Part shown: piece after piece, positions 1-64,000 of the stretch
How the letters are laid out: every line of letters begins with the position of its first letter
Position numbering within the stretch: the stretch's first letter is position 1
NCBI GenBank assembly: GCA_021831785.1
Contig: JAKBMB010000016.1
Span: 1 to 64,000, forward strand
Source: Deltaproteobacteria bacterium
Lineage (GTDB): Bacteria > Desulfobacterota > Binatia > Binatales > Binataceae
Length of the DNA stretch: 64,000 bases
Direction: 5' to 3'
Made by a program: the position numbers and the translations under genes
The notes under the pieces: generated by a model
What the model saw: the letters and a program-made list of their open reading frames with translations, nothing else
The model's database searches: none
What the model was told of the DNA's origin: nothing

Positions 1-10
1 CCTTTGCTTG

Positions 11-844
11 CTAATAACTTCCCACCCCAGGAATATTAGGCTTGTAAAGTTTGACTCCGAAATCTGCCAGCACCGCGGCTATCTGGCTTTGATGCTTCGA
101 TACCACCTCATCAAGCCGCTTCTTCAACGCCTCGTCGCCCGCGCGCACGCCCATCGCAACCGGAAACGCGTATTGCTCGGGGGCGCCGAGGGCGCGCTCG
201 TTGGGCACCGCGACGACCTCCAGGTCCGGGTACCGCGGCAAGAAGTAGCCGACCGCCGGCTCCCACGTGATCACAACATCCAGCGTGCCGTCTTGCACCT
301 GCGCCAGCATCACCGATGGCGATTCTCCCGCCCGCTCGCCAACTTGGAACGGAGTTGCGGCCTGCACAAGGCCGCGAATTTTCAGACCCATCTCCGGCGG
401 CGTTTCGCTCTCAAACCCTATCTTGAGCTTGCGCAAAATCGGCGAGTCCATGCTGTGAATGTCGTAGTCCTTGCTTTTCTTATAGACAAAGACGTATGAA
501 GAGACGTAGTAAGGCTCGGTGCTGAGCAACTGGGCGTAACCGTAAGGGATTTCCATTATCACATCGCACTTCTTGGCGTTGAGCGTGTGGTATAGAAACC
601 CGTCAAATCCGCCCGGTCCGCGATAGCTTGCCCAGGTGTACTCCAGTTTGTAACCCAGCGCCTTCGCCGTCACGTCGGCGAGCTTGTTTTCCAGTCCTTG
701 GCCGGATTGGTTGGAGAAGGGCAAGTAGTTTGGGTCAGCACATACGCGCAGCGTTTGCGCATGGAGTTGTGCGGCACCCAACATCGCGCCGATAGCCAAA
801 AGCGCAACCCAGCTGAAAATTATCCAATTTGCTAGACGCTTCAT
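11..844 (-). CDS. xoxJ: XoxJ/MxaJ-like periplasmic substrate-binding protein
   Basis: Periplasmic solute-binding-fold protein of the quinoprotein-dehydrogenase-associated family (MxaJ/XoxJ), thought to help activate or assemble the PQQ methanol dehydrogenase. An ATG 18 nt further upstream exists, but I chose the inner ATG: it follows a CTGGGG stretch and gives a clean signal peptide (MKRL, then a hydrophobic stretch ending near LHA-QT). The mature protein begins with the family-typical LRVCADPNYLPFSN, and later has a TLNAKKCDVIMEIP segment; the two Cys are conserved in this family. It lies downstream of xoxF on the same strand, separated by about 400 bp and a hairpin, so it may be transcribed separately. 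The usual cytochrome gene xoxG is not between them. The gene ends 11 bases from the window edge and is complete. Confidence 0.85.
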   Translation of the reverse strand: MKRLANWIIFSWVALLAIGAMLGAAQLHAQTLRVCADPNYLPFSNQSGQGLENKLADVTAKALGYKLEYTWASYRGPGGFDGFLYHTLNAKKCDVIMEIPYGYAQLLSTEPYYVSSYVFVYKKSKDYDIHSMDSPILRKLKIGFESETPPEMGLKIRGLVQAATPFQVGERAGESPSVMLAQVQDGTLDVVITWEPAVGYFLPRYPDLEVVAVPNERALGAPEQYAFPVAMGVRAGDEALKKRLDEVVSKHQSQIAAVLADFGVKLYKPNIPGVGSY

Positions 845-1181
845 CAGCGGTCGCCCCAGCATTTCACTTATTTAGATTGTAACTGCAACAGCTCGCGGAC
901 AAAGAGCCTCTAATATCTGCGGCGGCCACCACGAGATAACACGAGCCAAGTCGGTCAAGGCGCCTAGACGCTTGCTCTCGTCCTAATTCTCATTGTTATC
1001 CGCGCCCGGCCGAGGCCTGTCCGCCGAACTAAGCGATGCCGGCGCGCAGGCCATCGCCCTAGCTCAGCTCTCTGGTCTGGGACGCGATCCGCCGCTCCAA
1101 GCAGTCACCGCGCGCGGCGCAGGCCAAGCCCGCAGTTTAGGGGGACATAGGTAATCAACGCTGCGGGTTGAAGTAATAAGC
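845..1181. other. Intergenic gap between xoxF and xoxJ
   Basis: No supported gene. I looked on the minus strand for a CxxCH cytochrome motif, because xoxG usually sits here, and found none. The gap must hold any promoter for xoxJ, but no clear box is visible. Confidence 0.5.
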
Positions 1182-1218
1182 GGCCAGGCGCGCGGCCAAA
1201 GACCCATCGCGCCTGGCC
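1182..1218 (-). terminator. Hairpin downstream of xoxF
   Basis: An 11-bp perfect stem (GGCCAGGCGCG at 1182-1192 pairing with CGCGCCTGGCC at 1208-1218) with a 15-nt loop begins about 23 nt past the xoxF stop. On the minus strand the stem is followed by the moderately T-rich CTTATTACTT. It could terminate or attenuate xoxF transcription before xoxJ. Confidence 0.55.
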
Positions 1219-1241
1219 AACGCCGGCTTACCGTATCTCGC

Positions 1242-3044
1242 TCACAGCGAGAACACCAACAACGTGCCGCCGAGGCTGGTGTAGTCCTTAAGCGAAGCTG
1301 TGAGACCAACCGCGCCGAGACCCGCCGTAGGCTCGGCCAGTTCTGGTAGGGCTAGACCGATTGCGGACCATCCGCCCACGCCGCTCAGGATGGCCACGTA
1401 CTGCTTGCCGTTATGCATGAACGTCATTGGGTTGCCGATAATTCCGGAGGGGCAATGGAACTGGTAAAGCACTTTGCCCGTGTTTATATCGACCGCCCTG
1501 AGCCAGCCGTCAAGCGTGCCGTAGAAGGCCAGCCCGCCAGCCGTGGTCAGAGCACCACCCCAGTCCTGGAACATGTCTTTGATTTCCCATTTGGGCTGAC
1601 CCGCGACGGCGTCGAAGGCAATGAAGCGCCCGCGGTTGCCGCCTTCGGCCGGGAACATGTTGACGATCGCGCCGACAAACGGAAATCCGGCCTTATACTT
1701 CACCGCGAACCCCTGGTAGTCCATGCAAAGGTGGTTCAAGGGCGCGTAGAACAGCTTGGTCTCGGGATCGTAAGAAACCGGTTGCTGGTCCTTGTCTCCC
1801 TGAGCCGAAGGGCAGATGCCCTTGACGTTGACGTCCTGCTTGGTCATGTAGGCCGGGTTAACCTGCGGGCGCCCGGTCTCCATATTGACCTCGGTCGCCC
1901 AGTTGACGGTCGGGTCATACTTATGCGCCGCGATAAGCTTGCCGTTCTCGCGATTGACCACGTAGGCAAACCCGTTGCGGTCGAAATGCACGAGCGTGGG
2001 GACGTTGCTGCCGTTGACGTCCAGATCGGCGAGAACCATCTCGTTGATCCCGTCATAGTCCCAACCGTCATGCGGCGTCATCTGGTAGACCCAGCGCGCC
2101 GCGCCGGTGTCCAGGTCGCGCGCGAAGATGGTCATCGACCATTTATTGTCGCCCGGCCGCTGCGAAGGGTTCCAGGTCCCCGGGTTGCCCGAACCGTAGT
2201 AGAAAAGGTTCAGCTTGGGGTCATAGGAGAACCAGCCCCAGGTTGTTCCACCGCCGAGCTTCCAAGCCTCTCCCCTCCAGGTTTTCAGGCTCGAATTTCT
2301 GCCGACGGGCCCCTGGGTTGCGCCCTCGATGGTCTTCTCCGGATCGAAAATCAGGTCGGAATCCGGACCCTCGCTGTAGGCGCGCCACACGCGCTTGCCC
2401 GACCCGAGGTCGTAAGCCGTCACGTAGCCGCGCACGCCGTACTCGCCGCCCGATACGCCAACGACAACCTTGTCACGCGCCACCAGAGGCGCGTTGGTCA
2501 TCGTCTGGCCCAGTTTGGGCTCCGCGTTTTGCACCGCCCAGACAATGCGTCCGTTCTTGGCGTCCAGGGCATAGACGTGCCCGTCCAGCGTGTTCACGAT
2601 AAGCTTCCCGTCCCCGTAGGCCGGCCCGCGATTCACCACGTCGCAGCAGGCCACCGAGGGCGCATACGAGTCCTGATGTGGAACGAACTTCCACACGATT
2701 CGACCGGGGTCGCTGAGGTTGACCGCGTATACGTAGTTGGGAAAAGCGCTCTCGAAGTACATCATGTCGCCGATCACGAGCGGGTTCCCTTCGTGACCGC
2801 GCAGCGCTCCGGTCGACATCGTCCACGCGACCTTGAGGTCCTTGGCGTTGTCGGCGTTAATCTGTTTGAGTGGGCTGTAACGCGTAAGCGCGTAGTCGCG
2901 ACCGGGCATCACCCACTGATTCGGGTCTTGCGCCATGCTGCCGAGCGAGTCCTCAGCGCGCGCCACCGTCCCCAGGGACGCCAAGAGCAACAGCCCCAGC
3001 GCAACGCTAAAACAAAAGCGCACCGTGCTTGTTTCGCCTCTCAT
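1242..3044 (-). CDS. xoxF: Lanthanide-type PQQ methanol dehydrogenase XoxF
   Basis: Periplasmic quinoprotein alcohol dehydrogenase oxidising methanol with PQQ and a rare-earth ion. The ATG is preceded by a strong GGGGGAGG ribosome site. The 600-aa product has a signal peptide cut near residue 30 and an eight-bladed PQQ propeller. It has the vicinal disulfide Cys133-Cys134 (ACCDVVNRG) and presumed metal ligands Glu201 and Asn287. The sequence PHDGWDYDG carries catalytic Asp329 and, two residues on, Asp331. Calcium-dependent MxaF has Ala at that second position, and Asp is the known mark of lanthanide-dependent XoxF. Upstream on the same strand lie a quinone oxidoreductase and a second PQQ enzyme; xoxJ follows. 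No xoxG cytochrome is in the window, so the electron acceptor is unknown. Confidence 0.95.
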   Translation of the reverse strand: MRGETSTVRFCFSVALGLLLLASLGTVARAEDSLGSMAQDPNQWVMPGRDYALTRYSPLKQINADNAKDLKVAWTMSTGALRGHEGNPLVIGDMMYFESAFPNYVYAVNLSDPGRIVWKFVPHQDSYAPSVACCDVVNRGPAYGDGKLIVNTLDGHVYALDAKNGRIVWAVQNAEPKLGQTMTNAPLVARDKVVVGVSGGEYGVRGYVTAYDLGSGKRVWRAYSEGPDSDLIFDPEKTIEGATQGPVGRNSSLKTWRGEAWKLGGGTTWGWFSYDPKLNLFYYGSGNPGTWNPSQRPGDNKWSMTIFARDLDTGAARWVYQMTPHDGWDYDGINEMVLADLDVNGSNVPTLVHFDRNGFAYVVNRENGKLIAAHKYDPTVNWATEVNMETGRPQVNPAYMTKQDVNVKGICPSAQGDKDQQPVSYDPETKLFYAPLNHLCMDYQGFAVKYKAGFPFVGAIVNMFPAEGGNRGRFIAFDAVAGQPKWEIKDMFQDWGGALTTAGGLAFYGTLDGWLRAVDINTGKVLYQFHCPSGIIGNPMTFMHNGKQYVAILSGVGGWSAIGLALPELAEPTAGLGAVGLTASLKDYTSLGGTLLVFSL

Positions 3045-3085
3045 AGCTGGAATCCTCCCCCTTTAGGCCGAAAATCTCCGAAACC

Positions 3086-3114
3086 ATTCAACCAGACTCG
3101 CATCGCTATGGCAA
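3086..3114 (-). promoter_or_regulatory. Candidate sigma-70-type promoter for xoxF
   Basis: On the minus strand TTGCCA (3109-3114) is followed after 17 bp by TTGAAT (3086-3091), about 40 nt upstream of the xoxF ATG. The -35 matches 5 of 6 and the -10 matches 4 of 6. The rest of the gap (3115-3514) shows no gene or other recognisable signal. Confidence 0.35.
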
Positions 3115-3514
3115 CCCTTTGCGCCACCTTACACAAGTCAATTTTGTCCCCAATTTGCTGATTCATCCATCCCGCGCTCGACCGAGGCCAACTTGAGCGG
3201 CCGACAAGCTTACCGGCGCGTGGCTGACAACCCCCTTAACGGGGCCACATCCGCAGCAGGTCACTCCCCCTTCGTCACCCTGCTCTCCCTATGCGAGCGG
3301 CGCTTAAGTCTTCGGCTCAGGGCGGCCGCAAAAACTCGGAAATTTGTGAGATGCGCTGAGGCTCGCCCAGCCGCGCCCTAACTGGCACATGGCGCTCGAA
3401 CGGTCTGTCCGCCCGCAACGCAGACTGCCGCACGGCCGGTCGATGACCTGCGTAAGCCTACAGCGTCGGTTGGGTTGGCCGCGGGTCGTGGGCGATGAGC
3501 GGGCTTTTGCCGCT

Positions 3515-4495
3515 CTACGGCATCAGCAGGCTTGAACCCGTAGTCCGACGGCTTGCAAGAGCGCGATGAGCCTCAGCAGCATCCTTGAGCTTAAAACGCT
3601 GGCGCACTTCGCATTGCACGATTCCGCGTGTCAAAGCGTCAAATAGCGCCCGCGCTCTGGCCAGCAACTCATCTCGTTCGGCAGCGTAGGTGGCCAGCGT
3701 CGGCCGCGTGAGATAAAGCGAGCCTTTGGCGCTTAGGACGCCCACGTTTAGCGGTGGGACTGCACCTGAGGACTGGCCGAAGCTTACCATCAGGCCGCGC
3801 GGCCGAAGGCAATCCAGCGAACCCATGAAGGTCGCCTGACCCACTGAATCATAGACCACGGGAAGGCCCTTACCGCCGGTCAACTCGCGCACCCGGGCGA
3901 CGAAGTCTTCCTTGTAATAGAGGATTGTATGGTCGCAGCCGTGTTGCGCGGCCAAACGCGCTTTCTCCTCGCTGCCCACGGTGCCGATAACCGTGGCCCC
4001 CAGATGCTTAGCCCATTGGCAAAGAATCAGGCCGACGCCGCCGGCTGAGGCGTGGACCAGAATCGAGTCACCGGCCTTCACCTGGTACGTCGAGAAGAGA
4101 AGGTAATGCGCGGTAAGACCCTTGAGCATCGAAGCCGCCGCCGTCGCCTCATCGATTCCGTCCGGCAGCGGAACCAGAAACTTCGCCGGAATCACACGAG
4201 CTTCGCAATAGGCCCCGAACGGACCCCCGCAGTACGCAACGCGGTCGCCGACGCGCAACTCGCTCACCCCGGGCCCCAGGGCTTCGACGACCCCGGCCGC
4301 CTCGGTGCCGGGCACGTAGGGCAGATGAGGCGCTGGGTAGAGGCCCATCCGGAAGTATATCTCGACGAAGTTAAGCCCGATGGCGCGATGGCGAAGACGC
4401 ACTTCCCCGGGTCCCGGTTCGGGCACGGGCACCTCTTCCCATCTGAGCACCTCGGGTCCACCGTTTTCATGAACTCTGATCGCCATGCTGTTCAT
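3515..4495 (-). CDS. NAD(P)H:quinone oxidoreductase (zeta-crystallin-like MDR family)
   Basis: Cytoplasmic medium-chain dehydrogenase/reductase of the quinone oxidoreductase (Qor) type, predicted to reduce quinones with NADPH and without zinc. From the chosen ATG it is 326 aa, the usual family length. This ATG has GGAGAGA 8 nt upstream, while a further ATG 60 nt upstream would add an atypical tail. The N-terminus (MAIRVHENGGPEVLRWEEVP) is typical of Qor. The Rossmann segment HASAGGVGLILCQWAKHLGA carries the nucleotide-binding glycines, and VVYDSVGQATF is a later family motif. It sits between the PQQ sugar dehydrogenase and xoxF, all on the minus strand, but the 470-bp gap before xoxF argues against strict co-transcription. 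Confidence 0.85.
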   Translation of the reverse strand: MNSMAIRVHENGGPEVLRWEEVPVPEPGPGEVRLRHRAIGLNFVEIYFRMGLYPAPHLPYVPGTEAAGVVEALGPGVSELRVGDRVAYCGGPFGAYCEARVIPAKFLVPLPDGIDEATAAASMLKGLTAHYLLFSTYQVKAGDSILVHASAGGVGLILCQWAKHLGATVIGTVGSEEKARLAAQHGCDHTILYYKEDFVARVRELTGGKGLPVVYDSVGQATFMGSLDCLRPRGLMVSFGQSSGAVPPLNVGVLSAKGSLYLTRPTLATYAAERDELLARARALFDALTRGIVQCEVRQRFKLKDAAEAHRALASRRTTGSSLLMP

Positions 4496-4654
4496 CTGGG
4501 GTCTCTCCGCGCTTGCTCCCGCATCATGTTTTGGTTTTGCCATCCGCTCGGACACGGCCTCCCGTATCGCGCGCGCTCGGTCGGGAAGTGCCGAGCGTGC
4601 GGCCGGACCTGCATCATCGAGCCGGCTTTTGGCCCTGAGCGCGCGTACCGCCGA

Positions 4655-5989
4655 CTATGCGGGCGAGGCACCATATTGCACTCGATATATCCGGTGGTTG
4701 CCGTCGTCGCTGAAGAGCAGGCTTCCGTCCGGCATCGAGAGAATTCCCGTCGGCCGACCCCACGCTGAGGGCTCCTTGGCGTCAAGGATGAAACCGGTCA
4801 AAAAATCCTGGTAGTAGCCCGAGGGCCGATTGTCCGCCCCGAAAGGCACATAGACAATCTTATACCCGGTGCCGACGCTGCGGTTCCAGCTTCCGTGCAG
4901 CGTCACGAAGGCCCCGTTGCGGTATTCCTTTGGAAAAGTGCTGCCATGGTAGAACGTCAAGCCGAGCGTCGCCGAATGGGCTTGGAACAAGACGTCCGGC
5001 GTGATCGTCTTGGCCGCCAGTTCGGGGCGCACGCTCGCTCCGTCCTTAGCCATGCGCGGATCGATCAGCGACGGAGCGAGATAGGTGTACGGCCAGCCGT
5101 AGAAGGCGTCCTGTTCGACCCTAGTGCAGTAATCGGGAACCAAGTCATCCCCCATTCCGTCGCGTTCGTTCACCACAACGTAAAGCTCGTTGGTGCGCGG
5201 GTTAAGGTCCATACCGACCGGATTGCGCAACCCGAAGGCGACCGTCTTCATCTCCGCGCCGTCCAGGGTCAGCGACTGTACCGAAGCGCGCGGCAGTTTC
5301 TCGACGCCGATGTTGGTGCGCGAGCCGACGGCGACGTAAAGGTGTTTGCCGTCGGGCGCGAGTAGAAGGTTGCGCGTCCAGTGGCCGCCGTAGCCCGGCA
5401 AGGAAGCGATCTTCTCGCCCTTGCCTGAAAGCTGCGTTTGTCCCGAGACGTACGGGAAGCGCAGTATCCCGTCGGTGTTGGCGACGTAAAAATAGTCTCC
5501 GACGAAGACCATGCCGAACGGCATGTTGAGGCCATTCTCGCGGCCGGCAAATATGTGGCTTTCGGTTGCTCGACCCTCATGCTTGGGATCGCGCAGGATG
5601 CGGATACGGTGCTTTTCGGTTTCCGTGACCAACACCGAACCGTCGGGCGCGAGCGCCAACCACCGCGGCTGGTTCAGCGGCTTGCCGTCGGGCAACTCAC
5701 CGGCAAAGACGGTCACGTTGAAGCCGCCCGGCACCTTTAGCACCGGGTCGCCCGGCATCGACAGAATCCGCGGAGGCTGCCCCGCGCTAGGCGTTGCAAA
5801 CGGCGGCGGAAGATCGCTGATTCTGACCCTTATCGGCGTCGGATTAAGCGGCTGTATCGATAAGGGCCCCAACGCGGAGCTTTGCGCGCGCGTCGAAGCA
5901 GGCGCTGACCCGAATATCACGACGGCCGAAAAAAACAAAGCCCATATCCGGCTAAGCTTAAGCCAAGCACTCTTGTCAGTTGCCTTCAT
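4655..5989 (-). CDS. PQQ-dependent sugar (sorbosone-type) dehydrogenase
   Basis: Predicted periplasmic six-bladed beta-propeller quinoprotein of the soluble glucose/sorbosone dehydrogenase family, 444 aa with a Sec signal ending near residue 36 (STRAQ). Two landmarks match the family. His203 in GYGGHWTRNL sits where soluble glucose dehydrogenase has its catalytic His. Arg255 in FGLRNPVGMDLNP matches the PQQ-binding Arg. The C-terminus LFSDDGNHRIYRV is also typical. The substrate cannot be read from sequence, so sugar dehydrogenase is the family name only. Its presence beside xoxF means at least two periplasmic PQQ enzymes are encoded together, but no pqq synthesis genes are in this window. 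Confidence 0.85.
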   Translation of the reverse strand: MKATDKSAWLKLSRIWALFFSAVVIFGSAPASTRAQSSALGPLSIQPLNPTPIRVRISDLPPPFATPSAGQPPRILSMPGDPVLKVPGGFNVTVFAGELPDGKPLNQPRWLALAPDGSVLVTETEKHRIRILRDPKHEGRATESHIFAGRENGLNMPFGMVFVGDYFYVANTDGILRFPYVSGQTQLSGKGEKIASLPGYGGHWTRNLLLAPDGKHLYVAVGSRTNIGVEKLPRASVQSLTLDGAEMKTVAFGLRNPVGMDLNPRTNELYVVVNERDGMGDDLVPDYCTRVEQDAFYGWPYTYLAPSLIDPRMAKDGASVRPELAAKTITPDVLFQAHSATLGLTFYHGSTFPKEYRNGAFVTLHGSWNRSVGTGYKIVYVPFGADNRPSGYYQDFLTGFILDAKEPSAWGRPTGILSMPDGSLLFSDDGNHRIYRVQYGASPA

Positions 5990-6317
5990 TGTCTATTTCA
6001 AAAAGGCTCCTTTTCGCATGCTCTTTCAGGCGTACACTTTGGGTAGGCTTTACGCTATGGCGGCTTCGCACGCAATACGCTAGCGAGCGCGCGCGCTCTC
6101 AAGCCTTTTAATTTCCGGTTATGGCCGCAAACCGTCGGAATTGTCAATAAAGACTCGGTAACGCGCCGAAGCGACGCCGGAAGAAGGCTCCGCACCAACT
6201 CTCACAAGTTGGCCGATTTGATTTGCGGTCGACTAGCTCCATTGACGGAGTGCGCCACACGGATCAACACGAACGAGGCAATCGGACCATCTTGCGGCCA
6301 AGTTTAACGTCGCCTGA
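5990..6317. other. Intergenic gap
   Basis: No gene or clear signal seen. It must hold the promoter of the minus-strand sugar dehydrogenase gene. The sequence is less GC-rich than the coding flanks. Confidence 0.4.
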
Positions 6318-6646
6318 TCACTCGGCCGAGTAACACACGAATGCCTTGGTTTGCGCAAGGGCCGGATCATGCGCAGGGTAACATGCAAACTGCCCACGAA
6401 GGTCGTCATTTTTAGACCCCTCATTTTGCTTGCCGTTGAAGTTCCCCACATAGGGCGCGGCATCGCGCTGGAGGGTCACAGCGGCATTGGACTGGCCTGA
6501 ATTCCCCGTATGCGTTGACCCGCCTCCCAGCAACTTGGATAAGCCGCTAAAGCCTTGAGCAGTCGACCGCCCCAACAGAGCGATTAAAAAAAGATGACGC
6601 CCGCTGCGAGGGCTACGCCTACTTTCTTCAACCCCGTATTTTTCAC
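6318..6646 (-). pseudogene. Small exported or membrane-anchored protein, frameshifted at a homopolymer
   Basis: A GTG start at 6644-6646 has a good GGGAG six nt upstream and opens VKNTGLKKVGVALAAGVIFF, a Lys-rich start followed by a hydrophobic helix. It then hits TAA right after a run of seven T (minus strand; A7 at 6587-6593). Adding one base at the run continues without interruption as LIALLGRSTAQG and on to a C-terminus ending FVCYSAE, giving about 109 residues. The two halves together make a normal signal anchor plus a small soluble domain with two Cys (QFACYPAHDPALAQ, then FVCYSAE). I do not recognise the family. The break could be a real mutation, a slippage-controlled gene or an assembly error. 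Confidence 0.5.
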
Positions 6647-7059
6647 TCTGTACTCCCGATCGCCCTGGAGTGCCTGTTCTTCCGAGGCGTTGCCCTATCG
6701 CATCGCGCCCATTGCCTGAGCACGCCGCTTCTCGTCCGTGCAGTAAGCCCCACTCTCTTCGCCGCATATTCCTTAAGATGAGACGATTCTGACGGTCGCA
6801 ATTTCAACAGATTTCGAACAGCGGCGTACTGCCCCGCTTCAACCTTAACGACGGTGCAAAGGCTCTGACGGTTGACACGACAAGGTCCGCCAGGGCGCCC
6901 TACATCTGCTAACCGCCCAAAGCCGCACTTGTCAGCTTCGGACGAATGCCGCGGCGGCAATATCGGCAAGCGTGAGCAAAGAGGGCGGGCTTTCTACTTT
7001 CCGCGGATGGTGCCGGCCCGAAGCGTGTGGGAAATTAGCGCCGGGACGGCGCGCCCCGT
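6647..7059. other. Intergenic gap
   Basis: No supported gene. Open frames here have no recognisable protein features. The gap separates the tkt stop from the start of the broken small gene, both on the minus strand. Confidence 0.4.
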
Positions 7060-9135
7060 TCATCGCTTTGGCCTTGTCGGCCTGCCCACTTGTTCCTTGG
7101 CTGCTTCGACGACGTGGCCGGACGTAAAGCCGAACTTTTTTTGCACCTCCTTCATCGGCGCCGAGGCGCCGAAGGTCTCCATCCCGACGCATCGTCCGCC
7201 GGCGCCAACGTAACGCGACCAGCCGAAGGTTGAGCCTTCCTCGACCGCCACGCGCGCCGTCACCGCCGGCGGGAGAACGCTGTCGCGGTACTGCTGGTCT
7301 TGATGCTCGAAGACATTCCATGACGGCATGCTGATGACGCGCGCCTTGATGCCTTGCGCTTTGAGCTGCTCATAGGCCTGCAAACAAAGGCGAACCTCGC
7401 TTCCGGTGGCCATTAGCAGCACGTCGGGTTTGCCGTCGACCGCGTCGGCCAGCACGTAGGCACCCTTCGCCACGCCCGCGGCCGGCGCGTACTTGGCGCG
7501 GTCGATCACCGGCAGCGGCTGGCGCGTCAGCACCAGCACCGCGGGCTCGTGGCGCAGATCCATGATAAGACGCCACGCCTGCGCGACCTCGTTGGCGTCC
7601 GCCGGCCGCAGCACGATAAGTCCCGGTACGGCGCGCAAGGCGGCCAGATGCTCGACCGGCTGATGGGTCGGGCCGTCCTCGCCAACGCTGATCGAATCGT
7701 GAGTGAAGATATAGATGACCGGCAGCTCCATCAGCGCCGAAAGCCTTAAACTCGGCCGCAGATAATCGCTAAACACCAGAAAGGACGAGCCGAACGGACG
7801 CGCCTTGGACAGCGAAATGCCGTTGAGCACCGCGGCCATCGTATGCTCGCGGATGCCGAAGTGCAGGTTGCGCCCGCCACGGTCGGCGGCGCTGAATTCG
7901 CCCGCTCCGTCGAACGTCAGCCGCGCCTTGGTTGAGGTCGCAAGGTCAGCCGCTCCCCCCATCATCCAGGGCACGCGCTTGGCGATTGCGTTGAGCACCT
8001 GAGCCGAAGCGTCACGGCCGGCGATCCCCTTGGCATCGGGCACGAACGACGGTATCTCCTGGTCCCAGCCCGCCGGCAGCTCGCGCCGCTGCATGCGCTC
8101 CATATACTCGGCGAGCTCCGGAAAGCTGCGCCGATAACCGGCCAACATCTCGGTCCACGCCGCGTTGAGCTTGGTCCCGCGCGCTCCTATTCCGGCGGCG
8201 AAATTCTCTTTCACTCCATCGGGGACGAGAAACTTCGCCTCCTCCGGCCAGCCGTAAAAACGTTTGGTCAGGCGAACTTCTTCTTCGCCCAAAGGCTCGC
8301 CGTGCGCGGCGCTGGTGTCATGCTTGTGCGGAGCGCCGTAACCGATATGACTGTCCACAATGATGAAAGTCGGCCGGTCCGCGCTCTGACGCGCGACGTT
8401 GAAGGCCCGCTCCAACATTTCGAGATCGTTGGCATCGCCGACGCGCGTCACGTTCCATCCGTAGCCCATAAAGCGCGTGGCGATTTCCTCGGTAAAAGAA
8501 ATGCGCGTGCTGCCATCGATCGTGATGTGGTTGTTGTCGTAAACCCAGCACAAGTTGGAGAGCTTGAGATGCCCGGCGAGCGAAGCCGCTTCGGCCGACA
8601 CGCCTTCCATCATGCAGCCGTCGCCGCATACGGCGTAGATGCGGTAGTTGAACAGCTCGAAACCCGGGCGGTTGAAATAGTGCTCGAGCCATCGCTCGGC
8701 GATCGCCATGCCCACGCTGGTGGCCACCCCTTGGCCAAGCGGCCCGGTCGTGACCTCAACGCCCGAGGTCCAGCGGTACTCGGGATGCCCGGGACATTTG
8801 CTGTCGAGCTGGCGAAACCGCTTGATGTCTTCGAGTGTCACCGCGGGCCTGCCCACCTGCTCGTAGTCGGCGTTGACCGCCTTGACCCCGGTCAGATGCA
8901 GCAGCGAATACAACAGCATCGAGGCGTGGCCGTTGGACAACACGAAGCGGTCGCGGTTGGGCCAGATTGGATTCTCGGGATCGAAGCGCAGCATGCGCTG
9001 CCACAGGCAGTAGGCCATCGGCGCGAGCGCCATCGGTGTCCCTGGATGGCCCGAGTTTGCCGCCTGGACCGCATCCATCGACAGCGTCCGAATCGTGTTA
9101 ACGCACAGTTGATCCATCCGTTGCTGTTCGTTCAT
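7060..9135 (-). CDS. tkt: Transketolase
   Basis: Thiamine-diphosphate enzyme moving two-carbon ketol units between sugar phosphates in the pentose phosphate pathway. The 691-aa length is close to the usual 660-670. The N-terminal domain has NSGHPGTPM and RFVLSNGHASMLLY. The ThDP/Mg site is CGDGCMMEG with the later YDNNHITIDG. The pyrimidine domain has FGIREHTMAAVLNG and THDSISVGEDGPTHQPVE. The C-terminal tail EQVGRPTRPKR is slightly extended. It follows tal-pgi on the same strand after 152 bp, which suggests one pentose-phosphate transcription unit. Confidence 0.97.
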   Translation of the reverse strand: MNEQQRMDQLCVNTIRTLSMDAVQAANSGHPGTPMALAPMAYCLWQRMLRFDPENPIWPNRDRFVLSNGHASMLLYSLLHLTGVKAVNADYEQVGRPAVTLEDIKRFRQLDSKCPGHPEYRWTSGVEVTTGPLGQGVATSVGMAIAERWLEHYFNRPGFELFNYRIYAVCGDGCMMEGVSAEAASLAGHLKLSNLCWVYDNNHITIDGSTRISFTEEIATRFMGYGWNVTRVGDANDLEMLERAFNVARQSADRPTFIIVDSHIGYGAPHKHDTSAAHGEPLGEEEVRLTKRFYGWPEEAKFLVPDGVKENFAAGIGARGTKLNAAWTEMLAGYRRSFPELAEYMERMQRRELPAGWDQEIPSFVPDAKGIAGRDASAQVLNAIAKRVPWMMGGAADLATSTKARLTFDGAGEFSAADRGGRNLHFGIREHTMAAVLNGISLSKARPFGSSFLVFSDYLRPSLRLSALMELPVIYIFTHDSISVGEDGPTHQPVEHLAALRAVPGLIVLRPADANEVAQAWRLIMDLRHEPAVLVLTRQPLPVIDRAKYAPAAGVAKGAYVLADAVDGKPDVLLMATGSEVRLCLQAYEQLKAQGIKARVISMPSWNVFEHQDQQYRDSVLPPAVTARVAVEEGSTFGWSRYVGAGGRCVGMETFGASAPMKEVQKKFGFTSGHVVEAAKEQVGRPTRPKR

Positions 9136-9287
9136 CGTCCCGCCACTTATCCGGCGCCCCGGCGCCGCTTGTCCGGGTGCGCCGGCCTCGCGCCCCGGTT
9201 GTTATAGTCCGCCTCGTCCTCGCCGCACGTTGCGCTGTCTTGGCCGCGTTTTATTAGAGCGCGTTTTATCAGAGACGGTTAGACGCC

Positions 9288-12155
9288 TTAGCTCTTCACC
9301 GCCTGCGCCACGACCTCGCGCAAAAGCTTAAGCCCCGCGCCGACGTCGGCGCCCAGATGAACCCGCAGGAGGCGGCGGCCGCGCTCGGCCAGCACCTGAA
9401 AGTCGCCTTCCGCTTGCGCGCGCTTGAGCACGCCGAAGGTGTACTTTTGGCCCGCGATCGGTAAATCCTGCGCGTCGTCGCTGGTGATTTGCAAAAACAC
9501 GCCCGTGTTGGGGCCGCCTTTGTGCAACTGTCCGGTCGAGTGGAGAAAGCGCGGACCGTAGCCCAGCGTGGTGGCAACCCGCCTCGCGTCGCGCACCGCC
9601 AGGCGCATCGCCTGGAGCTCGCGCCGAGTATCGTCGTCCATCTGCACGTATGCGTTGATCGCGAAGTAGTCGCCGCGCCCGAGGCGTCCCAGATGGGCCG
9701 CGATAAAGCCCGCGACGTCCCGCTTTTTGGCTGCGCTGCGCAGGGCCGCGCCGTTTTGTTCGTCGGCGAAAAGACTTAGCCCGCCCTCTTTGAGCATCGG
9801 GGTCTCGGCCGGCAGCGCGCCGCTCTTTTCGTACGCTGCGGTGAGCTTGCGCGTGGCCACCTTGCTCGCCTCCACGTCGGGCTGATTGAAGGCGTTGATG
9901 CCCAGAATCGAGCCCGCCACTGCGGTCGCGAACTCCCAGCGCAAAAACTCCTGCCCCAGATCAAGCGTGTCCTTGAGCATAATGCGCACTACCGGATGGC
10001 CCGCGCGCTCGAGCGCCGCGACCGCCGCGTCCTGCGCAGGCGAAGTTGCCGAGCTGACAGCAGTGCATACGAACAGCCGGTCATCACCGTACGCCTCCGG
10101 CGGTCCCAGCTCCTCGTCGTCTACCGGCACCAGGCCTTTGCCCTGCTTGCCGGTCGACTCGGCGAGCAACTGCTCCAGCCACGCGCCCAGGCTGGCGATC
10201 GAGGGCGAAGCGATGAGCGTCACCTTGTCGCGCCCCTGGCGCGCCAGGGCGCCGAGCACCGCGCCCAGCGCCACGCCGGGGTTCTTGTCCGCCGGCACGC
10301 ACGAGGCGCACGCATGCAGCATGATCTCGGCGTTGTCGAGGAATTTCGCCACGCTCAAGCCCATCGCCGCCGCCGGCGCCATCCCGAAGTTCGACAGCGC
10401 GGAGTAACGTCCGCCGATGCTGGGGAGGCCGAAAAAGATGTGTCGGAACCGCTCGCGCTTGGCCAGTTGATGAAGCGGCGTGCCGGGATCGGTTATCGCC
10501 GCGAACCGCGCGCCCGCCTCGTCGGCGCCCACGGCTTTCACCACGCGTTCGTAGAAGTATTGCTTGAAAACGTTGGGCTCGGTCGTGGTGCCCGATTTCG
10601 AGGAAACGATAAACAGCGTGGCCGCCGGATCGAGCTGCCGCTCCAAAGCCGTCACCTGCGCCGGAACGGTCGAGTCGAGCACCCGTAGTTGGGGAAATCC
10701 GTCGACCCGCGCAAAGGTGCGGCGCATCACGTCGGGGCACAGGCTCGAGCCGCCCATGCCGAGCAGCAAGGCGTGCTTAAAGCCGGCCTGCTTGACGTCT
10801 TCGGCCAACCGCGTGAAGCTCTCGTTGTGCTCGCGCTGCCCCTCGACCACGTGCATCCAGCCGAGCCACTCGTGTTCGTCGCGGCCGGTCCACAGCGTGG
10901 CGTCCTTCTGCCACAGCCTTCGCACCTTGCCGCCCGCGCGCCAGTCCTCGAGCACATCCTTGACCGCCTGTTCGGCGGAGCCGAGCGCGTAGGTTTGCCT
11001 ATCAAAGTGGTCGCCGAGCAGGGCCTGGCGCTTTTTCTCAACGGCGGCGAGCAATTGGTCGAACGCGTCGCAGAATTTTTTCACCCCGTCGGCGCGCAGC
11101 TCGTCAGTGACTTGCTTGAGCGAAAGCCCAAACGCATCTACCGATTGGAGCACGTGCTGGGCTTGCTCCAGGCTCTCCGCCCAGTTCTCGGTCAGGCTCG
11201 GACGCGGCCGGCCGTGAGCCTTAAATTCATTGTAGGTCTCCGCGGGGAGCGTGTTCACCGTGTCGGGGCCGATCAGCGCGTCGACGTACATGGTCTTGGG
11301 ATACTTGGGATTTTTCGTGCTGGTGCTGGCCCACAGCAGGCGCTGAGGCGTAGCGCCCTTGGCGGCCAGCGCCTGCCATCGCGGGCTCTCGATTAGCTCG
11401 CGGTAGTGCGCGTAGGCAACCTTGGCGCTTGCGATCGCGACCTTGCCCACCAAGCTCTTGAGCAGCGCGCGCCGCTGACCGTCGCGCTCCTGGTCAAGCC
11501 GGCGGCCGGCGCGGTCGTCCACCAGGGTGTCGATCCGGCTCAAGAAAAAGCTCGCCACGCTCGCCACCTTGTCAAGCGCACCGCCCTTTTCGGCCAGCGC
11601 CTGCAGGCCGCTCATGTACGCGTCGGCGGCTTTGAGGTACTCCGCGATGCTGAACAGCAGGGTCACGTTGACGCTGACGCCGCGCGAGATAAGTTCCCTT
11701 ATGGCCGGGAAACCCGCCGGCGTCGCCGGCACCTTGATCAGCACGTTCTCGCGCCCCACCGCGGCCTTAAGCCGCAACGCTTCGTCGATCGTGCCCTGAG
11801 TATCGTCCGCCAAGTATGGCGAGACCTCAAGGCTCACGAACCCATCGCGCCCGCCCCCACGCACGTAGGCCGCATACAAAACGTCGGCCGCGAGCTGGAT
11901 ATCTTCGATCGCCAAACGCTCGTAGATCTCTTTGGCTCCGCCGGCTTCCTGCTCGACCAGCGCCTTGATGGCCTGATCGTAGTCATCGCTGCCGGTCACG
12001 GCCTTTTCGAAGATTGAAGGATTCGAGGTCACGCCGAGCAGTCCGTCCTCCTCGACCATGTTGCGCAACTCGCCGGAGGTGATGAGTCCGCGGCGAATGA
12101 AGTCGTACCAGAGACTTTGACCGAACTTCCTGACCTCGCTAATTGGGTTTGCCAT
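9288..12155 (-). CDS. tal-pgi: Bifunctional transaldolase / glucose-6-phosphate isomerase
   Basis: Single 955-aa polypeptide joining transaldolase (about residues 1-360) to phosphoglucose isomerase (about 370-955). The first half has GVTSNPSIFEKA and ENVLIKVPATPAG with the Schiff-base Lys141, then SVNVTLLFS. The second half has GMGGSSLCPDV, IVSSKSGTTTEPN and GGRYSALSNFG, the sugar isomerase signatures. It links glycolysis and the non-oxidative pentose phosphate pathway. Such fusions are known in several phyla, including delta-type proteobacteria and cyanobacteria, so this is not a new fusion. It is followed by tkt. Confidence 0.95.
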   Translation of the reverse strand: MANPISEVRKFGQSLWYDFIRRGLITSGELRNMVEEDGLLGVTSNPSIFEKAVTGSDDYDQAIKALVEQEAGGAKEIYERLAIEDIQLAADVLYAAYVRGGGRDGFVSLEVSPYLADDTQGTIDEALRLKAAVGRENVLIKVPATPAGFPAIRELISRGVSVNVTLLFSIAEYLKAADAYMSGLQALAEKGGALDKVASVASFFLSRIDTLVDDRAGRRLDQERDGQRRALLKSLVGKVAIASAKVAYAHYRELIESPRWQALAAKGATPQRLLWASTSTKNPKYPKTMYVDALIGPDTVNTLPAETYNEFKAHGRPRPSLTENWAESLEQAQHVLQSVDAFGLSLKQVTDELRADGVKKFCDAFDQLLAAVEKKRQALLGDHFDRQTYALGSAEQAVKDVLEDWRAGGKVRRLWQKDATLWTGRDEHEWLGWMHVVEGQREHNESFTRLAEDVKQAGFKHALLLGMGGSSLCPDVMRRTFARVDGFPQLRVLDSTVPAQVTALERQLDPAATLFIVSSKSGTTTEPNVFKQYFYERVVKAVGADEAGARFAAITDPGTPLHQLAKRERFRHIFFGLPSIGGRYSALSNFGMAPAAAMGLSVAKFLDNAEIMLHACASCVPADKNPGVALGAVLGALARQGRDKVTLIASPSIASLGAWLEQLLAESTGKQGKGLVPVDDEELGPPEAYGDDRLFVCTAVSSATSPAQDAAVAALERAGHPVVRIMLKDTLDLGQEFLRWEFATAVAGSILGINAFNQPDVEASKVATRKLTAAYEKSGALPAETPMLKEGGLSLFADEQNGAALRSAAKKRDVAGFIAAHLGRLGRGDYFAINAYVQMDDDTRRELQAMRLAVRDARRVATTLGYGPRFLHSTGQLHKGGPNTGVFLQITSDDAQDLPIAGQKYTFGVLKRAQAEGDFQVLAERGRRLLRVHLGADVGAGLKLLREVVAQAVKS

Positions 12156-12800
12156 AGGCTTGCCTTTTTCTTATTGAAATCCCGAAATGAAACGCTTGGG
12201 CCGGTCTTAGGCCGGCGTGGCTTTATGAATGAGCGGACCAAAGCGGGTCGGCGGCGACGGCATCCAGGCGAGAACCACCCGCATCGCCCCGACTCCGGCG
12301 TACATCGCAGGCTGCGCGGAACCGGTTGAAAGCCCTTACCGCGAACCTTCAACTTCTAGTCTGGCCACCTTCAAACCCAATCGCAACACGTCTTCATCCC
12401 CGTTTTGCGCTACATCCTAGCGACCCGTCTGTTGAGCACGCGCGCTCCGGGGGCTCAGCATCGGTGTTTTGCTTACTCCCGGCATCGCGCGGGCAAAAGT
12501 CTCGACCTGGCGCTCGGTCCGGCGGCAGATGCGCGAGGGCATTAAGGGGGTTCGATGCGGTGTGCCAGCCACTCCGGCCGCCTTGCCTGCGGTAGCGATA
12601 ATCGATTAACCGCAGAGTTTTGCCGGCGCGTGCTGGCGGCGCCCTTCCGTGTCGAGCGAATTGGCGGTTGCCGGCGGCGGCGCGAAGCGGCGCGGCGACG
12701 AATTGAGCGCGACGCGTCTTTACGCCGCGCGTGAACGCGGCGCGGTCGGCGTTAATTCGCAACCACGCGCCGCTTTGCCATGTGCGCGCCGGCCGTCCGC
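12156..12800. other. Divergent intergenic region
   Basis: About 650 bp between the divergent tal-pgi and oxidoreductase genes. No convincing gene was seen: the longest minus-strand open frame is Arg/Ala-rich and resembles no protein. It must carry the tal-pgi promoter. Confidence 0.4.
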
Positions 12801-12843
12801 ATGACGACGACGGGCGCACGCGATATAATTAAGACCAGGTCTT
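12801..12843 (+). promoter_or_regulatory. Promoter with palindromic operator upstream of the DadA-like gene
   Basis: ATGACG (12801-12806, 4 of 6 to the -35 consensus) is followed after exactly 17 bp by a perfect TATAAT (12824-12829). Directly behind it is the perfect 13-bp palindrome AAGACCAGGTCTT (12831-12843), which would overlap the transcription start. This is the classic position for a repressor operator. The ATG of the next gene begins at 12854. Confidence 0.6.
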
Positions 12844-12853
12844 GAGCCCAGCC

Positions 12854-14008
12854 ATGCCGACGAGCTCCGAATCGCATCACCCAGCCGACGAGATCTCAAG
12901 GCAACGACGGTGGGGAAAGCCGCCTTGGAGCGACGAAGCCTTTCCGAGCGCTCCGCTTGACCCTTCGCACGCAGACGTCGCCATCGTGGGCGGTGGCCTC
13001 ACCGGAGTGTCGGCGGCCTATCATCTTGCCCGCCGCGGCCTGCGCGCGAGCGTGTTTGAAGCAAGCCTTTTCGGCGACGACGCAAGCGGCCGCTCCGGCG
13101 GAATCGTGCTTGAAGGAACTGCTCGCGGGGTTCTGCCCGGCACCGGACAATGCATCGAGAAGCTTCAAGAAGTGGTCAGCGCGGAGAAAATCGACTGCGA
13201 CCTTCAACTGCAAGGATGCTGGGAGATTGAGCACGCGCGTGAAGCCCAAGACCGTGTTCTGCCGTGGCGCGACGGCGGCTTAGCAATCCGCGTTCGACAA
13301 TCCGTGGCGGGCGGGACGCTGAATCCGATGGGGCTGCTCGCGGGTCTGGCGCGGGCCGCGGCGCGCGCCGGCGCGACCTTTTATGAGCGCGCGGCGGTCA
13401 GAAAAATAGTTCGCGGCGTGCGGCCCGCAGTCGAGCTCGACGGTGCGCTGATACAGGCAAATTACGTCGTCGCGGCGGTCAACGCTTGGACCAACGTGCT
13501 ACTGCCCGAGGTACGCCCGGTCAGAAGCGCGCTTACCACGGCATGCGCAACGCAGCCGCTTAGCGCGCCGGCACTTCACGAACTCGGCCTTGGCGCCGGA
13601 GCCCGCCCCTTTTACACCGTTGACCTGCCCTACTTATGGGGCCGCATGCTTGGGCAAAACCAGGTCGTCTTCGGCGCCGGACTGGTGTTCGGCGCGGCGC
13701 CGGTATTGGAAGGAGTTGATCTTGCCGACGATGAACCGCGCCAGGCGCTGGAACAACTCGAGGCACGTGTACGTGCGCTTCATCCGGCGCTCAGCCGCGT
13801 CGGCTTTGCCGCGCAGTGGGCCGGACCCGTGGCGATCGCGGACAACTTCGCGCCGCTGATCGGACGGCTGCCCGATGCGCCGTCGGTAATTGTCGCCGGC
13901 GGCTACAGCGGCCACGGCGTGGCGTTGAGCGTGTGGATGGGCGCGGCGGTCGCGCGCGCGATCGCCGAGGACACGGCTTTGCCCGGATGGGGCGCGCTCG
14001 CGGGTTAG
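12854..14008 (+). CDS. FAD-dependent oxidoreductase (DadA/DAO family)
   Basis: Flavoprotein of the D-amino-acid dehydrogenase / glycine oxidase superfamily, 384 aa. The ADP-binding fold is at the N-terminus, VAIVGGGLTGVSAAYHLARRG, with a GxGxxG pattern and an acidic end of strand 2 (VFEAS). The C-terminal FAD contact is APLIGRLPDAPSVIVAGGYS then GHGVALS. The 40 residues before the Rossmann fold, including RRWGKPPWSDE, resemble the start of gamma-glutamylputrescine-oxidase-like members, so an amine or amino acid is the likely substrate; the exact one cannot be told. A TTG four codons upstream is possible, but I chose the ATG. The last 77 bp, including the stop, are repeated exactly at 16311-16387. 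Confidence 0.85.
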   Translation: MPTSSESHHPADEISRQRRWGKPPWSDEAFPSAPLDPSHADVAIVGGGLTGVSAAYHLARRGLRASVFEASLFGDDASGRSGGIVLEGTARGVLPGTGQCIEKLQEVVSAEKIDCDLQLQGCWEIEHAREAQDRVLPWRDGGLAIRVRQSVAGGTLNPMGLLAGLARAAARAGATFYERAAVRKIVRGVRPAVELDGALIQANYVVAAVNAWTNVLLPEVRPVRSALTTACATQPLSAPALHELGLGAGARPFYTVDLPYLWGRMLGQNQVVFGAGLVFGAAPVLEGVDLADDEPRQALEQLEARVRALHPALSRVGFAAQWAGPVAIADNFAPLIGRLPDAPSVIVAGGYSGHGVALSVWMGAAVARAIAEDTALPGWGALAG

Positions 14009-14009
14009 G
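13933..14009 (+). repeat. 77-bp perfect direct repeat, left copy (att-like)
   Basis: This copy spans the last 25 codons and stop of the DadA-like gene plus one base. It is identical over all 77 positions to 16311-16387. Flanking bases differ on both sides (T against A before, A against C after), so the repeat has sharp ends. The pattern matches an integration site that restores the 3' end of a gene. Confidence 0.95.
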
Positions 14010-14312
14010 AACCCTGGTCAAGAGCGTCTCGATTTTGTTCCTGGAACCCCATGCTACGAACGGCAGCGAGCCGAATTTGGCTAATTTATACAACCTCTCG
14101 GTCAAGGGCGCCCATTACCCATCAAACTGGGTCGACATCTACAGAGGGGGGCCTTAGCAAAGTGCCTCCTTGCCATCCAGCTGTCCGCGCTCGAGAGCAG
14201 TTCGCGCAGCTTTTCGCTTTTCTTGCGCTCGACTCGACAAGATAGTAGAACTTTTTGTCGACGACAATGACGCGTTTGGTCAGGTAGACGCAGAAAAAGT
14301 GAGGGATGAGCC
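14010..14312. other. Left arm of the cassette, no supported gene
   Basis: About 300 bp between the left repeat and the HD gene, AT-richer than its surroundings. A 70-codon minus-strand open frame exists but has no recognisable features. The promoter for the HD gene must lie here, but I could not pick it out with confidence. Confidence 0.4.
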
Positions 14313-15680
14313 TTGCGGGAAGTCCGCGATCCAATTCATGGCTTCATCGGTAGAACCGAGCTGGAGCAAGAGATCATTGATGCCCCCGCGTTCCAGCGTC
14401 TGCGTCTTATTCGCCAGCTCGCGATGGCGAGTCTGGTGTACCCTGGAGCGGTACATACGAGGTTCGACCACTGGCTGGGTGCGATGCACGTGGCTGGTCG
14501 AATCGCACGATCGGTTAGGCTAAACGACGAGGACGTCCGATTGATTCGCCTCGCCGCGCTGCTCCACGACATTGGTCATGGGCCTTTTTCTCACGTTTCC
14601 GAACCAGTGCTCGAAACGTTCACAAAGAGAGAAAACCTTCCGGAAGGGCAGAAGACCCAGATTCACGAGGCGCTGACCGCGGCGATAATTCAGCTAGATT
14701 CGAGCATCGCGCGCCTATTGAGTGAGCGCGACAGGGAAAAAATTACAGGCATCTTATCCGGCACATTTGGACATTCAGTCATGAAGGATATCGTCTCGGG
14801 TCCTCTTGACGCCGATAAACAAGACTACCTGCTGCGAGATAGCTATTTTTGCGGTGTCAGGTACGGGCTTTACGACCTAGATCGTCTATCCGAATGCCTC
14901 ATAGGCCATGAAGATTCAGAGGATCGATATCTGGCGATTACTCAGGACGGAGTGCACGCCCTCGAGCAATTCGTTCTAGCGAAGTATTACATGACCACCC
15001 AGGTCTACCGCCACAAGATTCGCCTCATAACTGACGGAATGATTCAGCGCGCGCTAATCCTGGGCATCAGCAAGGACCGCATAGAGTGGCTAAAGCGGCT
15101 TTATGCCTATGACGGCTCTCAGGAATATCTCGACGAATACAAGAATTGGACGGATGAGCGGCTTATCCACGAGGTGCTTTCGAACAGAACGCCGGACGGC
15201 TTCATGAAGAATCTGTTTCTGCGGCTCATGGCTAGGCAACTTCACAAGCGAATAGCGTCATTTCGAGTCTCCGAATTCGACGATCCTCTGGTGAGAAACG
15301 CGTTAGCCGACCTCGCTGCTTCGGATCGAGAAGCAATTGAAAGCGATGTAGGAAAGGCGTTCGGCTTAGAACCCGAGTTCGTCATCGTGAATTCGTTCGA
15401 CATCAAGTCGGTAAGAGAGCAAGCGCGCAATTCAGAGGCTTCAGTCAGTGTCTTGACGCCCGAAGGTCCGGTCGACTTTGAGGCTGAATCGGCGTTATTC
15501 AGATCCATCGATGAAGCGGTCAAAGAGAAATACATCGAGGTCTACGCGCCGGTAACCTACCGGGACGAGAAGGAAAAGCGCCGCAAACAGAAGGACTACA
15601 AGCAGGAGATCAGGCGCATCTTGATTGAATTCACGAAAAGCTTACAAGCGGCGAAGGGGGAACCTAAAGATGAGACCTAG
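14313..15680 (+). CDS. HD-domain phosphohydrolase, SAMHD1/YwfO-like predicted dNTPase
   Basis: Predicted deoxynucleoside triphosphate triphosphohydrolase of the SAMHD1/YwfO/EF1143 type, 455 aa. The start is TTG with GAGGGATGAG just upstream, and it gives the family N-terminus MREVRDPIHGFI. The HD metal ligands are all visible: His53 in HTRFDHWLG, His85-Asp86 in LLHDIGHGPFSH, and an Asp in SGPLDADKQDYLLRD (about 166-168). The substrate is inferred from the family and could also be another nucleotide. The C-terminal third carries a charged helical tail (EKEKRRKQKDYKQEIRR). The last 11 nt overlap the start of the YwgA-like gene, as in the ywfO-ywgA pair of Bacillus subtilis. Base composition is lower in GC than the flanks, and the gene lies inside the repeat-bounded cassette. 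Confidence 0.88.
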   Translation: MREVRDPIHGFIGRTELEQEIIDAPAFQRLRLIRQLAMASLVYPGAVHTRFDHWLGAMHVAGRIARSVRLNDEDVRLIRLAALLHDIGHGPFSHVSEPVLETFTKRENLPEGQKTQIHEALTAAIIQLDSSIARLLSERDREKITGILSGTFGHSVMKDIVSGPLDADKQDYLLRDSYFCGVRYGLYDLDRLSECLIGHEDSEDRYLAITQDGVHALEQFVLAKYYMTTQVYRHKIRLITDGMIQRALILGISKDRIEWLKRLYAYDGSQEYLDEYKNWTDERLIHEVLSNRTPDGFMKNLFLRLMARQLHKRIASFRVSEFDDPLVRNALADLAASDREAIESDVGKAFGLEPEFVIVNSFDIKSVREQARNSEASVSVLTPEGPVDFEAESALFRSIDEAVKEKYIEVYAPVTYRDEKEKRRKQKDYKQEIRRILIEFTKSLQAAKGEPKDET

Positions 15681-16239
15681 GGAGGTAATATTGGTACTTC
15701 TCGATACGTATGGAGGGCGTCTTCGAGGACGAACACTGTTGCAGAAGCTATGCTACTTCGCCTCCGTGATGGCTGGTCTCGATCTGGGATTTCGAGCTCA
15801 CTATTACGGACCTTATTCACCTGTCATTGAACAAGGAGTCGGTGAACTGAAAAGCCTGGGCTTTGTGAGCGAGGCAGCGCTCGCCTTCGGAGCGGCGCAG
15901 AATGCTGATTTTGGCGAAGTGAGACGATTTGACTATCGGCTCACGCCTGACGGTGAAGCCGTGGTGGCCGACCTAAAGAAACGGCTTCCGGAGGAATGCG
16001 ATAGCCTCGCTGAGATTGTACTTCAGATTAAAGGTGCCGGGGATCCGAACTATCGAGAGCTGTTGCTGGCGGCGAAAACGTATTTCATACTCAAGCGACA
16101 GGGTAAACCAGCAACCTTTGCTGAGCTCGAAAGCGAAGCGAGAAGTTTCTCCTGGCAATTGTCCCAGGAATCCGTACGGAAGGCAGTGGATTTCCTGGCT
16201 GCCCTTGGGTTGGTTGAAACGGGTGGGAAGTCCAACTAG
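15670..16239 (+). CDS. YwgA-like protein, partner of the HD phosphohydrolase
   Basis: Small 189-aa protein resembling B. subtilis YwgA. The ATG overlaps the HD gene by 11 nt and has GGGGG nine nt upstream, so translation is probably coupled. A segment near residues 18-55 (GRTLLQKLCYFASVMAG, then AHYYGPYSPVIEQGV) looks like a winged-helix fold. It recalls the LQKLxYFA...YGP pattern of Panacea/SocA (DUF4065) antitoxin-type domains, although I would not claim membership without a profile search. The C-terminal half (ELLLAAKTYFILKRQG, SVRKAVDFLAALGLVE) also looks like a helical DNA- or protein-binding unit. Its function is unknown. The pairing suggests it senses, neutralises or targets the HD enzyme. 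Confidence 0.8.
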   Translation: MRPREVILVLLDTYGGRLRGRTLLQKLCYFASVMAGLDLGFRAHYYGPYSPVIEQGVGELKSLGFVSEAALAFGAAQNADFGEVRRFDYRLTPDGEAVVADLKKRLPEECDSLAEIVLQIKGAGDPNYRELLLAAKTYFILKRQGKPATFAELESEARSFSWQLSQESVRKAVDFLAALGLVETGGKSN

Positions 16240-16277
16240 CAGGCGGCGTGACCGAGCTTGTCGTAACTTCTGTCCGC

Positions 16278-16295
16278 TGAGCGAGGGATCGCTCA
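16278..16295. terminator. Hairpin behind the YwgA-like gene
   Basis: Perfect inverted repeat TGAGCGA-GGGA-TCGCTCA, a 7-bp stem with a 4-nt loop, 38 nt after the YwgA-like stop and 15 nt before the right 77-bp repeat. No T-run follows, so it may be a weak terminator or part of the element end. Confidence 0.4.
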
Positions 16296-16310
16296 CGGTC
16301 GAGGCCACCA

Positions 16311-16387
16311 GTGGATGGGCGCGGCGGTCGCGCGCGCGATCGCCGAGGACACGGCTTTGCCCGGATGGGGCGCGCTCGCGGGTTAGG
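16311..16387 (+). repeat. 77-bp perfect direct repeat, right copy (att-like)
   Basis: Identical to 13933-14009. It encodes only the tail of the DadA-like protein, without an upstream reading frame. If the cassette was inserted, this is the original chromosomal 3' end. The 230 bp between it and kdsB show nothing else. Confidence 0.95.
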
Positions 16388-16615
16388 CTCGGGAATCATA
16401 AGGGTCGTCGATTAATTAGCTTTCGTTTTGTGGCGCCAGCGATATCAATCAGCTTAAACTTAGGCTGGCCTCGCAGTGCCGCCACGCTCAAAGAGACTCC
16501 GGATTTATTCCACTCAGCGCATACCCGCAACGGTAGCGAGACGCGGCAACGGTGTCGCAACCGCGACGAGGAATATGGGCTATAAAACGCCTATCGGAGC
16601 AGCGGAGGAGGAACT

Positions 16616-19025
<2,410 letters not shown>

Positions 19026-19107
19026 GCCGGTCGCCGGCGTGTCAGGCTTCGCAGCGCCGAGCCGCGGCGCGAACAGCGACGATAGATGAACCGCGGGCGG
19101 GGCGACA

Positions 19108-19932
19108 ATGGTAACCCAAGTAAAGGTCGGCACGGTGGTCTTCGGCGGACCGTGTCTTGCGCTGATCGCCGGGCCGTGCGCGATTGAGAGCCGCGACTCC
19201 TGTCTGCGCCACGCTGAGAAGCTGGCCGAAATCGCGCGCCGCGCGCAGGTGCCGCTGGTCTTCAAGTCCTCGTTCGACAAGGCCAATCGCACCAGCCACG
19301 AGGCCTTTCGCGGCGTTGGTCTTGACCGCGGGCTGGAAATCCTCTCGCTGGTCAAAAGCCGGCTCGGGCTGCCGGTGCTGACCGACGTACATGAAGTCGC
19401 CCAGGTGGCCGCCTGCGCGGAGATCGTCGACGTGCTTCAGATTCCGGCGCTGCTCTCGCGCCAGACCGACTTGGTGATAGCGGCGGCGCAAAGCGGCGCG
19501 GCGGTCAATCTCAAAAAGGGCCAATTCCTCGCGCCCGCGGATATGCACGCCGTGGTGGCGAAGGCGGAGAGCGCGGGCAATCGGCGTTTGCTGGTGACCG
19601 AGCGCGGCTTCTGCTTCGGCTATAACAACCTGGTCAGCGACATGCGCTCGCTGGTTGTGATGCGCCGCTTCGGCTACCCGGTCGTGTTCGACGCCACTCA
19701 TTCGGTGCAGTTGCCGGGCGCGGCCGGCAAGCATTCGCTAGGTCAGCGCGAGTTCATCGCGCCGCTGGCGCGCGCCGCGGCGGCGGTGGGCATCGACGCG
19801 CTGTTCATCGAAGTGCACGAGGACCCCGACCGCGCGCTGAGCGACGGCCCCAACGCTTGTCCGCTCGACCAACTCCCGGCGCTGCTCTCCGACCTGACGA
19901 AAATCGACGAGCTAGTGCGCCGCGCCTGTTAA
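19108..19932 (+). CDS. kdsA: 2-dehydro-3-deoxyphosphooctonate aldolase (Kdo-8-P synthase)
   Basis: Condenses phosphoenolpyruvate with arabinose 5-phosphate to Kdo 8-phosphate, an early step of LPS inner-core synthesis. The 274-aa protein has the family motif AGPCAIES at residues 21-28, FKSSFDKANRTS, the LTDVHE segment, and the late VVFDATHSVQLPG. The ATG is preceded by CGGGGCG. It follows pyrG after 82 bp and probably ends the operon. Two GC-rich hairpin repeats lie directly downstream. Confidence 0.96.
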   Translation: MVTQVKVGTVVFGGPCLALIAGPCAIESRDSCLRHAEKLAEIARRAQVPLVFKSSFDKANRTSHEAFRGVGLDRGLEILSLVKSRLGLPVLTDVHEVAQVAACAEIVDVLQIPALLSRQTDLVIAAAQSGAAVNLKKGQFLAPADMHAVVAKAESAGNRRLLVTERGFCFGYNNLVSDMRSLVVMRRFGYPVVFDATHSVQLPGAAGKHSLGQREFIAPLARAAAAVGIDALFIEVHEDPDRALSDGPNACPLDQLPALLSDLTKIDELVRRAC

Positions 19933-20100
19933 CGCCTTCCCTCGCTGCGCGGGGGAAGGTGGGGAAGGGGGCCTGCGCGCGCCCGCCAACACCCTCACCC
20001 CAACCCTCTCCCAAAGGGCGAGGGGGCAGAAAAGGGCCGCGGCCCTCTGAATCCCTTCCCCCGCTGCGCGGGGGAAGGTTAGGATGGGGGTGCTGGCGCG
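19933..20100. repeat. Cluster of dispersed GC-rich palindromes
   Basis: Two copies of a REP-like unit lie here. The first is CCTTCCCTCGC-TGC-GCGGGGGAAGG (19935-19959, one mismatch). The second has the perfect 11-bp arms CCTTCCCCCGC (20054-20064) and GCGGGGGAAGG (20068-20078) with a 3-nt loop. Between them CCCTCTCCC-AAA-GGGCGAGGG forms another hairpin. A third copy of the first unit lies at 30439-30463, followed in both places by a similar GGATGGGxGTG tail. The first hairpin starts 3 nt after the kdsA stop and may act as a terminator. Confidence 0.75.
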
Positions 20101-20304
20101 CCTCCTCCGCCATAGCTGTCGAATCATCAAGAGGTATCACCGAATCTACTGAACGACTGCATGCTCTTGCTACCCCAAGGAATCTGAGGCATGCTCGGCT
20201 AGCGTGCCTGGGGGCAGCATCGACGCTCGTTTGAGCGGCGGCCTTTTTGTCGGCGCCGGCGGGCGAGCCGGGCGCCCCTTTAGGCTGCTCCGGACAGAAG
20301 TGTC
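20101..20304. other. Gap before the small CxxC gene
   Basis: No gene or riboswitch recognised. I looked for a cobalamin box, because a TonB receptor follows, and saw none. Confidence 0.4.
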
Positions 20305-20628
20305 GTGACATCGCATAAAGGAACCAAGGCCGCAACCGCGGGGACCGTGCGACGACCAGCCCGGGTCGCGTTGGCAGCCCTCCTGGTTCTGTTAGCGCAG
20401 TTACCCGCCGCTCTCGATAGCCATTCGCCAACGCGCACCGTGCAGGCCGACAGCGGCGAATGCGCGTTGTGCCTGTTTGCCTTCCATACCCCGGCGCAGC
20501 CGGCGTCGGGGCCAGCCCTGGCAAACCCGCGCTTCGAGCTTCGTTATCTTGCGCCGGCCGAGCCGCAGCCCGGCCCCTGGCGCACTCTGACTTCGCCTTT
20601 CAGCCGCGCGCCGCCTTATCTGGCGTAA
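20305..20628 (+). CDS. Small exported protein with a CxxC motif upstream of a TonB receptor
   Basis: A 107-aa product from a GTG start. It has a basic N-terminus, a hydrophobic stretch (ALAALLVLLAQLPAAL) and then GECALCLFAFHTP with Cys-x-x-Cys. The rest is Pro/Ala-rich. Small proteins of this shape (some DUF2946-like) often sit next to metal-related TonB receptors, but I cannot assign the family with certainty. It lies 150 bp upstream of the TonB receptor on the same strand. Metal binding or a redox role is an inference from the CxxC and context only. Confidence 0.5.
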   Translation: MTSHKGTKAATAGTVRRPARVALAALLVLLAQLPAALDSHSPTRTVQADSGECALCLFAFHTPAQPASGPALANPRFELRYLAPAEPQPGPWRTLTSPFSRAPPYLA

Positions 20629-20781
20629 GCTCTCCGTTTTTTCGCCTCGATAAGCCTGGTTTCGACCGCGTGCGCTTTTGCTGCGCGCGGTAAAAAGCCC
20701 GCACGGGCGCCATCGCGACGCGTCTGGTAAAGCCGCTTGCGCGCGGCGGGGCTTGTCGCGCGGGCTGTGGAGGGCTTTCCC

Positions 20782-23229
20782 ATGGGAAAGTCTGCGGCGG
20801 TAGTTGCGCTGGTCGCACTGCTAGCGGCGGTCGGCGCGGCGAGTCCTGAGTTCGCGGGTACGGCGCGCGCGCAATCCGCGCCGGCAACCAGCCAAAGCAT
20901 CGGCGGCACGGTCAAGGACGCGCTGGGCCGGCCGCTGGAAAAAGCGCTGGTGTCGCTGCGCGGCAAGAACGGGCGCGTCCTGGTCCGCACGGCGAGCGAC
21001 GCCGAGGGCCATTTCGTTTTTACCCACCTCGCGCCCGGGGTCTACGCGGTCGCGGCCGAAAAGGTGGGCTTTAAAAGCGCCGTGGCGGTGGTGACGCTTG
21101 GGCCCAGGCTCAAGGCCAAGCCGCTCGTGCTCGCGCTCGAGGCCGAGCAGGCGCTGAGCGCGCCGCTAAGGGCCAGCCGCGTCGCCCAGGCGCAAAACCG
21201 GCTCTCGCCCTCCGGCAGCAGCGCCTACACGCTCACCCAGCAGGAAATCAGCGACCTACCCCGGGGTGAGGACACGCCGCTCAACGACGTGCTGCTGCAG
21301 ATGCCCGCCGTGGTGCGCGATGAGAATGGACAAATTCATATCCGGGGCAACCATGCGGACTACCAGTGGCAGATAAACGGCGTGATGCTGCCGCTGGGTA
21401 CAACCTCGGGCTTCGGCCAGTTCCTAAGCGCGCGCTTTGTCGACAGCATCAGCCTGATGGACGGCATCCTGCCCTCGCAGTACGGCTATCGCACTGCCGG
21501 CGTGATCGACATCAAGACCAAGGAGGGATGCGCCAACCAGGGCGGCAGCTTCGAGATGTACGGCGGCCAGCGCGAGACGATGATGCCCAACTTCGAGTAC
21601 GGCGGATGCTCGGGCGACTTCAGCTACTATGTCACCGGCTTCTATCTGCAAGACAATATGGGCTTTAGCCAGGCCACGCCCGCGCCGACCCCGCTGCACG
21701 ATTTTACCAACCAGGGCCAGGGCTTCGGCTACTTCTCTTACAGCCTCTCGCCGACCACGCGGCTGAGCCTGATCACCGGGATTTACGCCAACCACACCCA
21801 GATTCCCACTTTCCCCGGCCAGACTCCGCTCTACAACCTGGCCGGAGTCAACCCGGCGACCTATCCTTCGACCATGATCAACGAGAGTCTGTTTCAGCAG
21901 AACTACTTCGCCGTGCTCGCGCTCAGCGGCGTGCTATCGCCCAAGCTCGACTACCAAATTGCTTACTCGGCCAATTACGTCACGATTCATTTTGTCCCCG
22001 ACCCGATCGGCGATCTTATCTATCAGGGGGCGGCTTCGGACGTCTTTCACAGTGATCTCGCCAACACGGTCGAGGCCGACTTCACCTACCATCTCAACGA
22101 GCATCACACCGTGCGCACCGGCTTTTACGTCGGCGAGTACGGGGTGACGCTGGACGACAGCTCGCTGACCTTTCCCGGCGACCCGTCGGCGGCGGTATGC
22201 ACCCCGACCGCGTGCACGATCCCCCAGACCAGCGACGTGCCGATAAACGTGGTCGACAACTTCAACCAAATAAACTGGCTCTTCGGCGTCTACGCGCAGG
22301 ACCAGTGGCAGATTACTCGGCGCCTCAGTCTTAACTATGGACTGCGCTGGGACCAGGTTCTGGGCTTCACTGACGCCAACCAATTAAGCCCGCGCATCAA
22401 CGCGCTCTACCAACTTGACCCCGACACCGCCTTCCACGCCGGCTTTGCCCGCTACTTTCAGACCCCGTCGTTCGAGACCATCGAGCCCAAAAGCGTCGCA
22501 GCCTTCGCCGACACCGTGCAGGCTTCCCTCGTTCCGGTAAGCGGCGTCATCAAGCCCGAGCGAGACAGCTACTTTGACGCGGGTGTGACGCGCAGGCTCG
22601 GCGCGCATCTGAGCGTTGAAGAGGACGCTTACTTTGAATTGGCCAGCAACCTCATAGACCTGGGTCAATTCAGCAACATCCCCATATTCGCCCCTTTCAA
22701 TTATTTAAACGGCCGCGTCTATGGGGCCGAGAGCAGCGTCACGTACAACGCCGGAGGCTTCATGGCGACGGCCAACTTCACTTATTCGGTCGCTCAAGGC
22801 CAAGACGTGGAATCCGGCCAGTTCAACTGGACGCCGGCGGAACTTCAGTACATCGCCGGGCATTACATTTATCTCGACCACGAGCAGCTTTACACGGCCT
22901 CGGGCACCGTTGCCTACCGCTGGGGCAGGTATCTGTTCAGCATGGACGGTCTTTTTGGCAACGGGCTTTACGGCGGCTTCGCCAACACCGAGAAGATGCC
23001 GATCAACTGGCAGCTTAACCTCGGCGCCGCGCGCAGCTTTTGGGTTCCCGAGATTGGCAATGTCGAAAGCCGCGTGATGATCATCAACGTCTTCGACCGC
23101 ACTAATCTGCTGCGCAACGGCACCGGAATCGGCATCTTCGAGCCGGCTTACGGCCCGAGGTTCGCCCTCTACGCCGCGCTTAAGGTGCCGTTGCCTCGGC
23201 TGGCGGCCGCAAAGAGCCCCGGTCCTTAG
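20782..23229 (+). CDS. TonB-dependent outer-membrane receptor with N-terminal carboxypeptidase-regulatory-like domain
   Basis: Energy-coupled outer-membrane transporter, 815 aa from the ATG that follows GGAGGG. A signal peptide (GKSAAVVALVALLAAVGAAS) is followed by an Ig-like carboxypeptidase-regulatory domain at about 40-115 (GGTVKDALGRPLEKALVSL). A plug domain at about 145-260 holds DVLLQMPAVV and QIHIRGNHADYQWQINGVML. A beta barrel with aromatic-rich strands follows. The C-terminus ends LPRLAAAKSPGP instead of in an aromatic residue, so a short tail extends past the last strand. The ligand cannot be told. The neighbouring small CxxC protein hints at a metal or metal complex. Confidence 0.85.
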   Translation: MGKSAAVVALVALLAAVGAASPEFAGTARAQSAPATSQSIGGTVKDALGRPLEKALVSLRGKNGRVLVRTASDAEGHFVFTHLAPGVYAVAAEKVGFKSAVAVVTLGPRLKAKPLVLALEAEQALSAPLRASRVAQAQNRLSPSGSSAYTLTQQEISDLPRGEDTPLNDVLLQMPAVVRDENGQIHIRGNHADYQWQINGVMLPLGTTSGFGQFLSARFVDSISLMDGILPSQYGYRTAGVIDIKTKEGCANQGGSFEMYGGQRETMMPNFEYGGCSGDFSYYVTGFYLQDNMGFSQATPAPTPLHDFTNQGQGFGYFSYSLSPTTRLSLITGIYANHTQIPTFPGQTPLYNLAGVNPATYPSTMINESLFQQNYFAVLALSGVLSPKLDYQIAYSANYVTIHFVPDPIGDLIYQGAASDVFHSDLANTVEADFTYHLNEHHTVRTGFYVGEYGVTLDDSSLTFPGDPSAAVCTPTACTIPQTSDVPINVVDNFNQINWLFGVYAQDQWQITRRLSLNYGLRWDQVLGFTDANQLSPRINALYQLDPDTAFHAGFARYFQTPSFETIEPKSVAAFADTVQASLVPVSGVIKPERDSYFDAGVTRRLGAHLSVEEDAYFELASNLIDLGQFSNIPIFAPFNYLNGRVYGAESSVTYNAGGFMATANFTYSVAQGQDVESGQFNWTPAELQYIAGHYIYLDHEQLYTASGTVAYRWGRYLFSMDGLFGNGLYGGFANTEKMPINWQLNLGAARSFWVPEIGNVESRVMIINVFDRTNLLRNGTGIGIFEPAYGPRFALYAALKVPLPRLAAAKSPGP

Positions 23230-23676
23230 AGAACGCCCGCGGCCGTTCGGCGCGCTCAAGGCCAAGGCCGGTCGTACACGAGCCGGGAGGCGCTTGTAAC
23301 GCGCAGATGCCCTAACTGCTTACAAACTGCGCAGATGCTTACGCAACGCGCACGCAAGGCGCGGCCGGCGCTGCAACCGGCGCCGCATTAGCAGGGTCAA
23401 ACGCCGCGCGGCTCGGGCATAAATCTTGCGCTTATTACAAGACGCGGGCGTCGCGGCGGCTAAAGTTTTTGGGGGCTGCCCCGCGAGCTTGCAACAAGAA
23501 GAATGCTTGGGCGTGCGGACTTGTCTGCGGGCGAACAGAACCGGGACCAGGCGGCATGGCCGATCCTTACAAGAAGCTCGCGGGACAAGAAGTTCGCGCG
23601 TCAAAGATTAAGCGCTGGCGAAAGCGTATACGACACAACGATTACTGCATGAGGTGCTTTTAGGAAAGGACTGCGC
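23230..23676. other. Upstream region of urtA
   Basis: About 450 bp with no supported gene. I looked for a guanidine (ykkC-type) riboswitch and a sigma-54 TGGCAC-N5-TTGC site, which would fit a nitrogen-regulated urea transporter, and found neither. Some GC-rich inverted repeats occur at 23360-23390. Confidence 0.4.
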
Positions 23677-24936
23677 ATGAAACAGTGCAAATTGAATGGT
23701 CGATTGATGGTAGAGCAGCGCAAAATGAAGGGCGTGCCGGGGATGGCTCAGGTTGTCGGCCTGGCCGCGCTTGTGCTGGCCGGTGTTTTTGCCGCGAGCG
23801 GCAGCGCCGATGCCGACGACAACGTAAGGGTGGGCGTGCTTCATTCGCTGACCGGCACGATGGCGATCAGCGAGGTCACAGTTAAGAACGCCACCTTGCT
23901 CGCGATCGACGAGATTAACGCCGCGGGCGGCGTTATGCATAAGCGGATACAACCGATCGTCGAGGACGGCGCCTCCGACCCGGCGATGTTCGCACAAAAA
24001 GCCCAAAAGCTCGTCCAGCAAGACCACGTGGTGACAGTCTTCGGCGGTTGGACCTCAGCGAGCCGCAAGGCGATGCTGCCGGTTTTCGAGCGCTTCCACG
24101 GCTTGCTCTGGTATCCGGTTCAATTCGAAGGCAACGAGTGCTCGGCGGCGATCATGTACTCCGGGGCACAGCCCAATCAGCAGATACTGCCGGCGCTCGA
24201 CTGGGCGTTTCAGAAGAACTACAAGCGCATCTTTCTGTTGGGCTCGGACTACGTCTTTCCACGCACGGCCAACCTGATACTGAAAAAACACATCCAGCAT
24301 GACGGCGGCACGGTCGCCGGCGAAGAGTACGTCCCGCTTGGCGGCACGGACTTCAGCGCGGTGATCAACAAGATCAAGGCGGCCAAGCCCGACGCCATTT
24401 TCAACACGCTCAACGGCGACAGTAACGTTTCTTTCTTCAAGCAGATGGCCGCGGCCGACCTGCCGCCTTCCAAGCTTCCCGTGATGTCGTTCAGCATCGC
24501 CGAACAGGAGGCCAAGGCGATGGGGCCGAGTCTGGTTCAGGGCAGCTATGCGGCATGGAACTACTTCCAGAGCCTCGATGACCCGGCCAACAAGAAGTTC
24601 GTCGCTGCTTACAAGGAGAAATTCGGCGCCGATTCGTCGGTCGACGATCCGATGGCGCACGGCTACTTAGACGTCTACGAATGGGCCGCGGCGGCGGCAA
24701 AGGCCAAGAGTTTTGACCCGAACAAAGTGCGGCGTGCGGCGCCGACCCTCGGGTGGGAGGACCTGTGCATCGGCAAGACCAAGTTCGCCGCCAACCAGAG
24801 CCTCTACCAGACGGCTTATGTCGGCGAGTCGCAGCCCGACGGCCAGTTCAAGATCCTGTGGCAATCGCAAGAGCCGATCCGGCCCGAGCCATACGACGCG
24901 CTTTCGTTTCCGGGGAAGAAATGCGTGATCAAATAG
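23677..24936 (+). CDS. urtA: Urea ABC transporter, substrate-binding protein
   Basis: Periplasmic urea-binding protein of the branched-chain amino-acid (HAAT) type transporter UrtABCDE. The 419-aa product has a signal peptide (hydrophobic VVGLAALVLAGVFAASGSA, cleaved near ADA-DD). The family-typical VGVLHSLTGTMAISE follows, then INAAGGVMHKRIQPIVEDGASDP (shown in part: GGVMHKRIQPIVEDGASD) and WYPVQFEGNECSAAIMYSG. The last two are characteristic of UrtA over other family members. AGGAAAGGA precedes the ATG. It heads urtABCDE; no urease genes are in this window. Confidence 0.92.
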   Translation: MKQCKLNGRLMVEQRKMKGVPGMAQVVGLAALVLAGVFAASGSADADDNVRVGVLHSLTGTMAISEVTVKNATLLAIDEINAAGGVMHKRIQPIVEDGASDPAMFAQKAQKLVQQDHVVTVFGGWTSASRKAMLPVFERFHGLLWYPVQFEGNECSAAIMYSGAQPNQQILPALDWAFQKNYKRIFLLGSDYVFPRTANLILKKHIQHDGGTVAGEEYVPLGGTDFSAVINKIKAAKPDAIFNTLNGDSNVSFFKQMAAADLPPSKLPVMSFSIAEQEAKAMGPSLVQGSYAAWNYFQSLDDPANKKFVAAYKEKFGADSSVDDPMAHGYLDVYEWAAAAAKAKSFDPNKVRRAAPTLGWEDLCIGKTKFAANQSLYQTAYVGESQPDGQFKILWQSQEPIRPEPYDALSFPGKKCVIK

Positions 24937-25015
24937 GCGGGCGGTATGCCGTGGCCGGACCCGCTTTGAGGCACAGTCGTGCGGCGCGCGACTTCGACTT
25001 GCACGGCGACAGGCG

Positions 25016-25927
25016 ATGACTGACTACGCGCTGCTGGCCGGCCAGCTCTTCAACGGCGTTAGCGTAGCCTCGATTCTGCTGCTCGCCGCGCTGGGGCTCG
25101 CGCTGAGCTTTGGGCTGATGCGCGTTATCAACATGGCGCACGGCGAGATGCTGATGGTCGGCGGCTATCTCTCCTTCCTGACCTATCGGCTGGCGCCAGC
25201 GCGCCTGGGATTCGGGTTGGCACTGATCGCGGCGTTCGTCGGCGCGGCGGCGTTCGGCGCGCTGCTCGAGCTGGTGTTAATCCGCCGGCTCTACGGGCGG
25301 CCGCTGGACACGCTGCTCGCGACGTGGGGCGTAAGCCTGGCGCTGCAGCAGGCCGCGCGCAGCATCTTTGGCGCGATCGGAGTCGAGGTCACCGCGCCGA
25401 AGTGGCTGGCCGGGTCATTTACCGTGAAGGGCGGCCTGATGGCCGGCTTCAATCTGCCTTACGTGCGCCTTTTCATCATCGCGCTTGCGGTCTTCGTGCT
25501 CGGCGGGGTGTGGCTGTTTATTCAGCGCACGCGGCTTGGGCTCTACGTGCGCGCCGTCCATCAGGACCGCGAGATGGCCGAGGCGCTGGGCGTGAATACC
25601 GGTTTGGTCGACCTGGTGATTTTCGCGCTCGGCACCGGCGTCGCCGGTCTTGCCGGCTCGGTGCTGGCGTTCATTGCGCCGGTCACGCCGACCGTTGGCC
25701 AGAGCTACATCGTGTACGCCTTTCTGGTCGTAATCCTCGGCGGCCTGGGAAGTCTGCTCGGCACTTTGCTTGCCGCGGCGGTTGTGGGGCTGTTTTCGGC
25801 CGGCGCGCAGATTTTCACCAGCGTGAGCTTCGCCGACGTTCTGCTGCTGATGTTCGTGATCGGGTTCATCCAGTTTCGCCCCAGCGGCATTTTCGCCGCC
25901 CGCGGCCGCGCCCTGGAGGAGGGGTAG
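25016..25927 (+). CDS. urtB: Urea ABC transporter, permease UrtB
   Basis: Inner-membrane permease of the LivH type, 303 aa, with about eight hydrophobic helices. It shows ALGLALSFGLMRVINMAHGEMLMVGGY, typical of the family (core: RVINMAHGEMLMVGGY), and the cytoplasmic loop RAVHQDREMAEALGVNT. It starts 79 nt after urtA and is followed closely by urtC. It would form the channel with UrtC. Confidence 0.92.
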   Translation: MTDYALLAGQLFNGVSVASILLLAALGLALSFGLMRVINMAHGEMLMVGGYLSFLTYRLAPARLGFGLALIAAFVGAAAFGALLELVLIRRLYGRPLDTLLATWGVSLALQQAARSIFGAIGVEVTAPKWLAGSFTVKGGLMAGFNLPYVRLFIIALAVFVLGGVWLFIQRTRLGLYVRAVHQDREMAEALGVNTGLVDLVIFALGTGVAGLAGSVLAFIAPVTPTVGQSYIVYAFLVVILGGLGSLLGTLLAAAVVGLFSAGAQIFTSVSFADVLLLMFVIGFIQFRPSGIFAARGRALEEG

Positions 25928-25932
25928 GGACG

Positions 25933-27072
25933 GTGCGCAATTTCAGGGTTGTCGCTTGTCTGCTGGCGCTGGGAGTGTTGGCGCTGGCCCCGGCCTATCT
26001 TTCCGCGTATGAGCTCTCGCTTCTAGGCCGCTTCCTGGCGCTCAGCATTCTCGCGCTGGGGCTGACCATGACTTGGGGCCGCACCGGGATTCTCAGCCTT
26101 GGTCAGGGCGTGTTCTTCGGGCTCGGCGGCTACTTTTTAGCGATGCACCTTAAGCTCATGCGGCTTGGCGCAGGCGAAATTCCGGACTTCATGGAGTGGA
26201 CCGGTCTCGGCTACCTGCCGTGGTGGTGGAAGCCGTTTTACTCGGGCGCCTTTTCGCTGGCGACGATTATTTTGGTCCCGGCGCTTTTAGCCGGCGCCTT
26301 AGCCTGGCTGGTTTTTCGCCGGCGCGTGGGCGGCGTCTACTTTGCGATCATCACCCAGGCGCTGGCGCTGGCCTTTTCGACCCTGCTGATAAGCCAGCAG
26401 AAGTACACCGGCGGCTTCAACGGGCTCACCGATTTCGGCGACGCCTTCGGCTTTACGCTGGGCGACAACGGCGCCCAGCTAGGGCTTTATTGGTTAACCC
26501 TGGGCGTGCTCGCTCCGGCCTTCGCCTTCTCGGCATGGCTGCTCGATACGCACTTCGGCAAGCTGCTGTGCGCGATTCGTGACGGCGAAAACCGGGTGCG
26601 CTTTCTCGGTTACGACCCGGTGCCGTACAAGGCGGCGGTTTTTGCCCTGGGCGCTCTGTTCGCCGCCGTCGCGGGCGCGCTCTTCACGCTGCACGACGGG
26701 GTGATTTCGCCGGCGATGGTCGGCGTGGTGCCGTCGATCGAGATGATCATATGGGTCGCCGTGGGCGGGCGCGAGAGCCTAGCGGGCGCGGTGCTCGGCA
26801 CGCTTGTGGTCAACTTGTGCAAGGACTGGGTGAGCAGCGCGATGCCCGAGTTGTGGCTGTTCGCGATGGGCGTGTTGTTCATCGTTGTGGTGACGATCTT
26901 TCCGCGCGGTTTGGGCGGGATGCTCGAGGGCTGGCTGCTGCCGGGCGCGGAGGGCCTGCTGGCGCGGTTCGGCGACCGCAAGAAGCGTGCTTCGCGGCTC
27001 GGCGAGGCGCCGCCGAGAGGCAGCCAACGCGCCGAGATGATGAAAAAGAGCGAGGTGCAACAAAATGCCTGA
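25933..27072 (+). CDS. urtC: Urea ABC transporter, permease UrtC
   Basis: LivM-type inner-membrane permease, 379 aa. The reading frame is open far upstream, inside urtB, but the real start is GTG 25933: it lies 5 nt behind the urtB stop and gives MRNFRVVACLLALGVLALAP as the first helix. GLTMTWGRTGILSLGQGVFF and the loop AIRDGENRVRFLGYDP are family signatures. The hydrophilic C-terminal 40 residues are charged. The stop overlaps the urtD start by 8 nt. Confidence 0.92.
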   Translation: MRNFRVVACLLALGVLALAPAYLSAYELSLLGRFLALSILALGLTMTWGRTGILSLGQGVFFGLGGYFLAMHLKLMRLGAGEIPDFMEWTGLGYLPWWWKPFYSGAFSLATIILVPALLAGALAWLVFRRRVGGVYFAIITQALALAFSTLLISQQKYTGGFNGLTDFGDAFGFTLGDNGAQLGLYWLTLGVLAPAFAFSAWLLDTHFGKLLCAIRDGENRVRFLGYDPVPYKAAVFALGALFAAVAGALFTLHDGVISPAMVGVVPSIEMIIWVAVGGRESLAGAVLGTLVVNLCKDWVSSAMPELWLFAMGVLFIVVVTIFPRGLGGMLEGWLLPGAEGLLARFGDRKKRASRLGEAPPRGSQRAEMMKKSEVQQNA

Positions 27073-27829
27073 CCCCCTCCTCCAAGTCGAGAATCTCACG
27101 GTCTCATTCGATGGCTTCAGGGCCGTGGACGGGCTTAGTTTGTCGGTGATGCCAGGGGCGGTGCGCGTGCTGATCGGCCCCAACGGGGCGGGCAAATCCA
27201 CCTTGCTCGACGCGATAATCGGCAGAGTGCGTCCGACTCACGGCCAGATAATCTTCAAGGGCGAGAAGATCACTCGGCTACCGGAGTATCAGATCGTGCA
27301 GCGCGGAATCTGCCGGAAATTTCAGACGCCCGGCGTGCTCGAGGGGTTGAGCGTCGAAGAAAACCTGGTCATAGCGGCGCGCCGGCGCCGCCACTGGTGG
27401 GCCGCGCTCGACACTACGCTGACCGCCGAGGAGCGCGAGCAGGTCGACGAAACGCTGAAGCTGGTCGGCCTCGAACAAAAGCGCCGGCAACTCGCGGCGC
27501 ATCTGGCGCACGGCGAGAAGCAGTGGCTCGAAATAGGCATGGTCGTCGCCGCGCGTTGTGAGCTGCTGCTGCTCGACGAGCCGGCCGCCGGCATGAGCCG
27601 CCACGAGGCCTCGCTCACCGCCACGCTGATCTCGCGGCTCAGCGGCCGGCGCACGCTGGTCGTGATCGATCATGACATGGGCTTCGTCGAGCAGCTAAAC
27701 GCGCCGGTCAGTGTTTTGCACATGGGCAAGCTGCTGCGCGAGGGCAGCGTCGAGGAGGTGCGCAGCGACCCGCGGGTGGCGGCGGTCTACCTCGGCCGCG
27801 TCGAAGAGCCGCAGCATGCTTACGCTTGA
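27065..27829 (+). CDS. urtD: Urea ABC transporter, ATP-binding protein UrtD
   Basis: LivG-type ATPase, 254 aa. Walker A GPNGAGKST is at residues 38-46, the signature region reads LAHGEKQWLEIGM, and Walker B is LLLLDEPAAGMS, then VVIDHDMGFV. The GEKQWLEI form of the signature is the one usual in UrtD. It overlaps urtC by 8 nt and urtE by 14 nt, so the genes are translationally coupled. Confidence 0.94.
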   Translation: MPDPLLQVENLTVSFDGFRAVDGLSLSVMPGAVRVLIGPNGAGKSTLLDAIIGRVRPTHGQIIFKGEKITRLPEYQIVQRGICRKFQTPGVLEGLSVEENLVIAARRRRHWWAALDTTLTAEEREQVDETLKLVGLEQKRRQLAAHLAHGEKQWLEIGMVVAARCELLLLDEPAAGMSRHEASLTATLISRLSGRRTLVVIDHDMGFVEQLNAPVSVLHMGKLLREGSVEEVRSDPRVAAVYLGRVEEPQHAYA

Positions 27830-28523
27830 GCGCGTCGGCGCCGCCTACGGCTTAAGCCGCGTGCTGAGCGAGATCAGCCTCAGCGTCGGACGCGGCGAGT
27901 TGGTGACCCTGCTCGGCCGCAACGGCGCCGGCAAAAGCACGCTTTTGCGGACGATCGCCGGGCTCCATCCCGCGGCTGCAGGCCGCGTGATCTTTGCCGG
28001 CGCCGACATCACCGGTCTCGTGCCGTACGAACGAGCGCGCAGAGGGATCGGCTACGTGCCGCAGGGACGAGGCATCTTTCCCCATCTCACGGTGCGCGAA
28101 AACTTGCGCTTGGGGCTCGCGGCGCGCTTCGGCCGCGGCGAGGGGCGAAACGCCAGACTCCCCGACCACGTCTTCGACCTTTTCCCGGTGCTGGCGCGGC
28201 TCAGCGAACGCAAGGGCGGTCTTTTAAGCGGCGGCGAGCAGCAGCAACTCGCCATCGCCCGCGCGCTGGCCACCAAGCCGGCGCTGCTTTTACTCGACGA
28301 GCCGACTGAGGGTCTCCAGCCGTCGATCGTCCAGGACATTCAGGCCGCGCTCAAGCGCATTCGCCGCGAGCTTAACGTGGCGATGCTTTTGGTCGAGCAG
28401 TACCTCGACTTCGCCTGGTCGGTAGCCGACCGCTTTTACGTGATTCAGCGCGGCTCGATGGCGACCGAGGGGAACACGCGCGAGCGCGCCGCCGACACTG
28501 TTGCTCACCTGCTCAGCGTCTAA
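27816..28523 (+). CDS. urtE: Urea ABC transporter, ATP-binding protein UrtE
   Basis: LivF-type ATPase, 235 aa from ATG 27816, which lies inside the end of urtD; this start gives MLTLERVGAAYG. Walker A GRNGAGKST is at 34-42. GIGYVPQGRGIFPHLTVREN is the LivF/UrtE hallmark, the signature is LLSGGEQQQLAIARAL, and Walker B is LLLLDEPTEGLQPSIV. It is the last gene of the cluster and its stop lies 12 bp from the end of the convergent ABC permease gene. Confidence 0.94.
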   Translation: MLTLERVGAAYGLSRVLSEISLSVGRGELVTLLGRNGAGKSTLLRTIAGLHPAAAGRVIFAGADITGLVPYERARRGIGYVPQGRGIFPHLTVRENLRLGLAARFGRGEGRNARLPDHVFDLFPVLARLSERKGGLLSGGEQQQLAIARALATKPALLLLDEPTEGLQPSIVQDIQAALKRIRRELNVAMLLVEQYLDFAWSVADRFYVIQRGSMATEGNTRERAADTVAHLLSV

Positions 28524-28534
28524 GGAAGCGCGGT

Positions 28535-30253
28535 CTAATCGAACCTGTACCGCTCGGTGGCGAAGCGGTACAGAGGACGCCACGCCACGCGATTTACGCA
28601 CATCACGATCAGCACCATCGAAAGCAACGCCAACAGGAGCATCAGGTTGTCGCCGCTCTGGTAGGTCGCGGCGTCGAGCAGGGCGCCCAGGCCCAGCACC
28701 TGATAGCGCTGGCCGTGATAGACAAAGTACTCGGAGACGATCAGCGCGTTCCAGCCCCCTCCCCATGCCGTAATGCTGCCGGTGATCAGCGAGGGCATCA
28801 GCGCGGGCAGTGTCAGCTTGCGCCACGTCGCAAGGCGGCTTAAGCCGAAGGCGCGCGCGGCCTCGCGCAGGTCCTCGGGCACCTGGCGCACCCCCGCGGT
28901 CAGGTTGAACAGCAGATACCATTGCATACCGGTCAAGAGCAGCAGCACGCAGGCGAAATTCATGTTGCCGGTAAGGCGCACCATTGCCGCCACGATCAGC
29001 GGGAAAAGCGCGGTTGCGGGTATCGAGCCGGCAATCTCGGCAAACGGAGTCAGCCATCGGCTAAAGCGCGCGCTCTCGCCCGCGGCGAGGGCGCAGGGCA
29101 GCGTCCAGGCCAGCGAAATGGCGTACGCGACCGCCAAACGCAGCATCGAGGCCCCCGCAGCCAACGGAATAAGCCTGGCGTGCGCCGGCCAGGGGCGGAT
29201 GAGCAGGCGAACCAGCGCCGCGGCGCCCACACCCGCGCCATAAACCAAAAGCGCCAGCGCCACCGCAAGCAGCGCGCGCCGCGCAACCGTAAGCAATGGC
29301 ACTAGCAACGGCGCCAGCCGTCGCGCAGGCCGCAGCCAGATGCGCGCAAGCTCTCGCAGCGCCGGACGCGCGGAATGGACCGCCACGGCGATCAAGCGCG
29401 CCAATCGCCGGCCGAACGGACGCAGCAGGTTCCCCATGGCGAGCGAGTCTATCGGCGTCGCCCCGGCCGCGAACTCGTAGCGAAATTTCTCGGCCCACAC
29501 CGACAGCGGCTGCCATACCATCAAATCCATCGCCACGATTATGAGAAGCAAACACCCAAGCGCGCCGATTAAACCCTCGACGCGGCCCGCCTCCGCGCTT
29601 TCCAGCAGCACGCTGCCGAGACCTGGCAGCCGGTAGCGCGCATCGCCGACGGTGATTATTTCGCACGCGATGAGAAAGTACCACGCCGCCACCCAAGACA
29701 AGATCGAATTGTAAACCAGCTTGGGTACGCTAGCCGGCAGCAAAAGACGTCGAAAGCGCAGCCAACCGCCGGCGCCAAATGACCATAACGCGTCGTCGAG
29801 GTCGCGAGGCATTGTCTTGACCGCCTCGAACACTCCCAGGGCCATATTCCAGGCTTGGCTGGTAAAGATTAGAAAGATCGCCGCCATCTCGATGCCCAGA
29901 CGGGTGTTGCCTCCGACGGCGACGAAAAAATACACGGCGGCGGGGAAAAAGCCGATGACCGGCACGGACTGGGCCACGTCGATTATCGGTATCATGACCC
30001 GTTCGTGGACCGGGCTTCGAGCCGCGGTCATGCCGTATCCGATAGCGAACAGGAGCGATAGCAGGTACGCCAATAAGACCCGATAGAGCGAACAAAAGGC
30101 ATCGTATAGCAGCTGCGCGACGGAGAAACCGAGCTCGGGGGACTTGACCGAGACGCGATGGCCGTAGCGCAAAAACAAGGCCACCACCATGGCCACGATC
30201 GCCAAGGAGATGGCGCCTTTGAGCAGACGCCAGGGTTCGAGGATTTGTCTCAT
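28535..30253 (-). CDS. Fused two-domain ABC transporter permease (NitT/TauT type)
   Basis: Inner-membrane protein of 572 aa made of two permease domains in tandem. Each has the cytoplasmic EAA-type loop that contacts the ATPase: one near residue 160-185 (DLDDALWSFGAGGWLRFRR, LLLPASVPKLV) and one near 480-505 (DLREAARAFGLSRLATWRK, LTLPALMPSLI). A Pro/Arg-rich linker joins them around 290-330. One chain could thus supply both membrane halves of a transporter. Similar fused permeases are known with NitT/TauT-like ATPases, but no ATPase or binding protein lies beside it here. It is convergent to urtE and is probably not part of the urea system. Substrate unknown. Confidence 0.82.
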   Translation of the reverse strand: MRQILEPWRLLKGAISLAIVAMVVALFLRYGHRVSVKSPELGFSVAQLLYDAFCSLYRVLLAYLLSLLFAIGYGMTAARSPVHERVMIPIIDVAQSVPVIGFFPAAVYFFVAVGGNTRLGIEMAAIFLIFTSQAWNMALGVFEAVKTMPRDLDDALWSFGAGGWLRFRRLLLPASVPKLVYNSILSWVAAWYFLIACEIITVGDARYRLPGLGSVLLESAEAGRVEGLIGALGCLLLIIVAMDLMVWQPLSVWAEKFRYEFAAGATPIDSLAMGNLLRPFGRRLARLIAVAVHSARPALRELARIWLRPARRLAPLLVPLLTVARRALLAVALALLVYGAGVGAAALVRLLIRPWPAHARLIPLAAGASMLRLAVAYAISLAWTLPCALAAGESARFSRWLTPFAEIAGSIPATALFPLIVAAMVRLTGNMNFACVLLLLTGMQWYLLFNLTAGVRQVPEDLREAARAFGLSRLATWRKLTLPALMPSLITGSITAWGGGWNALIVSEYFVYHGQRYQVLGLGALLDAATYQSGDNLMLLLALLSMVLIVMCVNRVAWRPLYRFATERYRFD

Positions 30254-30959
30254 TCCCGATTCACCGCCCGTTTCGATAGCATAACGCCGACTGCGCGGCA
30301 GTCGAAGCTCGTGCCGTGCCGCGGCGCGCCACCAAAAGGAGCCCTCAAATTATTGAGGATTGCAAAATATTGATACGGCGCGCAGTCGTGGGGGACCCGG
30401 TGCTCGCTGCGCGGGCAAGGCCCGCGCCCCCTTCCCGGCCTTCCCCCGCCGCGCGGGGGAAGGTGAGGATGGGAGTGGCTCGGGCTTTTAGCCCGAGATG
30501 GCAGGCTAAAAGCCTACCCCACGAGAGAAGGCCAAGCTGAAAGTCTGCCTGTCACTCTGTACTCTGCGATCCTCAATAAGCGCGGATCTCATGACGTAAC
30601 GGCGATGATGCATCAGGGCCTATATGAGCGCTGCGCGCTTGCCGGTTTTCGACACCGAACCGACGGCTCGGCTAAGTTGCAGCCGCATACGGCCCAATCA
30701 AGCCACAAATTAGCCGTCTCTTAACCGGCGTGCCAAAAAGTTTTATTATTGCCGCTCAAATGATACGCTACGTTCAGAGGATCTTGTCGGGGGTGTTACG
30801 CGCGCTAATTCGGTTCCGGCGATTGCCCGTAACGCGAGGCGTCTCGGCCTGCGGCGACGGGCAGGAATTCGGCGGCGGCGTGGGGCAGCATCTAGGTTGC
30901 TGCGAGTTTACTGTTCTCGCAAGCGCGAACGTCTTTAGGCCAAGGCGAGGAGGGTGCGC
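30254..30959. repeat. Intergenic region with dispersed palindromic repeats
   Basis: About 700 bp without a supported gene. It contains a third copy of the CCTTCCCCCGC/GCGGGGGAAGG palindrome (30439-30463, loop CGC). Two further hairpins follow: CTCGGGCT-TTT-AGCCCGAG (30479-30497) and AGGCT-AAA-AGCCT (30503-30515). These look like dispersed non-coding repeat units. The stretch 30540-30950 shows nothing further. Confidence 0.6.
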
Positions 30960-31157
30960 ATGGGCTTTCGGTCACTGATGGTTGCGGCCGCGCTTGCAGC
31001 GACGGCAGCCGGCTGTGCACGGGTCAATTCCGACGTGCAGGCAGCGGAGAAGGCGTACAGGCAGCAACTCGGCAAAGGAGTCTCCGCCGGCATGGGGCAG
31101 AAGAAAACCGCCGACCAGGAGCCGTTGCCGCTCGCGTCCGGCGGCGACCTGGTCTAG
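30960..31157 (+). CDS. Small lipoprotein
   Basis: A 65-aa protein with AGGAGGG just upstream of the ATG. A short signal (MGFRSLMVAAALAATAAGC) ends in a lipobox with Cys19. The mature part of 47 residues is polar, with a helical stretch (SDVQAAEKAYRQQLGKG), and ends GGDLV. No family recognised. Its length and clear lipobox make it a believable real gene. Confidence 0.6.
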   Translation: MGFRSLMVAAALAATAAGCARVNSDVQAAEKAYRQQLGKGVSAGMGQKKTADQEPLPLASGGDLV

Positions 31158-31390
31158 GCTCGCCGACCGAAGAGTCGCCGCTTTCAACTCGACTTGAAGC
31201 TCGCGTGCGCCGAGACGGGCTTCACGCGAGGTCCATCGATTTCCTGCGCCCGCGCAGATCAGCGCGGGGAAAAATCATGTCTCAGGCGCAATAAGCTCCC
31301 GACTACCTCTCGGGCCCGGATTGGGCGTATGCCATCGAATGCGCGGGCCAGAACCCAGTGCCCGGATGTTCGTCGGCGAACCTCCCCGGT

Positions 31391-31711
31391 TCAACGCGAA
31401 GCATCGACATGGGGACGCTTGAAGGTGCGCTCACGAATCGGCGTCAATACCTGAATTCGATATTCCAGGTAAAATGCCTGGCGGCCGCGACGCTGCGCAT
31501 CGACGTGCTCGGGATGGTTGCGCCACGCCGCCAGCGTCTGTTCGGATTCAAATTCGATAATCGCGACCCGCTCGCCGTCGGCTGCCGTGAACGTTTTGAA
31601 GGAGATAAAGCCCGCCATCGAACGGGCTAGCGTTTCCATGCGCTCGGCGGCCGGTTGATATTCGGAATTGCTAGCCGGATCCAGACGCGAGCGAAAAATC
31701 ACCACCATCAT
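31391..31711 (-). CDS. Antibiotic-biosynthesis-monooxygenase (ABM) domain protein
   Basis: Small 106-aa dimeric alpha-beta barrel type protein. MVVIFRSRLDP, then AERMETLARSMAGFISFKTF and RVAIIEFESEQTLAAWRNHP followed by HVDAQRRGR, is the usual ABM pattern. GGGAA lies upstream of two adjacent ATG codons, and either may be used. ABM proteins act as small monooxygenases or heme/quinone handlers; the substrate here is unknown. It stands alone. Confidence 0.8.
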   Translation of the reverse strand: MMVVIFRSRLDPASNSEYQPAAERMETLARSMAGFISFKTFTAADGERVAIIEFESEQTLAAWRNHPEHVDAQRRGRQAFYLEYRIQVLTPIRERTFKRPHVDASR

Positions 31712-32130
31712 TTCGTTCCCGGCCCTGGCCTTCGAGTATGCACCGGCCTCCTTCCTCCGACAAGCGCTCGCCGGCCGCCGGACTCAGGGGTTCGCGACGG
31801 CGCAGGCAATCCACCTAGCGACTCGGCGTAAGCAGCCGCCGTGGCGCGGATCAAACAGGGCACATCAGCCGCCCACTGATTCAAGCGCTCGCTATGGCCG
31901 GACCGCACGGCCCCGCCAAACAGAAAAAGTAAGCTGTCTTCAGAAGCTTCCATTGCTCTTAAAGCGCCTGCAATATAGTGGCTAAGCCTTAAGCGCCGAC
32001 CATCGGCTCGGCGTTCAAGGGCACGGCCGGGCCGCTGGGGAGCTGTCCGGGTTCGACGCGAGTTCAGCGCACCAAGCTGGCTTGCCGGCTTATCGCCGAA
32101 TGCCAGCCAAAGCGAATAACGGAAGGCCGG
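31712..32130. other. Intergenic gap with a possible gene relic
   Basis: No intact gene. A minus-strand open frame here reads SHYIAGALRAMEASEDSLLF followed by LFGGAVRSGHSE. This faintly recalls the start of a DUF218-type protein, but the flanking sequence does not continue the family. At most it is a decayed remnant. Confidence 0.25.
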
Positions 32131-32991
32131 ATGGAAGACATTCAAAGCACGCTTGAGGCACTGCGGCTTCATCCCGTGGCTGATCACTTTACGGTCGCGC
32201 TGATTACGGTGGCCGTTCTTGCCGACCTCTGCGCAAGCCTATTTAGTCAGCGCGCCTGGTTCCGCTATATGGCGTTGACGCTGACCGTGCTTGCGGCGGC
32301 GTCCGCGGTGGCTTCCGATTACACCGGCAGCCTCGAGGCGCATCGGGTTAAAGATACGTTGAGCGGCCCGGCCAAAACCCTGCTCCATAATCACGCGGAG
32401 TTGGGAGACATTCTGACCTACGTCGTGAGCGCCCTGGCGGTGGTCCGGATCGCGCTCGCGCTGTTCGGCTTCATGGCCCGTCTGCGCCCGCTCTACCTGA
32501 TCCTCGCTGTAACGACCGTGGCGGCGGTTCTCTGGCAGGGGCACTGGGGCGGAGAACTGGTTTATAGCTACGGGGTGGGCACCGACCTCGGCGCGGCGCC
32601 GGTGAGCAGAGCAACGCCTGCAATTGGAGGCGCTTCTCCCGGCGTGGCGCGGGAGAGGCCGACGCCGCGGATCGAGGCTCCGATGGCGCGGATGACCCCG
32701 CAAGCTGCGCCGTCGGCTCGGTCGAGCCTGGGCGGCCTGCGGCCGTTAGCCCCCTCTCCCGCTCCGGCGGCAAGCGCCTCGAAGGCGGCTGCTGCGGGCA
32801 GCGTCGCGCCGGCGCAGCCTAGCGGACCCACGCCCATGCCCGCTTCTCCCGCCGGAGGTGCGGTAACGCCGCCGCCGGCGCCCAGTTCCGGCGCGCCGAC
32901 CGCCGGCGGGTCAACGCAAGGCACCCCTTCGATTTCCGCGCCTGGCGCATCCACGTCACCGTCGGTCGGCCCCGGTGCCGGTTTCCGTTGA
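32131..32991 (+). CDS. DUF2231-type four-helix membrane protein with Pro/Ala-rich tail
   Basis: 286 aa. Residues 1-150 hold about four membrane helices beginning with HPVADHFTVALITVAVLADL, the DUF2231 hallmark. The family contains conserved His and may bind heme or a cofactor, but its function is not established. Residues from about 155 are a low-complexity Pro/Ala/Ser/Gly tail of some 130 residues with no predicted fold, unusual for this family and probably an extracytoplasmic linker. GGAAGG precedes the ATG. Confidence 0.7.
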   Translation: MEDIQSTLEALRLHPVADHFTVALITVAVLADLCASLFSQRAWFRYMALTLTVLAAASAVASDYTGSLEAHRVKDTLSGPAKTLLHNHAELGDILTYVVSALAVVRIALALFGFMARLRPLYLILAVTTVAAVLWQGHWGGELVYSYGVGTDLGAAPVSRATPAIGGASPGVARERPTPRIEAPMARMTPQAAPSARSSLGGLRPLAPSPAPAASASKAAAAGSVAPAQPSGPTPMPASPAGGAVTPPPAPSSGAPTAGGSTQGTPSISAPGASTSPSVGPGAGFR

Positions 32992-33055
32992 CCGCCGCCG
33001 CGGATAAGCCGCAATTACAACACAGAAACGGGGAATTTAAGCCAGAGTCGATAAC

Positions 33056-33514
33056 TTAACGCAATTTCCTGGGATTGACTCCACTTCGGGTTATTGAGGC
33101 AACGAAGGGAGGCGGATGCCTGCGAGCAAGCGTATCAATCTTGCGCAGGTTCAACCCTAAAAGTTCCGCCATTTGGTCTCCGCTCAGATTGCCCGACGAG
33201 AAAGCAAACTCCCGAATACAATGGGCGACAAGTTGCTTCCTCTCTAATGGTTGGAAACGATGGCCCTTGTCTTTGGTGAGAACAGCCCATCCCATCAAGC
33301 CCGGTAGCTGAAGCCAAACCTTATCTTCTATCCCTCGTTCAAAGAACTCCAAGTGCCGCCGAAAAGGGAATTGCTCCCGTTGGAGAGTCGCGACAATTGC
33401 GGATGTCTCGCAAAGGTTCTCGTCTAAGTAGAGTGTGGAGCTATATTTAGGCTGCTCGTTGGTAATCTCCTTCCCACCGGATCGCTTCAAGGATTTCCTC
33501 TTCCGTGCGGCCAT
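33056..33514 (-). CDS. VapC45-like PIN-domain toxin
   Basis: Predicted ribonuclease toxin of 152 aa. The PIN-like acidic positions are Asp31 in LYLDENLCE, Asp64 in GIEDKVWLQLPG and Asp82 in LTKDKGHRF. The pattern fits the VapC45/DUF5615-related PIN-like group. It lies directly downstream of, and overlaps by 68 nt, a DUF433/MerR-like antitoxin gene, as in VapBC45 of mycobacteria (Rv2018-Rv2019). No ribosome site is visible for the ATG, so translation is probably coupled to the antitoxin. GC is lower than in the flanks, which suggests acquisition. Confidence 0.8.
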   Translation of the reverse strand: MAARKRKSLKRSGGKEITNEQPKYSSTLYLDENLCETSAIVATLQREQFPFRRHLEFFERGIEDKVWLQLPGLMGWAVLTKDKGHRFQPLERKQLVAHCIREFAFSSGNLSGDQMAELLGLNLRKIDTLARRHPPPFVASITRSGVNPRKLR

Positions 33515-34124
33515 ATTCGCTAGCTAAGGCGAGCGGTTCCTCTCTCGCCCAAAAACGAGATGCGATCACGGCGGTCGAGATTCCCGTCCCGTCGATAACT
33601 GATCGACCAAAAGCGATTGTCGGAGTAATCGATATGATTTTTGGTTCGTCGGGGCCCTTCTTTGCCACAAATGGGTAGAACTTCTTGGCGACTCCCCTTG
33701 CCTGCCATTCAATGCGCTCCAAAAACAGGTCTACAACCTGCCTCAGCGCATATTGTCCGCCGCGGGAGACATTGACAAGAGCGCGCTCGTCAATGAACAA
33801 ATCGACGCCATCCGTTCGGAACCGCGAGCTGAGAAGCGGGTGTCTGGAATTCGAAATTTGCTTCAGTGTCCTCAGGGCGGAGCGAACTCTCGGCAGCCGA
33901 AGACGGTATTTGATGCGAAGTGCGTTCAGTACGTGACACTCAAGCAGATTTGCAAACGACAAACACAGCGGCGCTTCGTCGGCTGGCTGAATTATCGGCG
34001 CAACAGATCCGCGCCCTAAAGTCCAATACCGAAGCGTCTGATAGGGCACGCCAACGTAACGAGCGGCCACCGCCGGGCTATAGGTAGGCACCTCGAAGAT
34101 TTCATCCTTGATTTTAAAGGGCAT
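33447..34124 (-). CDS. VapB45-like antitoxin with MerR-like N-terminus and DUF433 domain
   Basis: A 225-aa antitoxin. The N-terminus has a MerR/helix-turn-helix segment (SPAVAARYVGVPYQTLRYWT). The C-terminus has the DUF433 module (ITPTIAFGRSVIDGTGISTA, then YGRTEEEILEAIRWE). The second of two ATGs is chosen because AGGA lies six nt upstream. The gene precedes the toxin, the normal order for autoregulated pairs. An inverted repeat sits inside its promoter and would suit binding by this protein. Confidence 0.82.
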   Translation of the reverse strand: MPFKIKDEIFEVPTYSPAVAARYVGVPYQTLRYWTLGRGSVAPIIQPADEAPLCLSFANLLECHVLNALRIKYRLRLPRVRSALRTLKQISNSRHPLLSSRFRTDGVDLFIDERALVNVSRGGQYALRQVVDLFLERIEWQARGVAKKFYPFVAKKGPDEPKIISITPTIAFGRSVIDGTGISTAVIASRFWAREEPLALASEYGRTEEEILEAIRWEGDYQRAA

Positions 34125-34143
34125 TCCCATTCCTGAGGACGAT

Positions 34144-34173
34144 CATATAAGCCATTTGGCTTCGCTGTAACAA
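34144..34173 (-). promoter_or_regulatory. Toxin-antitoxin promoter with inverted repeat between -35 and -10
   Basis: On the minus strand TTGTTA (34168-34173) and TATATG (34144-34149) are separated by 18 bp. Between them lies AAGCC-AAAT-GGCTT (34149-34162), an inverted repeat with 5-bp arms. MerR-type regulators bind exactly in this position, so this is a likely autoregulation site for the antitoxin. Confidence 0.5.
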
Positions 34174-34353
34174 GTACCATCTGCGATACTTTCATTATCG
34201 CGCGGAAGGCGCGCACGGCGACCAAGGGTTGCTGCGTGATAGAATCTCTCCCGCGTGCCCGATGGGCTGCGGGTCCGTCGCGGGCGACCTAAGACCGCAA
34301 CGCAGGAATCGCGCTGAATCCCTTTCAATGAAGCGCGCACGAGAGGGTCGAAC

Positions 34354-35211
34354 ATGGGGAGAAAAGTGGCGCAGACGGTGGGCGTGATCGCCGAAATATG
34401 GCGCTATCCGGTCAAGTCAATGCTCGGCGAGCAGCTTACCGAAGCTCGGCTTACCCCAACCGGGCTTGAGGGCGACCGCGAATGGGCGCTGCTGGATGCG
34501 CAAAGCGAACGCGTGTTAAGCGCCAAAAAATGGCCCGCCTTGCTTGAGCTCCACGCCGCCTGCGCACCGGCGGGTTTTGCCGGCCACAGACAAGCGCAAG
34601 TTGTGGTCACGATGCCTGACGGGCGCGCGCTCGCCGTCGGCGAGCCTGCCTCTAGCCAGGCGCTGTCGCAGTACCTGGGGCATGCGGTGAGCTTCGCGCG
34701 CGCGCAGCCCGAGCAGTGCCTGCGCGCGGAGATCGACCCGACGAGCGTGTTCGGCGACGTTCCGGCTTCGATGATGCTGCCGGGCTTTGCCGATGCGTCG
34801 ATGCCGGACACGTTTTCTTTGGTCAAAGGCGGATTTTGCGACGCCGCGCCGCTTCATCTTTTGACCAGCGCCACGCTGGAATTTTTGCGCCGCCGATGCG
34901 GGACGGACGCGAAAATCGACGCGCGGCGGTTTCGTCCGAACTTTTTGCTGGCCACGGCCGAGGGGCTCGACGGCCTGTACGAGGACCGCTGGCGCAGGCT
35001 TAATCTGAAGCTCGGCGAACAGGCGCAACTCGAAGTGATTCGTCCGTCGCTGCGCTGCGTCATGACCACCCATCAGCAAGCCGACCTGCCGCGCGACCTT
35101 CGCGTTCTGCGCGCCATCGCGCGCGAAAATACCGGGCATTTGGGGGTCTTCGCAACGGTCAGCGAGCCGGGGAAAGTGCGCGTCGGCGACCACGTCATGC
35201 TCTGCGTCTAG
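34354..35211 (+). CDS. MOSC-domain protein (molybdenum cofactor sulfurase C-terminal type)
   Basis: 285 aa. An N-terminal MOSC beta-barrel domain (VGVIAEIWRYPVKSMLGEQL, LTPTGLEGDREWAL) is followed by the MOSC domain. Its likely sulfur-carrying Cys is in IRPSLRCVMTTHQQADLPRD, and the end reads GKVRVGDHVML. Proteins of this type handle molybdenum cofactor sulfur or form amidoxime-reducing enzymes. No partner is adjacent. It is divergent from the toxin-antitoxin pair. Confidence 0.85.
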   Translation: MGRKVAQTVGVIAEIWRYPVKSMLGEQLTEARLTPTGLEGDREWALLDAQSERVLSAKKWPALLELHAACAPAGFAGHRQAQVVVTMPDGRALAVGEPASSQALSQYLGHAVSFARAQPEQCLRAEIDPTSVFGDVPASMMLPGFADASMPDTFSLVKGGFCDAAPLHLLTSATLEFLRRRCGTDAKIDARRFRPNFLLATAEGLDGLYEDRWRRLNLKLGEQAQLEVIRPSLRCVMTTHQQADLPRDLRVLRAIARENTGHLGVFATVSEPGKVRVGDHVMLCV

Positions 35212-35418
35212 CATTGCCGCGCCACGCCCGCCGGCGTTGCCGCGCCGCTAACCGTCAGCCGTCCCAGGGCGCTCAGCGCACGATATTCGGGTCGGCATCG
35301 AAAGTGCGTCGGCGATTGCCCCCGCAGGCACGCACCACCGGCCCGCACGGCGACGGCGAGGGCAGCAAATATCCGGCGGCGCTATCTCGGCGGTGATAGG
35401 CCGCTATTCGGCGCCGGG

Positions 35419-36735
35419 TTACGTGCCGGCTGCCCAGCTCGCAAGGTAATGCTTCTGCTCCGGCGACAAGCTATCGATCTTGATCCCCATTGCTTTGAGT
35501 TTGAGGTTTGCGACCGTGTTTTCGACCTCGCTCGGCACGTTATGCACGCGCACCGGCAGTCCGGTTTGTTTAGCGGCCCAGCGCGCGACCAGCGCCTGGG
35601 TGGCAAAGCTCATATCCATCACTTGCGCCGGATGGCCGGTGGCGCAAGCCAGGTTCACCAGGCGTCCTTTTCCCAGCAGGTAGAGGCGCCTGCCGTCGGG
35701 CATATGATAACAGTCAACGTTGGGCGTCACGTCGAGCTCGGCCTTGCGCGCCATTTTGGCTAGGGACGCGATGTCGATTTCGATGTCGAAATGGCCCGAA
35801 TTGGCGAGCACCGCTCCGTCCTTCATCAGCGCGAAATGGGGCGCGGCAAGTACGTGCTTGTCGCCGGTCACGGTAATAAACACGTCGCCCAGCTTGGCCG
35901 CCTCGCTCATCCTGGCGACGCGAAAGCCCTCCATCGCAGCTTCCAGCGCGCGCACCGGATCGACCTCGGCAACGATCACGACGGCGCCCAGCCCCCGCGC
36001 CCGCGAGGCCACGCCGCGTCCGCACCAGCCGTAGCCGACCACCACCGTCACCGTACCGGCGAGCAAAACGCCGGTGGCGCGAATGATGCCGTCAAGCGTT
36101 GATTGGCCGGTGCCGTAGCGGTTGTCGAACAGATGCTTGGTCAGCGCATCGTTGACCGCCACCACCGGTATCTTAAGCGCGCCGTGTTCCGCCATAGCGC
36201 GCAGCCGGGTCACGCCGGTGGTAGTCTCCTCCATGCTCGCCAGCACGCCGGCGGCCTGCGCGCTAAAGTCGGTGTGCAGCAGGCTCACAAGGTCGGCACC
36301 GTCGTCCATGGTCATGCGCGGCATGCGCCGCACCACGGCGGCGAGGTGGCGGTAGTAGGTGTCGCGGTTCTCCCCGCGGATAGCGTAGACGGCGATGCCG
36401 AAGTCTTTGACCATGCTCGCCGCTACTTCGTCTTGTGTAGAGAGCGGATTGGACGCGCAGCAGGCGACTTCGGCGCCGCCCGCCTTGAGCGTACGCAAAA
36501 GGTTGGCGGTCTCGGAGGTGACGTGCAGGCAGGTTCCCATCTGCAGACCTTTGAGCGGTTTTTCCTTTTCGAATTGCTCGCGCAGGCCCGCCAGCACCGG
36601 CATCTGCCTGTCCGCCCACAAAATGCGCTGCTTGCCTTGAGCGGCGAGGCTCAGATCGGCGACGTCGTAGTTGGACTCGGCCGGGGCCGGCCGCAATTGG
36701 ATCAAGGCTTTTCGCTGACTGCTTCTAGCTCGCAA
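35419..36735 (-). CDS. ahcY: Adenosylhomocysteinase
   Basis: NAD-dependent hydrolysis of S-adenosylhomocysteine to adenosine and homocysteine, the recycling arm of the methyl cycle. 438 aa, with DVADLSLAAQGKQRILWA at the start, HVTSETANLLRTL, the NAD fold TVVVGYGWCGRGVASRARG and a typical C-terminal end before LKAMGIKIDSLS. The only start near the expected N-terminus is TTG 36735, or a second TTG ten codons later; neither has a clear ribosome site, so the exact start is uncertain. It follows metK on the same strand after 175 bp. Confidence 0.95.
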   Translation of the reverse strand: MRARSSQRKALIQLRPAPAESNYDVADLSLAAQGKQRILWADRQMPVLAGLREQFEKEKPLKGLQMGTCLHVTSETANLLRTLKAGGAEVACCASNPLSTQDEVAASMVKDFGIAVYAIRGENRDTYYRHLAAVVRRMPRMTMDDGADLVSLLHTDFSAQAAGVLASMEETTTGVTRLRAMAEHGALKIPVVAVNDALTKHLFDNRYGTGQSTLDGIIRATGVLLAGTVTVVVGYGWCGRGVASRARGLGAVVIVAEVDPVRALEAAMEGFRVARMSEAAKLGDVFITVTGDKHVLAAPHFALMKDGAVLANSGHFDIEIDIASLAKMARKAELDVTPNVDCYHMPDGRRLYLLGKGRLVNLACATGHPAQVMDMSFATQALVARWAAKQTGLPVRVHNVPSEVENTVANLKLKAMGIKIDSLSPEQKHYLASWAAGT

Positions 36736-36910
36736 TTTATCTTAGCTCCCAAGAAAAAAGTTGAACCGGCGCATCCGCCGGTATGAAGCATTAGGACGCG
36801 GCGCGCGCGTCGCCCAGCACGGCAGATCGCCGCCGCATCTGCGAACGAGGCCGGCGGCGATTTGCAAATCGCGCGGACCTGGGTGCCCACGGTTCCACTG
36901 CTACGTGGCG

Positions 36911-38089
36911 CTAGCCGCGCTCCCCGAACGCGCGGCGTAGCGCTTCGACCATATCCAGGCGCTCCCAAGTGAAGAAACCGTTGTGCGGAGGGCGGCCGAA
37001 ATGGCCATAGGCGGCGGTCGGACGGTAAATCGGCCGCTTGAGCCCAAGCTTCTTGATAATCGCTGCGGGACGAAAATCGAACATCTCGCGCAACACCGCC
37101 GAGAGCTTGTTCTCCGACTCTACCCCGGTGCCGAAGGTGTCGACCAGAAGCGATACCGGTTCGGCCACGCCGATCGCGTAGGCGACTTGGATCTCGCATT
37201 TTTCAGCCAACCCTGCCGCGACCACTTGCTTCGCCACGTAGCGCGCCATGTAACACGCCGAGCGATCCACTTTGGAGGGGTCTTTGCCCGAGAAGGCCCC
37301 ACCGCCGTGGCGCCCGTAGCCGCCGTAGGTATCGGCGATTATCTTGCGTCCGGTAAGTCCACAGTCGGCCTGCGGCCCGCCGATCACGAACCTGCCCGTC
37401 GGGTTGATGTAAACTTTGGTGGAGCGGTCGAGGTAGTGTTCCGGAACGACCTTCTTGATGACCTCTTCGGTGATCGCTTCATGCAAAACTTCGTAGCTCA
37501 CGTCAGGGGAATGTTGGGTCGAGATCAGCACGCTGGCGAGGTGCACCGGATGACCACCCTCGTAACGAACCGTCACCTGACTTTTGCCGTCCGGGCGCAG
37601 AAACTCTAGCTTGCGCTCCTTTCTGAGCTTGGCCAGTTGCTCGACTAACTGGTTGGCCAAGGAAATCGGCAGGGGCATGTATTGCGGTGTCTCCTTGCAA
37701 GCAAAACCGAACATCATGCCTTGGTCGCCGGCGCCTTGTTCGGCGAATAGCCCCTGCCCCTCGGTCACGCCGCGAGAGATGTCCTCCGATTGCTGGGTAA
37801 TCGCGATGATTACCTTGGCGGTGTCGCAATTGAAGCCGGTCTCGCCGTCATAGCCGATCTGGCGAATCGTATGGCGCGCGACCTCGGCGTAGTCGAGCGT
37901 CGTCTTGCTGGTGACCTCTCCGGCGAGCACGAGCAATCCGTTCTTGATCAAAGTCTCGACCGCCACGCGCGAGTCTGGGTCCTGGCTCAGCAGCGCGTCG
38001 AGCACGGCGTCGGAGACCTGATCGCACACTTTGTCCGGGTGGCCTTCGGAGACCGCCTCGGAGGTGAACACGAAATCATTAAGCGCCAT
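36911..38089 (-). CDS. metK: S-adenosylmethionine synthetase
   Basis: Makes S-adenosylmethionine from methionine and ATP. From ATG 38089 it is 392 aa, and GGAGA lies ten nt upstream. An upstream start would add eight unlike residues. The N-terminus [20 protein letters not shown], the ATP loop [15 protein letters not shown] and the [17 protein letters not shown] segment are diagnostic. The 180-bp leader was inspected for a SAM or SAH riboswitch and none was recognised. With ahcY it forms a methyl-cycle unit. Confidence 0.96.
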
Positions 38090-38376
38090 GCGCTGGCATC
38101 TCCCTGTGCGCAAAGTCGTAATCGTAGGTAACCTTGCTTAGTGCCCTCGTCGCGGACCCCCTGATGCGCTCGCGCCGGCCGCCACGGACGCCCCAGGCTG
38201 CCGCACGGCGATGTTCGCGGCGGGCACTGACCGGCAGGGTCGAGGTTGAATCGGCATCGAACCGGCCCTTGCTTAAGGTTGACAACATATAGGCAAACCT
38301 CACTCGGCTCGTCGATCGGCGCGACGAGTTCGCTCTATGAACTTAACACGGCTTACGCCCATGCAAAACGTCCAGG

Positions 38377-38643
38377 CTATTCTTCGCCGAAGCGATTTTC
38401 GAACAATGCCCGCACTGCCGCGAGCGCCTGGCGGGCGTCCGGTCCCTCGGCGCGAACCCTAAGCTTCGCGCCTTTGGCAGCGCCCAACATGAGCAGGCTG
38501 GTTACGCTGCGGGCGTTCGCATGGTGACGCCCCTTGAGCAACGTGACCTTAGCGTCAAACGACCGCGTGCTCTCCGCGATGGTGGAAGCGGCGCGCAAGT
38601 GCAGCCCAAGCCCGTTTTTAACCTCCACCAGAGCCTCCACCAT
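38377..38643 (-). CDS. HPr-family phosphocarrier protein
   Basis: 88 aa from ATG 38643. His15 in NGLGLHLRAAS is the phosphorylated active-site residue and Ser46 in ANARSVTSLLM is the regulatory serine; both sit at the canonical numbers. This start is preferred because it gives the normal family length and numbering. It could serve a phosphotransferase or a regulatory Npr-like system. No enzyme I, EII or HPr kinase is in the window. It lies upstream of metK on the same strand with a 290-bp gap. Confidence 0.88.
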   Translation of the reverse strand: MVEALVEVKNGLGLHLRAASTIAESTRSFDAKVTLLKGRHHANARSVTSLLMLGAAKGAKLRVRAEGPDARQALAAVRALFENRFGEE

Positions 38644-39403
38644 AGCGATTTCACCATATCCGCAACCGCATCGCCACAAAGATCGCTCATTTCGGCCGGC
38701 TCGTGCGCGCAAAAACAAGCTCGCAACAGCATGAGCTCTATCGACGGCTACCGCTATTACTGCTCAAACGCGCTCGGCGCCGGATCGATGCAGCAACCAC
38801 GTCGGCCGTCAGGCAGCATGCAGCAGGGTGACAGCGTCCGAGGGTTCAAAGCGCTAATCGCATTTCATGGGCCGTTGGGCATCGTTACGCCGCCGGAGAT
38901 GTCCGGCCGGGCGCCGGCGGCGCCACCAAGCGCTCCGCTATTCCGCTTTTCGGTTAGCCGTCTGACGCTTTGCGCTATCGATCCCGAGATTGCGTCGATT
39001 AATCAGCCGTAAAACGTTTAAGCAGGGAGCGTTTTATGGGTGGCATGCGCATTGCCTTATAGAATCGAGCGCCCGAGCAAGGGTGCTATAGTCGGGCGGA
39101 GTGTTCTCGCGTCTCGTGCGTAGTCTTGGTTGGATTTTTAGTCTTGGCGGTACACTGCACCGATGACGAAACGAGCCAAAAGATTTTGAGGCGCAAACGA
39201 GCGACCAAACAATGGCGTCGCTCAGGCATCCTCGAAAACGCCGAAGCAGTGATTATTTTTTTCCAGCGAAAGGTGCGCCCGGAGTGAAAGAATCGAGAAC
39301 GTGAGCCCAGCGCCGGCACTTCTGACCAGCAGCCCGCCGGCCCAAGACCTGGAAGGCCGCTGTAGTAATCGACCACGGGCGCTTAACCGGGGGTGGCAGT
39401 GAA
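38644..39403. other. Divergent intergenic region
   Basis: About 760 bp between the HPr and glycosyltransferase genes. No gene, terminator or repeat was recognised. It is locally AT-rich around 39240-39270. Confidence 0.4.
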
Positions 39404-40579
39404 ATGCGTGAAATTGGCAGTAATGACGCGGGCTTGTCGGATTCGGGCGGCGAGCGGTTGCGGATTGCCCAGTTAGCCCCGCTGCATGAGAGCGTTCCGC
39501 CCAAGCTGTACGGCGGGACCGAGCGCGTTGTGGCTTACTTAGCCGAAGAACTGGCCCGCCGCGGCCATCAGGTAACGCTCTTCGCCTCGGGTGATTCCAC
39601 GGCGAGCGTTCCGCTCAAGCCGATATGGCCGGTGAGCCTGCGCTTGGCCGGACTCAGCCGCTACGGCCATCAGTATCATCTGATGATGCTGAACGAAGTG
39701 TACCGGCACGCCGAAGACTTCGACCTAATTCATTCACATCTCGATTTCTGGAATTTCCCGCTGGCGCGCCTGGTTTCGACGCCCACGCTGGCAACGATGC
39801 ACGGGCGCCTGGACGACACTGATCTATTGCCGATCTGGCAAAGCTTCCACGATATTCCGATGGTCTCGATCAGCGATCATCAACGTCTGCCGCTGCCAGC
39901 GATGAACTGGATTCGCACGGTGTATCATGGCCTGCCCCGCAATCTGCTGCGGTACAGTTCGAAAGCAGGGAAGTACCTAGCCTATCTGGGCCGCATCTCG
40001 CCCGAAAAGGGGCCTGACGTTGCGATTGAGGTCGCGCGGAGAGCGGGAATACCGCTTAAAATCGCGGCCAAAGTGGACGAGAATGACCGCGAGTACTTCG
40101 AGACCAGGATAAAGCCTCTGCTGTCGTTGCCCGGCGTCGAATATGTCGGCGAAATCACCGAAAAGGAAAAGAGCGAGTTCCTCGGCAATGCCCTGGCGCT
40201 CTTGTTCCCGGTCGATTGGCCGGAGCCCTTCGGCCTGGCCATGATCGAGGCGCTCGCTTGCGGTACGCCGGTCATCGCGCGGCCTTGCGGCTCGGTGCCC
40301 GAGGTGATGCGCGACGGCGTGACGGGCTTGCTCGCCGCCGATATCGAGCATCTGGTTGCAGCCGTGGGGCGAGTGGGTCAAATCTCGCGCGAGACCTGCC
40401 GCGCCGACTTCGAGGCTCGCTTCACCGTCGAGATGATGGCCACGAACTACGAGCGCGCCTATCGACAGGTGTTGGCTAGAGTCCGCAGCCGCGCGCACCC
40501 TGGCCAGCCTCGCATCGAGCCTCAAGGTAACGGCCGTTCGCATCTGCGCGAAACCCACGCAGGCAGCGCAAGCCTCTAG
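39404..40579 (+). CDS. GT4-family glycosyltransferase
   Basis: Retaining GT-B glycosyltransferase of 391 aa. The N-terminal acceptor half has the glycine-rich loop KLYGGTERVVAYLAEELARR. The donor half begins near AYLGRISPEKGPDVAIEVA and has EITEKEKSEFLGNALALLFP and the nucleotide-sugar motif PEPFGLAMIEALACGTPVIA. No signal peptide or membrane segment; soluble or peripheral. It stands alone, so the product (glycan, trehalose-like sugar or glycogen precursor) cannot be told. Confidence 0.87.
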   Translation: MREIGSNDAGLSDSGGERLRIAQLAPLHESVPPKLYGGTERVVAYLAEELARRGHQVTLFASGDSTASVPLKPIWPVSLRLAGLSRYGHQYHLMMLNEVYRHAEDFDLIHSHLDFWNFPLARLVSTPTLATMHGRLDDTDLLPIWQSFHDIPMVSISDHQRLPLPAMNWIRTVYHGLPRNLLRYSSKAGKYLAYLGRISPEKGPDVAIEVARRAGIPLKIAAKVDENDREYFETRIKPLLSLPGVEYVGEITEKEKSEFLGNALALLFPVDWPEPFGLAMIEALACGTPVIARPCGSVPEVMRDGVTGLLAADIEHLVAAVGRVGQISRETCRADFEARFTVEMMATNYERAYRQVLARVRSRAHPGQPRIEPQGNGRSHLRETHAGSASL

Positions 40580-40721
40580 GGCGGTTCGAACCGGCTGCGA
40601 TTAGCGGGGTGCTCCGGCTAAGTGCCGGCGGCTGAGGCGAGCGCGGAATCTGCACGCACGGAATTGCGCACCGGTGTAAATAACGGCCACGTCGCTTCGC
40701 CGCCGCGTGCCGGTCGGGCTG

Positions 40722-41972
40722 TCACTGCGCGCTGCGGCTTTCAGCAGCCTTTGCCGCAAGCGCCGCGTCGGTCAGGCCATAGCCCTCGAGCAGCGACAAA
40801 GCGGCAAATCCCAGCGCCAACATCGCCATAGCAAAGACGATCGCCCCGGTGTAGCTGCCGGAGACGTCAATCAGAAGGCCGGCCACCGGCGGCCCGAGCA
40901 TCACGCCAATCCCGCCTCCGGTGTACAGCGTGCCAATCATCACGCCTAAGCCCTCGATACCAAAAAGCTGCGCGACCACCGCGGGCGAAAGCGCGACTAC
41001 GCCACCGTAGGCGCTGCCCATCGCCAGCGCGAACATCACCAGCCATCCGTAGCTGCGCGCGCTTAGCCACAAGCAAAAGCTCAGGCCGTAGACCAGGTAG
41101 CCTGCACGGTACAGTCGAATCGTCCCAAAGCGGTTGGCCAATGCGCCGAACGCGGAGCGGCCGACCACGCTGGCCATGCCGATGATGCCGGAGAGCGCGG
41201 CGCCAGCGGTCGCGCTGGCCCCATGCTCGGTGGCGTACGTCGGCAGAAACGTGAACGGGATGAACAGCGCACCGGCGTATGCGAGCCAGGACAGGTAAAG
41301 AATCGCGAATGCCGGCGTGCGGACAGCCCGCCCCACGTCGAGCTTCACGGTCGCCGCCGGGATGGGCGGGCGCTTCAAGACCGCCGCGCACGTCAACAGC
41401 GATATGACGGCGAAGCTGCCCAATCCCATCGCGGTTGCGCGCCAGCCCCATCGCTGGATCAACCACGCCGCAAGCGGCGCCACCGCCAGCGTGCCCACGC
41501 CGATGCCCGATACCGCCAGGCCGAGCGCGGCCGAGCGCCGGCGCCGAAACCATCCGCCGACCACCGCCACTGTCGGCACCCAGCCGCAGGCGACACCCAC
41601 GCCGATCCCGACGCCGTAGGTGAGGTAGCCGATCCACAGGCGATCGATAAATGCGGTCAGTATCATGCCGGCACCCATGATCAGCGCGCCTGCGCCGAGC
41701 ACCGGGCGGGGGCCAAATCGATCCGTCAGACGACCGGTCAACGCGCCGAGGAAAAAATAGCCCAGGACCGCGATCGAAAACATCGCCGAAACGGCCCCAT
41801 GACTAGCACGAAACTCGACCATCAGCGGCGTAAGAAAGGCGCCAAAACTGTAAAGCACGCCGAAAACGGTGAACATCGACCAGAACGCGCCGGCCACCAT
41901 AAGCCAGGCGCGAGACGAGTCGACTTCGTCGTTGGGGCGCGTCGTATCGATTTGAGCTTCAACGGCCGTCAT
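40722..41972 (-). CDS. MFS transporter, oxalate/formate-antiporter-like
   Basis: 416 aa with about twelve hydrophobic helices and a hydrophilic N-terminus of 20 residues. The loop between helices 2 and 3 reads GRLTDRFGPRPVLGAG, the MFS signature, and VPTVAVVGGWFRRRRSAALG is typical of the OFA/monocarboxylate branch. The substrate is probably a small organic acid, by family only. It is divergent from the MBL-fold gene. Confidence 0.82.
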   Translation of the reverse strand: MTAVEAQIDTTRPNDEVDSSRAWLMVAGAFWSMFTVFGVLYSFGAFLTPLMVEFRASHGAVSAMFSIAVLGYFFLGALTGRLTDRFGPRPVLGAGALIMGAGMILTAFIDRLWIGYLTYGVGIGVGVACGWVPTVAVVGGWFRRRRSAALGLAVSGIGVGTLAVAPLAAWLIQRWGWRATAMGLGSFAVISLLTCAAVLKRPPIPAATVKLDVGRAVRTPAFAILYLSWLAYAGALFIPFTFLPTYATEHGASATAGAALSGIIGMASVVGRSAFGALANRFGTIRLYRAGYLVYGLSFCLWLSARSYGWLVMFALAMGSAYGGVVALSPAVVAQLFGIEGLGVMIGTLYTGGGIGVMLGPPVAGLLIDVSGSYTGAIVFAMAMLALGFAALSLLEGYGLTDAALAAKAAESRSAQ

Positions 41973-42303
41973 CTATATTAAAGATCGCGTAAAAAGCTCG
42001 GGGCTTCACCGCTCACTGCCCAGAGATGCGGAAACTCGCCTTCGATCCTCCCGCGGAGCCTCGCTGTCGGCGAAATTATCGCAGGCTTGGGATTTGCGGA
42101 ACAGCCTTCTGGCCCCTTGCGCGCGAGGCGATGACCGCTGCCCTCCGTTTCGCCTCGGGCGCTGACGAACTGCCTGAATCCCGAACCGACCGGCAAAGCC
42201 CGCCGACAAAGCACTGCGCCGGAGCAGCCTATCGGCTGTAAGACGCGAACCTCTCGCGCCGCGGCACTGAAATAGACAAGACTAGGAAGCTGGATTTACG
42301 GCC
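41973..42303. other. Divergent intergenic region
   Basis: About 330 bp between the MFS and MBL-fold genes. An AT-rich stretch (TTTAATATAG on the minus strand) abuts the MFS start, but is too close to the ATG to call as a promoter. Nothing else was seen. Confidence 0.35.
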
Positions 42304-43347
42304 ATGCCTTCTTATTTGCGGCTCCTGCTGCCGGCGGCGCTTTTGGCGGCCGGTCTGGCAAGCAGCCTGAGCGATGCGCAGCAGGCGCCGCGACCAGGAA
42401 ATGCGCAGGCAATGACACAGGCGGCGATGCGGCGCGACAAGGGCGAAATAATTGGAGCTGACGCAGCGCGCCGTCCGGCCCGCGGCCCGCAGATCGATCC
42501 TTTAATCTGGCCCAACGATTCGCTAACCGTCGCGAACCTGGGCCATTCGACTCTGCTGATGAACTTCTTCGGCGCCCGCGTCATCGCCGACCCGGTATTG
42601 CTCGACAAGATCGGCATCGCCTTCGGGCGCTGGCTTACCCTTGGCCCCAGGCGCCTGACACCCGTGCCGCTTGAGCCAAGCCGGCTCGGGCCGCTGAACG
42701 CGATCTTGATCACGCACGCGCACATGGACCATCTCGACTTGCCTTCGCTTGGATGGCTGCCCAAGAGCGCGGTGGTCATCGCGTGCAGCGGTTGCGCCGA
42801 TCTAATAAGGCCGCTCGGGTTTGCCGACGTGCGTGAGCTTAAGTGGGGCGAAAGCACGGAGGTCGACGGCCTGAGAATCACCGCCTTTGGCGCGCGCCAC
42901 TGGGGACGGCGGCTGCCGTGGGAAAAAGACCGAGGCTTTGACAGCTACCTCCTGGATAAAAATGACACGCGCATGCTGCTTGCCTGCGACAGCGCGTACA
43001 CGCCCATGTTCCGCGAGTTGGCGCCGCTTAAGCTCGCGCTCGCCGCCTTTTCGGTCGGCGCCTACGACCCCTGGATCGCTCATCACGCCAACCCGGAGCA
43101 AGCATGGAAAATGTTCAGGGACAGCGGCGCCGAATATCTATTGCCGATTCATTGGGGCACTTTCCGGCTCTCCAAGGAGCCGCTCAATGAGCCCCTAAGG
43201 CGGTTGGCCGATGTTGCCGGCGCCGAACAATGGCGCATCGTCGCCGCCGAGATCGGCGAGCCCTGGCGCTTGCCCGATTCTCGGCCGGCCGGGTCTGCGC
43301 GGCGCGACCCGCACGCCGCCGCGCGGTCACCGGCGGCGGACGATTGA
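42304..43347 (+). CDS. MBL-fold metallo-hydrolase (UlaG/NAPE-PLD-like), exported
   Basis: 347 aa with a Sec-type signal (hydrophobic LRLLLPAALLAAGLASSLSD). The metal site HxHxDH is THAHMDHLD, with His138, His140, Asp142 and His143. Earlier NLGHSTLLMNFFGARVIADP and later ARHWGRRLPWEKDRG, LACDSAYTPMF and LPIHWGTFRLS match the NAPE-PLD/UlaG-like branch. It is probably a lipid or small-ester hydrolase in the periplasm; the substrate is unknown. The C-terminal 30 residues are disordered. Confidence 0.82.
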   Translation: MPSYLRLLLPAALLAAGLASSLSDAQQAPRPGNAQAMTQAAMRRDKGEIIGADAARRPARGPQIDPLIWPNDSLTVANLGHSTLLMNFFGARVIADPVLLDKIGIAFGRWLTLGPRRLTPVPLEPSRLGPLNAILITHAHMDHLDLPSLGWLPKSAVVIACSGCADLIRPLGFADVRELKWGESTEVDGLRITAFGARHWGRRLPWEKDRGFDSYLLDKNDTRMLLACDSAYTPMFRELAPLKLALAAFSVGAYDPWIAHHANPEQAWKMFRDSGAEYLLPIHWGTFRLSKEPLNEPLRRLADVAGAEQWRIVAAEIGEPWRLPDSRPAGSARRDPHAAARSPAADD

Positions 43348-43362
43348 GCCACGCGAAAAAAA

Positions 43363-45600
43363 TCACTCGCCCGCGTGGTGGGCGGTATCGTAGGCAAACC
43401 AGGGCGGAGGCCCGGCTTCGATTGTTATCTTGCCCGGGTCGCCGCCGATGACGTCGAATTTAGTTTTTCCCGCCGCGCGCGAAAACTTGAGCGAGAGGCG
43501 GCTGTCCCCGACCTGCAAATCGGTCAAGCTAAGCTGATCGACGCCTTCCGGCAGCGTCGGGTCGACGTATAACTTGCCGCGCGGCGCGTCGGGATGTACC
43601 CCCAGCATCGTGCGCACCAGATGGAACACGCAGCCCGACGCCCACGCCTGGGGTGTGTTGGCTTGCAGGTATTGGACCGGGCACGACTCGCTGTCCCTGG
43701 GAAAACCCGCGAACAGCTCCGGCAGCCGAAAGTGTTCGAACATCGAGGCGGCGTCGAAGATCGCGCCGACGACCCGGTTCGCCGCCTGGCGATAGCCGTA
43801 GGCCGCTAGCCCGGCGGCGATGAGGCCGTTGTCGTGAGGCCATACCGAGCCGCGTTGATACTCCAGCGGATTGTAGGCCGGGTGGCCGGCGGAAAGGGTC
43901 CTGATTCCCCATCCACTCCACATGTCCTCCTTGAACAGGCGCTCTACCGTGGCGCGGACCCGGCGCGGTTCGACGATGCCCGACCATAGGCACTGGCCCG
44001 GATTCGAGGTCACGCTGGCTACGGGACGCTTGTCGCCGTCAAGGCAGTAGGCGATATATCCCTCCTGGTCGAGCCAGAAGGCCTGATCGAAGCGCCGGCG
44101 CAGCCGCTCGGCTTGTCGCCGAAGCCTATCCGCAAGCGCGCTCTCGCCGAGCGTCTCGAACGCCTGCGCCATCCTGAGTTTCGCGTCGTAGACGTAGCCC
44201 TGCAGCTCGCAGGTAGCGATCGGCAGTTTGACCGGGCTGCCGTCCGCATTAACCGACGCGTCGCTCGCGTCTTTCCATCCCTGGTTGTAGTAACCCTTGG
44301 GCGATCGCGTCTGGTATTCCTGGAAGCCGTCGCCGTCGCGGTCGCCGTAATGGTCAATCCATCTCAGGCAGGCCAGCGCCGTCTCGCGCAGGCGCTCCAG
44401 CACGCCCTTGTCGCCGGTCCAGCGGAACAGCTCCGAGAGCACGATCAGGTACAAAATCGTGGCGTCGGCGGTGCCGTAGTACGGCGTATGGGGAATCAGG
44501 CGGCGTGCGGCCAGCTCGCCGTAGCGAATCTCGTGCATGATTTTACCCGGCTCGGCGTCGCGATAGGGATCGTGCTCGCGCGCCTGCAATTCGGCGAGCT
44601 TGGTCAACGCGCCCAGAGCGAAAGGCGGCGAGATCAGCATGCACTGCAGCGAGACGATAAGGCTGTCGCGCCCGAAAAGCGTAGCGAACCAAGGCACGCC
44701 GGCCGCCGGCAACCAGAGTTCACCCACGGCGTCAAGCTCGTGCATCCGAAGCGACCAGATGTCTTCCACGGCTTGGCCGAAAATCGTTCTCAAGGCGTAG
44801 CCGGCGCCCGCAAGCTTGGTTGCCGAGCTGCGCCAATCGTCTTGTTCCTCGGCGCCGGCGCGGGCCAAGGCCTGGCGCGACTTTTGCGCCTCGAGCCGCG
44901 CCCCGCCGGCGGCGAAATCGTGATCGCATAGCGGCACATAAGCGTTGCGCGCCTCCCAGCATTCGCCCGGTCCCAGCGGCAATTCGAACAGAATCTGGCC
45001 GTTGGAAAAATGCGGCTCGGGACCATCCGTCCCCAAACGGTAGAGCAGCGCGCGCTTGAAATCTTCGCTGCGGTACAAAATCCTAAGCTCTCGCGCCTCG
45101 CCGTCCCAATACGAGTCGCGCGTGCCGCGGGAGAAAAAACGGCGGCTATGAACGTCGAAGAGGTCGGCGAAGTCGGAATCAATCACCACCCGCAGCCGCA
45201 GAGTAAGCCGGCGGCCCGAGTAGTTGCACAGCCGCAGTTGCTCATAAAGATAATCGCCCGCCTCGCGTTCGATCTGAAAGCTCAGCGCCTGGGGCGGGAT
45301 CGGCGCCTCATCCAAAGGGTGCAGTTCGGGATTGGTGAAGTAGAGGCGATGAGCATTGGCGCGCAGCGGTGTAGATTGGATGGGCAGCCATTTCTCGCCG
45401 TCGATCACGACCTTTAGATGCGAGATAAAACGCGAGTCGCGAAAGAAAAGCCCGGTCTCGGCGTTCGCTTCAATCTCTCCCGCGCTGTCCGTAACCAGCA
45501 CCAGTGAGCCGCGGTAAATCGTCAACCGCGGCGGCCCCACGCGAATTTCCGGCAGCGGTTTGCGGGGTGCCGTGAAATGCCTTTGGTTGTCTTCGCTCAT
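43363..45600 (-). CDS. Amylo-alpha-1,6-glucosidase-like glycogen debranching protein
   Basis: 745 aa. The N-terminal glycogen-debranching domain (about 20-230) begins RLTIYRGSLVLVTDSAGEIE and has GLFFRDSRFISHLKV. The C-terminal (alpha/alpha)6 glucosidase domain follows, with FATLFGRDSLIVSLQCMLI, LRWIDHYGDRDGDGFQEYQT and SVWPHDNGLIAAGLAAYGY. GAGGAG lies nine nt before the ATG. No signal peptide, so it acts in the cytoplasm. The glycosyltransferase at 39.4 kb may belong to the same carbohydrate metabolism, but this is only neighbourhood. Confidence 0.85.
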   Translation of the reverse strand: MSEDNQRHFTAPRKPLPEIRVGPPRLTIYRGSLVLVTDSAGEIEANAETGLFFRDSRFISHLKVVIDGEKWLPIQSTPLRANAHRLYFTNPELHPLDEAPIPPQALSFQIEREAGDYLYEQLRLCNYSGRRLTLRLRVVIDSDFADLFDVHSRRFFSRGTRDSYWDGEARELRILYRSEDFKRALLYRLGTDGPEPHFSNGQILFELPLGPGECWEARNAYVPLCDHDFAAGGARLEAQKSRQALARAGAEEQDDWRSSATKLAGAGYALRTIFGQAVEDIWSLRMHELDAVGELWLPAAGVPWFATLFGRDSLIVSLQCMLISPPFALGALTKLAELQAREHDPYRDAEPGKIMHEIRYGELAARRLIPHTPYYGTADATILYLIVLSELFRWTGDKGVLERLRETALACLRWIDHYGDRDGDGFQEYQTRSPKGYYNQGWKDASDASVNADGSPVKLPIATCELQGYVYDAKLRMAQAFETLGESALADRLRRQAERLRRRFDQAFWLDQEGYIAYCLDGDKRPVASVTSNPGQCLWSGIVEPRRVRATVERLFKEDMWSGWGIRTLSAGHPAYNPLEYQRGSVWPHDNGLIAAGLAAYGYRQAANRVVGAIFDAASMFEHFRLPELFAGFPRDSESCPVQYLQANTPQAWASGCVFHLVRTMLGVHPDAPRGKLYVDPTLPEGVDQLSLTDLQVGDSRLSLKFSRAAGKTKFDVIGGDPGKITIEAGPPPWFAYDTAHHAGE

Positions 45601-46172
45601 CGGATGACACTCCTCGGATGGTCTTTGCCTTGCGCCGAGTTGGCCTCCCGTTGTCGGCGCGCATCGGGCGCTCTATTTGCCGTCGGATCCTCCCCGGCGC
45701 TTTGGCCGCGCGCCCGCAGCCCCTGCGGGCCTGGCGTACTCGGTCCTGCGTTGCACCGGCCAGTCAAGCGTCCGCACGCTTGTCCTTGCGTGCGGCGCGG
45801 CGCCGGCGTAACGCCCCTGCACAGCGCAGCGGCCCGCGGCGGCCTGCCGGTCGCGCGCAACGCGAGTGCGAAATCTGGCCGACAGATAAACGAGCTTCCC
45901 AGGTAATTGGGGGGGCAAGCGGTAGGCGGCCTGGTGCCTGCATCCGAAACTAAAGATCATCGACGCGCGCAGTTGTCACGGTTATCGGCGATGCTTAGGG
46001 AGCTTAGGTTTGCCTTGGGCGGAGGGCGCGGCGGCGCGTTCGTCGGCGCGGCGCGGCTTCGGCAATTGTGGGCTGATTGCACATCGGGCTTGTCCAGTGA
46101 GCGGGGCGGCGCGACAAGGCCGTCAATTTTCCGGACGCGTACTAGCGCCCGGCGGGCGTGGGTCGGCGATGA
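45601..46172. other. Intergenic gap
   Basis: About 570 bp, very GC-rich in its first half. Open frames on both strands have no protein-like features, and no gene or repeat is claimed. Confidence 0.4.
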
Positions 46173-46637
46173 TCAAGAACCGGCTCGCGACGACGACCTG
46201 CGCTTGGACGACCTAGATTTGCTTTGCAGGATATGAAGGGCCTGGCGCGCCGAGTGGCGTATCAGCTCGTTTAATTGCTCGCCTTTGTCCTTAATCTCGC
46301 TGGTGCGCTGCTCGAGCTCGGTCTTCATCGCGCCGAGCATCGACCGCGCCTGATCGCGCAAGCGCCATGGGTCAGGATTGCCCAGCGCCCGTTTGAGGCT
46401 CGAACGTAGCTGGCGGCCTTTCTTGCTCAGCGCGTTGATCTCGGCAACGAATCTCTTGGGCGCCCGCGCAGTCTGTTCAAAGCTCGGGAACTTAATCCCC
46501 CTCTTTCGCGCCTCGCTTTCAATCCGCGCGCGAATTTCGGCGATCGTCGCCCGTAGCTGGCCGAGATCGTCACCAGTCGAAGCGGTCCGGGTCCGGGCAC
46601 GCGACGGGCCCTTTGCACTCGATCTTTTTGCCGCCAT
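46173..46637 (-). CDS. Small basic coiled-coil protein, unknown function
   Basis: 154 aa from the ATG with AAGGAG eleven nt upstream. The N-terminus (AAKRSSAKGPSRARTRT) and C-terminus (SKSRSSKRRSSSRAGS) are Lys/Arg/Ser-rich. The middle is helical with likely coiled coil (LGQLRATIAEIRARIESEA, then LRDQARSMLGAMKTELEQR). The composition suggests nucleic-acid or polyphosphate binding. I do not recognise a family. It is divergent from the APC permease. Confidence 0.6.
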   Translation of the reverse strand: MAAKRSSAKGPSRARTRTASTGDDLGQLRATIAEIRARIESEARKRGIKFPSFEQTARAPKRFVAEINALSKKGRQLRSSLKRALGNPDPWRLRDQARSMLGAMKTELEQRTSEIKDKGEQLNELIRHSARQALHILQSKSRSSKRRSSSRAGS

Positions 46638-46698
46638 AATTTTGACGCTCCTTAGACCAGAGCGGAAGCTAGAGCCAAGTTTATATTTTTTTTCGGGG

Positions 46699-48180
46699 AT
46701 GACCAATTTGAAAACATCGCGAAATCAGTGGCCGCTCGGTCCGGATACGGCTAGCAAAGCTGCACAGCCGTCTTCGCTGGAGCTTCGTCCACGTCTGTCG
46801 CTGTTCGATACCTCGATGGTGGTGGCGGGCTCCATGATCGGCTCGGGTATCTTCATCGTCTCGGCTGACATCGTGCGGCGGGTCCATTCGCCGGCCGCTT
46901 TGCTCGCGGTGTGGGTAGTAAGCGGGGTGATGACGGTGAGCGGTGCGCTGGCTTATGGCGAGCTGGCGGCGATGATGCCGCAGGCGGGCGGCCAGTATGT
47001 CTACTTGCGCCAAGCGTACGGCTCGCTATGTGCTTTTCTCTACGGATGGACGCTGTTTTTGGTGATTCAGACCGGCACGATCGCCGCCGTCTCGGTCGCC
47101 TTCGCGCGCTTTGCCGCGGTTTTCTGGCCCGGCCTGGGCGGGCGATTGCCGCTGCTTGTCGGATTTGGGGTTACGGGACAGCAGGCGCTCGCCGTCGCGG
47201 TCATCTTTGTGCTCACCGCCGCCAATCTGCGGGGCATAGACGTCGGGCGAGGTTTGCAGAACGCGTTCACCGCGGTCAAGCTGCTGTCGCTTGCGCTGAT
47301 TATCGGGGTCGGGCTGGTGGCGGCCAACCCGGCGGCGGTCGCGGCTAATTTCAGCGCCGGCGGTTTCTTCGGCGCCGGCGGCTTATCGTTCGATCTACTC
47401 ACCGGGTTCGGCGCAGCGATGGTGGGTGGACTTTTTTCCGCGGACGCCTGGGCCGCGGCAACCTTCGCCGCCGCCGAGCTGCACACACCTACGCGCGATT
47501 TGCCGCGCGCGCTGGTACGCGGCACGTTGACGGTCGTAGTACTTTACTTGCTCGCCAACGCGGCCTATCTGGCCGAACTGCCGGCTCATGGTGCCGCCGG
47601 CGGCCCGAGCCTGGCCGCGCGCGGTATCGCCTACGCCAGCGAAGACCGCGTCACCGCCGCGGCGATGGCGGTCGCGTGGGGCCCGACCGGCGCGGCGCTG
47701 GCCGCGCTGATCGTGATGGTCTCGACCTTCGGCTGCGCCAATGGCTTGATCCTGACCGGCGCGCGCGCGGTCTATGCGATGGCTAAGGACGGGCTCTTTC
47801 TCGCCCCCGCGGCGCGCCTCAACCGTGCCCACGTTCCCGGATGGGCGCTTTTGATGCAGGCGCTGTGGACCGCGCTGCTCGCCTTGTCGGGCGGGTACAG
47901 CGACCTGCTTGACTACGTTGTCTTCGCCGAGCTCATGTTTTACGTGCTGACCGTGGCCGCGGTCTTTGTCTTACGCGCGCGCGAACCCGACCGGCCGCGG
48001 TCCTACCGCGTGCCCGCGTATCCTTATTTACCGGCGTGTTATATCGCGGCTGCCGTGGTCTTGATGATCGACCTTTTGGTCATGAAGCCGCGCTACACTT
48101 GGGCCGGCCTGCTGATCGTGCTAAGCGGTTTGCCGGTCTATTGGTTCTGGTCGCGGCGCCGGTCAACGTCCCAAGCTTAG
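46699..48180 (+). CDS. APC-family amino acid permease
   Basis: 493 aa with about twelve membrane helices. SLFDTSMVVAGSMIGSGIFI in the first helix is the APC hallmark. GALAYGELAAMMPQAGGQYV and LRQAYGSLCAFLYGW match the LAT/serine-threonine exchanger branch. The frame is open far upstream, so the start rests on ATG 46699, which gives a normal 40-residue cytoplasmic tail; TTG 46708, with GGGGATGA in front, is an alternative. Confidence 0.85.
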   Translation: MTNLKTSRNQWPLGPDTASKAAQPSSLELRPRLSLFDTSMVVAGSMIGSGIFIVSADIVRRVHSPAALLAVWVVSGVMTVSGALAYGELAAMMPQAGGQYVYLRQAYGSLCAFLYGWTLFLVIQTGTIAAVSVAFARFAAVFWPGLGGRLPLLVGFGVTGQQALAVAVIFVLTAANLRGIDVGRGLQNAFTAVKLLSLALIIGVGLVAANPAAVAANFSAGGFFGAGGLSFDLLTGFGAAMVGGLFSADAWAAATFAAAELHTPTRDLPRALVRGTLTVVVLYLLANAAYLAELPAHGAAGGPSLAARGIAYASEDRVTAAAMAVAWGPTGAALAALIVMVSTFGCANGLILTGARAVYAMAKDGLFLAPAARLNRAHVPGWALLMQALWTALLALSGGYSDLLDYVVFAELMFYVLTVAAVFVLRAREPDRPRSYRVPAYPYLPACYIAAAVVLMIDLLVMKPRYTWAGLLIVLSGLPVYWFWSRRRSTSQA

Positions 48181-48190
48181 CCCGCCGAAT

Positions 48191-48209
48191 GTCCGCCGTA
48201 ACGGCGGAC
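48191..48209 (+). terminator. Hairpin behind the APC permease gene
   Basis: Perfect 8-bp stem, GTCCGCCG-TAA-CGGCGGAC, 10 nt after the stop. No T-run follows. It is directly followed by CCCTTCGACTGGGCTCAGGGC, which looks like a dispersed non-coding repeat. Confidence 0.5.
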
Positions 48210-48389
48210 GCGAGTTCCCTTCGACTGGGCTCAGGGCAGGCTCTTCGACACGGCTCGCTTCGCTCGCCGGCTCAGAGCCTGCGATCTTTTGGCGCATTGT
48301 CTCGCATGGTGGTGCGTGGCTCGGAGCAGTTCCGCCGCGCCGCCTGAAAGCATCTGCATGACAGCTCATTTATCGACAGTCTCGTTGCG

Positions 48390-48737
48390 TCAACAGGGCG
48401 GCGACCATTCACCGTTATCAAAGGCTTCTTTTTCTTGGCAGGCTAGCTTTCTGAGCTTGTGGCCGAAATGGCGGGCCGGGCAAAGCGCCGCTACAATCGA
48501 CACAGCACCGATGGGACCCAAAATGCTCCACATGGGTATGGCGAGCTTTATGGGTATGGCGAGCTTTACAGACTCGCTACCGCGCCAAAGGCACGCCGTG
48601 AGAGCGACTCCGCCAATTGCGACAAGAAACGCATACCAGAAAACTTCGATTAGTGATGGCGGAGTGCACCACGGAAAGCAAAGGAACCTGTATCTGTCGA
48701 TGAAGGCTTGCGGACATTTTGGCCATCCCTTGAGCAT
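48390..48737 (-). CDS. Small membrane protein with in-frame 18-bp duplication
   Basis: 115 aa with two hydrophobic segments (VFWYAFLVAIGGVALTACLW and MWSILGPIGAVSIVAALCPA) and several Cys. An 18-bp tandem duplication (48532-48567) repeats six codons (KLAIPI) between the helices without breaking the frame. No family recognised and no good ribosome site for the ATG, so confidence is limited. It lies just past the IS-like end that truncates the FHA gene and may have come in with it. Confidence 0.4.
   Translation of the reverse strand: MLKGWPKCPQAFIDRYRFLCFPWCTPPSLIEVFWYAFLVAIGGVALTACLWRGSESVKLAIPIKLAIPMWSILGPIGAVSIVAALCPARHFGHKLRKLACQEKEAFDNGEWSPPC
48532..48568. repeat. 18-bp tandem repeat, two copies
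   Basis: ATGGGTATGGCGAGCTTT occurs twice in a row (48532-48549, 48550-48567). Unit length is a multiple of three. Confidence 0.9.
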
Positions 48738-48803
48738 GGCCTCGCGCAGGCCAAGCCGGCTTCGCTGCCAGAAGAAAGGGACCGCTGTTCTTGGCGATCC
48801 CGA

Positions 48804-49067
48804 TTAAAGCGGCTGGCGTGCTGCGCGAACGGACAGACTCGTAAGACACTCAGTGTAAACCGGAATTCTCACTGTAAACAGGGCGTGAGCACGAGACACG
48901 GAGGGATCGGGAATGACGAGGTCATTGCCTGGGGCGCTCCCCACGCTGGTCTTACGTTTAACCAGCGGATATTCGCGCGGTCCTGACGCCCCAATCCCAG
49001 CCAACCGCAGCGCGCTTGCTGCTGAGTCCTGCCGCTCCACTTTCCGCCGTCTTACGTAGCCTATCAT
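48804..49067 (-). pseudogene. Truncated FHA-domain protein
   Basis: The first 66 or so residues read as the N-terminal half of a forkhead-associated (phosphothreonine-binding) domain: EYPLVKRKTSVGSAPGNDLV then IPDPSVSRAHALF. The expected second half (GSTNG-type loop) is missing. From about 48880 the sequence changes to an unrelated tail (RIPVYTECLTS) that coincides with a repeat resembling an insertion-sequence end. It begins 18 nt after the L,D-transpeptidase stop on the same strand, so the two were probably an operon. Confidence 0.6.
48851..48880. mobile_element. Possible insertion-sequence end (relic)
   Basis: Two spaced copies of TGTAAAC (48854-48860 and 48873-48879) flank CCGGAATTCTCAC. 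Read on the minus strand the tip is TGTTTACAGTGAGAATTCCG. Short repeated motifs at a TG-tipped end are a feature of IS21-type elements. No transposase is nearby, so only an end would remain. It marks the point where the FHA domain breaks off. Confidence 0.3.
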
Positions 49068-49085
49068 CTGCCGGTTGGCGCGCGC

Positions 49086-49859
49086 TCAAGGCTTGATTAG
49101 GACCAGGGTCTCGCGCGGCAACAGTGTATCGAGCTCGAGGATGGCGTCGTTGTCCACCGAAATGCACCCGGTCGTCCAGTTCACGTCGGTGCGGTTGAGC
49201 CACGGCGCGTCGGTGCCGTGGATGCCGATTGCGCCACCGAGCGGCGCGGGCCGTCCGTGCGCGTCAGGAACGGCGCCGTGGTCCACCGCCTGGATATAGT
49301 GCTGGTGGTCTACGGCGTTTGGGTAGTTGATCTTAAGAAAGCGTCGCCAGCGATGGTTGTAATATTTGCCGACGATCGCATACACCCCTTCAGGCGTGTG
49401 CAGGTCGCCTTCGTACAATTTCGGTCCCGGGTCCGGATAGCGTCCGAAAACTGCATGGTAGGTCCTGAAGATTCGCCCTTTGTAGTAGACTATAAGTTGA
49501 TGGCGCGACTTGTAGATCGTCACTGCCCAATTGAGGGGGTCAGTTAATTCGGCCGGATCTCGCGCGAGTACCAGCTCGCGCTCGCCTGGAGTTGAGACCC
49601 GGGTGCGGCCGACCAACGCTAACAGGCGGCCGCCAGCCGTATCCGGTATGGGCTCGCCGGCGGGGGCAGACGCCAGGGCCGTGGTCTTGCTCGCCGGCGT
49701 CGTGAACGCGTATGACCGAGCCGTGCTATTCACCTGGGATTGCGCCGCCGGCGATGCGGCCTGGCCGGGGACCGGTGCGATGGATGTTTGAGCTTGCAGC
49801 GCCACAGCCGGAACTAATAATTGCAGCGCGATGCATAGGGGCAAAAATTTCCGATTCAT
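49086..49859 (-). CDS. L,D-transpeptidase (YkuD domain)
   Basis: Periplasmic peptidoglycan cross-linking or lipoprotein-attaching enzyme, 257 aa. It has an N-terminal signal peptide (FLPLCIALQLLVPAVALQA) and a Pro/Ser/Ala-rich linker to about residue 75. The YkuD domain begins at WAVTIYKSRHQLIVYYKG. The catalytic site is IGIHGTDAP with His214 and TTGCISVDN with nucleophile Cys232. The remnant FHA gene follows on the same strand. Confidence 0.92.
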   Translation of the reverse strand: MNRKFLPLCIALQLLVPAVALQAQTSIAPVPGQAASPAAQSQVNSTARSYAFTTPASKTTALASAPAGEPIPDTAGGRLLALVGRTRVSTPGERELVLARDPAELTDPLNWAVTIYKSRHQLIVYYKGRIFRTYHAVFGRYPDPGPKLYEGDLHTPEGVYAIVGKYYNHRWRRFLKINYPNAVDHQHYIQAVDHGAVPDAHGRPAPLGGAIGIHGTDAPWLNRTDVNWTTGCISVDNDAILELDTLLPRETLVLIKP

Positions 49860-50163
49860 AACTCTGGCGACTCGAACATGGTCTGAGATTCAATAATTTA
49901 CGTGATTTTTACTTGCAGCGCCATTTTGCCATCTGGTAAGCCATGCTCAAACCTCCAAGCGCTTGCTCAAAGCTACGCGGGCCTACGCCAACTAGAAACA
50001 GCGCGCGTTGTCGCAAAGGCAAGTGCTTCGTCGCGCACGTTCGCCGCCATGACCAACCGGTGGGCACAGCGTTGGCCCGACAGCAGTCGGCCTTGTGCGG
50101 CCGAACGCGCGGTAGTACCTGTTGTAAGCCACCGCGCAGCGCTGGGTAAGGGAAGAACGAGTT
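49860..50163. other. Divergent intergenic region
   Basis: About 300 bp between L,D-transpeptidase and flavin reductase genes. No gene or regulatory element recognised. Confidence 0.35.
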
Positions 50164-50640
50164 ATGGCGATCGATAGCGTGGAGCTGCGTCGCGTAATGG
50201 GTCATTTCGCCACCGGGCTCACGGTAGTCACGACCGTGTCGGCCCACGGAGAGGCATCAGGGCTTACCGCCAACGCCGTCGCTTCGGTGTCACTCAATCC
50301 GCCGCTGGTTTTAGTGTGCGTGGACAAAACCGCCGAAAGCCATCCCCACTTTGCGCAAAGCAAGGTGTTCACGATCAATATCCTGGGTGAGCAACAGGAG
50401 AGCGTGTCACGCCGTTTCGCCGGCAAAGGACCGGATAAGTTTGCCGGCGTGGGCTATCGGCCCGGCGCCAATCAGGCTCCGATTCTGGAGGGCGCGATCG
50501 CCTATATGGAATGCACCCTGGTCGCCGCCTACGAAGGAGGTGACCACACGATCTACGTCGGCGAAGTCCAGGAAGCCAGCACTCAGGAGGGCCGGCCGCT
50601 GCTTTTTTTTCGCGGCGGGTACCATCAGCTCGATAGCTGA
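50164..50640 (+). CDS. Flavin reductase / FMN-binding split-barrel protein
   Basis: 158 aa, HpaC-like family. It has LRRVMGHFATGLTVVTTVS, SGLTANAVASVSLNPPLVLV and late LLFFRGGYHQL. It reduces free flavin with NAD(P)H, usually for a two-component monooxygenase. No monooxygenase component is next to it. AAGGGA lies upstream of the ATG. Confidence 0.88.
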   Translation: MAIDSVELRRVMGHFATGLTVVTTVSAHGEASGLTANAVASVSLNPPLVLVCVDKTAESHPHFAQSKVFTINILGEQQESVSRRFAGKGPDKFAGVGYRPGANQAPILEGAIAYMECTLVAAYEGGDHTIYVGEVQEASTQEGRPLLFFRGGYHQLDS

Positions 50641-50792
50641 AAGAGGCTTCACATAGAGCGAAGAAAAAAGCGCCGCGGCTGCTTGGGCGCGCCCGGCCAA
50701 CGCCGGTCAAGAATGAACGCACAAATGAGTGCAAAGAAGTATACGCGCGCGCCCTGCGCGGCCGAGCGCATGGCCGCCTCGGCCCAGGACTG

Positions 50793-51554
50793 ATGAATCG
50801 TCCTTTAGTTTCCCAATCACCAAGCTTTGAGCCGGCGCGCCTTAGTGGACTGAGCATCTTTTTGCCGGCCCATAACGAGGAGGCAAACCTCGAACGGGTG
50901 GTCGGGGGACTTGCCGACGCGGCCGGCCGATGGGCGCAAGAGTACGAACTAATCGTTGTTGACGACGGCAGCCGCGATCGCACCGGCGCGATCGCCAAGC
51001 GCCTCGCGCAAGCCGACGGCCGCGTGCGTTCGGTCAGTCATGAAGTCAACCGCGGCTACGGCGCGGCGGTGAGGTCAGGGCTGGGGGCCGCGCGCATGCC
51101 GTACGTGATGCTGTGCGACGGCGACGGGCAATTCGACCCAGCCGACCTGGCTCGCTTGGTTGAGAAGATAGGGGAGTACGACGTCGTCGTGGGCCGGCGG
51201 GTCAATCGCGCCGAGGGCTTTGTTAGACGGCTCAACGGGGAGGTTTGGAGCGCTTTAATGCGGCTGCTGTTCGGCCTTCAAATCCGCGATATCGACTGCG
51301 GCTTCAAGCTCTTTCGACGCGATTTGCTCGACGGCATTAGTCTTAGGGCCCAGGGCGCGATGATAAGCACCGAACTGATGGCGAAGCTTGCGGCACGCGG
51401 AGCGCGGATCTGCGAGGTTGACGTGCGCCACCTGCCGCGCGTCGCAGGCCAACCATCCGGCGCCAAGCTTGCCGTTATTGGGCGGGCCTTTGTCGAGTTG
51501 TTCGTTCTGGCGGGCGAGCTGCGTGCCGAGACTAGAAAGCGGCTGCGAAATTAG
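50793..51554 (+). CDS. GT2-family glycosyltransferase (polyprenyl-phosphate sugar transferase-like)
   Basis: 253 aa. GT-A fold with LSIFLPAHNEEANLERVVGG at the start, VVDDGSRDRTG, and YVMLCDGDGQFDPADL carrying the metal-binding acidic residues. DIDCGFKLFRRD is typical of dolichyl-phosphate mannose synthase-like enzymes. No C-terminal membrane helix, so it probably works at the membrane face on a polyprenyl phosphate. AGGA precedes the ATG. Confidence 0.85.
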   Translation: MNRPLVSQSPSFEPARLSGLSIFLPAHNEEANLERVVGGLADAAGRWAQEYELIVVDDGSRDRTGAIAKRLAQADGRVRSVSHEVNRGYGAAVRSGLGAARMPYVMLCDGDGQFDPADLARLVEKIGEYDVVVGRRVNRAEGFVRRLNGEVWSALMRLLFGLQIRDIDCGFKLFRRDLLDGISLRAQGAMISTELMAKLAARGARICEVDVRHLPRVAGQPSGAKLAVIGRAFVELFVLAGELRAETRKRLRN

Positions 51555-51903
51555 GTCCAGAGCCACTTTGGGCGCAGGCGGGGCGTGCGCGCCGCGCGAA
51601 AGACTTCGTCAGCGGCAAATCACAGCGAACTGACGCGTCAGAAAGATGTCGGCGCCCGCGTCATCGCTCTCGATGATTGCGGTGTTGACCTAATAGCTGG
51701 CCTAATAGACGTTTGCCTCGATCATTAGCGGCCAAATATTTTCCCGACGGCCTGCCAGCTTCATGAGCACGGCCCCGAACGACTGGAGCGCGGGGTAAGT
51801 AAGAGGGAGATTGGTTGGCATCGCGCTAATTGACGCAGATTGCGCGGAACTCCCTTTCGCGCGCTATCCGGGTCTGCTAAGGTTTTGTGCTTGGTAGCCT
51901 ACA
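51555..51903. other. Intergenic gap
   Basis: About 350 bp. A 71-codon minus-strand frame (51609-51821) has two in-frame TAG codons and no ribosome site, so it is not taken as a gene. Nothing else was seen. Confidence 0.35.
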
Positions 51904-52641
51904 GTGGGCCTCGCGCCTCGGTTAACAGCCTGCCGGCGATTAAAGCTCGCGCTTGCGGTAATCCTCCTGGTAACTGCGATGTCGCAGAGTGTGCCGGGAA
52001 ATGCGCGAACGCGCGATGATTCCGACGAGGAGGTCTGCGACCCGCTGGCTGACTATTTTCTCGGCCTTGAAGACTACACGGAGGCGATTCGGCTACATCT
52101 CCAGGTAATCGGGCGCAACCCAAGCAACGGCTTGGCTCATTACCACCTGGGCTACGCTTATGGTATGGCCGGGCGCCGGCGCGGCGAGTTGCGGGAGTAC
52201 CAGTTGGCCGTCGAGCTTGGGCTAACCGATTGGGATTTATTTCTCAATCTCGGTCTGTTGTACCAGGAAGACGGGCGCTTGCAGGACGCCGCTGACGCCC
52301 TCAGAACGGCAACTATCTTAGCGCCGGATCACGCCGAGGCCCATTACAATCTCGGCTTGGTCTTCGAGCGAGAGGGCAAGCTGCGCAGCGCGCTACAGGA
52401 GATGTTGATCGCCGCCCAACTGGACCCCGGCCAAGCCGACATCCTTAACATGCTCGGGGTCATTTACGCCGAAATGAGCGATTACGCGCGGGCGCAGAAG
52501 CAATGGTCGGAACTGCTGGCGGCCGATCCCGAATACGATCCGGCTCGCATCAATGTTTCCAGACTGAAGACCAAACTGCAGGCGCAGGCCGGCAGCAAAG
52601 CAATCTCCGCCGCAGACCAGCCCGGCCCTGTGGCCAAGTAG
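51904..52641 (+). CDS. Exported TPR-repeat protein
   Basis: 245 aa from GTG. A signal peptide (LKLALAVILLVTAMSQSV) is followed by about five tetratricopeptide repeats from residue 48 on, e.g. GLAHYHLGYAYGMAGRRRG and AEAHYNLGLVFEREGKLRSA. It is a periplasmic protein-interaction scaffold. It lies 40 bp upstream of the D-Ala-D-Ala carboxypeptidase, so a cell-wall role is possible by context. Confidence 0.8.
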   Translation: MGLAPRLTACRRLKLALAVILLVTAMSQSVPGNARTRDDSDEEVCDPLADYFLGLEDYTEAIRLHLQVIGRNPSNGLAHYHLGYAYGMAGRRRGELREYQLAVELGLTDWDLFLNLGLLYQEDGRLQDAADALRTATILAPDHAEAHYNLGLVFEREGKLRSALQEMLIAAQLDPGQADILNMLGVIYAEMSDYARAQKQWSELLAADPEYDPARINVSRLKTKLQAQAGSKAISAADQPGPVAK

Positions 52642-52681
52642 GGGATGCGCGCCGGCGGAAGGGTGTGGGGAGGCGAAGGCG

Positions 52682-53977
52682 GTGGCTATGATTAATGCGC
52701 GGGCGGCAGTTGCTGCAAAGCTTTGGTTGGCACGAAATCTTCCGCGAGTTGTCCGCGTAGCCGGTCTGCTCGGCTTTTGCCTCGCGCTCGCCTGTGTTCC
52801 GGCGGCGGCGGCCAAGCATCGTCATCATCATGCTCATCGCTCCCATCGCGGGCTCAGCCGGGTCGCCGCCGTACCTTTCCGGGCGGCCCTGCTCGAGGAC
52901 GCCGACACCGGCGAGGTGCTCCACGCCAGCGCCGAGCATGAGACCTGGCCACCGGCTTCGATGGCCAAAATGATGCTGCTGCTAGTGGCCGAGGACCAAA
53001 TTCGCGCCGGCCGCTTTTCGCTCAACGATCCGGTGCGCATCTCCAGCGTCGCTGCCTACACCGGCGGGTCGCGCCTGGGGCTGCGTGCGGGCGACGTGTA
53101 TCCTCTGGGCGAGCTGATGAAAGCCGCGCTTATCAGGTCCGCCAACGACGCCGCGGTGGCAGTGGCCGAAAAGATTGGCGGCTCCACCCAGGCCTGTGTG
53201 CGGATGATGAACCAACGCGCGCAAAGCCTGCACATGTTTCACACCTTCTACGGCACGGTCAACGGCTTGCCGCCCACTGCCGGCCATGACGCCGACTTTA
53301 CCGACGCCTATGATCTCGCCATCCTGGCCCGCGAGATTATCTATCATACGGATTTGCTGCGGTGGTCTTCCCTGGAGAGTGCCGCCTTCGATGGCGCCGT
53401 CATCCTGCACAATACCAACCATCTGGTTGGCCGCTTCGACGGCTGCGACGGGATCAAGACCGGCTTCACCTATCACGCCGGCTTTAACGTGACCGCGACT
53501 GCCAAACGCGGCGACCTGCGTCTGATAGCGGTCATTCTGGGCGCGCCCTCAAACCCCGAGCGCTTCCGCCAGGCGGGCCGCCTTTTGGAATGGGGCTTTC
53601 AGACCTTCGCCGTAGCCGAACCGGTCAAGCGCGGCCAAACCTTGCCGGTTCAGGTGCGCGTCGGCCCCCGCTTCGCGGTCCAGCCGGTTGCGGCAAGCGC
53701 GGCCAGAGTGCTCGTACCGCGTGAAGACCTGACCAATCTCAGCGTCGAGTACCGGATGCCGTCCTATATCAATTCGCCGATGCCAGCCGGTACGCCGCTC
53801 GGCACCGTGGTGGTGCGCGACGGCGCGCGCATCGTCGGTCAGGTGCAGGCGCTCTATCCGCAGGTCTCGGGCGGCGCGTCCGCGTGGCCGCCGAACAGCG
53901 ACCTCGGCTCAGTCTCCAGCGCCGTGCAAAGCGATCCGCCCCCGGCCACCCGCGCCCTTGATGGCGGCCCGCGGTGA
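52682..53977 (+). CDS. D-alanyl-D-alanine carboxypeptidase (S11, PBP5/6-like)
   Basis: Periplasmic peptidoglycan carboxypeptidase, 431 aa. The catalytic triad of motifs is complete: SxxK at Ser93-Lys96 (PASMAK), SxN at Ser153-Asn155 (RSANDAA) and KTG at Lys259-Gly261 (GIKTGFT). The start is GTG 52682, since GGAGG lies 8 nt upstream; ATG two codons later is too far. A signal anchor is followed by a His-rich stretch (KHRHHHAHRSHRG), unusual at this place, which may bind metal. The C-terminal domain ends with a disordered Pro/Ser tail in place of a clear membrane anchor. Confidence 0.92.
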   Translation: MAMINARAAVAAKLWLARNLPRVVRVAGLLGFCLALACVPAAAAKHRHHHAHRSHRGLSRVAAVPFRAALLEDADTGEVLHASAEHETWPPASMAKMMLLLVAEDQIRAGRFSLNDPVRISSVAAYTGGSRLGLRAGDVYPLGELMKAALIRSANDAAVAVAEKIGGSTQACVRMMNQRAQSLHMFHTFYGTVNGLPPTAGHDADFTDAYDLAILAREIIYHTDLLRWSSLESAAFDGAVILHNTNHLVGRFDGCDGIKTGFTYHAGFNVTATAKRGDLRLIAVILGAPSNPERFRQAGRLLEWGFQTFAVAEPVKRGQTLPVQVRVGPRFAVQPVAASAARVLVPREDLTNLSVEYRMPSYINSPMPAGTPLGTVVVRDGARIVGQVQALYPQVSGGASAWPPNSDLGSVSSAVQSDPPPATRALDGGPR

Positions 53978-54154
53978 GGGCGGCCGCGATTAAGGCACCT
54001 TTACCGACGACTCGTTGGCCCTGAGGCAGGGTCTGTCGGTAACATATAGTCTCGGGAGATTCGCGGGCCGCCGTTCGAATTGGCCGCGCGGCGATTTCGT
54101 CTCTTGTGACAGGGAAGTTCACAGCCGAGCGCAGCAACATTTCGGGAATCACTA

Positions 54155-55219
54155 ATGAAAGCGAAAACGGGCTCCCCGCTGTCGCCTCAGATAGCCGGCG
54201 ATGAACGGTCTTTCGGCGAACCTAACTACTCGCACGGGATCCTACTGGACGGCGTGGTCGCGGGTCTGCTTGGCGCGTTGGCGATCGCGGTCTGCTTTTT
54301 GTTTGTCGACCTGAGCGAGGGGCAGCCCCTAAGCACTCCTGCCGTGCTCAGTGCGCTTTTGTTCCATGCTTTTACGTCCAGTACGCAACCGACGCTGGGC
54401 GCGACGCTCGTTTACACGGTCCTGCATTTCGCGGCATTCGCCCTGGCTGGCCTAATAATGGCTTGGCTGGTTCGGGCGACCAGGCGCGCCTCGATGCTGG
54501 CTCTTTTCGCAGTGATTTTTCTCGCTGCCTCCGAGACGTTTTTCGTTCTTTTGCTGACCGGTAGCGAGGCCTCGTCGGTGCCGGCGCTCTCGCGTTGGAG
54601 CCTGTTGGTGGCCAATTTGATGGGTGTGGGCGTGATGCTGGCCTATTTCTTCGCCCGTAATCCGGGCCTTGGCGGAAGCCTCTTAGGCTCATGGTCGGAG
54701 GTGGTGAGCGAAGGGATAGTCGCGGGTTTAATCGGCGGGCTGGTGGTGGCGCTGTGGTTTTTCCTGTTTGACGTGAGCACGGGGCAGCCGTTCCAAACCC
54801 CGGCGATTCTTGGGGCGGCGATTGTCGGCAACAACGCGGCCGCCGCGATGGCTTCGGTATCACCCGAGTTGGTCTTCATATACACGGTATTGCATTTCGC
54901 AGCCTTCATGCTTTTTGGAATCTTGGTCGCCACTCTGTTTGCGCATCTCAAGCGAACCGAGGTCCTGGTCGCCGGGCTTTTTCTAGTTTTTCTCCTGTTC
55001 GAGCTTTTCTTTGTCGGTTTCATGACCATGATTGACGAGCAGATGCTGCAGGTGCTGCGGCGCTGGAAGATAGAGGTGGGCAACCTGCTGGCCAGCGGCA
55101 GCGTACTGGCGTTTTTGTTGGCGCGAAACCGCGACGTAAGGGCAAAACTGGTCCACGGTTGGAAGGGACTGCAAGAAGTAATGGAGCATATGGTGCCCAA
55201 GCCGCCGGCAGGCCATTAG
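54155..55219 (+). CDS. Internally duplicated membrane protein, unknown function
   Basis: 354 aa made of two similar halves, each with about four membrane helices. Half one reads GVVAGLLGALAIAVCFLFVD then GQPLSTPAVLSAL and YTVLHFAAFALAG. Half two reads GIVAGLIGGLVVALWFFLFD then GQPFQTPAILGAA and YTVLHFAAFMLFG. So the gene arose by duplication of a four-helix unit. Polar motifs DxSxGQPxxTP recur in both halves at the end of the first helix and may line a site. I do not recognise the family. Weak GGGAA upstream of the ATG. Confidence 0.72.
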   Translation: MKAKTGSPLSPQIAGDERSFGEPNYSHGILLDGVVAGLLGALAIAVCFLFVDLSEGQPLSTPAVLSALLFHAFTSSTQPTLGATLVYTVLHFAAFALAGLIMAWLVRATRRASMLALFAVIFLAASETFFVLLLTGSEASSVPALSRWSLLVANLMGVGVMLAYFFARNPGLGGSLLGSWSEVVSEGIVAGLIGGLVVALWFFLFDVSTGQPFQTPAILGAAIVGNNAAAAMASVSPELVFIYTVLHFAAFMLFGILVATLFAHLKRTEVLVAGLFLVFLLFELFFVGFMTMIDEQMLQVLRRWKIEVGNLLASGSVLAFLLARNRDVRAKLVHGWKGLQEVMEHMVPKPPAGH

Positions 55220-55533
55220 TCGCCCCTTTCAGCGGGCGGGTCACGTGGCCTCGGACCGGCTTTGCGTGCATCACCGGCTTTGCGTGAGTCCCGAGCGGAC
55301 AGCTTAACATCAGAAGTGTCGACGCGCGGCGCGAAGCCGGCGCTTAAGCCGCGAGTTGACCGCCTCTGGTCATAGGGACCCGCTTCGACGGCAGACTCTT
55401 GGCTTGCGCGAGCGTGCCTAACCGTAGCCGCCGGGCCCCAAGGGCATACCTGACCGGGGCCGTCCCGATGTGGTAGCATAACGGCTCGAAGCCCGCAGCC
55501 GGGACACGGCGCCGCGAGCGAGAAAGTAGCGCG
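55220..55533. other. Intergenic gap
   Basis: About 310 bp with a 14-bp direct repeat ACCGGCTTTGCGTG (55255-55268 and 55273-55286). No gene, promoter or terminator recognised. Confidence 0.4.
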
Positions 55534-56982
55534 ATGGCCAATGAACTGATTCAGCCGGATAAGTTTTTTCTGACCCGTTTCGGGCTCAATGAACGCGCGT
55601 TTGAGAGGGTGCTCGACACCGCGCTCGAGCGGCGGGCCGACTACGCCGACATTTATTTCGAATGGCGCAGCAACGAGTCGATCAACCTGGAAGACTCGAT
55701 GGTGAACCGCACCGCGAAAAGCGTAAGCCAGGGCTGCGGCGTCAGGGTTTGCGCCGAAGAGCGCACGGGCTACGCCTACACCGACGAGATTACGGTTGAC
55801 CGGATGCGGCTGGCGGCGCAAACCGCGCGGACGATCGCCGATCGCGCAGCCGGCGGCCGCGAGCCGGTCGCGGTCGGCCAGTCGGTCGCGCGCCACGATC
55901 TCTATGCGCTCGCAACCTTGCCGCTGGAAGTCCCGGCCGTGCAAAAGGTCTCGTTGCTGGAGCAGATCGATCGCGCCGCGCGGGCCTACGACCCACGGAT
56001 CAAAAATGTGATGGCGTCGGTCATGACCGAGACCAAGGTGGTCCTGATCGCCGCCGGCGACGGCAAGCTCGCCGCCGACGTACAGCCGCTGTGTCGACTC
56101 AACGTCAGCGTAATCGCGGAAGAGAACGGCAATCGCCAGATGGGTTTTTTCGGCGGCGGCGGCAGGCTTGAGTACGACTATTTTCTCGCCGGCGAGCGCT
56201 GGCGCGAGTTCGTTCGCGAGGCCGCTCGCCAGGCGGTCGTCAATCTCGAAGCGGTCGCCGCACCGGCCGGCGAGATGGTGGTCGTGCTCGGACCGGGATG
56301 GCCGGGAATACTGCTGCATGAGGCTGTGGGCCACGGTCTGGAGGGCGACTTCAACCGCAAAGGCGCCTCCGCCTTTAGCGGACGAATCGGTGAGCAGGTG
56401 GCCAGCCCGCTCTGCACGGTCATCGACGACGGCACCCTGCCCAACCGGCGCGGCAGCCTCAACGTCGATGACGAAGGCACCCCGACCTCGCGCACCGTAC
56501 TGATCGAGCGCGGCATCCTGCGCGGCTATTTGCAGGACCGTCTCAACGCCCGACTGATGAAGCTGCCGCTCACCGGCAACGGCAGGCGCGAAAGCTTCGC
56601 CCACATGCCGATGCCGCGCATGACCAACACCTTCATGCTGGCCGGCGACTCGGCGCCCGAGGAGATAATTCGCTCGGTGAAAAGGGGCATCTACGCCGCC
56701 AGCTTCGGCGGGGGCCAGGTCGACATCACCAGCGGCAAGTTCGTCTTCTCGGCCAATGAAGCGTACCTCATCGAAGATGGCCAACTCACACGCCCGATCA
56801 AGGGCGCCACGCTCATCGGCAACGGCCCGCAGGTGCTCAGGCGAGTTTCGATGGTAGGCAGCGACCTTAAGCTCGACGCCGGCATCGGCACCTGCGGCAA
56901 GGACGGCCAGTCGGTGCCCGTTGGCGTGGGGCTGCCGACCATCAGAATCGACGCCATCACGGTCGGCGGCACCCACGCATGA
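55534..56982 (+). CDS. tldD: TldD metalloprotease subunit
   Basis: 482 aa. The zinc site HExxxH is in GILLHEAVGHGLEGD, with His262, Glu263 and His267. Earlier VNRTAKSVSQGCGVRV and later MPRMTNTFMLAGD and IYAASFGGGQVD are typical. TldD with TldE degrades unfolded small peptides in the cytoplasm and processes some ribosomally made peptides, such as microcin B17. The stop overlaps the tldE start as ATGA (56979-56982). Confidence 0.94.
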   Translation: MANELIQPDKFFLTRFGLNERAFERVLDTALERRADYADIYFEWRSNESINLEDSMVNRTAKSVSQGCGVRVCAEERTGYAYTDEITVDRMRLAAQTARTIADRAAGGREPVAVGQSVARHDLYALATLPLEVPAVQKVSLLEQIDRAARAYDPRIKNVMASVMTETKVVLIAAGDGKLAADVQPLCRLNVSVIAEENGNRQMGFFGGGGRLEYDYFLAGERWREFVREAARQAVVNLEAVAAPAGEMVVVLGPGWPGILLHEAVGHGLEGDFNRKGASAFSGRIGEQVASPLCTVIDDGTLPNRRGSLNVDDEGTPTSRTVLIERGILRGYLQDRLNARLMKLPLTGNGRRESFAHMPMPRMTNTFMLAGDSAPEEIIRSVKRGIYAASFGGGQVDITSGKFVFSANEAYLIEDGQLTRPIKGATLIGNGPQVLRRVSMVGSDLKLDAGIGTCGKDGQSVPVGVGLPTIRIDAITVGGTHA

Positions 56983-58349
56983 AGTCCGGCCAGGCTCCGA
57001 CTTCCCACACCGACCTCGAGCTCGCCCAATGGGCGCTCGAGCGCGCCCGCGCGCGCGGCGCGAGCGCCGCCGAAGTCCTCACCTTGACCGCCGAAGCGCT
57101 GAGCGCCGGGGTTCGTCTGGGTGAGGTCGAAAAGCTCAAAAGCTCGCGCGAGCGGCGTATCGGTCTGCGCGTTTTCACCGGAAGTTCGAGCGCCTGCGCC
57201 TCGACCGCGGAGCTTTCGTCAGACGGGCTTGAGCGTTTCATCGAGGAGACAATCGCGCTTGCTCGGGTAACGGCCCGCGACCCATGGTCCGGCCTGCCGG
57301 CGCCCGAGTTGCATCCGCGCGAGGTTCCCGAACTCAACCTCGAAGACACGACGCATCGCGTGATCGGGGCGGAAGGCGCCCTTGACATGGCGCGCCGCGC
57401 CGAGCAGGCGGCGCTGTCCTCGGACCCTTCGATAACTAATTCGGAGGGCGCCGAATTCAGCTCCGGATGGCATCGCCTAACGTTCGTCAACAGCCAGGGC
57501 TTCTCCGCGGCCTACAATGCCACGTCGTATAGCCTGGTCGTAACCCCGATCGCCCAGGCGGGCGGCTCGATGCAGCGCGACTATTGGTACAGCGCCGCCC
57601 GCCGTTACGAGCTGCTCAAGGCGCCGGAAGAGGTCGGCCTTATCGCCGGCCGGCGCGCCCGAAGGCGTCTGGGAGCCCGCAAAATACCCACGCGCCGGGC
57701 TCCGATTATCTTCGACTCCGAGACCGCGGGCAGCCTGCTCGGCGCTGTAACCGCGGCGGCGTGCGGTCATGCGCTCTATACCGGCGCCTCGTTCCTCAAG
57801 GACAGGCTCGGCACTCGCATCGCCGCGCCCTCGGTTGACCTGATCGACGACCCCACGATCGTCGGCGCCTTGGGCTCTAAGCCGTTCGACGGCGAGGGCG
57901 CAGCCTCGCGCCGCAAGACGCTGATTGCGCAGGGCGAGCTCAAGAGCTACCTGCTCGATTCGTATTCCGCTCGCAAGCTCGGTCTTGCGAGCACCGGCAA
58001 CGCCTCGCGCGGCATCGGCAGTCCTCCGAGCGCCGCGCCAACCAACCTCTATCTCGAACCCGGCCCTCAGTCGCCGGAAGAGATTATCCGCTCGGTCAAA
58101 AGCGGACTCCTGGTGACCGAGATGATCGGTTTCGGAATCAATCTGGTGACCGGCGACTACTCGCGCGGCGCGGCCGGATTTTGGATCGAGGACGGCGAGC
58201 TAGCCTATCCGGTCGAAGAGATCACGATCGCCGGCAACCTTGCGCAGATGATGCGCGACGTCGAGATGATCGGCAACGATCTCGAATGGCGCTCCTCGGT
58301 CGCCTCGCCGACGATCAAGATTGCCGAAATGACGATCGCCGGCGCTTAA
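56979..58349 (+). CDS. tldE: TldE/PmbA metalloprotease partner subunit
   Basis: 456 aa, homologous to TldD but without the HExxxH zinc site, as expected of the partner subunit. RRAPIIFDSETAGSLLGAV, SKPFDGEGAASRRKTLI and TNLYLEPGPQSPEEIIRSV are family signatures. It starts at the ATGA overlap with tldD, giving translational coupling and equal amounts. The next gene begins 7 nt downstream. No peptide precursor gene was recognised nearby. Confidence 0.93.
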   Translation: MKSGQAPTSHTDLELAQWALERARARGASAAEVLTLTAEALSAGVRLGEVEKLKSSRERRIGLRVFTGSSSACASTAELSSDGLERFIEETIALARVTARDPWSGLPAPELHPREVPELNLEDTTHRVIGAEGALDMARRAEQAALSSDPSITNSEGAEFSSGWHRLTFVNSQGFSAAYNATSYSLVVTPIAQAGGSMQRDYWYSAARRYELLKAPEEVGLIAGRRARRRLGARKIPTRRAPIIFDSETAGSLLGAVTAAACGHALYTGASFLKDRLGTRIAAPSVDLIDDPTIVGALGSKPFDGEGAASRRKTLIAQGELKSYLLDSYSARKLGLASTGNASRGIGSPPSAAPTNLYLEPGPQSPEEIIRSVKSGLLVTEMIGFGINLVTGDYSRGAAGFWIEDGELAYPVEEITIAGNLAQMMRDVEMIGNDLEWRSSVASPTIKIAEMTIAGA

Positions 58350-58356
58350 TCGGCGA

Positions 58357-58653
58357 ATGCCGCGATTGCGGCGTCGGCGCCGCGCAAGCGCCTTCCTTCT
58401 AGCTCTGCTCAGTGCAGCGATGGCCGCATGCCGCCGGGGCCTGCCCGACGCCCAAAGCTACGGCGCGCGCCTTTACGCTGCGCGTTGCGGCCAGTGTCAT
58501 TCAGCCTATGACCCGGCCTCGCTGACCGCGCCGATGTGGCAGGTGCAGGTGGAGGCGATGGAAGCGAGGATGCGGCAGGCTAGGCTGCCCGAGCTAACCG
58601 ACGCGGAACGCCAAGCGATCCTTGACTACCTCGAGCAGCACGCGCAGCGCTGA
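58357..58653 (+). CDS. Small c-type cytochrome, possibly lipid-anchored
   Basis: 98 aa. A basic start is followed by a hydrophobic segment (ASAFLLALLSAAMAAC) ending at Cys25, which may be a lipobox. The heme-attachment site AARCGQCHSAYDP holds Cys44, Cys47 and His48. A Met-rich stretch (MEARMRQARLPELTDAE) likely supplies the axial Met, and the end is the usual ILDYLEQHA helix. It starts 7 nt after tldE and may be co-transcribed, which is an odd partner for a cytoplasmic protease. Confidence 0.78.
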   Translation: MPRLRRRRRASAFLLALLSAAMAACRRGLPDAQSYGARLYAARCGQCHSAYDPASLTAPMWQVQVEAMEARMRQARLPELTDAERQAILDYLEQHAQR

Positions 58654-59693
58654 CAAACACGCGCCAGCTTTACTCCGCTGGTGGCCAATCAATCATTCGT
58701 CGCGCCGCCGCTATGATTCGCGTCCTTTGCTAGGGCTCGAAATGGCTGGAGGAACTGAGCGGCACGAAGCTGGGGCAAAGCCACCCACACAACGCAGAAC
58801 TCTGGATATCTTCTAAGCACGCTCGCTGCCGAGTCACCGAATAGCTTGTCGCGCGTCAGCAACGCGGTAAATTTATCATTGATCACAGCTTCCACCGAAT
58901 CGCCCTTACGGAGCGTATTTCACCCGCGAGCTTCAGCAGAGTCAGCCTCGACACCGATTCCCTCAATTAACCCTGAAGCGAAAATGAATCTTAGTGGGGC
59001 GGGCCGCGGTGCCCGCCCGTGCCCAGCGCGGGCAGGGCCGCCCGCGCCACCGAGGCCCGCGGACCGGGCAACCTCCAACGCACCAAAAACCCGCAAGCCG
59101 GTCCTCTGCCTTTGGAGCATGCCGCAGGCATAGGGCGCGGACTTCCGAGTCTTCATCGATGAAGTTACTTTCGCTTCAGAGTTAATTGGCCTATGCGAGG
59201 CTGCTAACTCGCAGCTACCGCCCCGCTCATGACTTCGGCAGGCCGTGCGCCTTTCCTTTTCGCTGGGATTGCTCGCTTCGCTCGGAGCCTGTGAATTTTT
59301 GGCAGGCTGCCGATTCATTGGTCGCGCGAGCGTGGCGCCCGCGCATCATGGCGGGCACGGCGGCCCGCCCTACTACTCAAAAATTCACAAACTCTCGGAA
59401 TGCCAGTGCGGGGGTGCGCAGCGGCGCCGTTCATCGTGGTTGCGAGCTTTTTCAGTTTGTCATGCTGAGCCCCGCAAGTATTGCGAGCGGGGCAAAGAAT
59501 CCCGGCGATGCTTGTTCGCGCTCGTCAGAGCCGGCTACTTGATCTCCAGGGAATTGGCGAAAAAAATTCACGTCCACTCGGCCTGTTCGAGTCGGCGCTT
59601 TTAGCTGATGTCTCTAAGTTGGGGGCTGGAGCCTGAGAGCGGCAGCGATGGTAGACTGGGGGTGAGTAGTTCGCAACCTGACGGGGTGAAACC
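58654..59693. other. Long intergenic region with GC-rich inverted repeats
   Basis: About 1,040 bp. Apart from a PIN-like relic at 58.7-58.9 kb, no gene is supported. There are GC-rich hairpin-prone stretches (around 59000-59060 and 59335-59380) like the dispersed non-coding repeats elsewhere in the window. Confidence 0.45.
58689..58916 (-). pseudogene. N-terminally truncated PIN-like (DUF5615-type) toxin remnant
   Basis: The minus-strand frame reads TALLTRDKLFGDSAASVLRR then YPEFCVVWVALPQLRAAQF. This resembles the C-terminal half of DUF5615/PIN-like toxins (the xLTRDxxFG motif and the following VVxLP strand). The N-terminal half with the first Asp (xxDEN) is absent, and a stop lies just upstream in frame. 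No antitoxin is next to it. Confidence 0.4.
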
Positions 59694-61439
59694 GTGATTA
59701 GGTACGAGGACTTCGAAAGCGCAATCGGGCTCAACTGGTACGAAGTCGATCCCAACTTGCAGCAGTTGATGCACCGGCTGCTTAAGCCCGCGGATCTCGA
59801 ATGGTGCGAGCCGGAGCTGCGCCGGATCGGGGCGCTTATCGGCGGGCCGATCGCGGCGCGCGCGGAAGTCACCGACAAGAACCCGCCGCGGCTGGTCAAG
59901 TTCGACCGCTCGGGCGAGCAGGTCGACGAAATCGTGCACCATCCGGGGGCGGTCGCGACCAAGCGCGACGTCTGGGAGTCCGGGATCGCCGGCCCGCGTC
60001 TGCGCCGCGAGGCTGCGCGCCGCGGGCGCCACTATCCGGAGCTGATGGCGACCGCGCTCAACTTTATGCTGTCGCAGGCGGAGACCGGAATGTTGTGCGC
60101 GACCGGGATGACCAGCGGCGTGCTCGCGCTGGTGCGCCGCTTTGCGCCGCCCGAGGTCCGCGATGAGCTGCTCGCCAAGCTCACCGCCGAGCGCTTCGAC
60201 GAGGCGTGGGACGGCGCGATGTTCATGACCGAACGCAGCGGCGGCTCCGACCTATCGACGCTGACCACCGTCGCGCGCCGCGACGGCGACCGCTGGCTGC
60301 TCAACGGCTCGAAGTGGTTTTGCTCCAACGTTGACGCCGGCGCGATCGCGACGCTGGCGCGGCCCGAGGGCGCGCCGCAGGGACTGCGCGGCGTGGCGCT
60401 GTTTCTGGTGCCCAGATGGCGCAGCGACGGAACGCGCAACGCCATCGTCGTGCGCCGCCTCAAGGACAAGCTCGGCACCCGCGCCGTGCCCACCGCCGAG
60501 GCGGACTTCGTTGACGCCGAGGCCTACCTGCTCGCCGGCGAGCGCGCCGACGCGCCGGCGGCGCTCGACGGGCGCGGGATCAACCGGATGATGGAGATGG
60601 TGAACAGCTCGCGCCACGGCGTCGCCGTGATGGGGCTGGGAATCATGCGGCGCAGCTTTCTGGAGTCGGCGATCTTCGCCGCCCATCGCGCCGCCTTCGG
60701 CCGGCGCCTGGAGGAGCTGCCGATGATGCGTCAGACGCTGGTCGAGATGGTCGTTGAGCTCGAAGCGGCCGCGGCGCTGGTGTTTGCCGCTGGCGGCGAA
60801 GGCGCGCTCGCGCGGCTATTGGTGCCGTTGGCCAAGCTGCGCGCCACGCGCGGCGGGCTGAGGTTGGCCTCCCAAGCGGTCGAGGTGCACGGCGGCAACG
60901 GCTATATCGAAGACTGGCCGGTCGCGCGCCAACTGCGCGACGCGCAATGCCACACGATCTGGGAAGGCACCGAGAACATCATATGTCTTGACGTGATGCG
61001 CGCGCTGCGCGACGAACAGGTGCTCGACGCGGCCTTCGGCGCGCTCGGCGCGCGCACCGGTGACGGCGTCGCCATGCTCGACCGCTCGCGCGAGCGTCTT
61101 TTGCGCGCGCAAGGCGAAATCCGCGAAGCGCTGATGTTTCTGTCGCGGGCAGAACGGGATCTCGCGCAGTTGCGGGCGCGCGCCTTCGCCAACTACTTGG
61201 CCGACGCGGTCGAGGCGGCGCTGCTGCTCGAAGAGGCCGAATGGGAGATGGAACACCGCGGCAATGCGCGCAAGGCGCTGATCGCCCACCTCTACGTGCA
61301 ATCGCATCTGGCCAACGACGCACCGCTGCGCGGAATCTGCTCCGCCGACCGCGCGACGCTGGAGCTGTTCGAGCCGCTGACCCGCTACGGCGAGGTTTCC
61401 CCCGCGCGCGCGCAGACGCTCATCGCGCAGGCGCCTTAG
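59694..61439 (+). CDS. AidB-like acyl-CoA dehydrogenase
   Basis: Flavoprotein of 581 aa, longer than ordinary acyl-CoA dehydrogenases and of AidB size. Central FAD-contacting motifs are FMTERSGGSDLSTLTTVAR and LNGSKWFCSN. The C-terminal domain has QAVEVHGGNGYIEDWPVARQ and CHTIWEGTENIICLDVMRAL. AidB-type enzymes are linked to the alkylation-damage response, but many act on unknown acyl-CoAs. The start GTG 59694 has GGTGA four nt upstream. Stands alone. Confidence 0.87.
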   Translation: MIRYEDFESAIGLNWYEVDPNLQQLMHRLLKPADLEWCEPELRRIGALIGGPIAARAEVTDKNPPRLVKFDRSGEQVDEIVHHPGAVATKRDVWESGIAGPRLRREAARRGRHYPELMATALNFMLSQAETGMLCATGMTSGVLALVRRFAPPEVRDELLAKLTAERFDEAWDGAMFMTERSGGSDLSTLTTVARRDGDRWLLNGSKWFCSNVDAGAIATLARPEGAPQGLRGVALFLVPRWRSDGTRNAIVVRRLKDKLGTRAVPTAEADFVDAEAYLLAGERADAPAALDGRGINRMMEMVNSSRHGVAVMGLGIMRRSFLESAIFAAHRAAFGRRLEELPMMRQTLVEMVVELEAAAALVFAAGGEGALARLLVPLAKLRATRGGLRLASQAVEVHGGNGYIEDWPVARQLRDAQCHTIWEGTENIICLDVMRALRDEQVLDAAFGALGARTGDGVAMLDRSRERLLRAQGEIREALMFLSRAERDLAQLRARAFANYLADAVEAALLLEEAEWEMEHRGNARKALIAHLYVQSHLANDAPLRGICSADRATLELFEPLTRYGEVSPARAQTLIAQAP

Positions 61440-61491
61440 CGGCGCCCGCGACCCGCGCATCGCGCCGATCAAAGCGCCGCGGAAAAGAGGC

Positions 61492-61785
61492 TTACCCCGG
61501 CGCCGTGGCGCTCTGCGCGCTCTTGTGCAACCGACGCCAAAGACGAGACACCTTGCGCGAGGCCGCCCGCCGATGGACTACGCCCTTGCTGGCACCCTTG
61601 TTCAGCTCGCGGGTCGCAGCTCTGACCGCCTGTTCGGCGGCCTGCGCATCGCCCTTGCCGATTGCGTCCAGCGCCAAGTTAACGGCATGACGGACGCGGC
61701 TTTTGTGCGCCTTGTTGCGCGCCTCGCGCTTGAGGTTTTGTCGCTGGCGCTTAAGCGCCGACGGATGGAACGGAACGTGTGGCAT
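61492..61785 (-). CDS. rpsT: 30S ribosomal protein S20
   Basis: 97 aa, basic and helical throughout: SALKRQRQNLKREARNKAHK then SRVRHAVNLALDAIGKGDAQ and GVVHRRAASRKVSRL, the S20 hallmark end. It binds 16S rRNA early in 30S assembly. Convergent with the acyl-CoA dehydrogenase gene. Confidence 0.94.
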   Translation of the reverse strand: MPHVPFHPSALKRQRQNLKREARNKAHKSRVRHAVNLALDAIGKGDAQAAEQAVRAATRELNKGASKGVVHRRAASRKVSRLWRRLHKSAQSATAPG

Positions 61786-61886
61786 ATCTCGCCTTTTTAG
61801 CAGCCCAATCGCGCGCGATCAACCAAGCCGCAATCGGCAGGAGGCGGCTCAACAACCTATCGCCGCGTCGAACGTGGTCAACAAAG

Positions 61887-62702
61887 TCACAATCGGCCAG
61901 GCGCGTGCGGCGGCGCGAACTTAGGCTTGCGCGCGATTACCGCCGCCGTGCGCTGAATGAAATGGAGCCTGCCGTGGTCGTAGTACGGATGAGCGCCGCT
62001 TAAGTCGCTGCGTGCGTCCCTCGACAGCAGTTGTCTTACGCGGCGCGCTCGCGCCATAGGCGTCCCGGCGTTCGCCATCCAGGTTTCCATCTCCGGCGTG
62101 AGACAGCCGAAGTATAAGTCCTCTATCTCAAGCCCGCATGCGGCGAACATCGCGACCAGCTCGCCTAACGAGAGCGAGCGCATATGCGACGGGTCGCGCA
62201 GCCGTTCAATATGGTTCAGATAAGCCGCTCGACTCGGATGCTCGCCGCCGATTAGGTCCTCGACCACTACCATGCCCCCCGGGCGGCATACGCGGCTCAT
62301 CTCGATGAGCACCTGCCGCGGGTGCTCAAAATGGTGAAACGCGAACCGGCAGACTACGGCGTCGAATTCGCCGGGCGCAAAGCGTGTTCGCTCGGCGTCT
62401 CCGCTTTCGAAGCGCGCGTTGTCCAGCCGGCGGCGGGACCGAATCTTCTCGGCTTGCGCGAGCTGCGCCTGGGTTAGGTCCAGCCCGATAACCTCGCGAC
62501 ATACCCGCGCCAAGGCCATCGCTACGTGGCCCGGTCCGGTCGCCACTTCAAGTACTCTGGCCTCGGGCGCGGGTTTAATGGCCCGAACCAAACGCTTGAT
62601 GCGCTGCGGGTCCGTGATCGATGGATTAACCGCGTAAACCGGGGCCTGCTTGGTAAACTCTTGTCGAATTACCGCCTTATGAGCGCGGCCGGCAGAAGCC
62701 AT
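61887..62702 (-). CDS. Class I SAM-dependent methyltransferase (UbiE/COQ5-like)
   Basis: 271 aa. Motif I is RVLEVATGPGHVAMAL (residues 49-64), followed by the acidic VIGLDLTQAQL and post-motif GEFDAVVCRFAFHHFEHP. The N-terminus VIRQEFTKQAPVYAVNPSIT resembles the UbiE branch. The substrate is unknown. Confidence 0.82.
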   Translation of the reverse strand: MASAGRAHKAVIRQEFTKQAPVYAVNPSITDPQRIKRLVRAIKPAPEARVLEVATGPGHVAMALARVCREVIGLDLTQAQLAQAEKIRSRRRLDNARFESGDAERTRFAPGEFDAVVCRFAFHHFEHPRQVLIEMSRVCRPGGMVVVEDLIGGEHPSRAAYLNHIERLRDPSHMRSLSLGELVAMFAACGLEIEDLYFGCLTPEMETWMANAGTPMARARRVRQLLSRDARSDLSGAHPYYDHGRLHFIQRTAAVIARKPKFAPPHAPGRL

Positions 62703-62812
62703 AATCTAATCTTTCTCACGCAAGCCGTCTGCGCAACCCACTCTAGAGGTCGGCGGCAAGCGCGTAAAGGCGAGTAAGCGTTGCGCCCGATTGAGAGGCA
62801 GGCCAAACGCTC

Positions 62813-63640
62813 CTAGGGTTCGCTGCGTGCGCGGTTTGCGGCCAGGCGCTGTTTGGCCTCCTGCCAGAGCTCTTCGATCTGCCGCGGGCTTAGCTGATTG
62901 AGCGCGAGCCGGCGCTGGTCCGCCAGCCGCTCCAGCTCGGTGAATCGCGCGACGAACTTATCGCAAGCGCGGCGCAGCGTCTGTTCAGCGCTGGCCCCGA
63001 GAAAGCGCGGCGCGTTGGCTAGCGCCAGAAGCGCGTCGCCGAGCTCTTCGTCGGCGTCCTTGAGCTCGCCGCGCGCAAAAACGGCCTCGGCTTCGTCGAG
63101 CTCCTCGCGCGTCTTGGCCAGCACCGCGCGCAGGTCCGGCCAATCCATTCCGGCCACGCGCGCTCGTCGGCCGAGTTTTTCCGCGCGCAGCACCGCGGGC
63201 AGTCCGCCGGCGCCGTCGCCCAAGGCCGATCCCGCGCCGGCCTGTTTGCGTTCCTCGCGCTTGATCGCGTCCCACTGACGCACGACTTCTTCGGCGCTGT
63301 CGAGCGGCTCGGCGCCGTAGACGTGCGGATGGCGGCGGATGAGCTTCTCGCGCGCCTGCGAAAGCAACTCCGCGAGCGTGAACAGACCGCGCTCCTCCGC
63401 GACCACGGCATGAAAAACTATCTGGGCCAGCAAGTCGCCGAGCTCCTCGCTCACCGCGTCCGGCCTGCCGCCGGCGATCGCCTCGCAAGCCTCGTACGCC
63501 TCTTCGACGAGATAGCGCGCGAGCGTCTCAAGCGTCTGCTCACGGTCCCAAGGACATTGCCGGCGAAGCTCGCCGACGGTCTTGACCAGTTCGGCGAACA
63601 ACTCGCCGGTCGGCCGCTTCTCGCGCCCATCCTCACTCAT
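62813..63640 (-). CDS. mazG: Nucleoside triphosphate pyrophosphohydrolase MazG
   Basis: 275 aa with two MazG domains. The first has the EExxE...ExxD metal site: Glu46, Glu47 and Glu50 in YLVEEAYEACEA, Glu66 and Asp69 in VSEELGDLLAQIVFHA. The second has LDEAEAVFARGELKDADEEL. It hydrolyses non-canonical or surplus NTPs to NMP and pyrophosphate (house-cleaning). It lies upstream of the methyltransferase on the same strand. Confidence 0.93.
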   Translation of the reverse strand: MSEDGREKRPTGELFAELVKTVGELRRQCPWDREQTLETLARYLVEEAYEACEAIAGGRPDAVSEELGDLLAQIVFHAVVAEERGLFTLAELLSQAREKLIRRHPHVYGAEPLDSAEEVVRQWDAIKREERKQAGAGSALGDGAGGLPAVLRAEKLGRRARVAGMDWPDLRAVLAKTREELDEAEAVFARGELKDADEELGDALLALANAPRFLGASAEQTLRRACDKFVARFTELERLADQRRLALNQLSPRQIEELWQEAKQRLAANRARSEP

Positions 63641-64000
63641 GGGCCAAACTTACTCGCCGGCTGCGCCCGGCGCCAGATGGAGACGAACGATCGAGCGTCT
63701 GTTGAAGCAAGCCCGCTCAAGTTCGCGGCGGTATCCAGCGCTCCTCGCGCGCAGAGCGCGAGCAACCGTCCTGGCACCGCATAGCGCCGGTGAAAGCAAA
63801 TTGAGAGCCTCCAAGGCGCCGTCGCAAAAAGCGATCACCACGCAAAGGTCCTTGGGCCGCGCGCTCAATGGCGGTCCGGACCAACCTGACCCTTTGAGTC
63901 CATTTCGCGCGCGCCCGTATAGTATCAATCTCATGCTCCTGACCGATCGAGCCTAGGCTTGGCCGGCCGGCGGGACATGGCAAGATCTTATTGTCGGACC
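63641..64000. other. Window end, no supported gene
   Basis: About 360 bp upstream of mazG. Short open frames on both strands show nothing recognisable, and a gene running off the edge is not apparent. Confidence 0.35.

Follow-up and report, generated by a model that had tools for sequence, protein, structure and literature searches.

A two-gene insert between direct repeats at the end of a DadA-like gene

The window, by which we mean the whole 64-kb stretch of DNA analyzed here, contains a perfect direct repeat (100% identity) whose two copies have a spacing of 2378 nt and flank a short insert behind a DadA-like gene (Table 1). The bases just outside both copies differ on each side, making the repeat exactly 77 nt long. 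The first-pass annotation had stated that the last 77 bp of the DadA-like gene recur exactly; the 77-nt recurrence is exact, and the gene contributes 76 of these nucleotides, TAG stop included, followed by one G. A search of the other contigs, which that annotation had proposed, found no third copy of the 77-mer in this 96% complete genome of 34 contigs and 3.68 Mb, and it is the window's only perfect repeat of at least 30 nt. As had also been described, the DNA between the copies is lower in GC (0.533 vs 0.668 in dadA and 0.63 in the window) and holds just two overlapping genes, the best start of the second being the ATG at 15670, 11 nt inside the first.

Table 1. Coordinates of the insert, its flanking repeat copies and the neighboring host genes in the window
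Feature	Position	Strand	Remark
Target gene, FAD-dependent oxidoreductase, DadA-like (PF01266), intact; 3' end in left repeat copy	12842..14008	+	74% aa identical orthologue in same-genus G001
Left repeat copy: last 76 nt of DadA-like gene with TAG, plus G	13933..14009	+	
Inserted cassette, 2301 bp, 53% GC, without recombinase	14010..16310	+	absent from G001
HD-domain phosphohydrolase (PF01966 + PF19276), EF1143/SAMHD1-like dNTPase fold (predicted)	14313..15680	+	H48, H85-D86, H89, H94, D166 invariant in 35 relatives
Small partner protein, 189 aa, DarG antitoxin C-terminal domain fold (predicted); 11-nt overlap with HD gene	15670..16239	+	
Right repeat copy: orphan 3' end of DadA-like gene, fused to native kdsB upstream region	16311..16387	+	
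Downstream host gene, putative KdsB-like (name from the first-pass annotation)	16634..17383	+	directly after DadA-like gene in G001 empty site

Neither an RNA family nor a tRNA was found as an insertion target, and the predicted structure of the 300-nt leader was no better than that of shuffled sequences. Each repeat copy includes a 24-nt near-palindrome, CGGCGGTCGCGCGCGCGATCGCCG (13944-13967 and 16322-16345), which is equaled in 7 of 667 GC-rich window segments. Elsewhere in the window, a short dispersed repeat family (CCTTCCCCCGCTGCGCGGGGGAAGGT) has three copies, at 19914-20102 and 30418-30487.

The insertion site is empty in a same-genus genome

The first-pass annotation had proposed inspecting the dadA-kdsB junction of relatives for an empty site, and one was found in G001, the one same-genus genome compared. 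There the DadA-like gene and the downstream gene are adjacent, approximately 250 bp apart, and the junction contains neither repeat nor insert. DNA identity between G001 and the window is 83% downstream of the insertion and 75% across the DadA-like gene, and the HD pair was not found anywhere in G001, where the best HD match had an E value of 8e-6. The earlier claim of an insertion at the 3' end of a gene with the reading frame preserved is borne out by this comparison. With an empty site and no pair in G001, the simplest dating places the insertion after the two lineages separated, and two copies without a single difference indicate a recent event. We conclude that a two-gene module has genuinely and recently been inserted in the window right after the stop codon of the DadA-like gene, most likely through horizontal transfer.

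The main alternative in the first-pass annotation was a tandem duplication of a region already holding the pair, followed by deletion, which would also leave a direct repeat. This history is disfavored by the absence of both pair and repeat from G001 and by the recurrence of the arrangement with other host genes (see below), which it does not explain, and it requires two events; we regard it as the least probable of the explanations considered here.

It had also been raised that the second copy might be an assembly artefact, a suspicion strengthened by the repeat being perfect and exactly 77 bp, since 77 is a common k value in SPAdes. However, contigs C23 and C31 start with the same 127 bases, exactly 127, and diverge thereafter, indicating that the final assembly k was probably 127. 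The 77-bp repeat is shorter than this, so single k-mers would span it and the assembly graph would not create a second copy. Further points against an artefact are the unique sequence at both junctions and the older, diverged repeats of the same design at related loci in other assemblies. The inferred k thus lends strong though indirect support to a real repeat; a k-mer artefact is unlikely and was largely rejected, and we give very little credence to the assembler having generated the second copy. A dispersed repeat that is GC-rich and partly palindromic (GGGCGGGCACGGCGGCCCGCCC...GCGCGGGCGCCACGCCCGCGCG) marks the breakpoints of many contigs in this genome (G000), and it is found at the starts of L156, L161, L165, L166, L168, L170, L181, L183, L186 and L187.

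The inserted genes are a conserved pair, an HD phosphohydrolase and a predicted DarG-like partner

The first gene encodes a protein with HD and HD_assoc_2 domains, and its predicted structure (pLDDT 92) matches 4lrl and 3irh (E. faecalis EF1143 with dGTP/dTTP) and SAMHD1 with E values of approximately 1e-20. The HD motif and metal ligands are conserved, without exception in the 35 relatives aligned. Together with the fold match, this points to an EF1143/SAMHD1-like HD dNTPase that would hydrolyze dNTPs.

The second gene had no match in a Pfam search. For the predicted structure of its product (pLDDT 94), the fold search returned DarG, as present in the DarTG complex 7yk3 (E 3e-6, TM 0.64), and no nucleotidyltransferase was among the fold matches listed. 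The DarG model is matched by 69 of 73 homologues of this protein and SocA_Panacea by 8, with the window protein itself a weak match to the DarG and Panacea models, far below their curated cut-offs.

In GTDB, 77 of the 80 best loci have the HD gene followed at once by the partner gene, and the remaining three are short or truncated contigs; more distant HD homologues occur without the partner. We conclude that the HD gene and its partner form a conserved pair, which is distributed among Nitrospira, Deltaproteobacteria, Acidobacteria, Bacillota, Planctomycetes and others. The plasmid and phage records examined contained only distant HD proteins and no annotated partner of this kind, and in a viral contig (L153, 4798-7919) the pair is located directly behind a Phage_integrase gene, 30 bp away. 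The genome of the window has a second, diverged HD and DarG-like pair (L063:8966-10821, G000 contig C9), which is not bracketed by repeats of at least 25 bp.

The partner most likely restrains the HD enzyme, which it would neutralize, and the pair is probably a recombinase-free cassette of a toxin-antitoxin-like or phage-defense-like kind. A SAMHD1-like enzyme joined to a DarG-like antitoxin domain is plausible as a system, and in the literature searched we found no description of an HD enzyme paired with such a domain. That the cargo is a conserved pair of dNTPase-like and antitoxin-like proteins suggests selfish or defensive maintenance, and the pair may be kept through addiction or defense. 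A role in defense would have a parallel in Clover, which also combines an HD dNTPase with a partner and is defensive (PMC12265719).

Bracketing repeats recur at other host genes

The sequence upstream of the HD gene was compared with that downstream within each locus, and a null expectation came from shifting the cassette interval at random within the 75 loci compared. Direct repeats of at least 60 bits bracketed the pair in four loci, compared with 0.14 expected: L125 (118 bp, 84%), L137 (124 bp, 81%), L143 (101 bp, 76%) and L088 (55 bp, 89%). Unrelated flank pairs reached a maximum of 45 bits, related Poribacteria contigs excepted. A second set of loci yielded one further case, L270 (62 bp, 89%). 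The pair therefore recurs beyond the window as a repeat-bracketed unit, and most HD-pair loci have no bracketing repeats. We counted the window, L125, L137 and L270 as clear cases. The L088 repeat was not counted, as it has several copies in its locus and resembles a dispersed repeat; those of L143 and L113 resemble duplicated promoter regions and that of L146 a shared terminator, and all three are doubtful. The L087 repeat, 31 bp long and scoring 41 bits, is a marginal case when set beside the cross-locus control.

The position of the repeat relative to the host gene is similar in the three well-preserved cases. The L270 repeat is the 3' end of etfA including its stop, the L125 repeat is the end, stop included, of a convergent downstream gene, and in both of these and in the window the repeat stops at the host stop codon while its other edge lies inside the gene. 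At L137, yigZ is intact upstream of the pair and the 124-bp piece of yigZ downstream of it is an internal fragment, not the gene end. Relatives without the pair have yigZ beside the same next genes, which provides a second empty site. For L087, L125 and L270, the comparison for empty sites met relatives that are not syntenic or contigs that end. In L309 and L137, which belong to related genomes, the pair follows yigZ and precedes the next gene, its orientation in one being opposite to that in the other, as would arise from a hot spot or a local inversion.

No conserved cassette ends or terminal inverted repeats were found; homology between cassettes is confined to the two genes, indicating that there are no transposon ends. 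The window unit also fits the earlier description of a recombinase-free unit carrying only cargo, with only two genes between its repeats and no tyrosine recombinase (PF00589) on the 274-kb contig. These results suggest that the pair spreads as a bare gene pair without a recombinase of its own.

Possible routes of insertion

One explanation is site-specific integration, in which the repeats would be attL and attR of a minimal element that owes its place at a gene's 3' end to a recombinase of the tyrosine or serine type, one that acted in trans or has since been lost. An integrase supplied in trans would produce an identical footprint. Repeat edges at stop codons and a preserved frame are typical of integration into gene ends, and the window repeat indeed lies at a 3' end and keeps the gene intact. 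The integrase beside the pair in L153 leaves this route some probability, and the repeat carries its near-palindrome, equaled in 7 of the 667 GC-rich segments. However, no integrase lies between the repeats, the contig lacks a tyrosine recombinase and the genome a third 77-mer, and the repeats of the other loci have no counterpart of the palindrome. The diversity of targets, a different gene in each case, and the opposite orientations at the yigZ site both disfavor a single integrase. An XerC/D (pdif-like) module was ruled out, there being no dif-like half-site in the window. Taken together, we consider site-specific integration rather unlikely.

A second explanation is that the module entered at a staggered break or through end joining, with 77 bp of the target copied in the process. 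For the restriction-modification genes of Helicobacter pylori, insertion with long target duplication has been proposed (Nobusato et al. 2000, as described in PMC1643837 and PMC3031569), and the anatomy is the same: a two-gene module of toxic potential, long direct repeats of variable length and an empty site in relatives. Such a process is also in line with targets that differ from case to case and with the lack of a recombinase and of conserved ends. What it does not predict is that all three well-preserved cases should have the repeat edge at the stop codon, barring a combination of chance and selection to keep the gene intact. Target duplication explains everything but this edge, and we view it as a possible, if doubtful, origin of the insertion.

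We favor, with some reservation, a recent horizontal insertion of the toxin-antitoxin-like or defense-like pair through a single crossover inside a gene end common to donor and recipient. The DNA that entered, probably as a circle or after circularization, would have brought its own copy of this gene end, and one reciprocal crossover there would have joined it to the chromosome, leaving the intact gene on the left and the orphan 77-bp gene end on the right. A repeat that stops at the stop codon and has its other edge inside the gene is expected from one crossover when donor and recipient differ past the stop. In E. coli, conjugated DNA can be partly degraded, recircularized and integrated by a single crossover, which left 109-950 bp of the homologous gene in duplicate (PMC3240628). 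Several points count against the crossover. It needs a donor with the pair already behind the same gene and leaves the first capture unexplained, and the right copy at yigZ is an internal fragment rather than a gene end. In addition, a perfect match of 77 bp is short for RecA, and repeats are missing from the majority of HD-pair loci.

A more speculative extension of the crossover, to which we attach a low probability, is that the cassette family captures the 3' end of its host gene and reuses the captured end as single-crossover homology in new genomes. If so, each cassette would bring a host-specific attachment site without any integrase, and the HD dNTPase and DarG-like antitoxin would make up a widespread family of recombinase-free selfish cassettes. 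It is a long-standing question how small defense or toxin-antitoxin modules come to occupy new sites when they carry neither transposase nor integrase. The module family described here has left one type of footprint beside different host genes of unrelated bacteria, which makes the mechanism testable, and the window provides a fresh, perfect case with an empty site.

Comparison with known systems

The HD protein shares its predicted fold, the invariant HD motif and the metal ligands with EF1143-type bacterial dNTPases and SAMHD1; it differs from them in its linkage to a small partner and in an identity of approximately 24% in the structural alignment, and its activity is a prediction. The partner is predicted to fold like the DarG of the DarTG complex and aligns to the C-terminal part of DarG models, and some of its homologues score with SocA_Panacea. 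In contrast to DarTG and SocA/Panacea, no macrodomain and no DarT are present here and the partner is paired with an HD phosphohydrolase; the cargo resembles both DarTG and Panacea systems (PMC8832971) while falling outside either definition. Clover (CloA HD dGTPase and CloB nucleotidyltransferase; PMC12265719) is likewise a two-gene unit of a SAMHD1-like HD dNTPase and a partner, which restrains the toxicity of the dNTPase in that system. The partner described here has a predicted DarG-C-terminal-like fold, with no nucleotidyltransferase among its listed fold matches, and the pair probably lies outside the definition of Clover.

As insertions, the closest known parallel is provided by the restriction-modification modules, with the qualification that a target origin of both window copies is only putative, the copies being identical and a search for a donor having found none. 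In both, a small and potentially toxic module lies between long direct repeats of host DNA, the empty site has a single copy (seen here in G001 and at yigZ) and a recombinase is lacking. The differences are the cargo, a predicted HD dNTPase-like and DarG-C-terminal-like pair in place of restriction-modification genes, and the repeat ending at the host stop codon in the three best cases.
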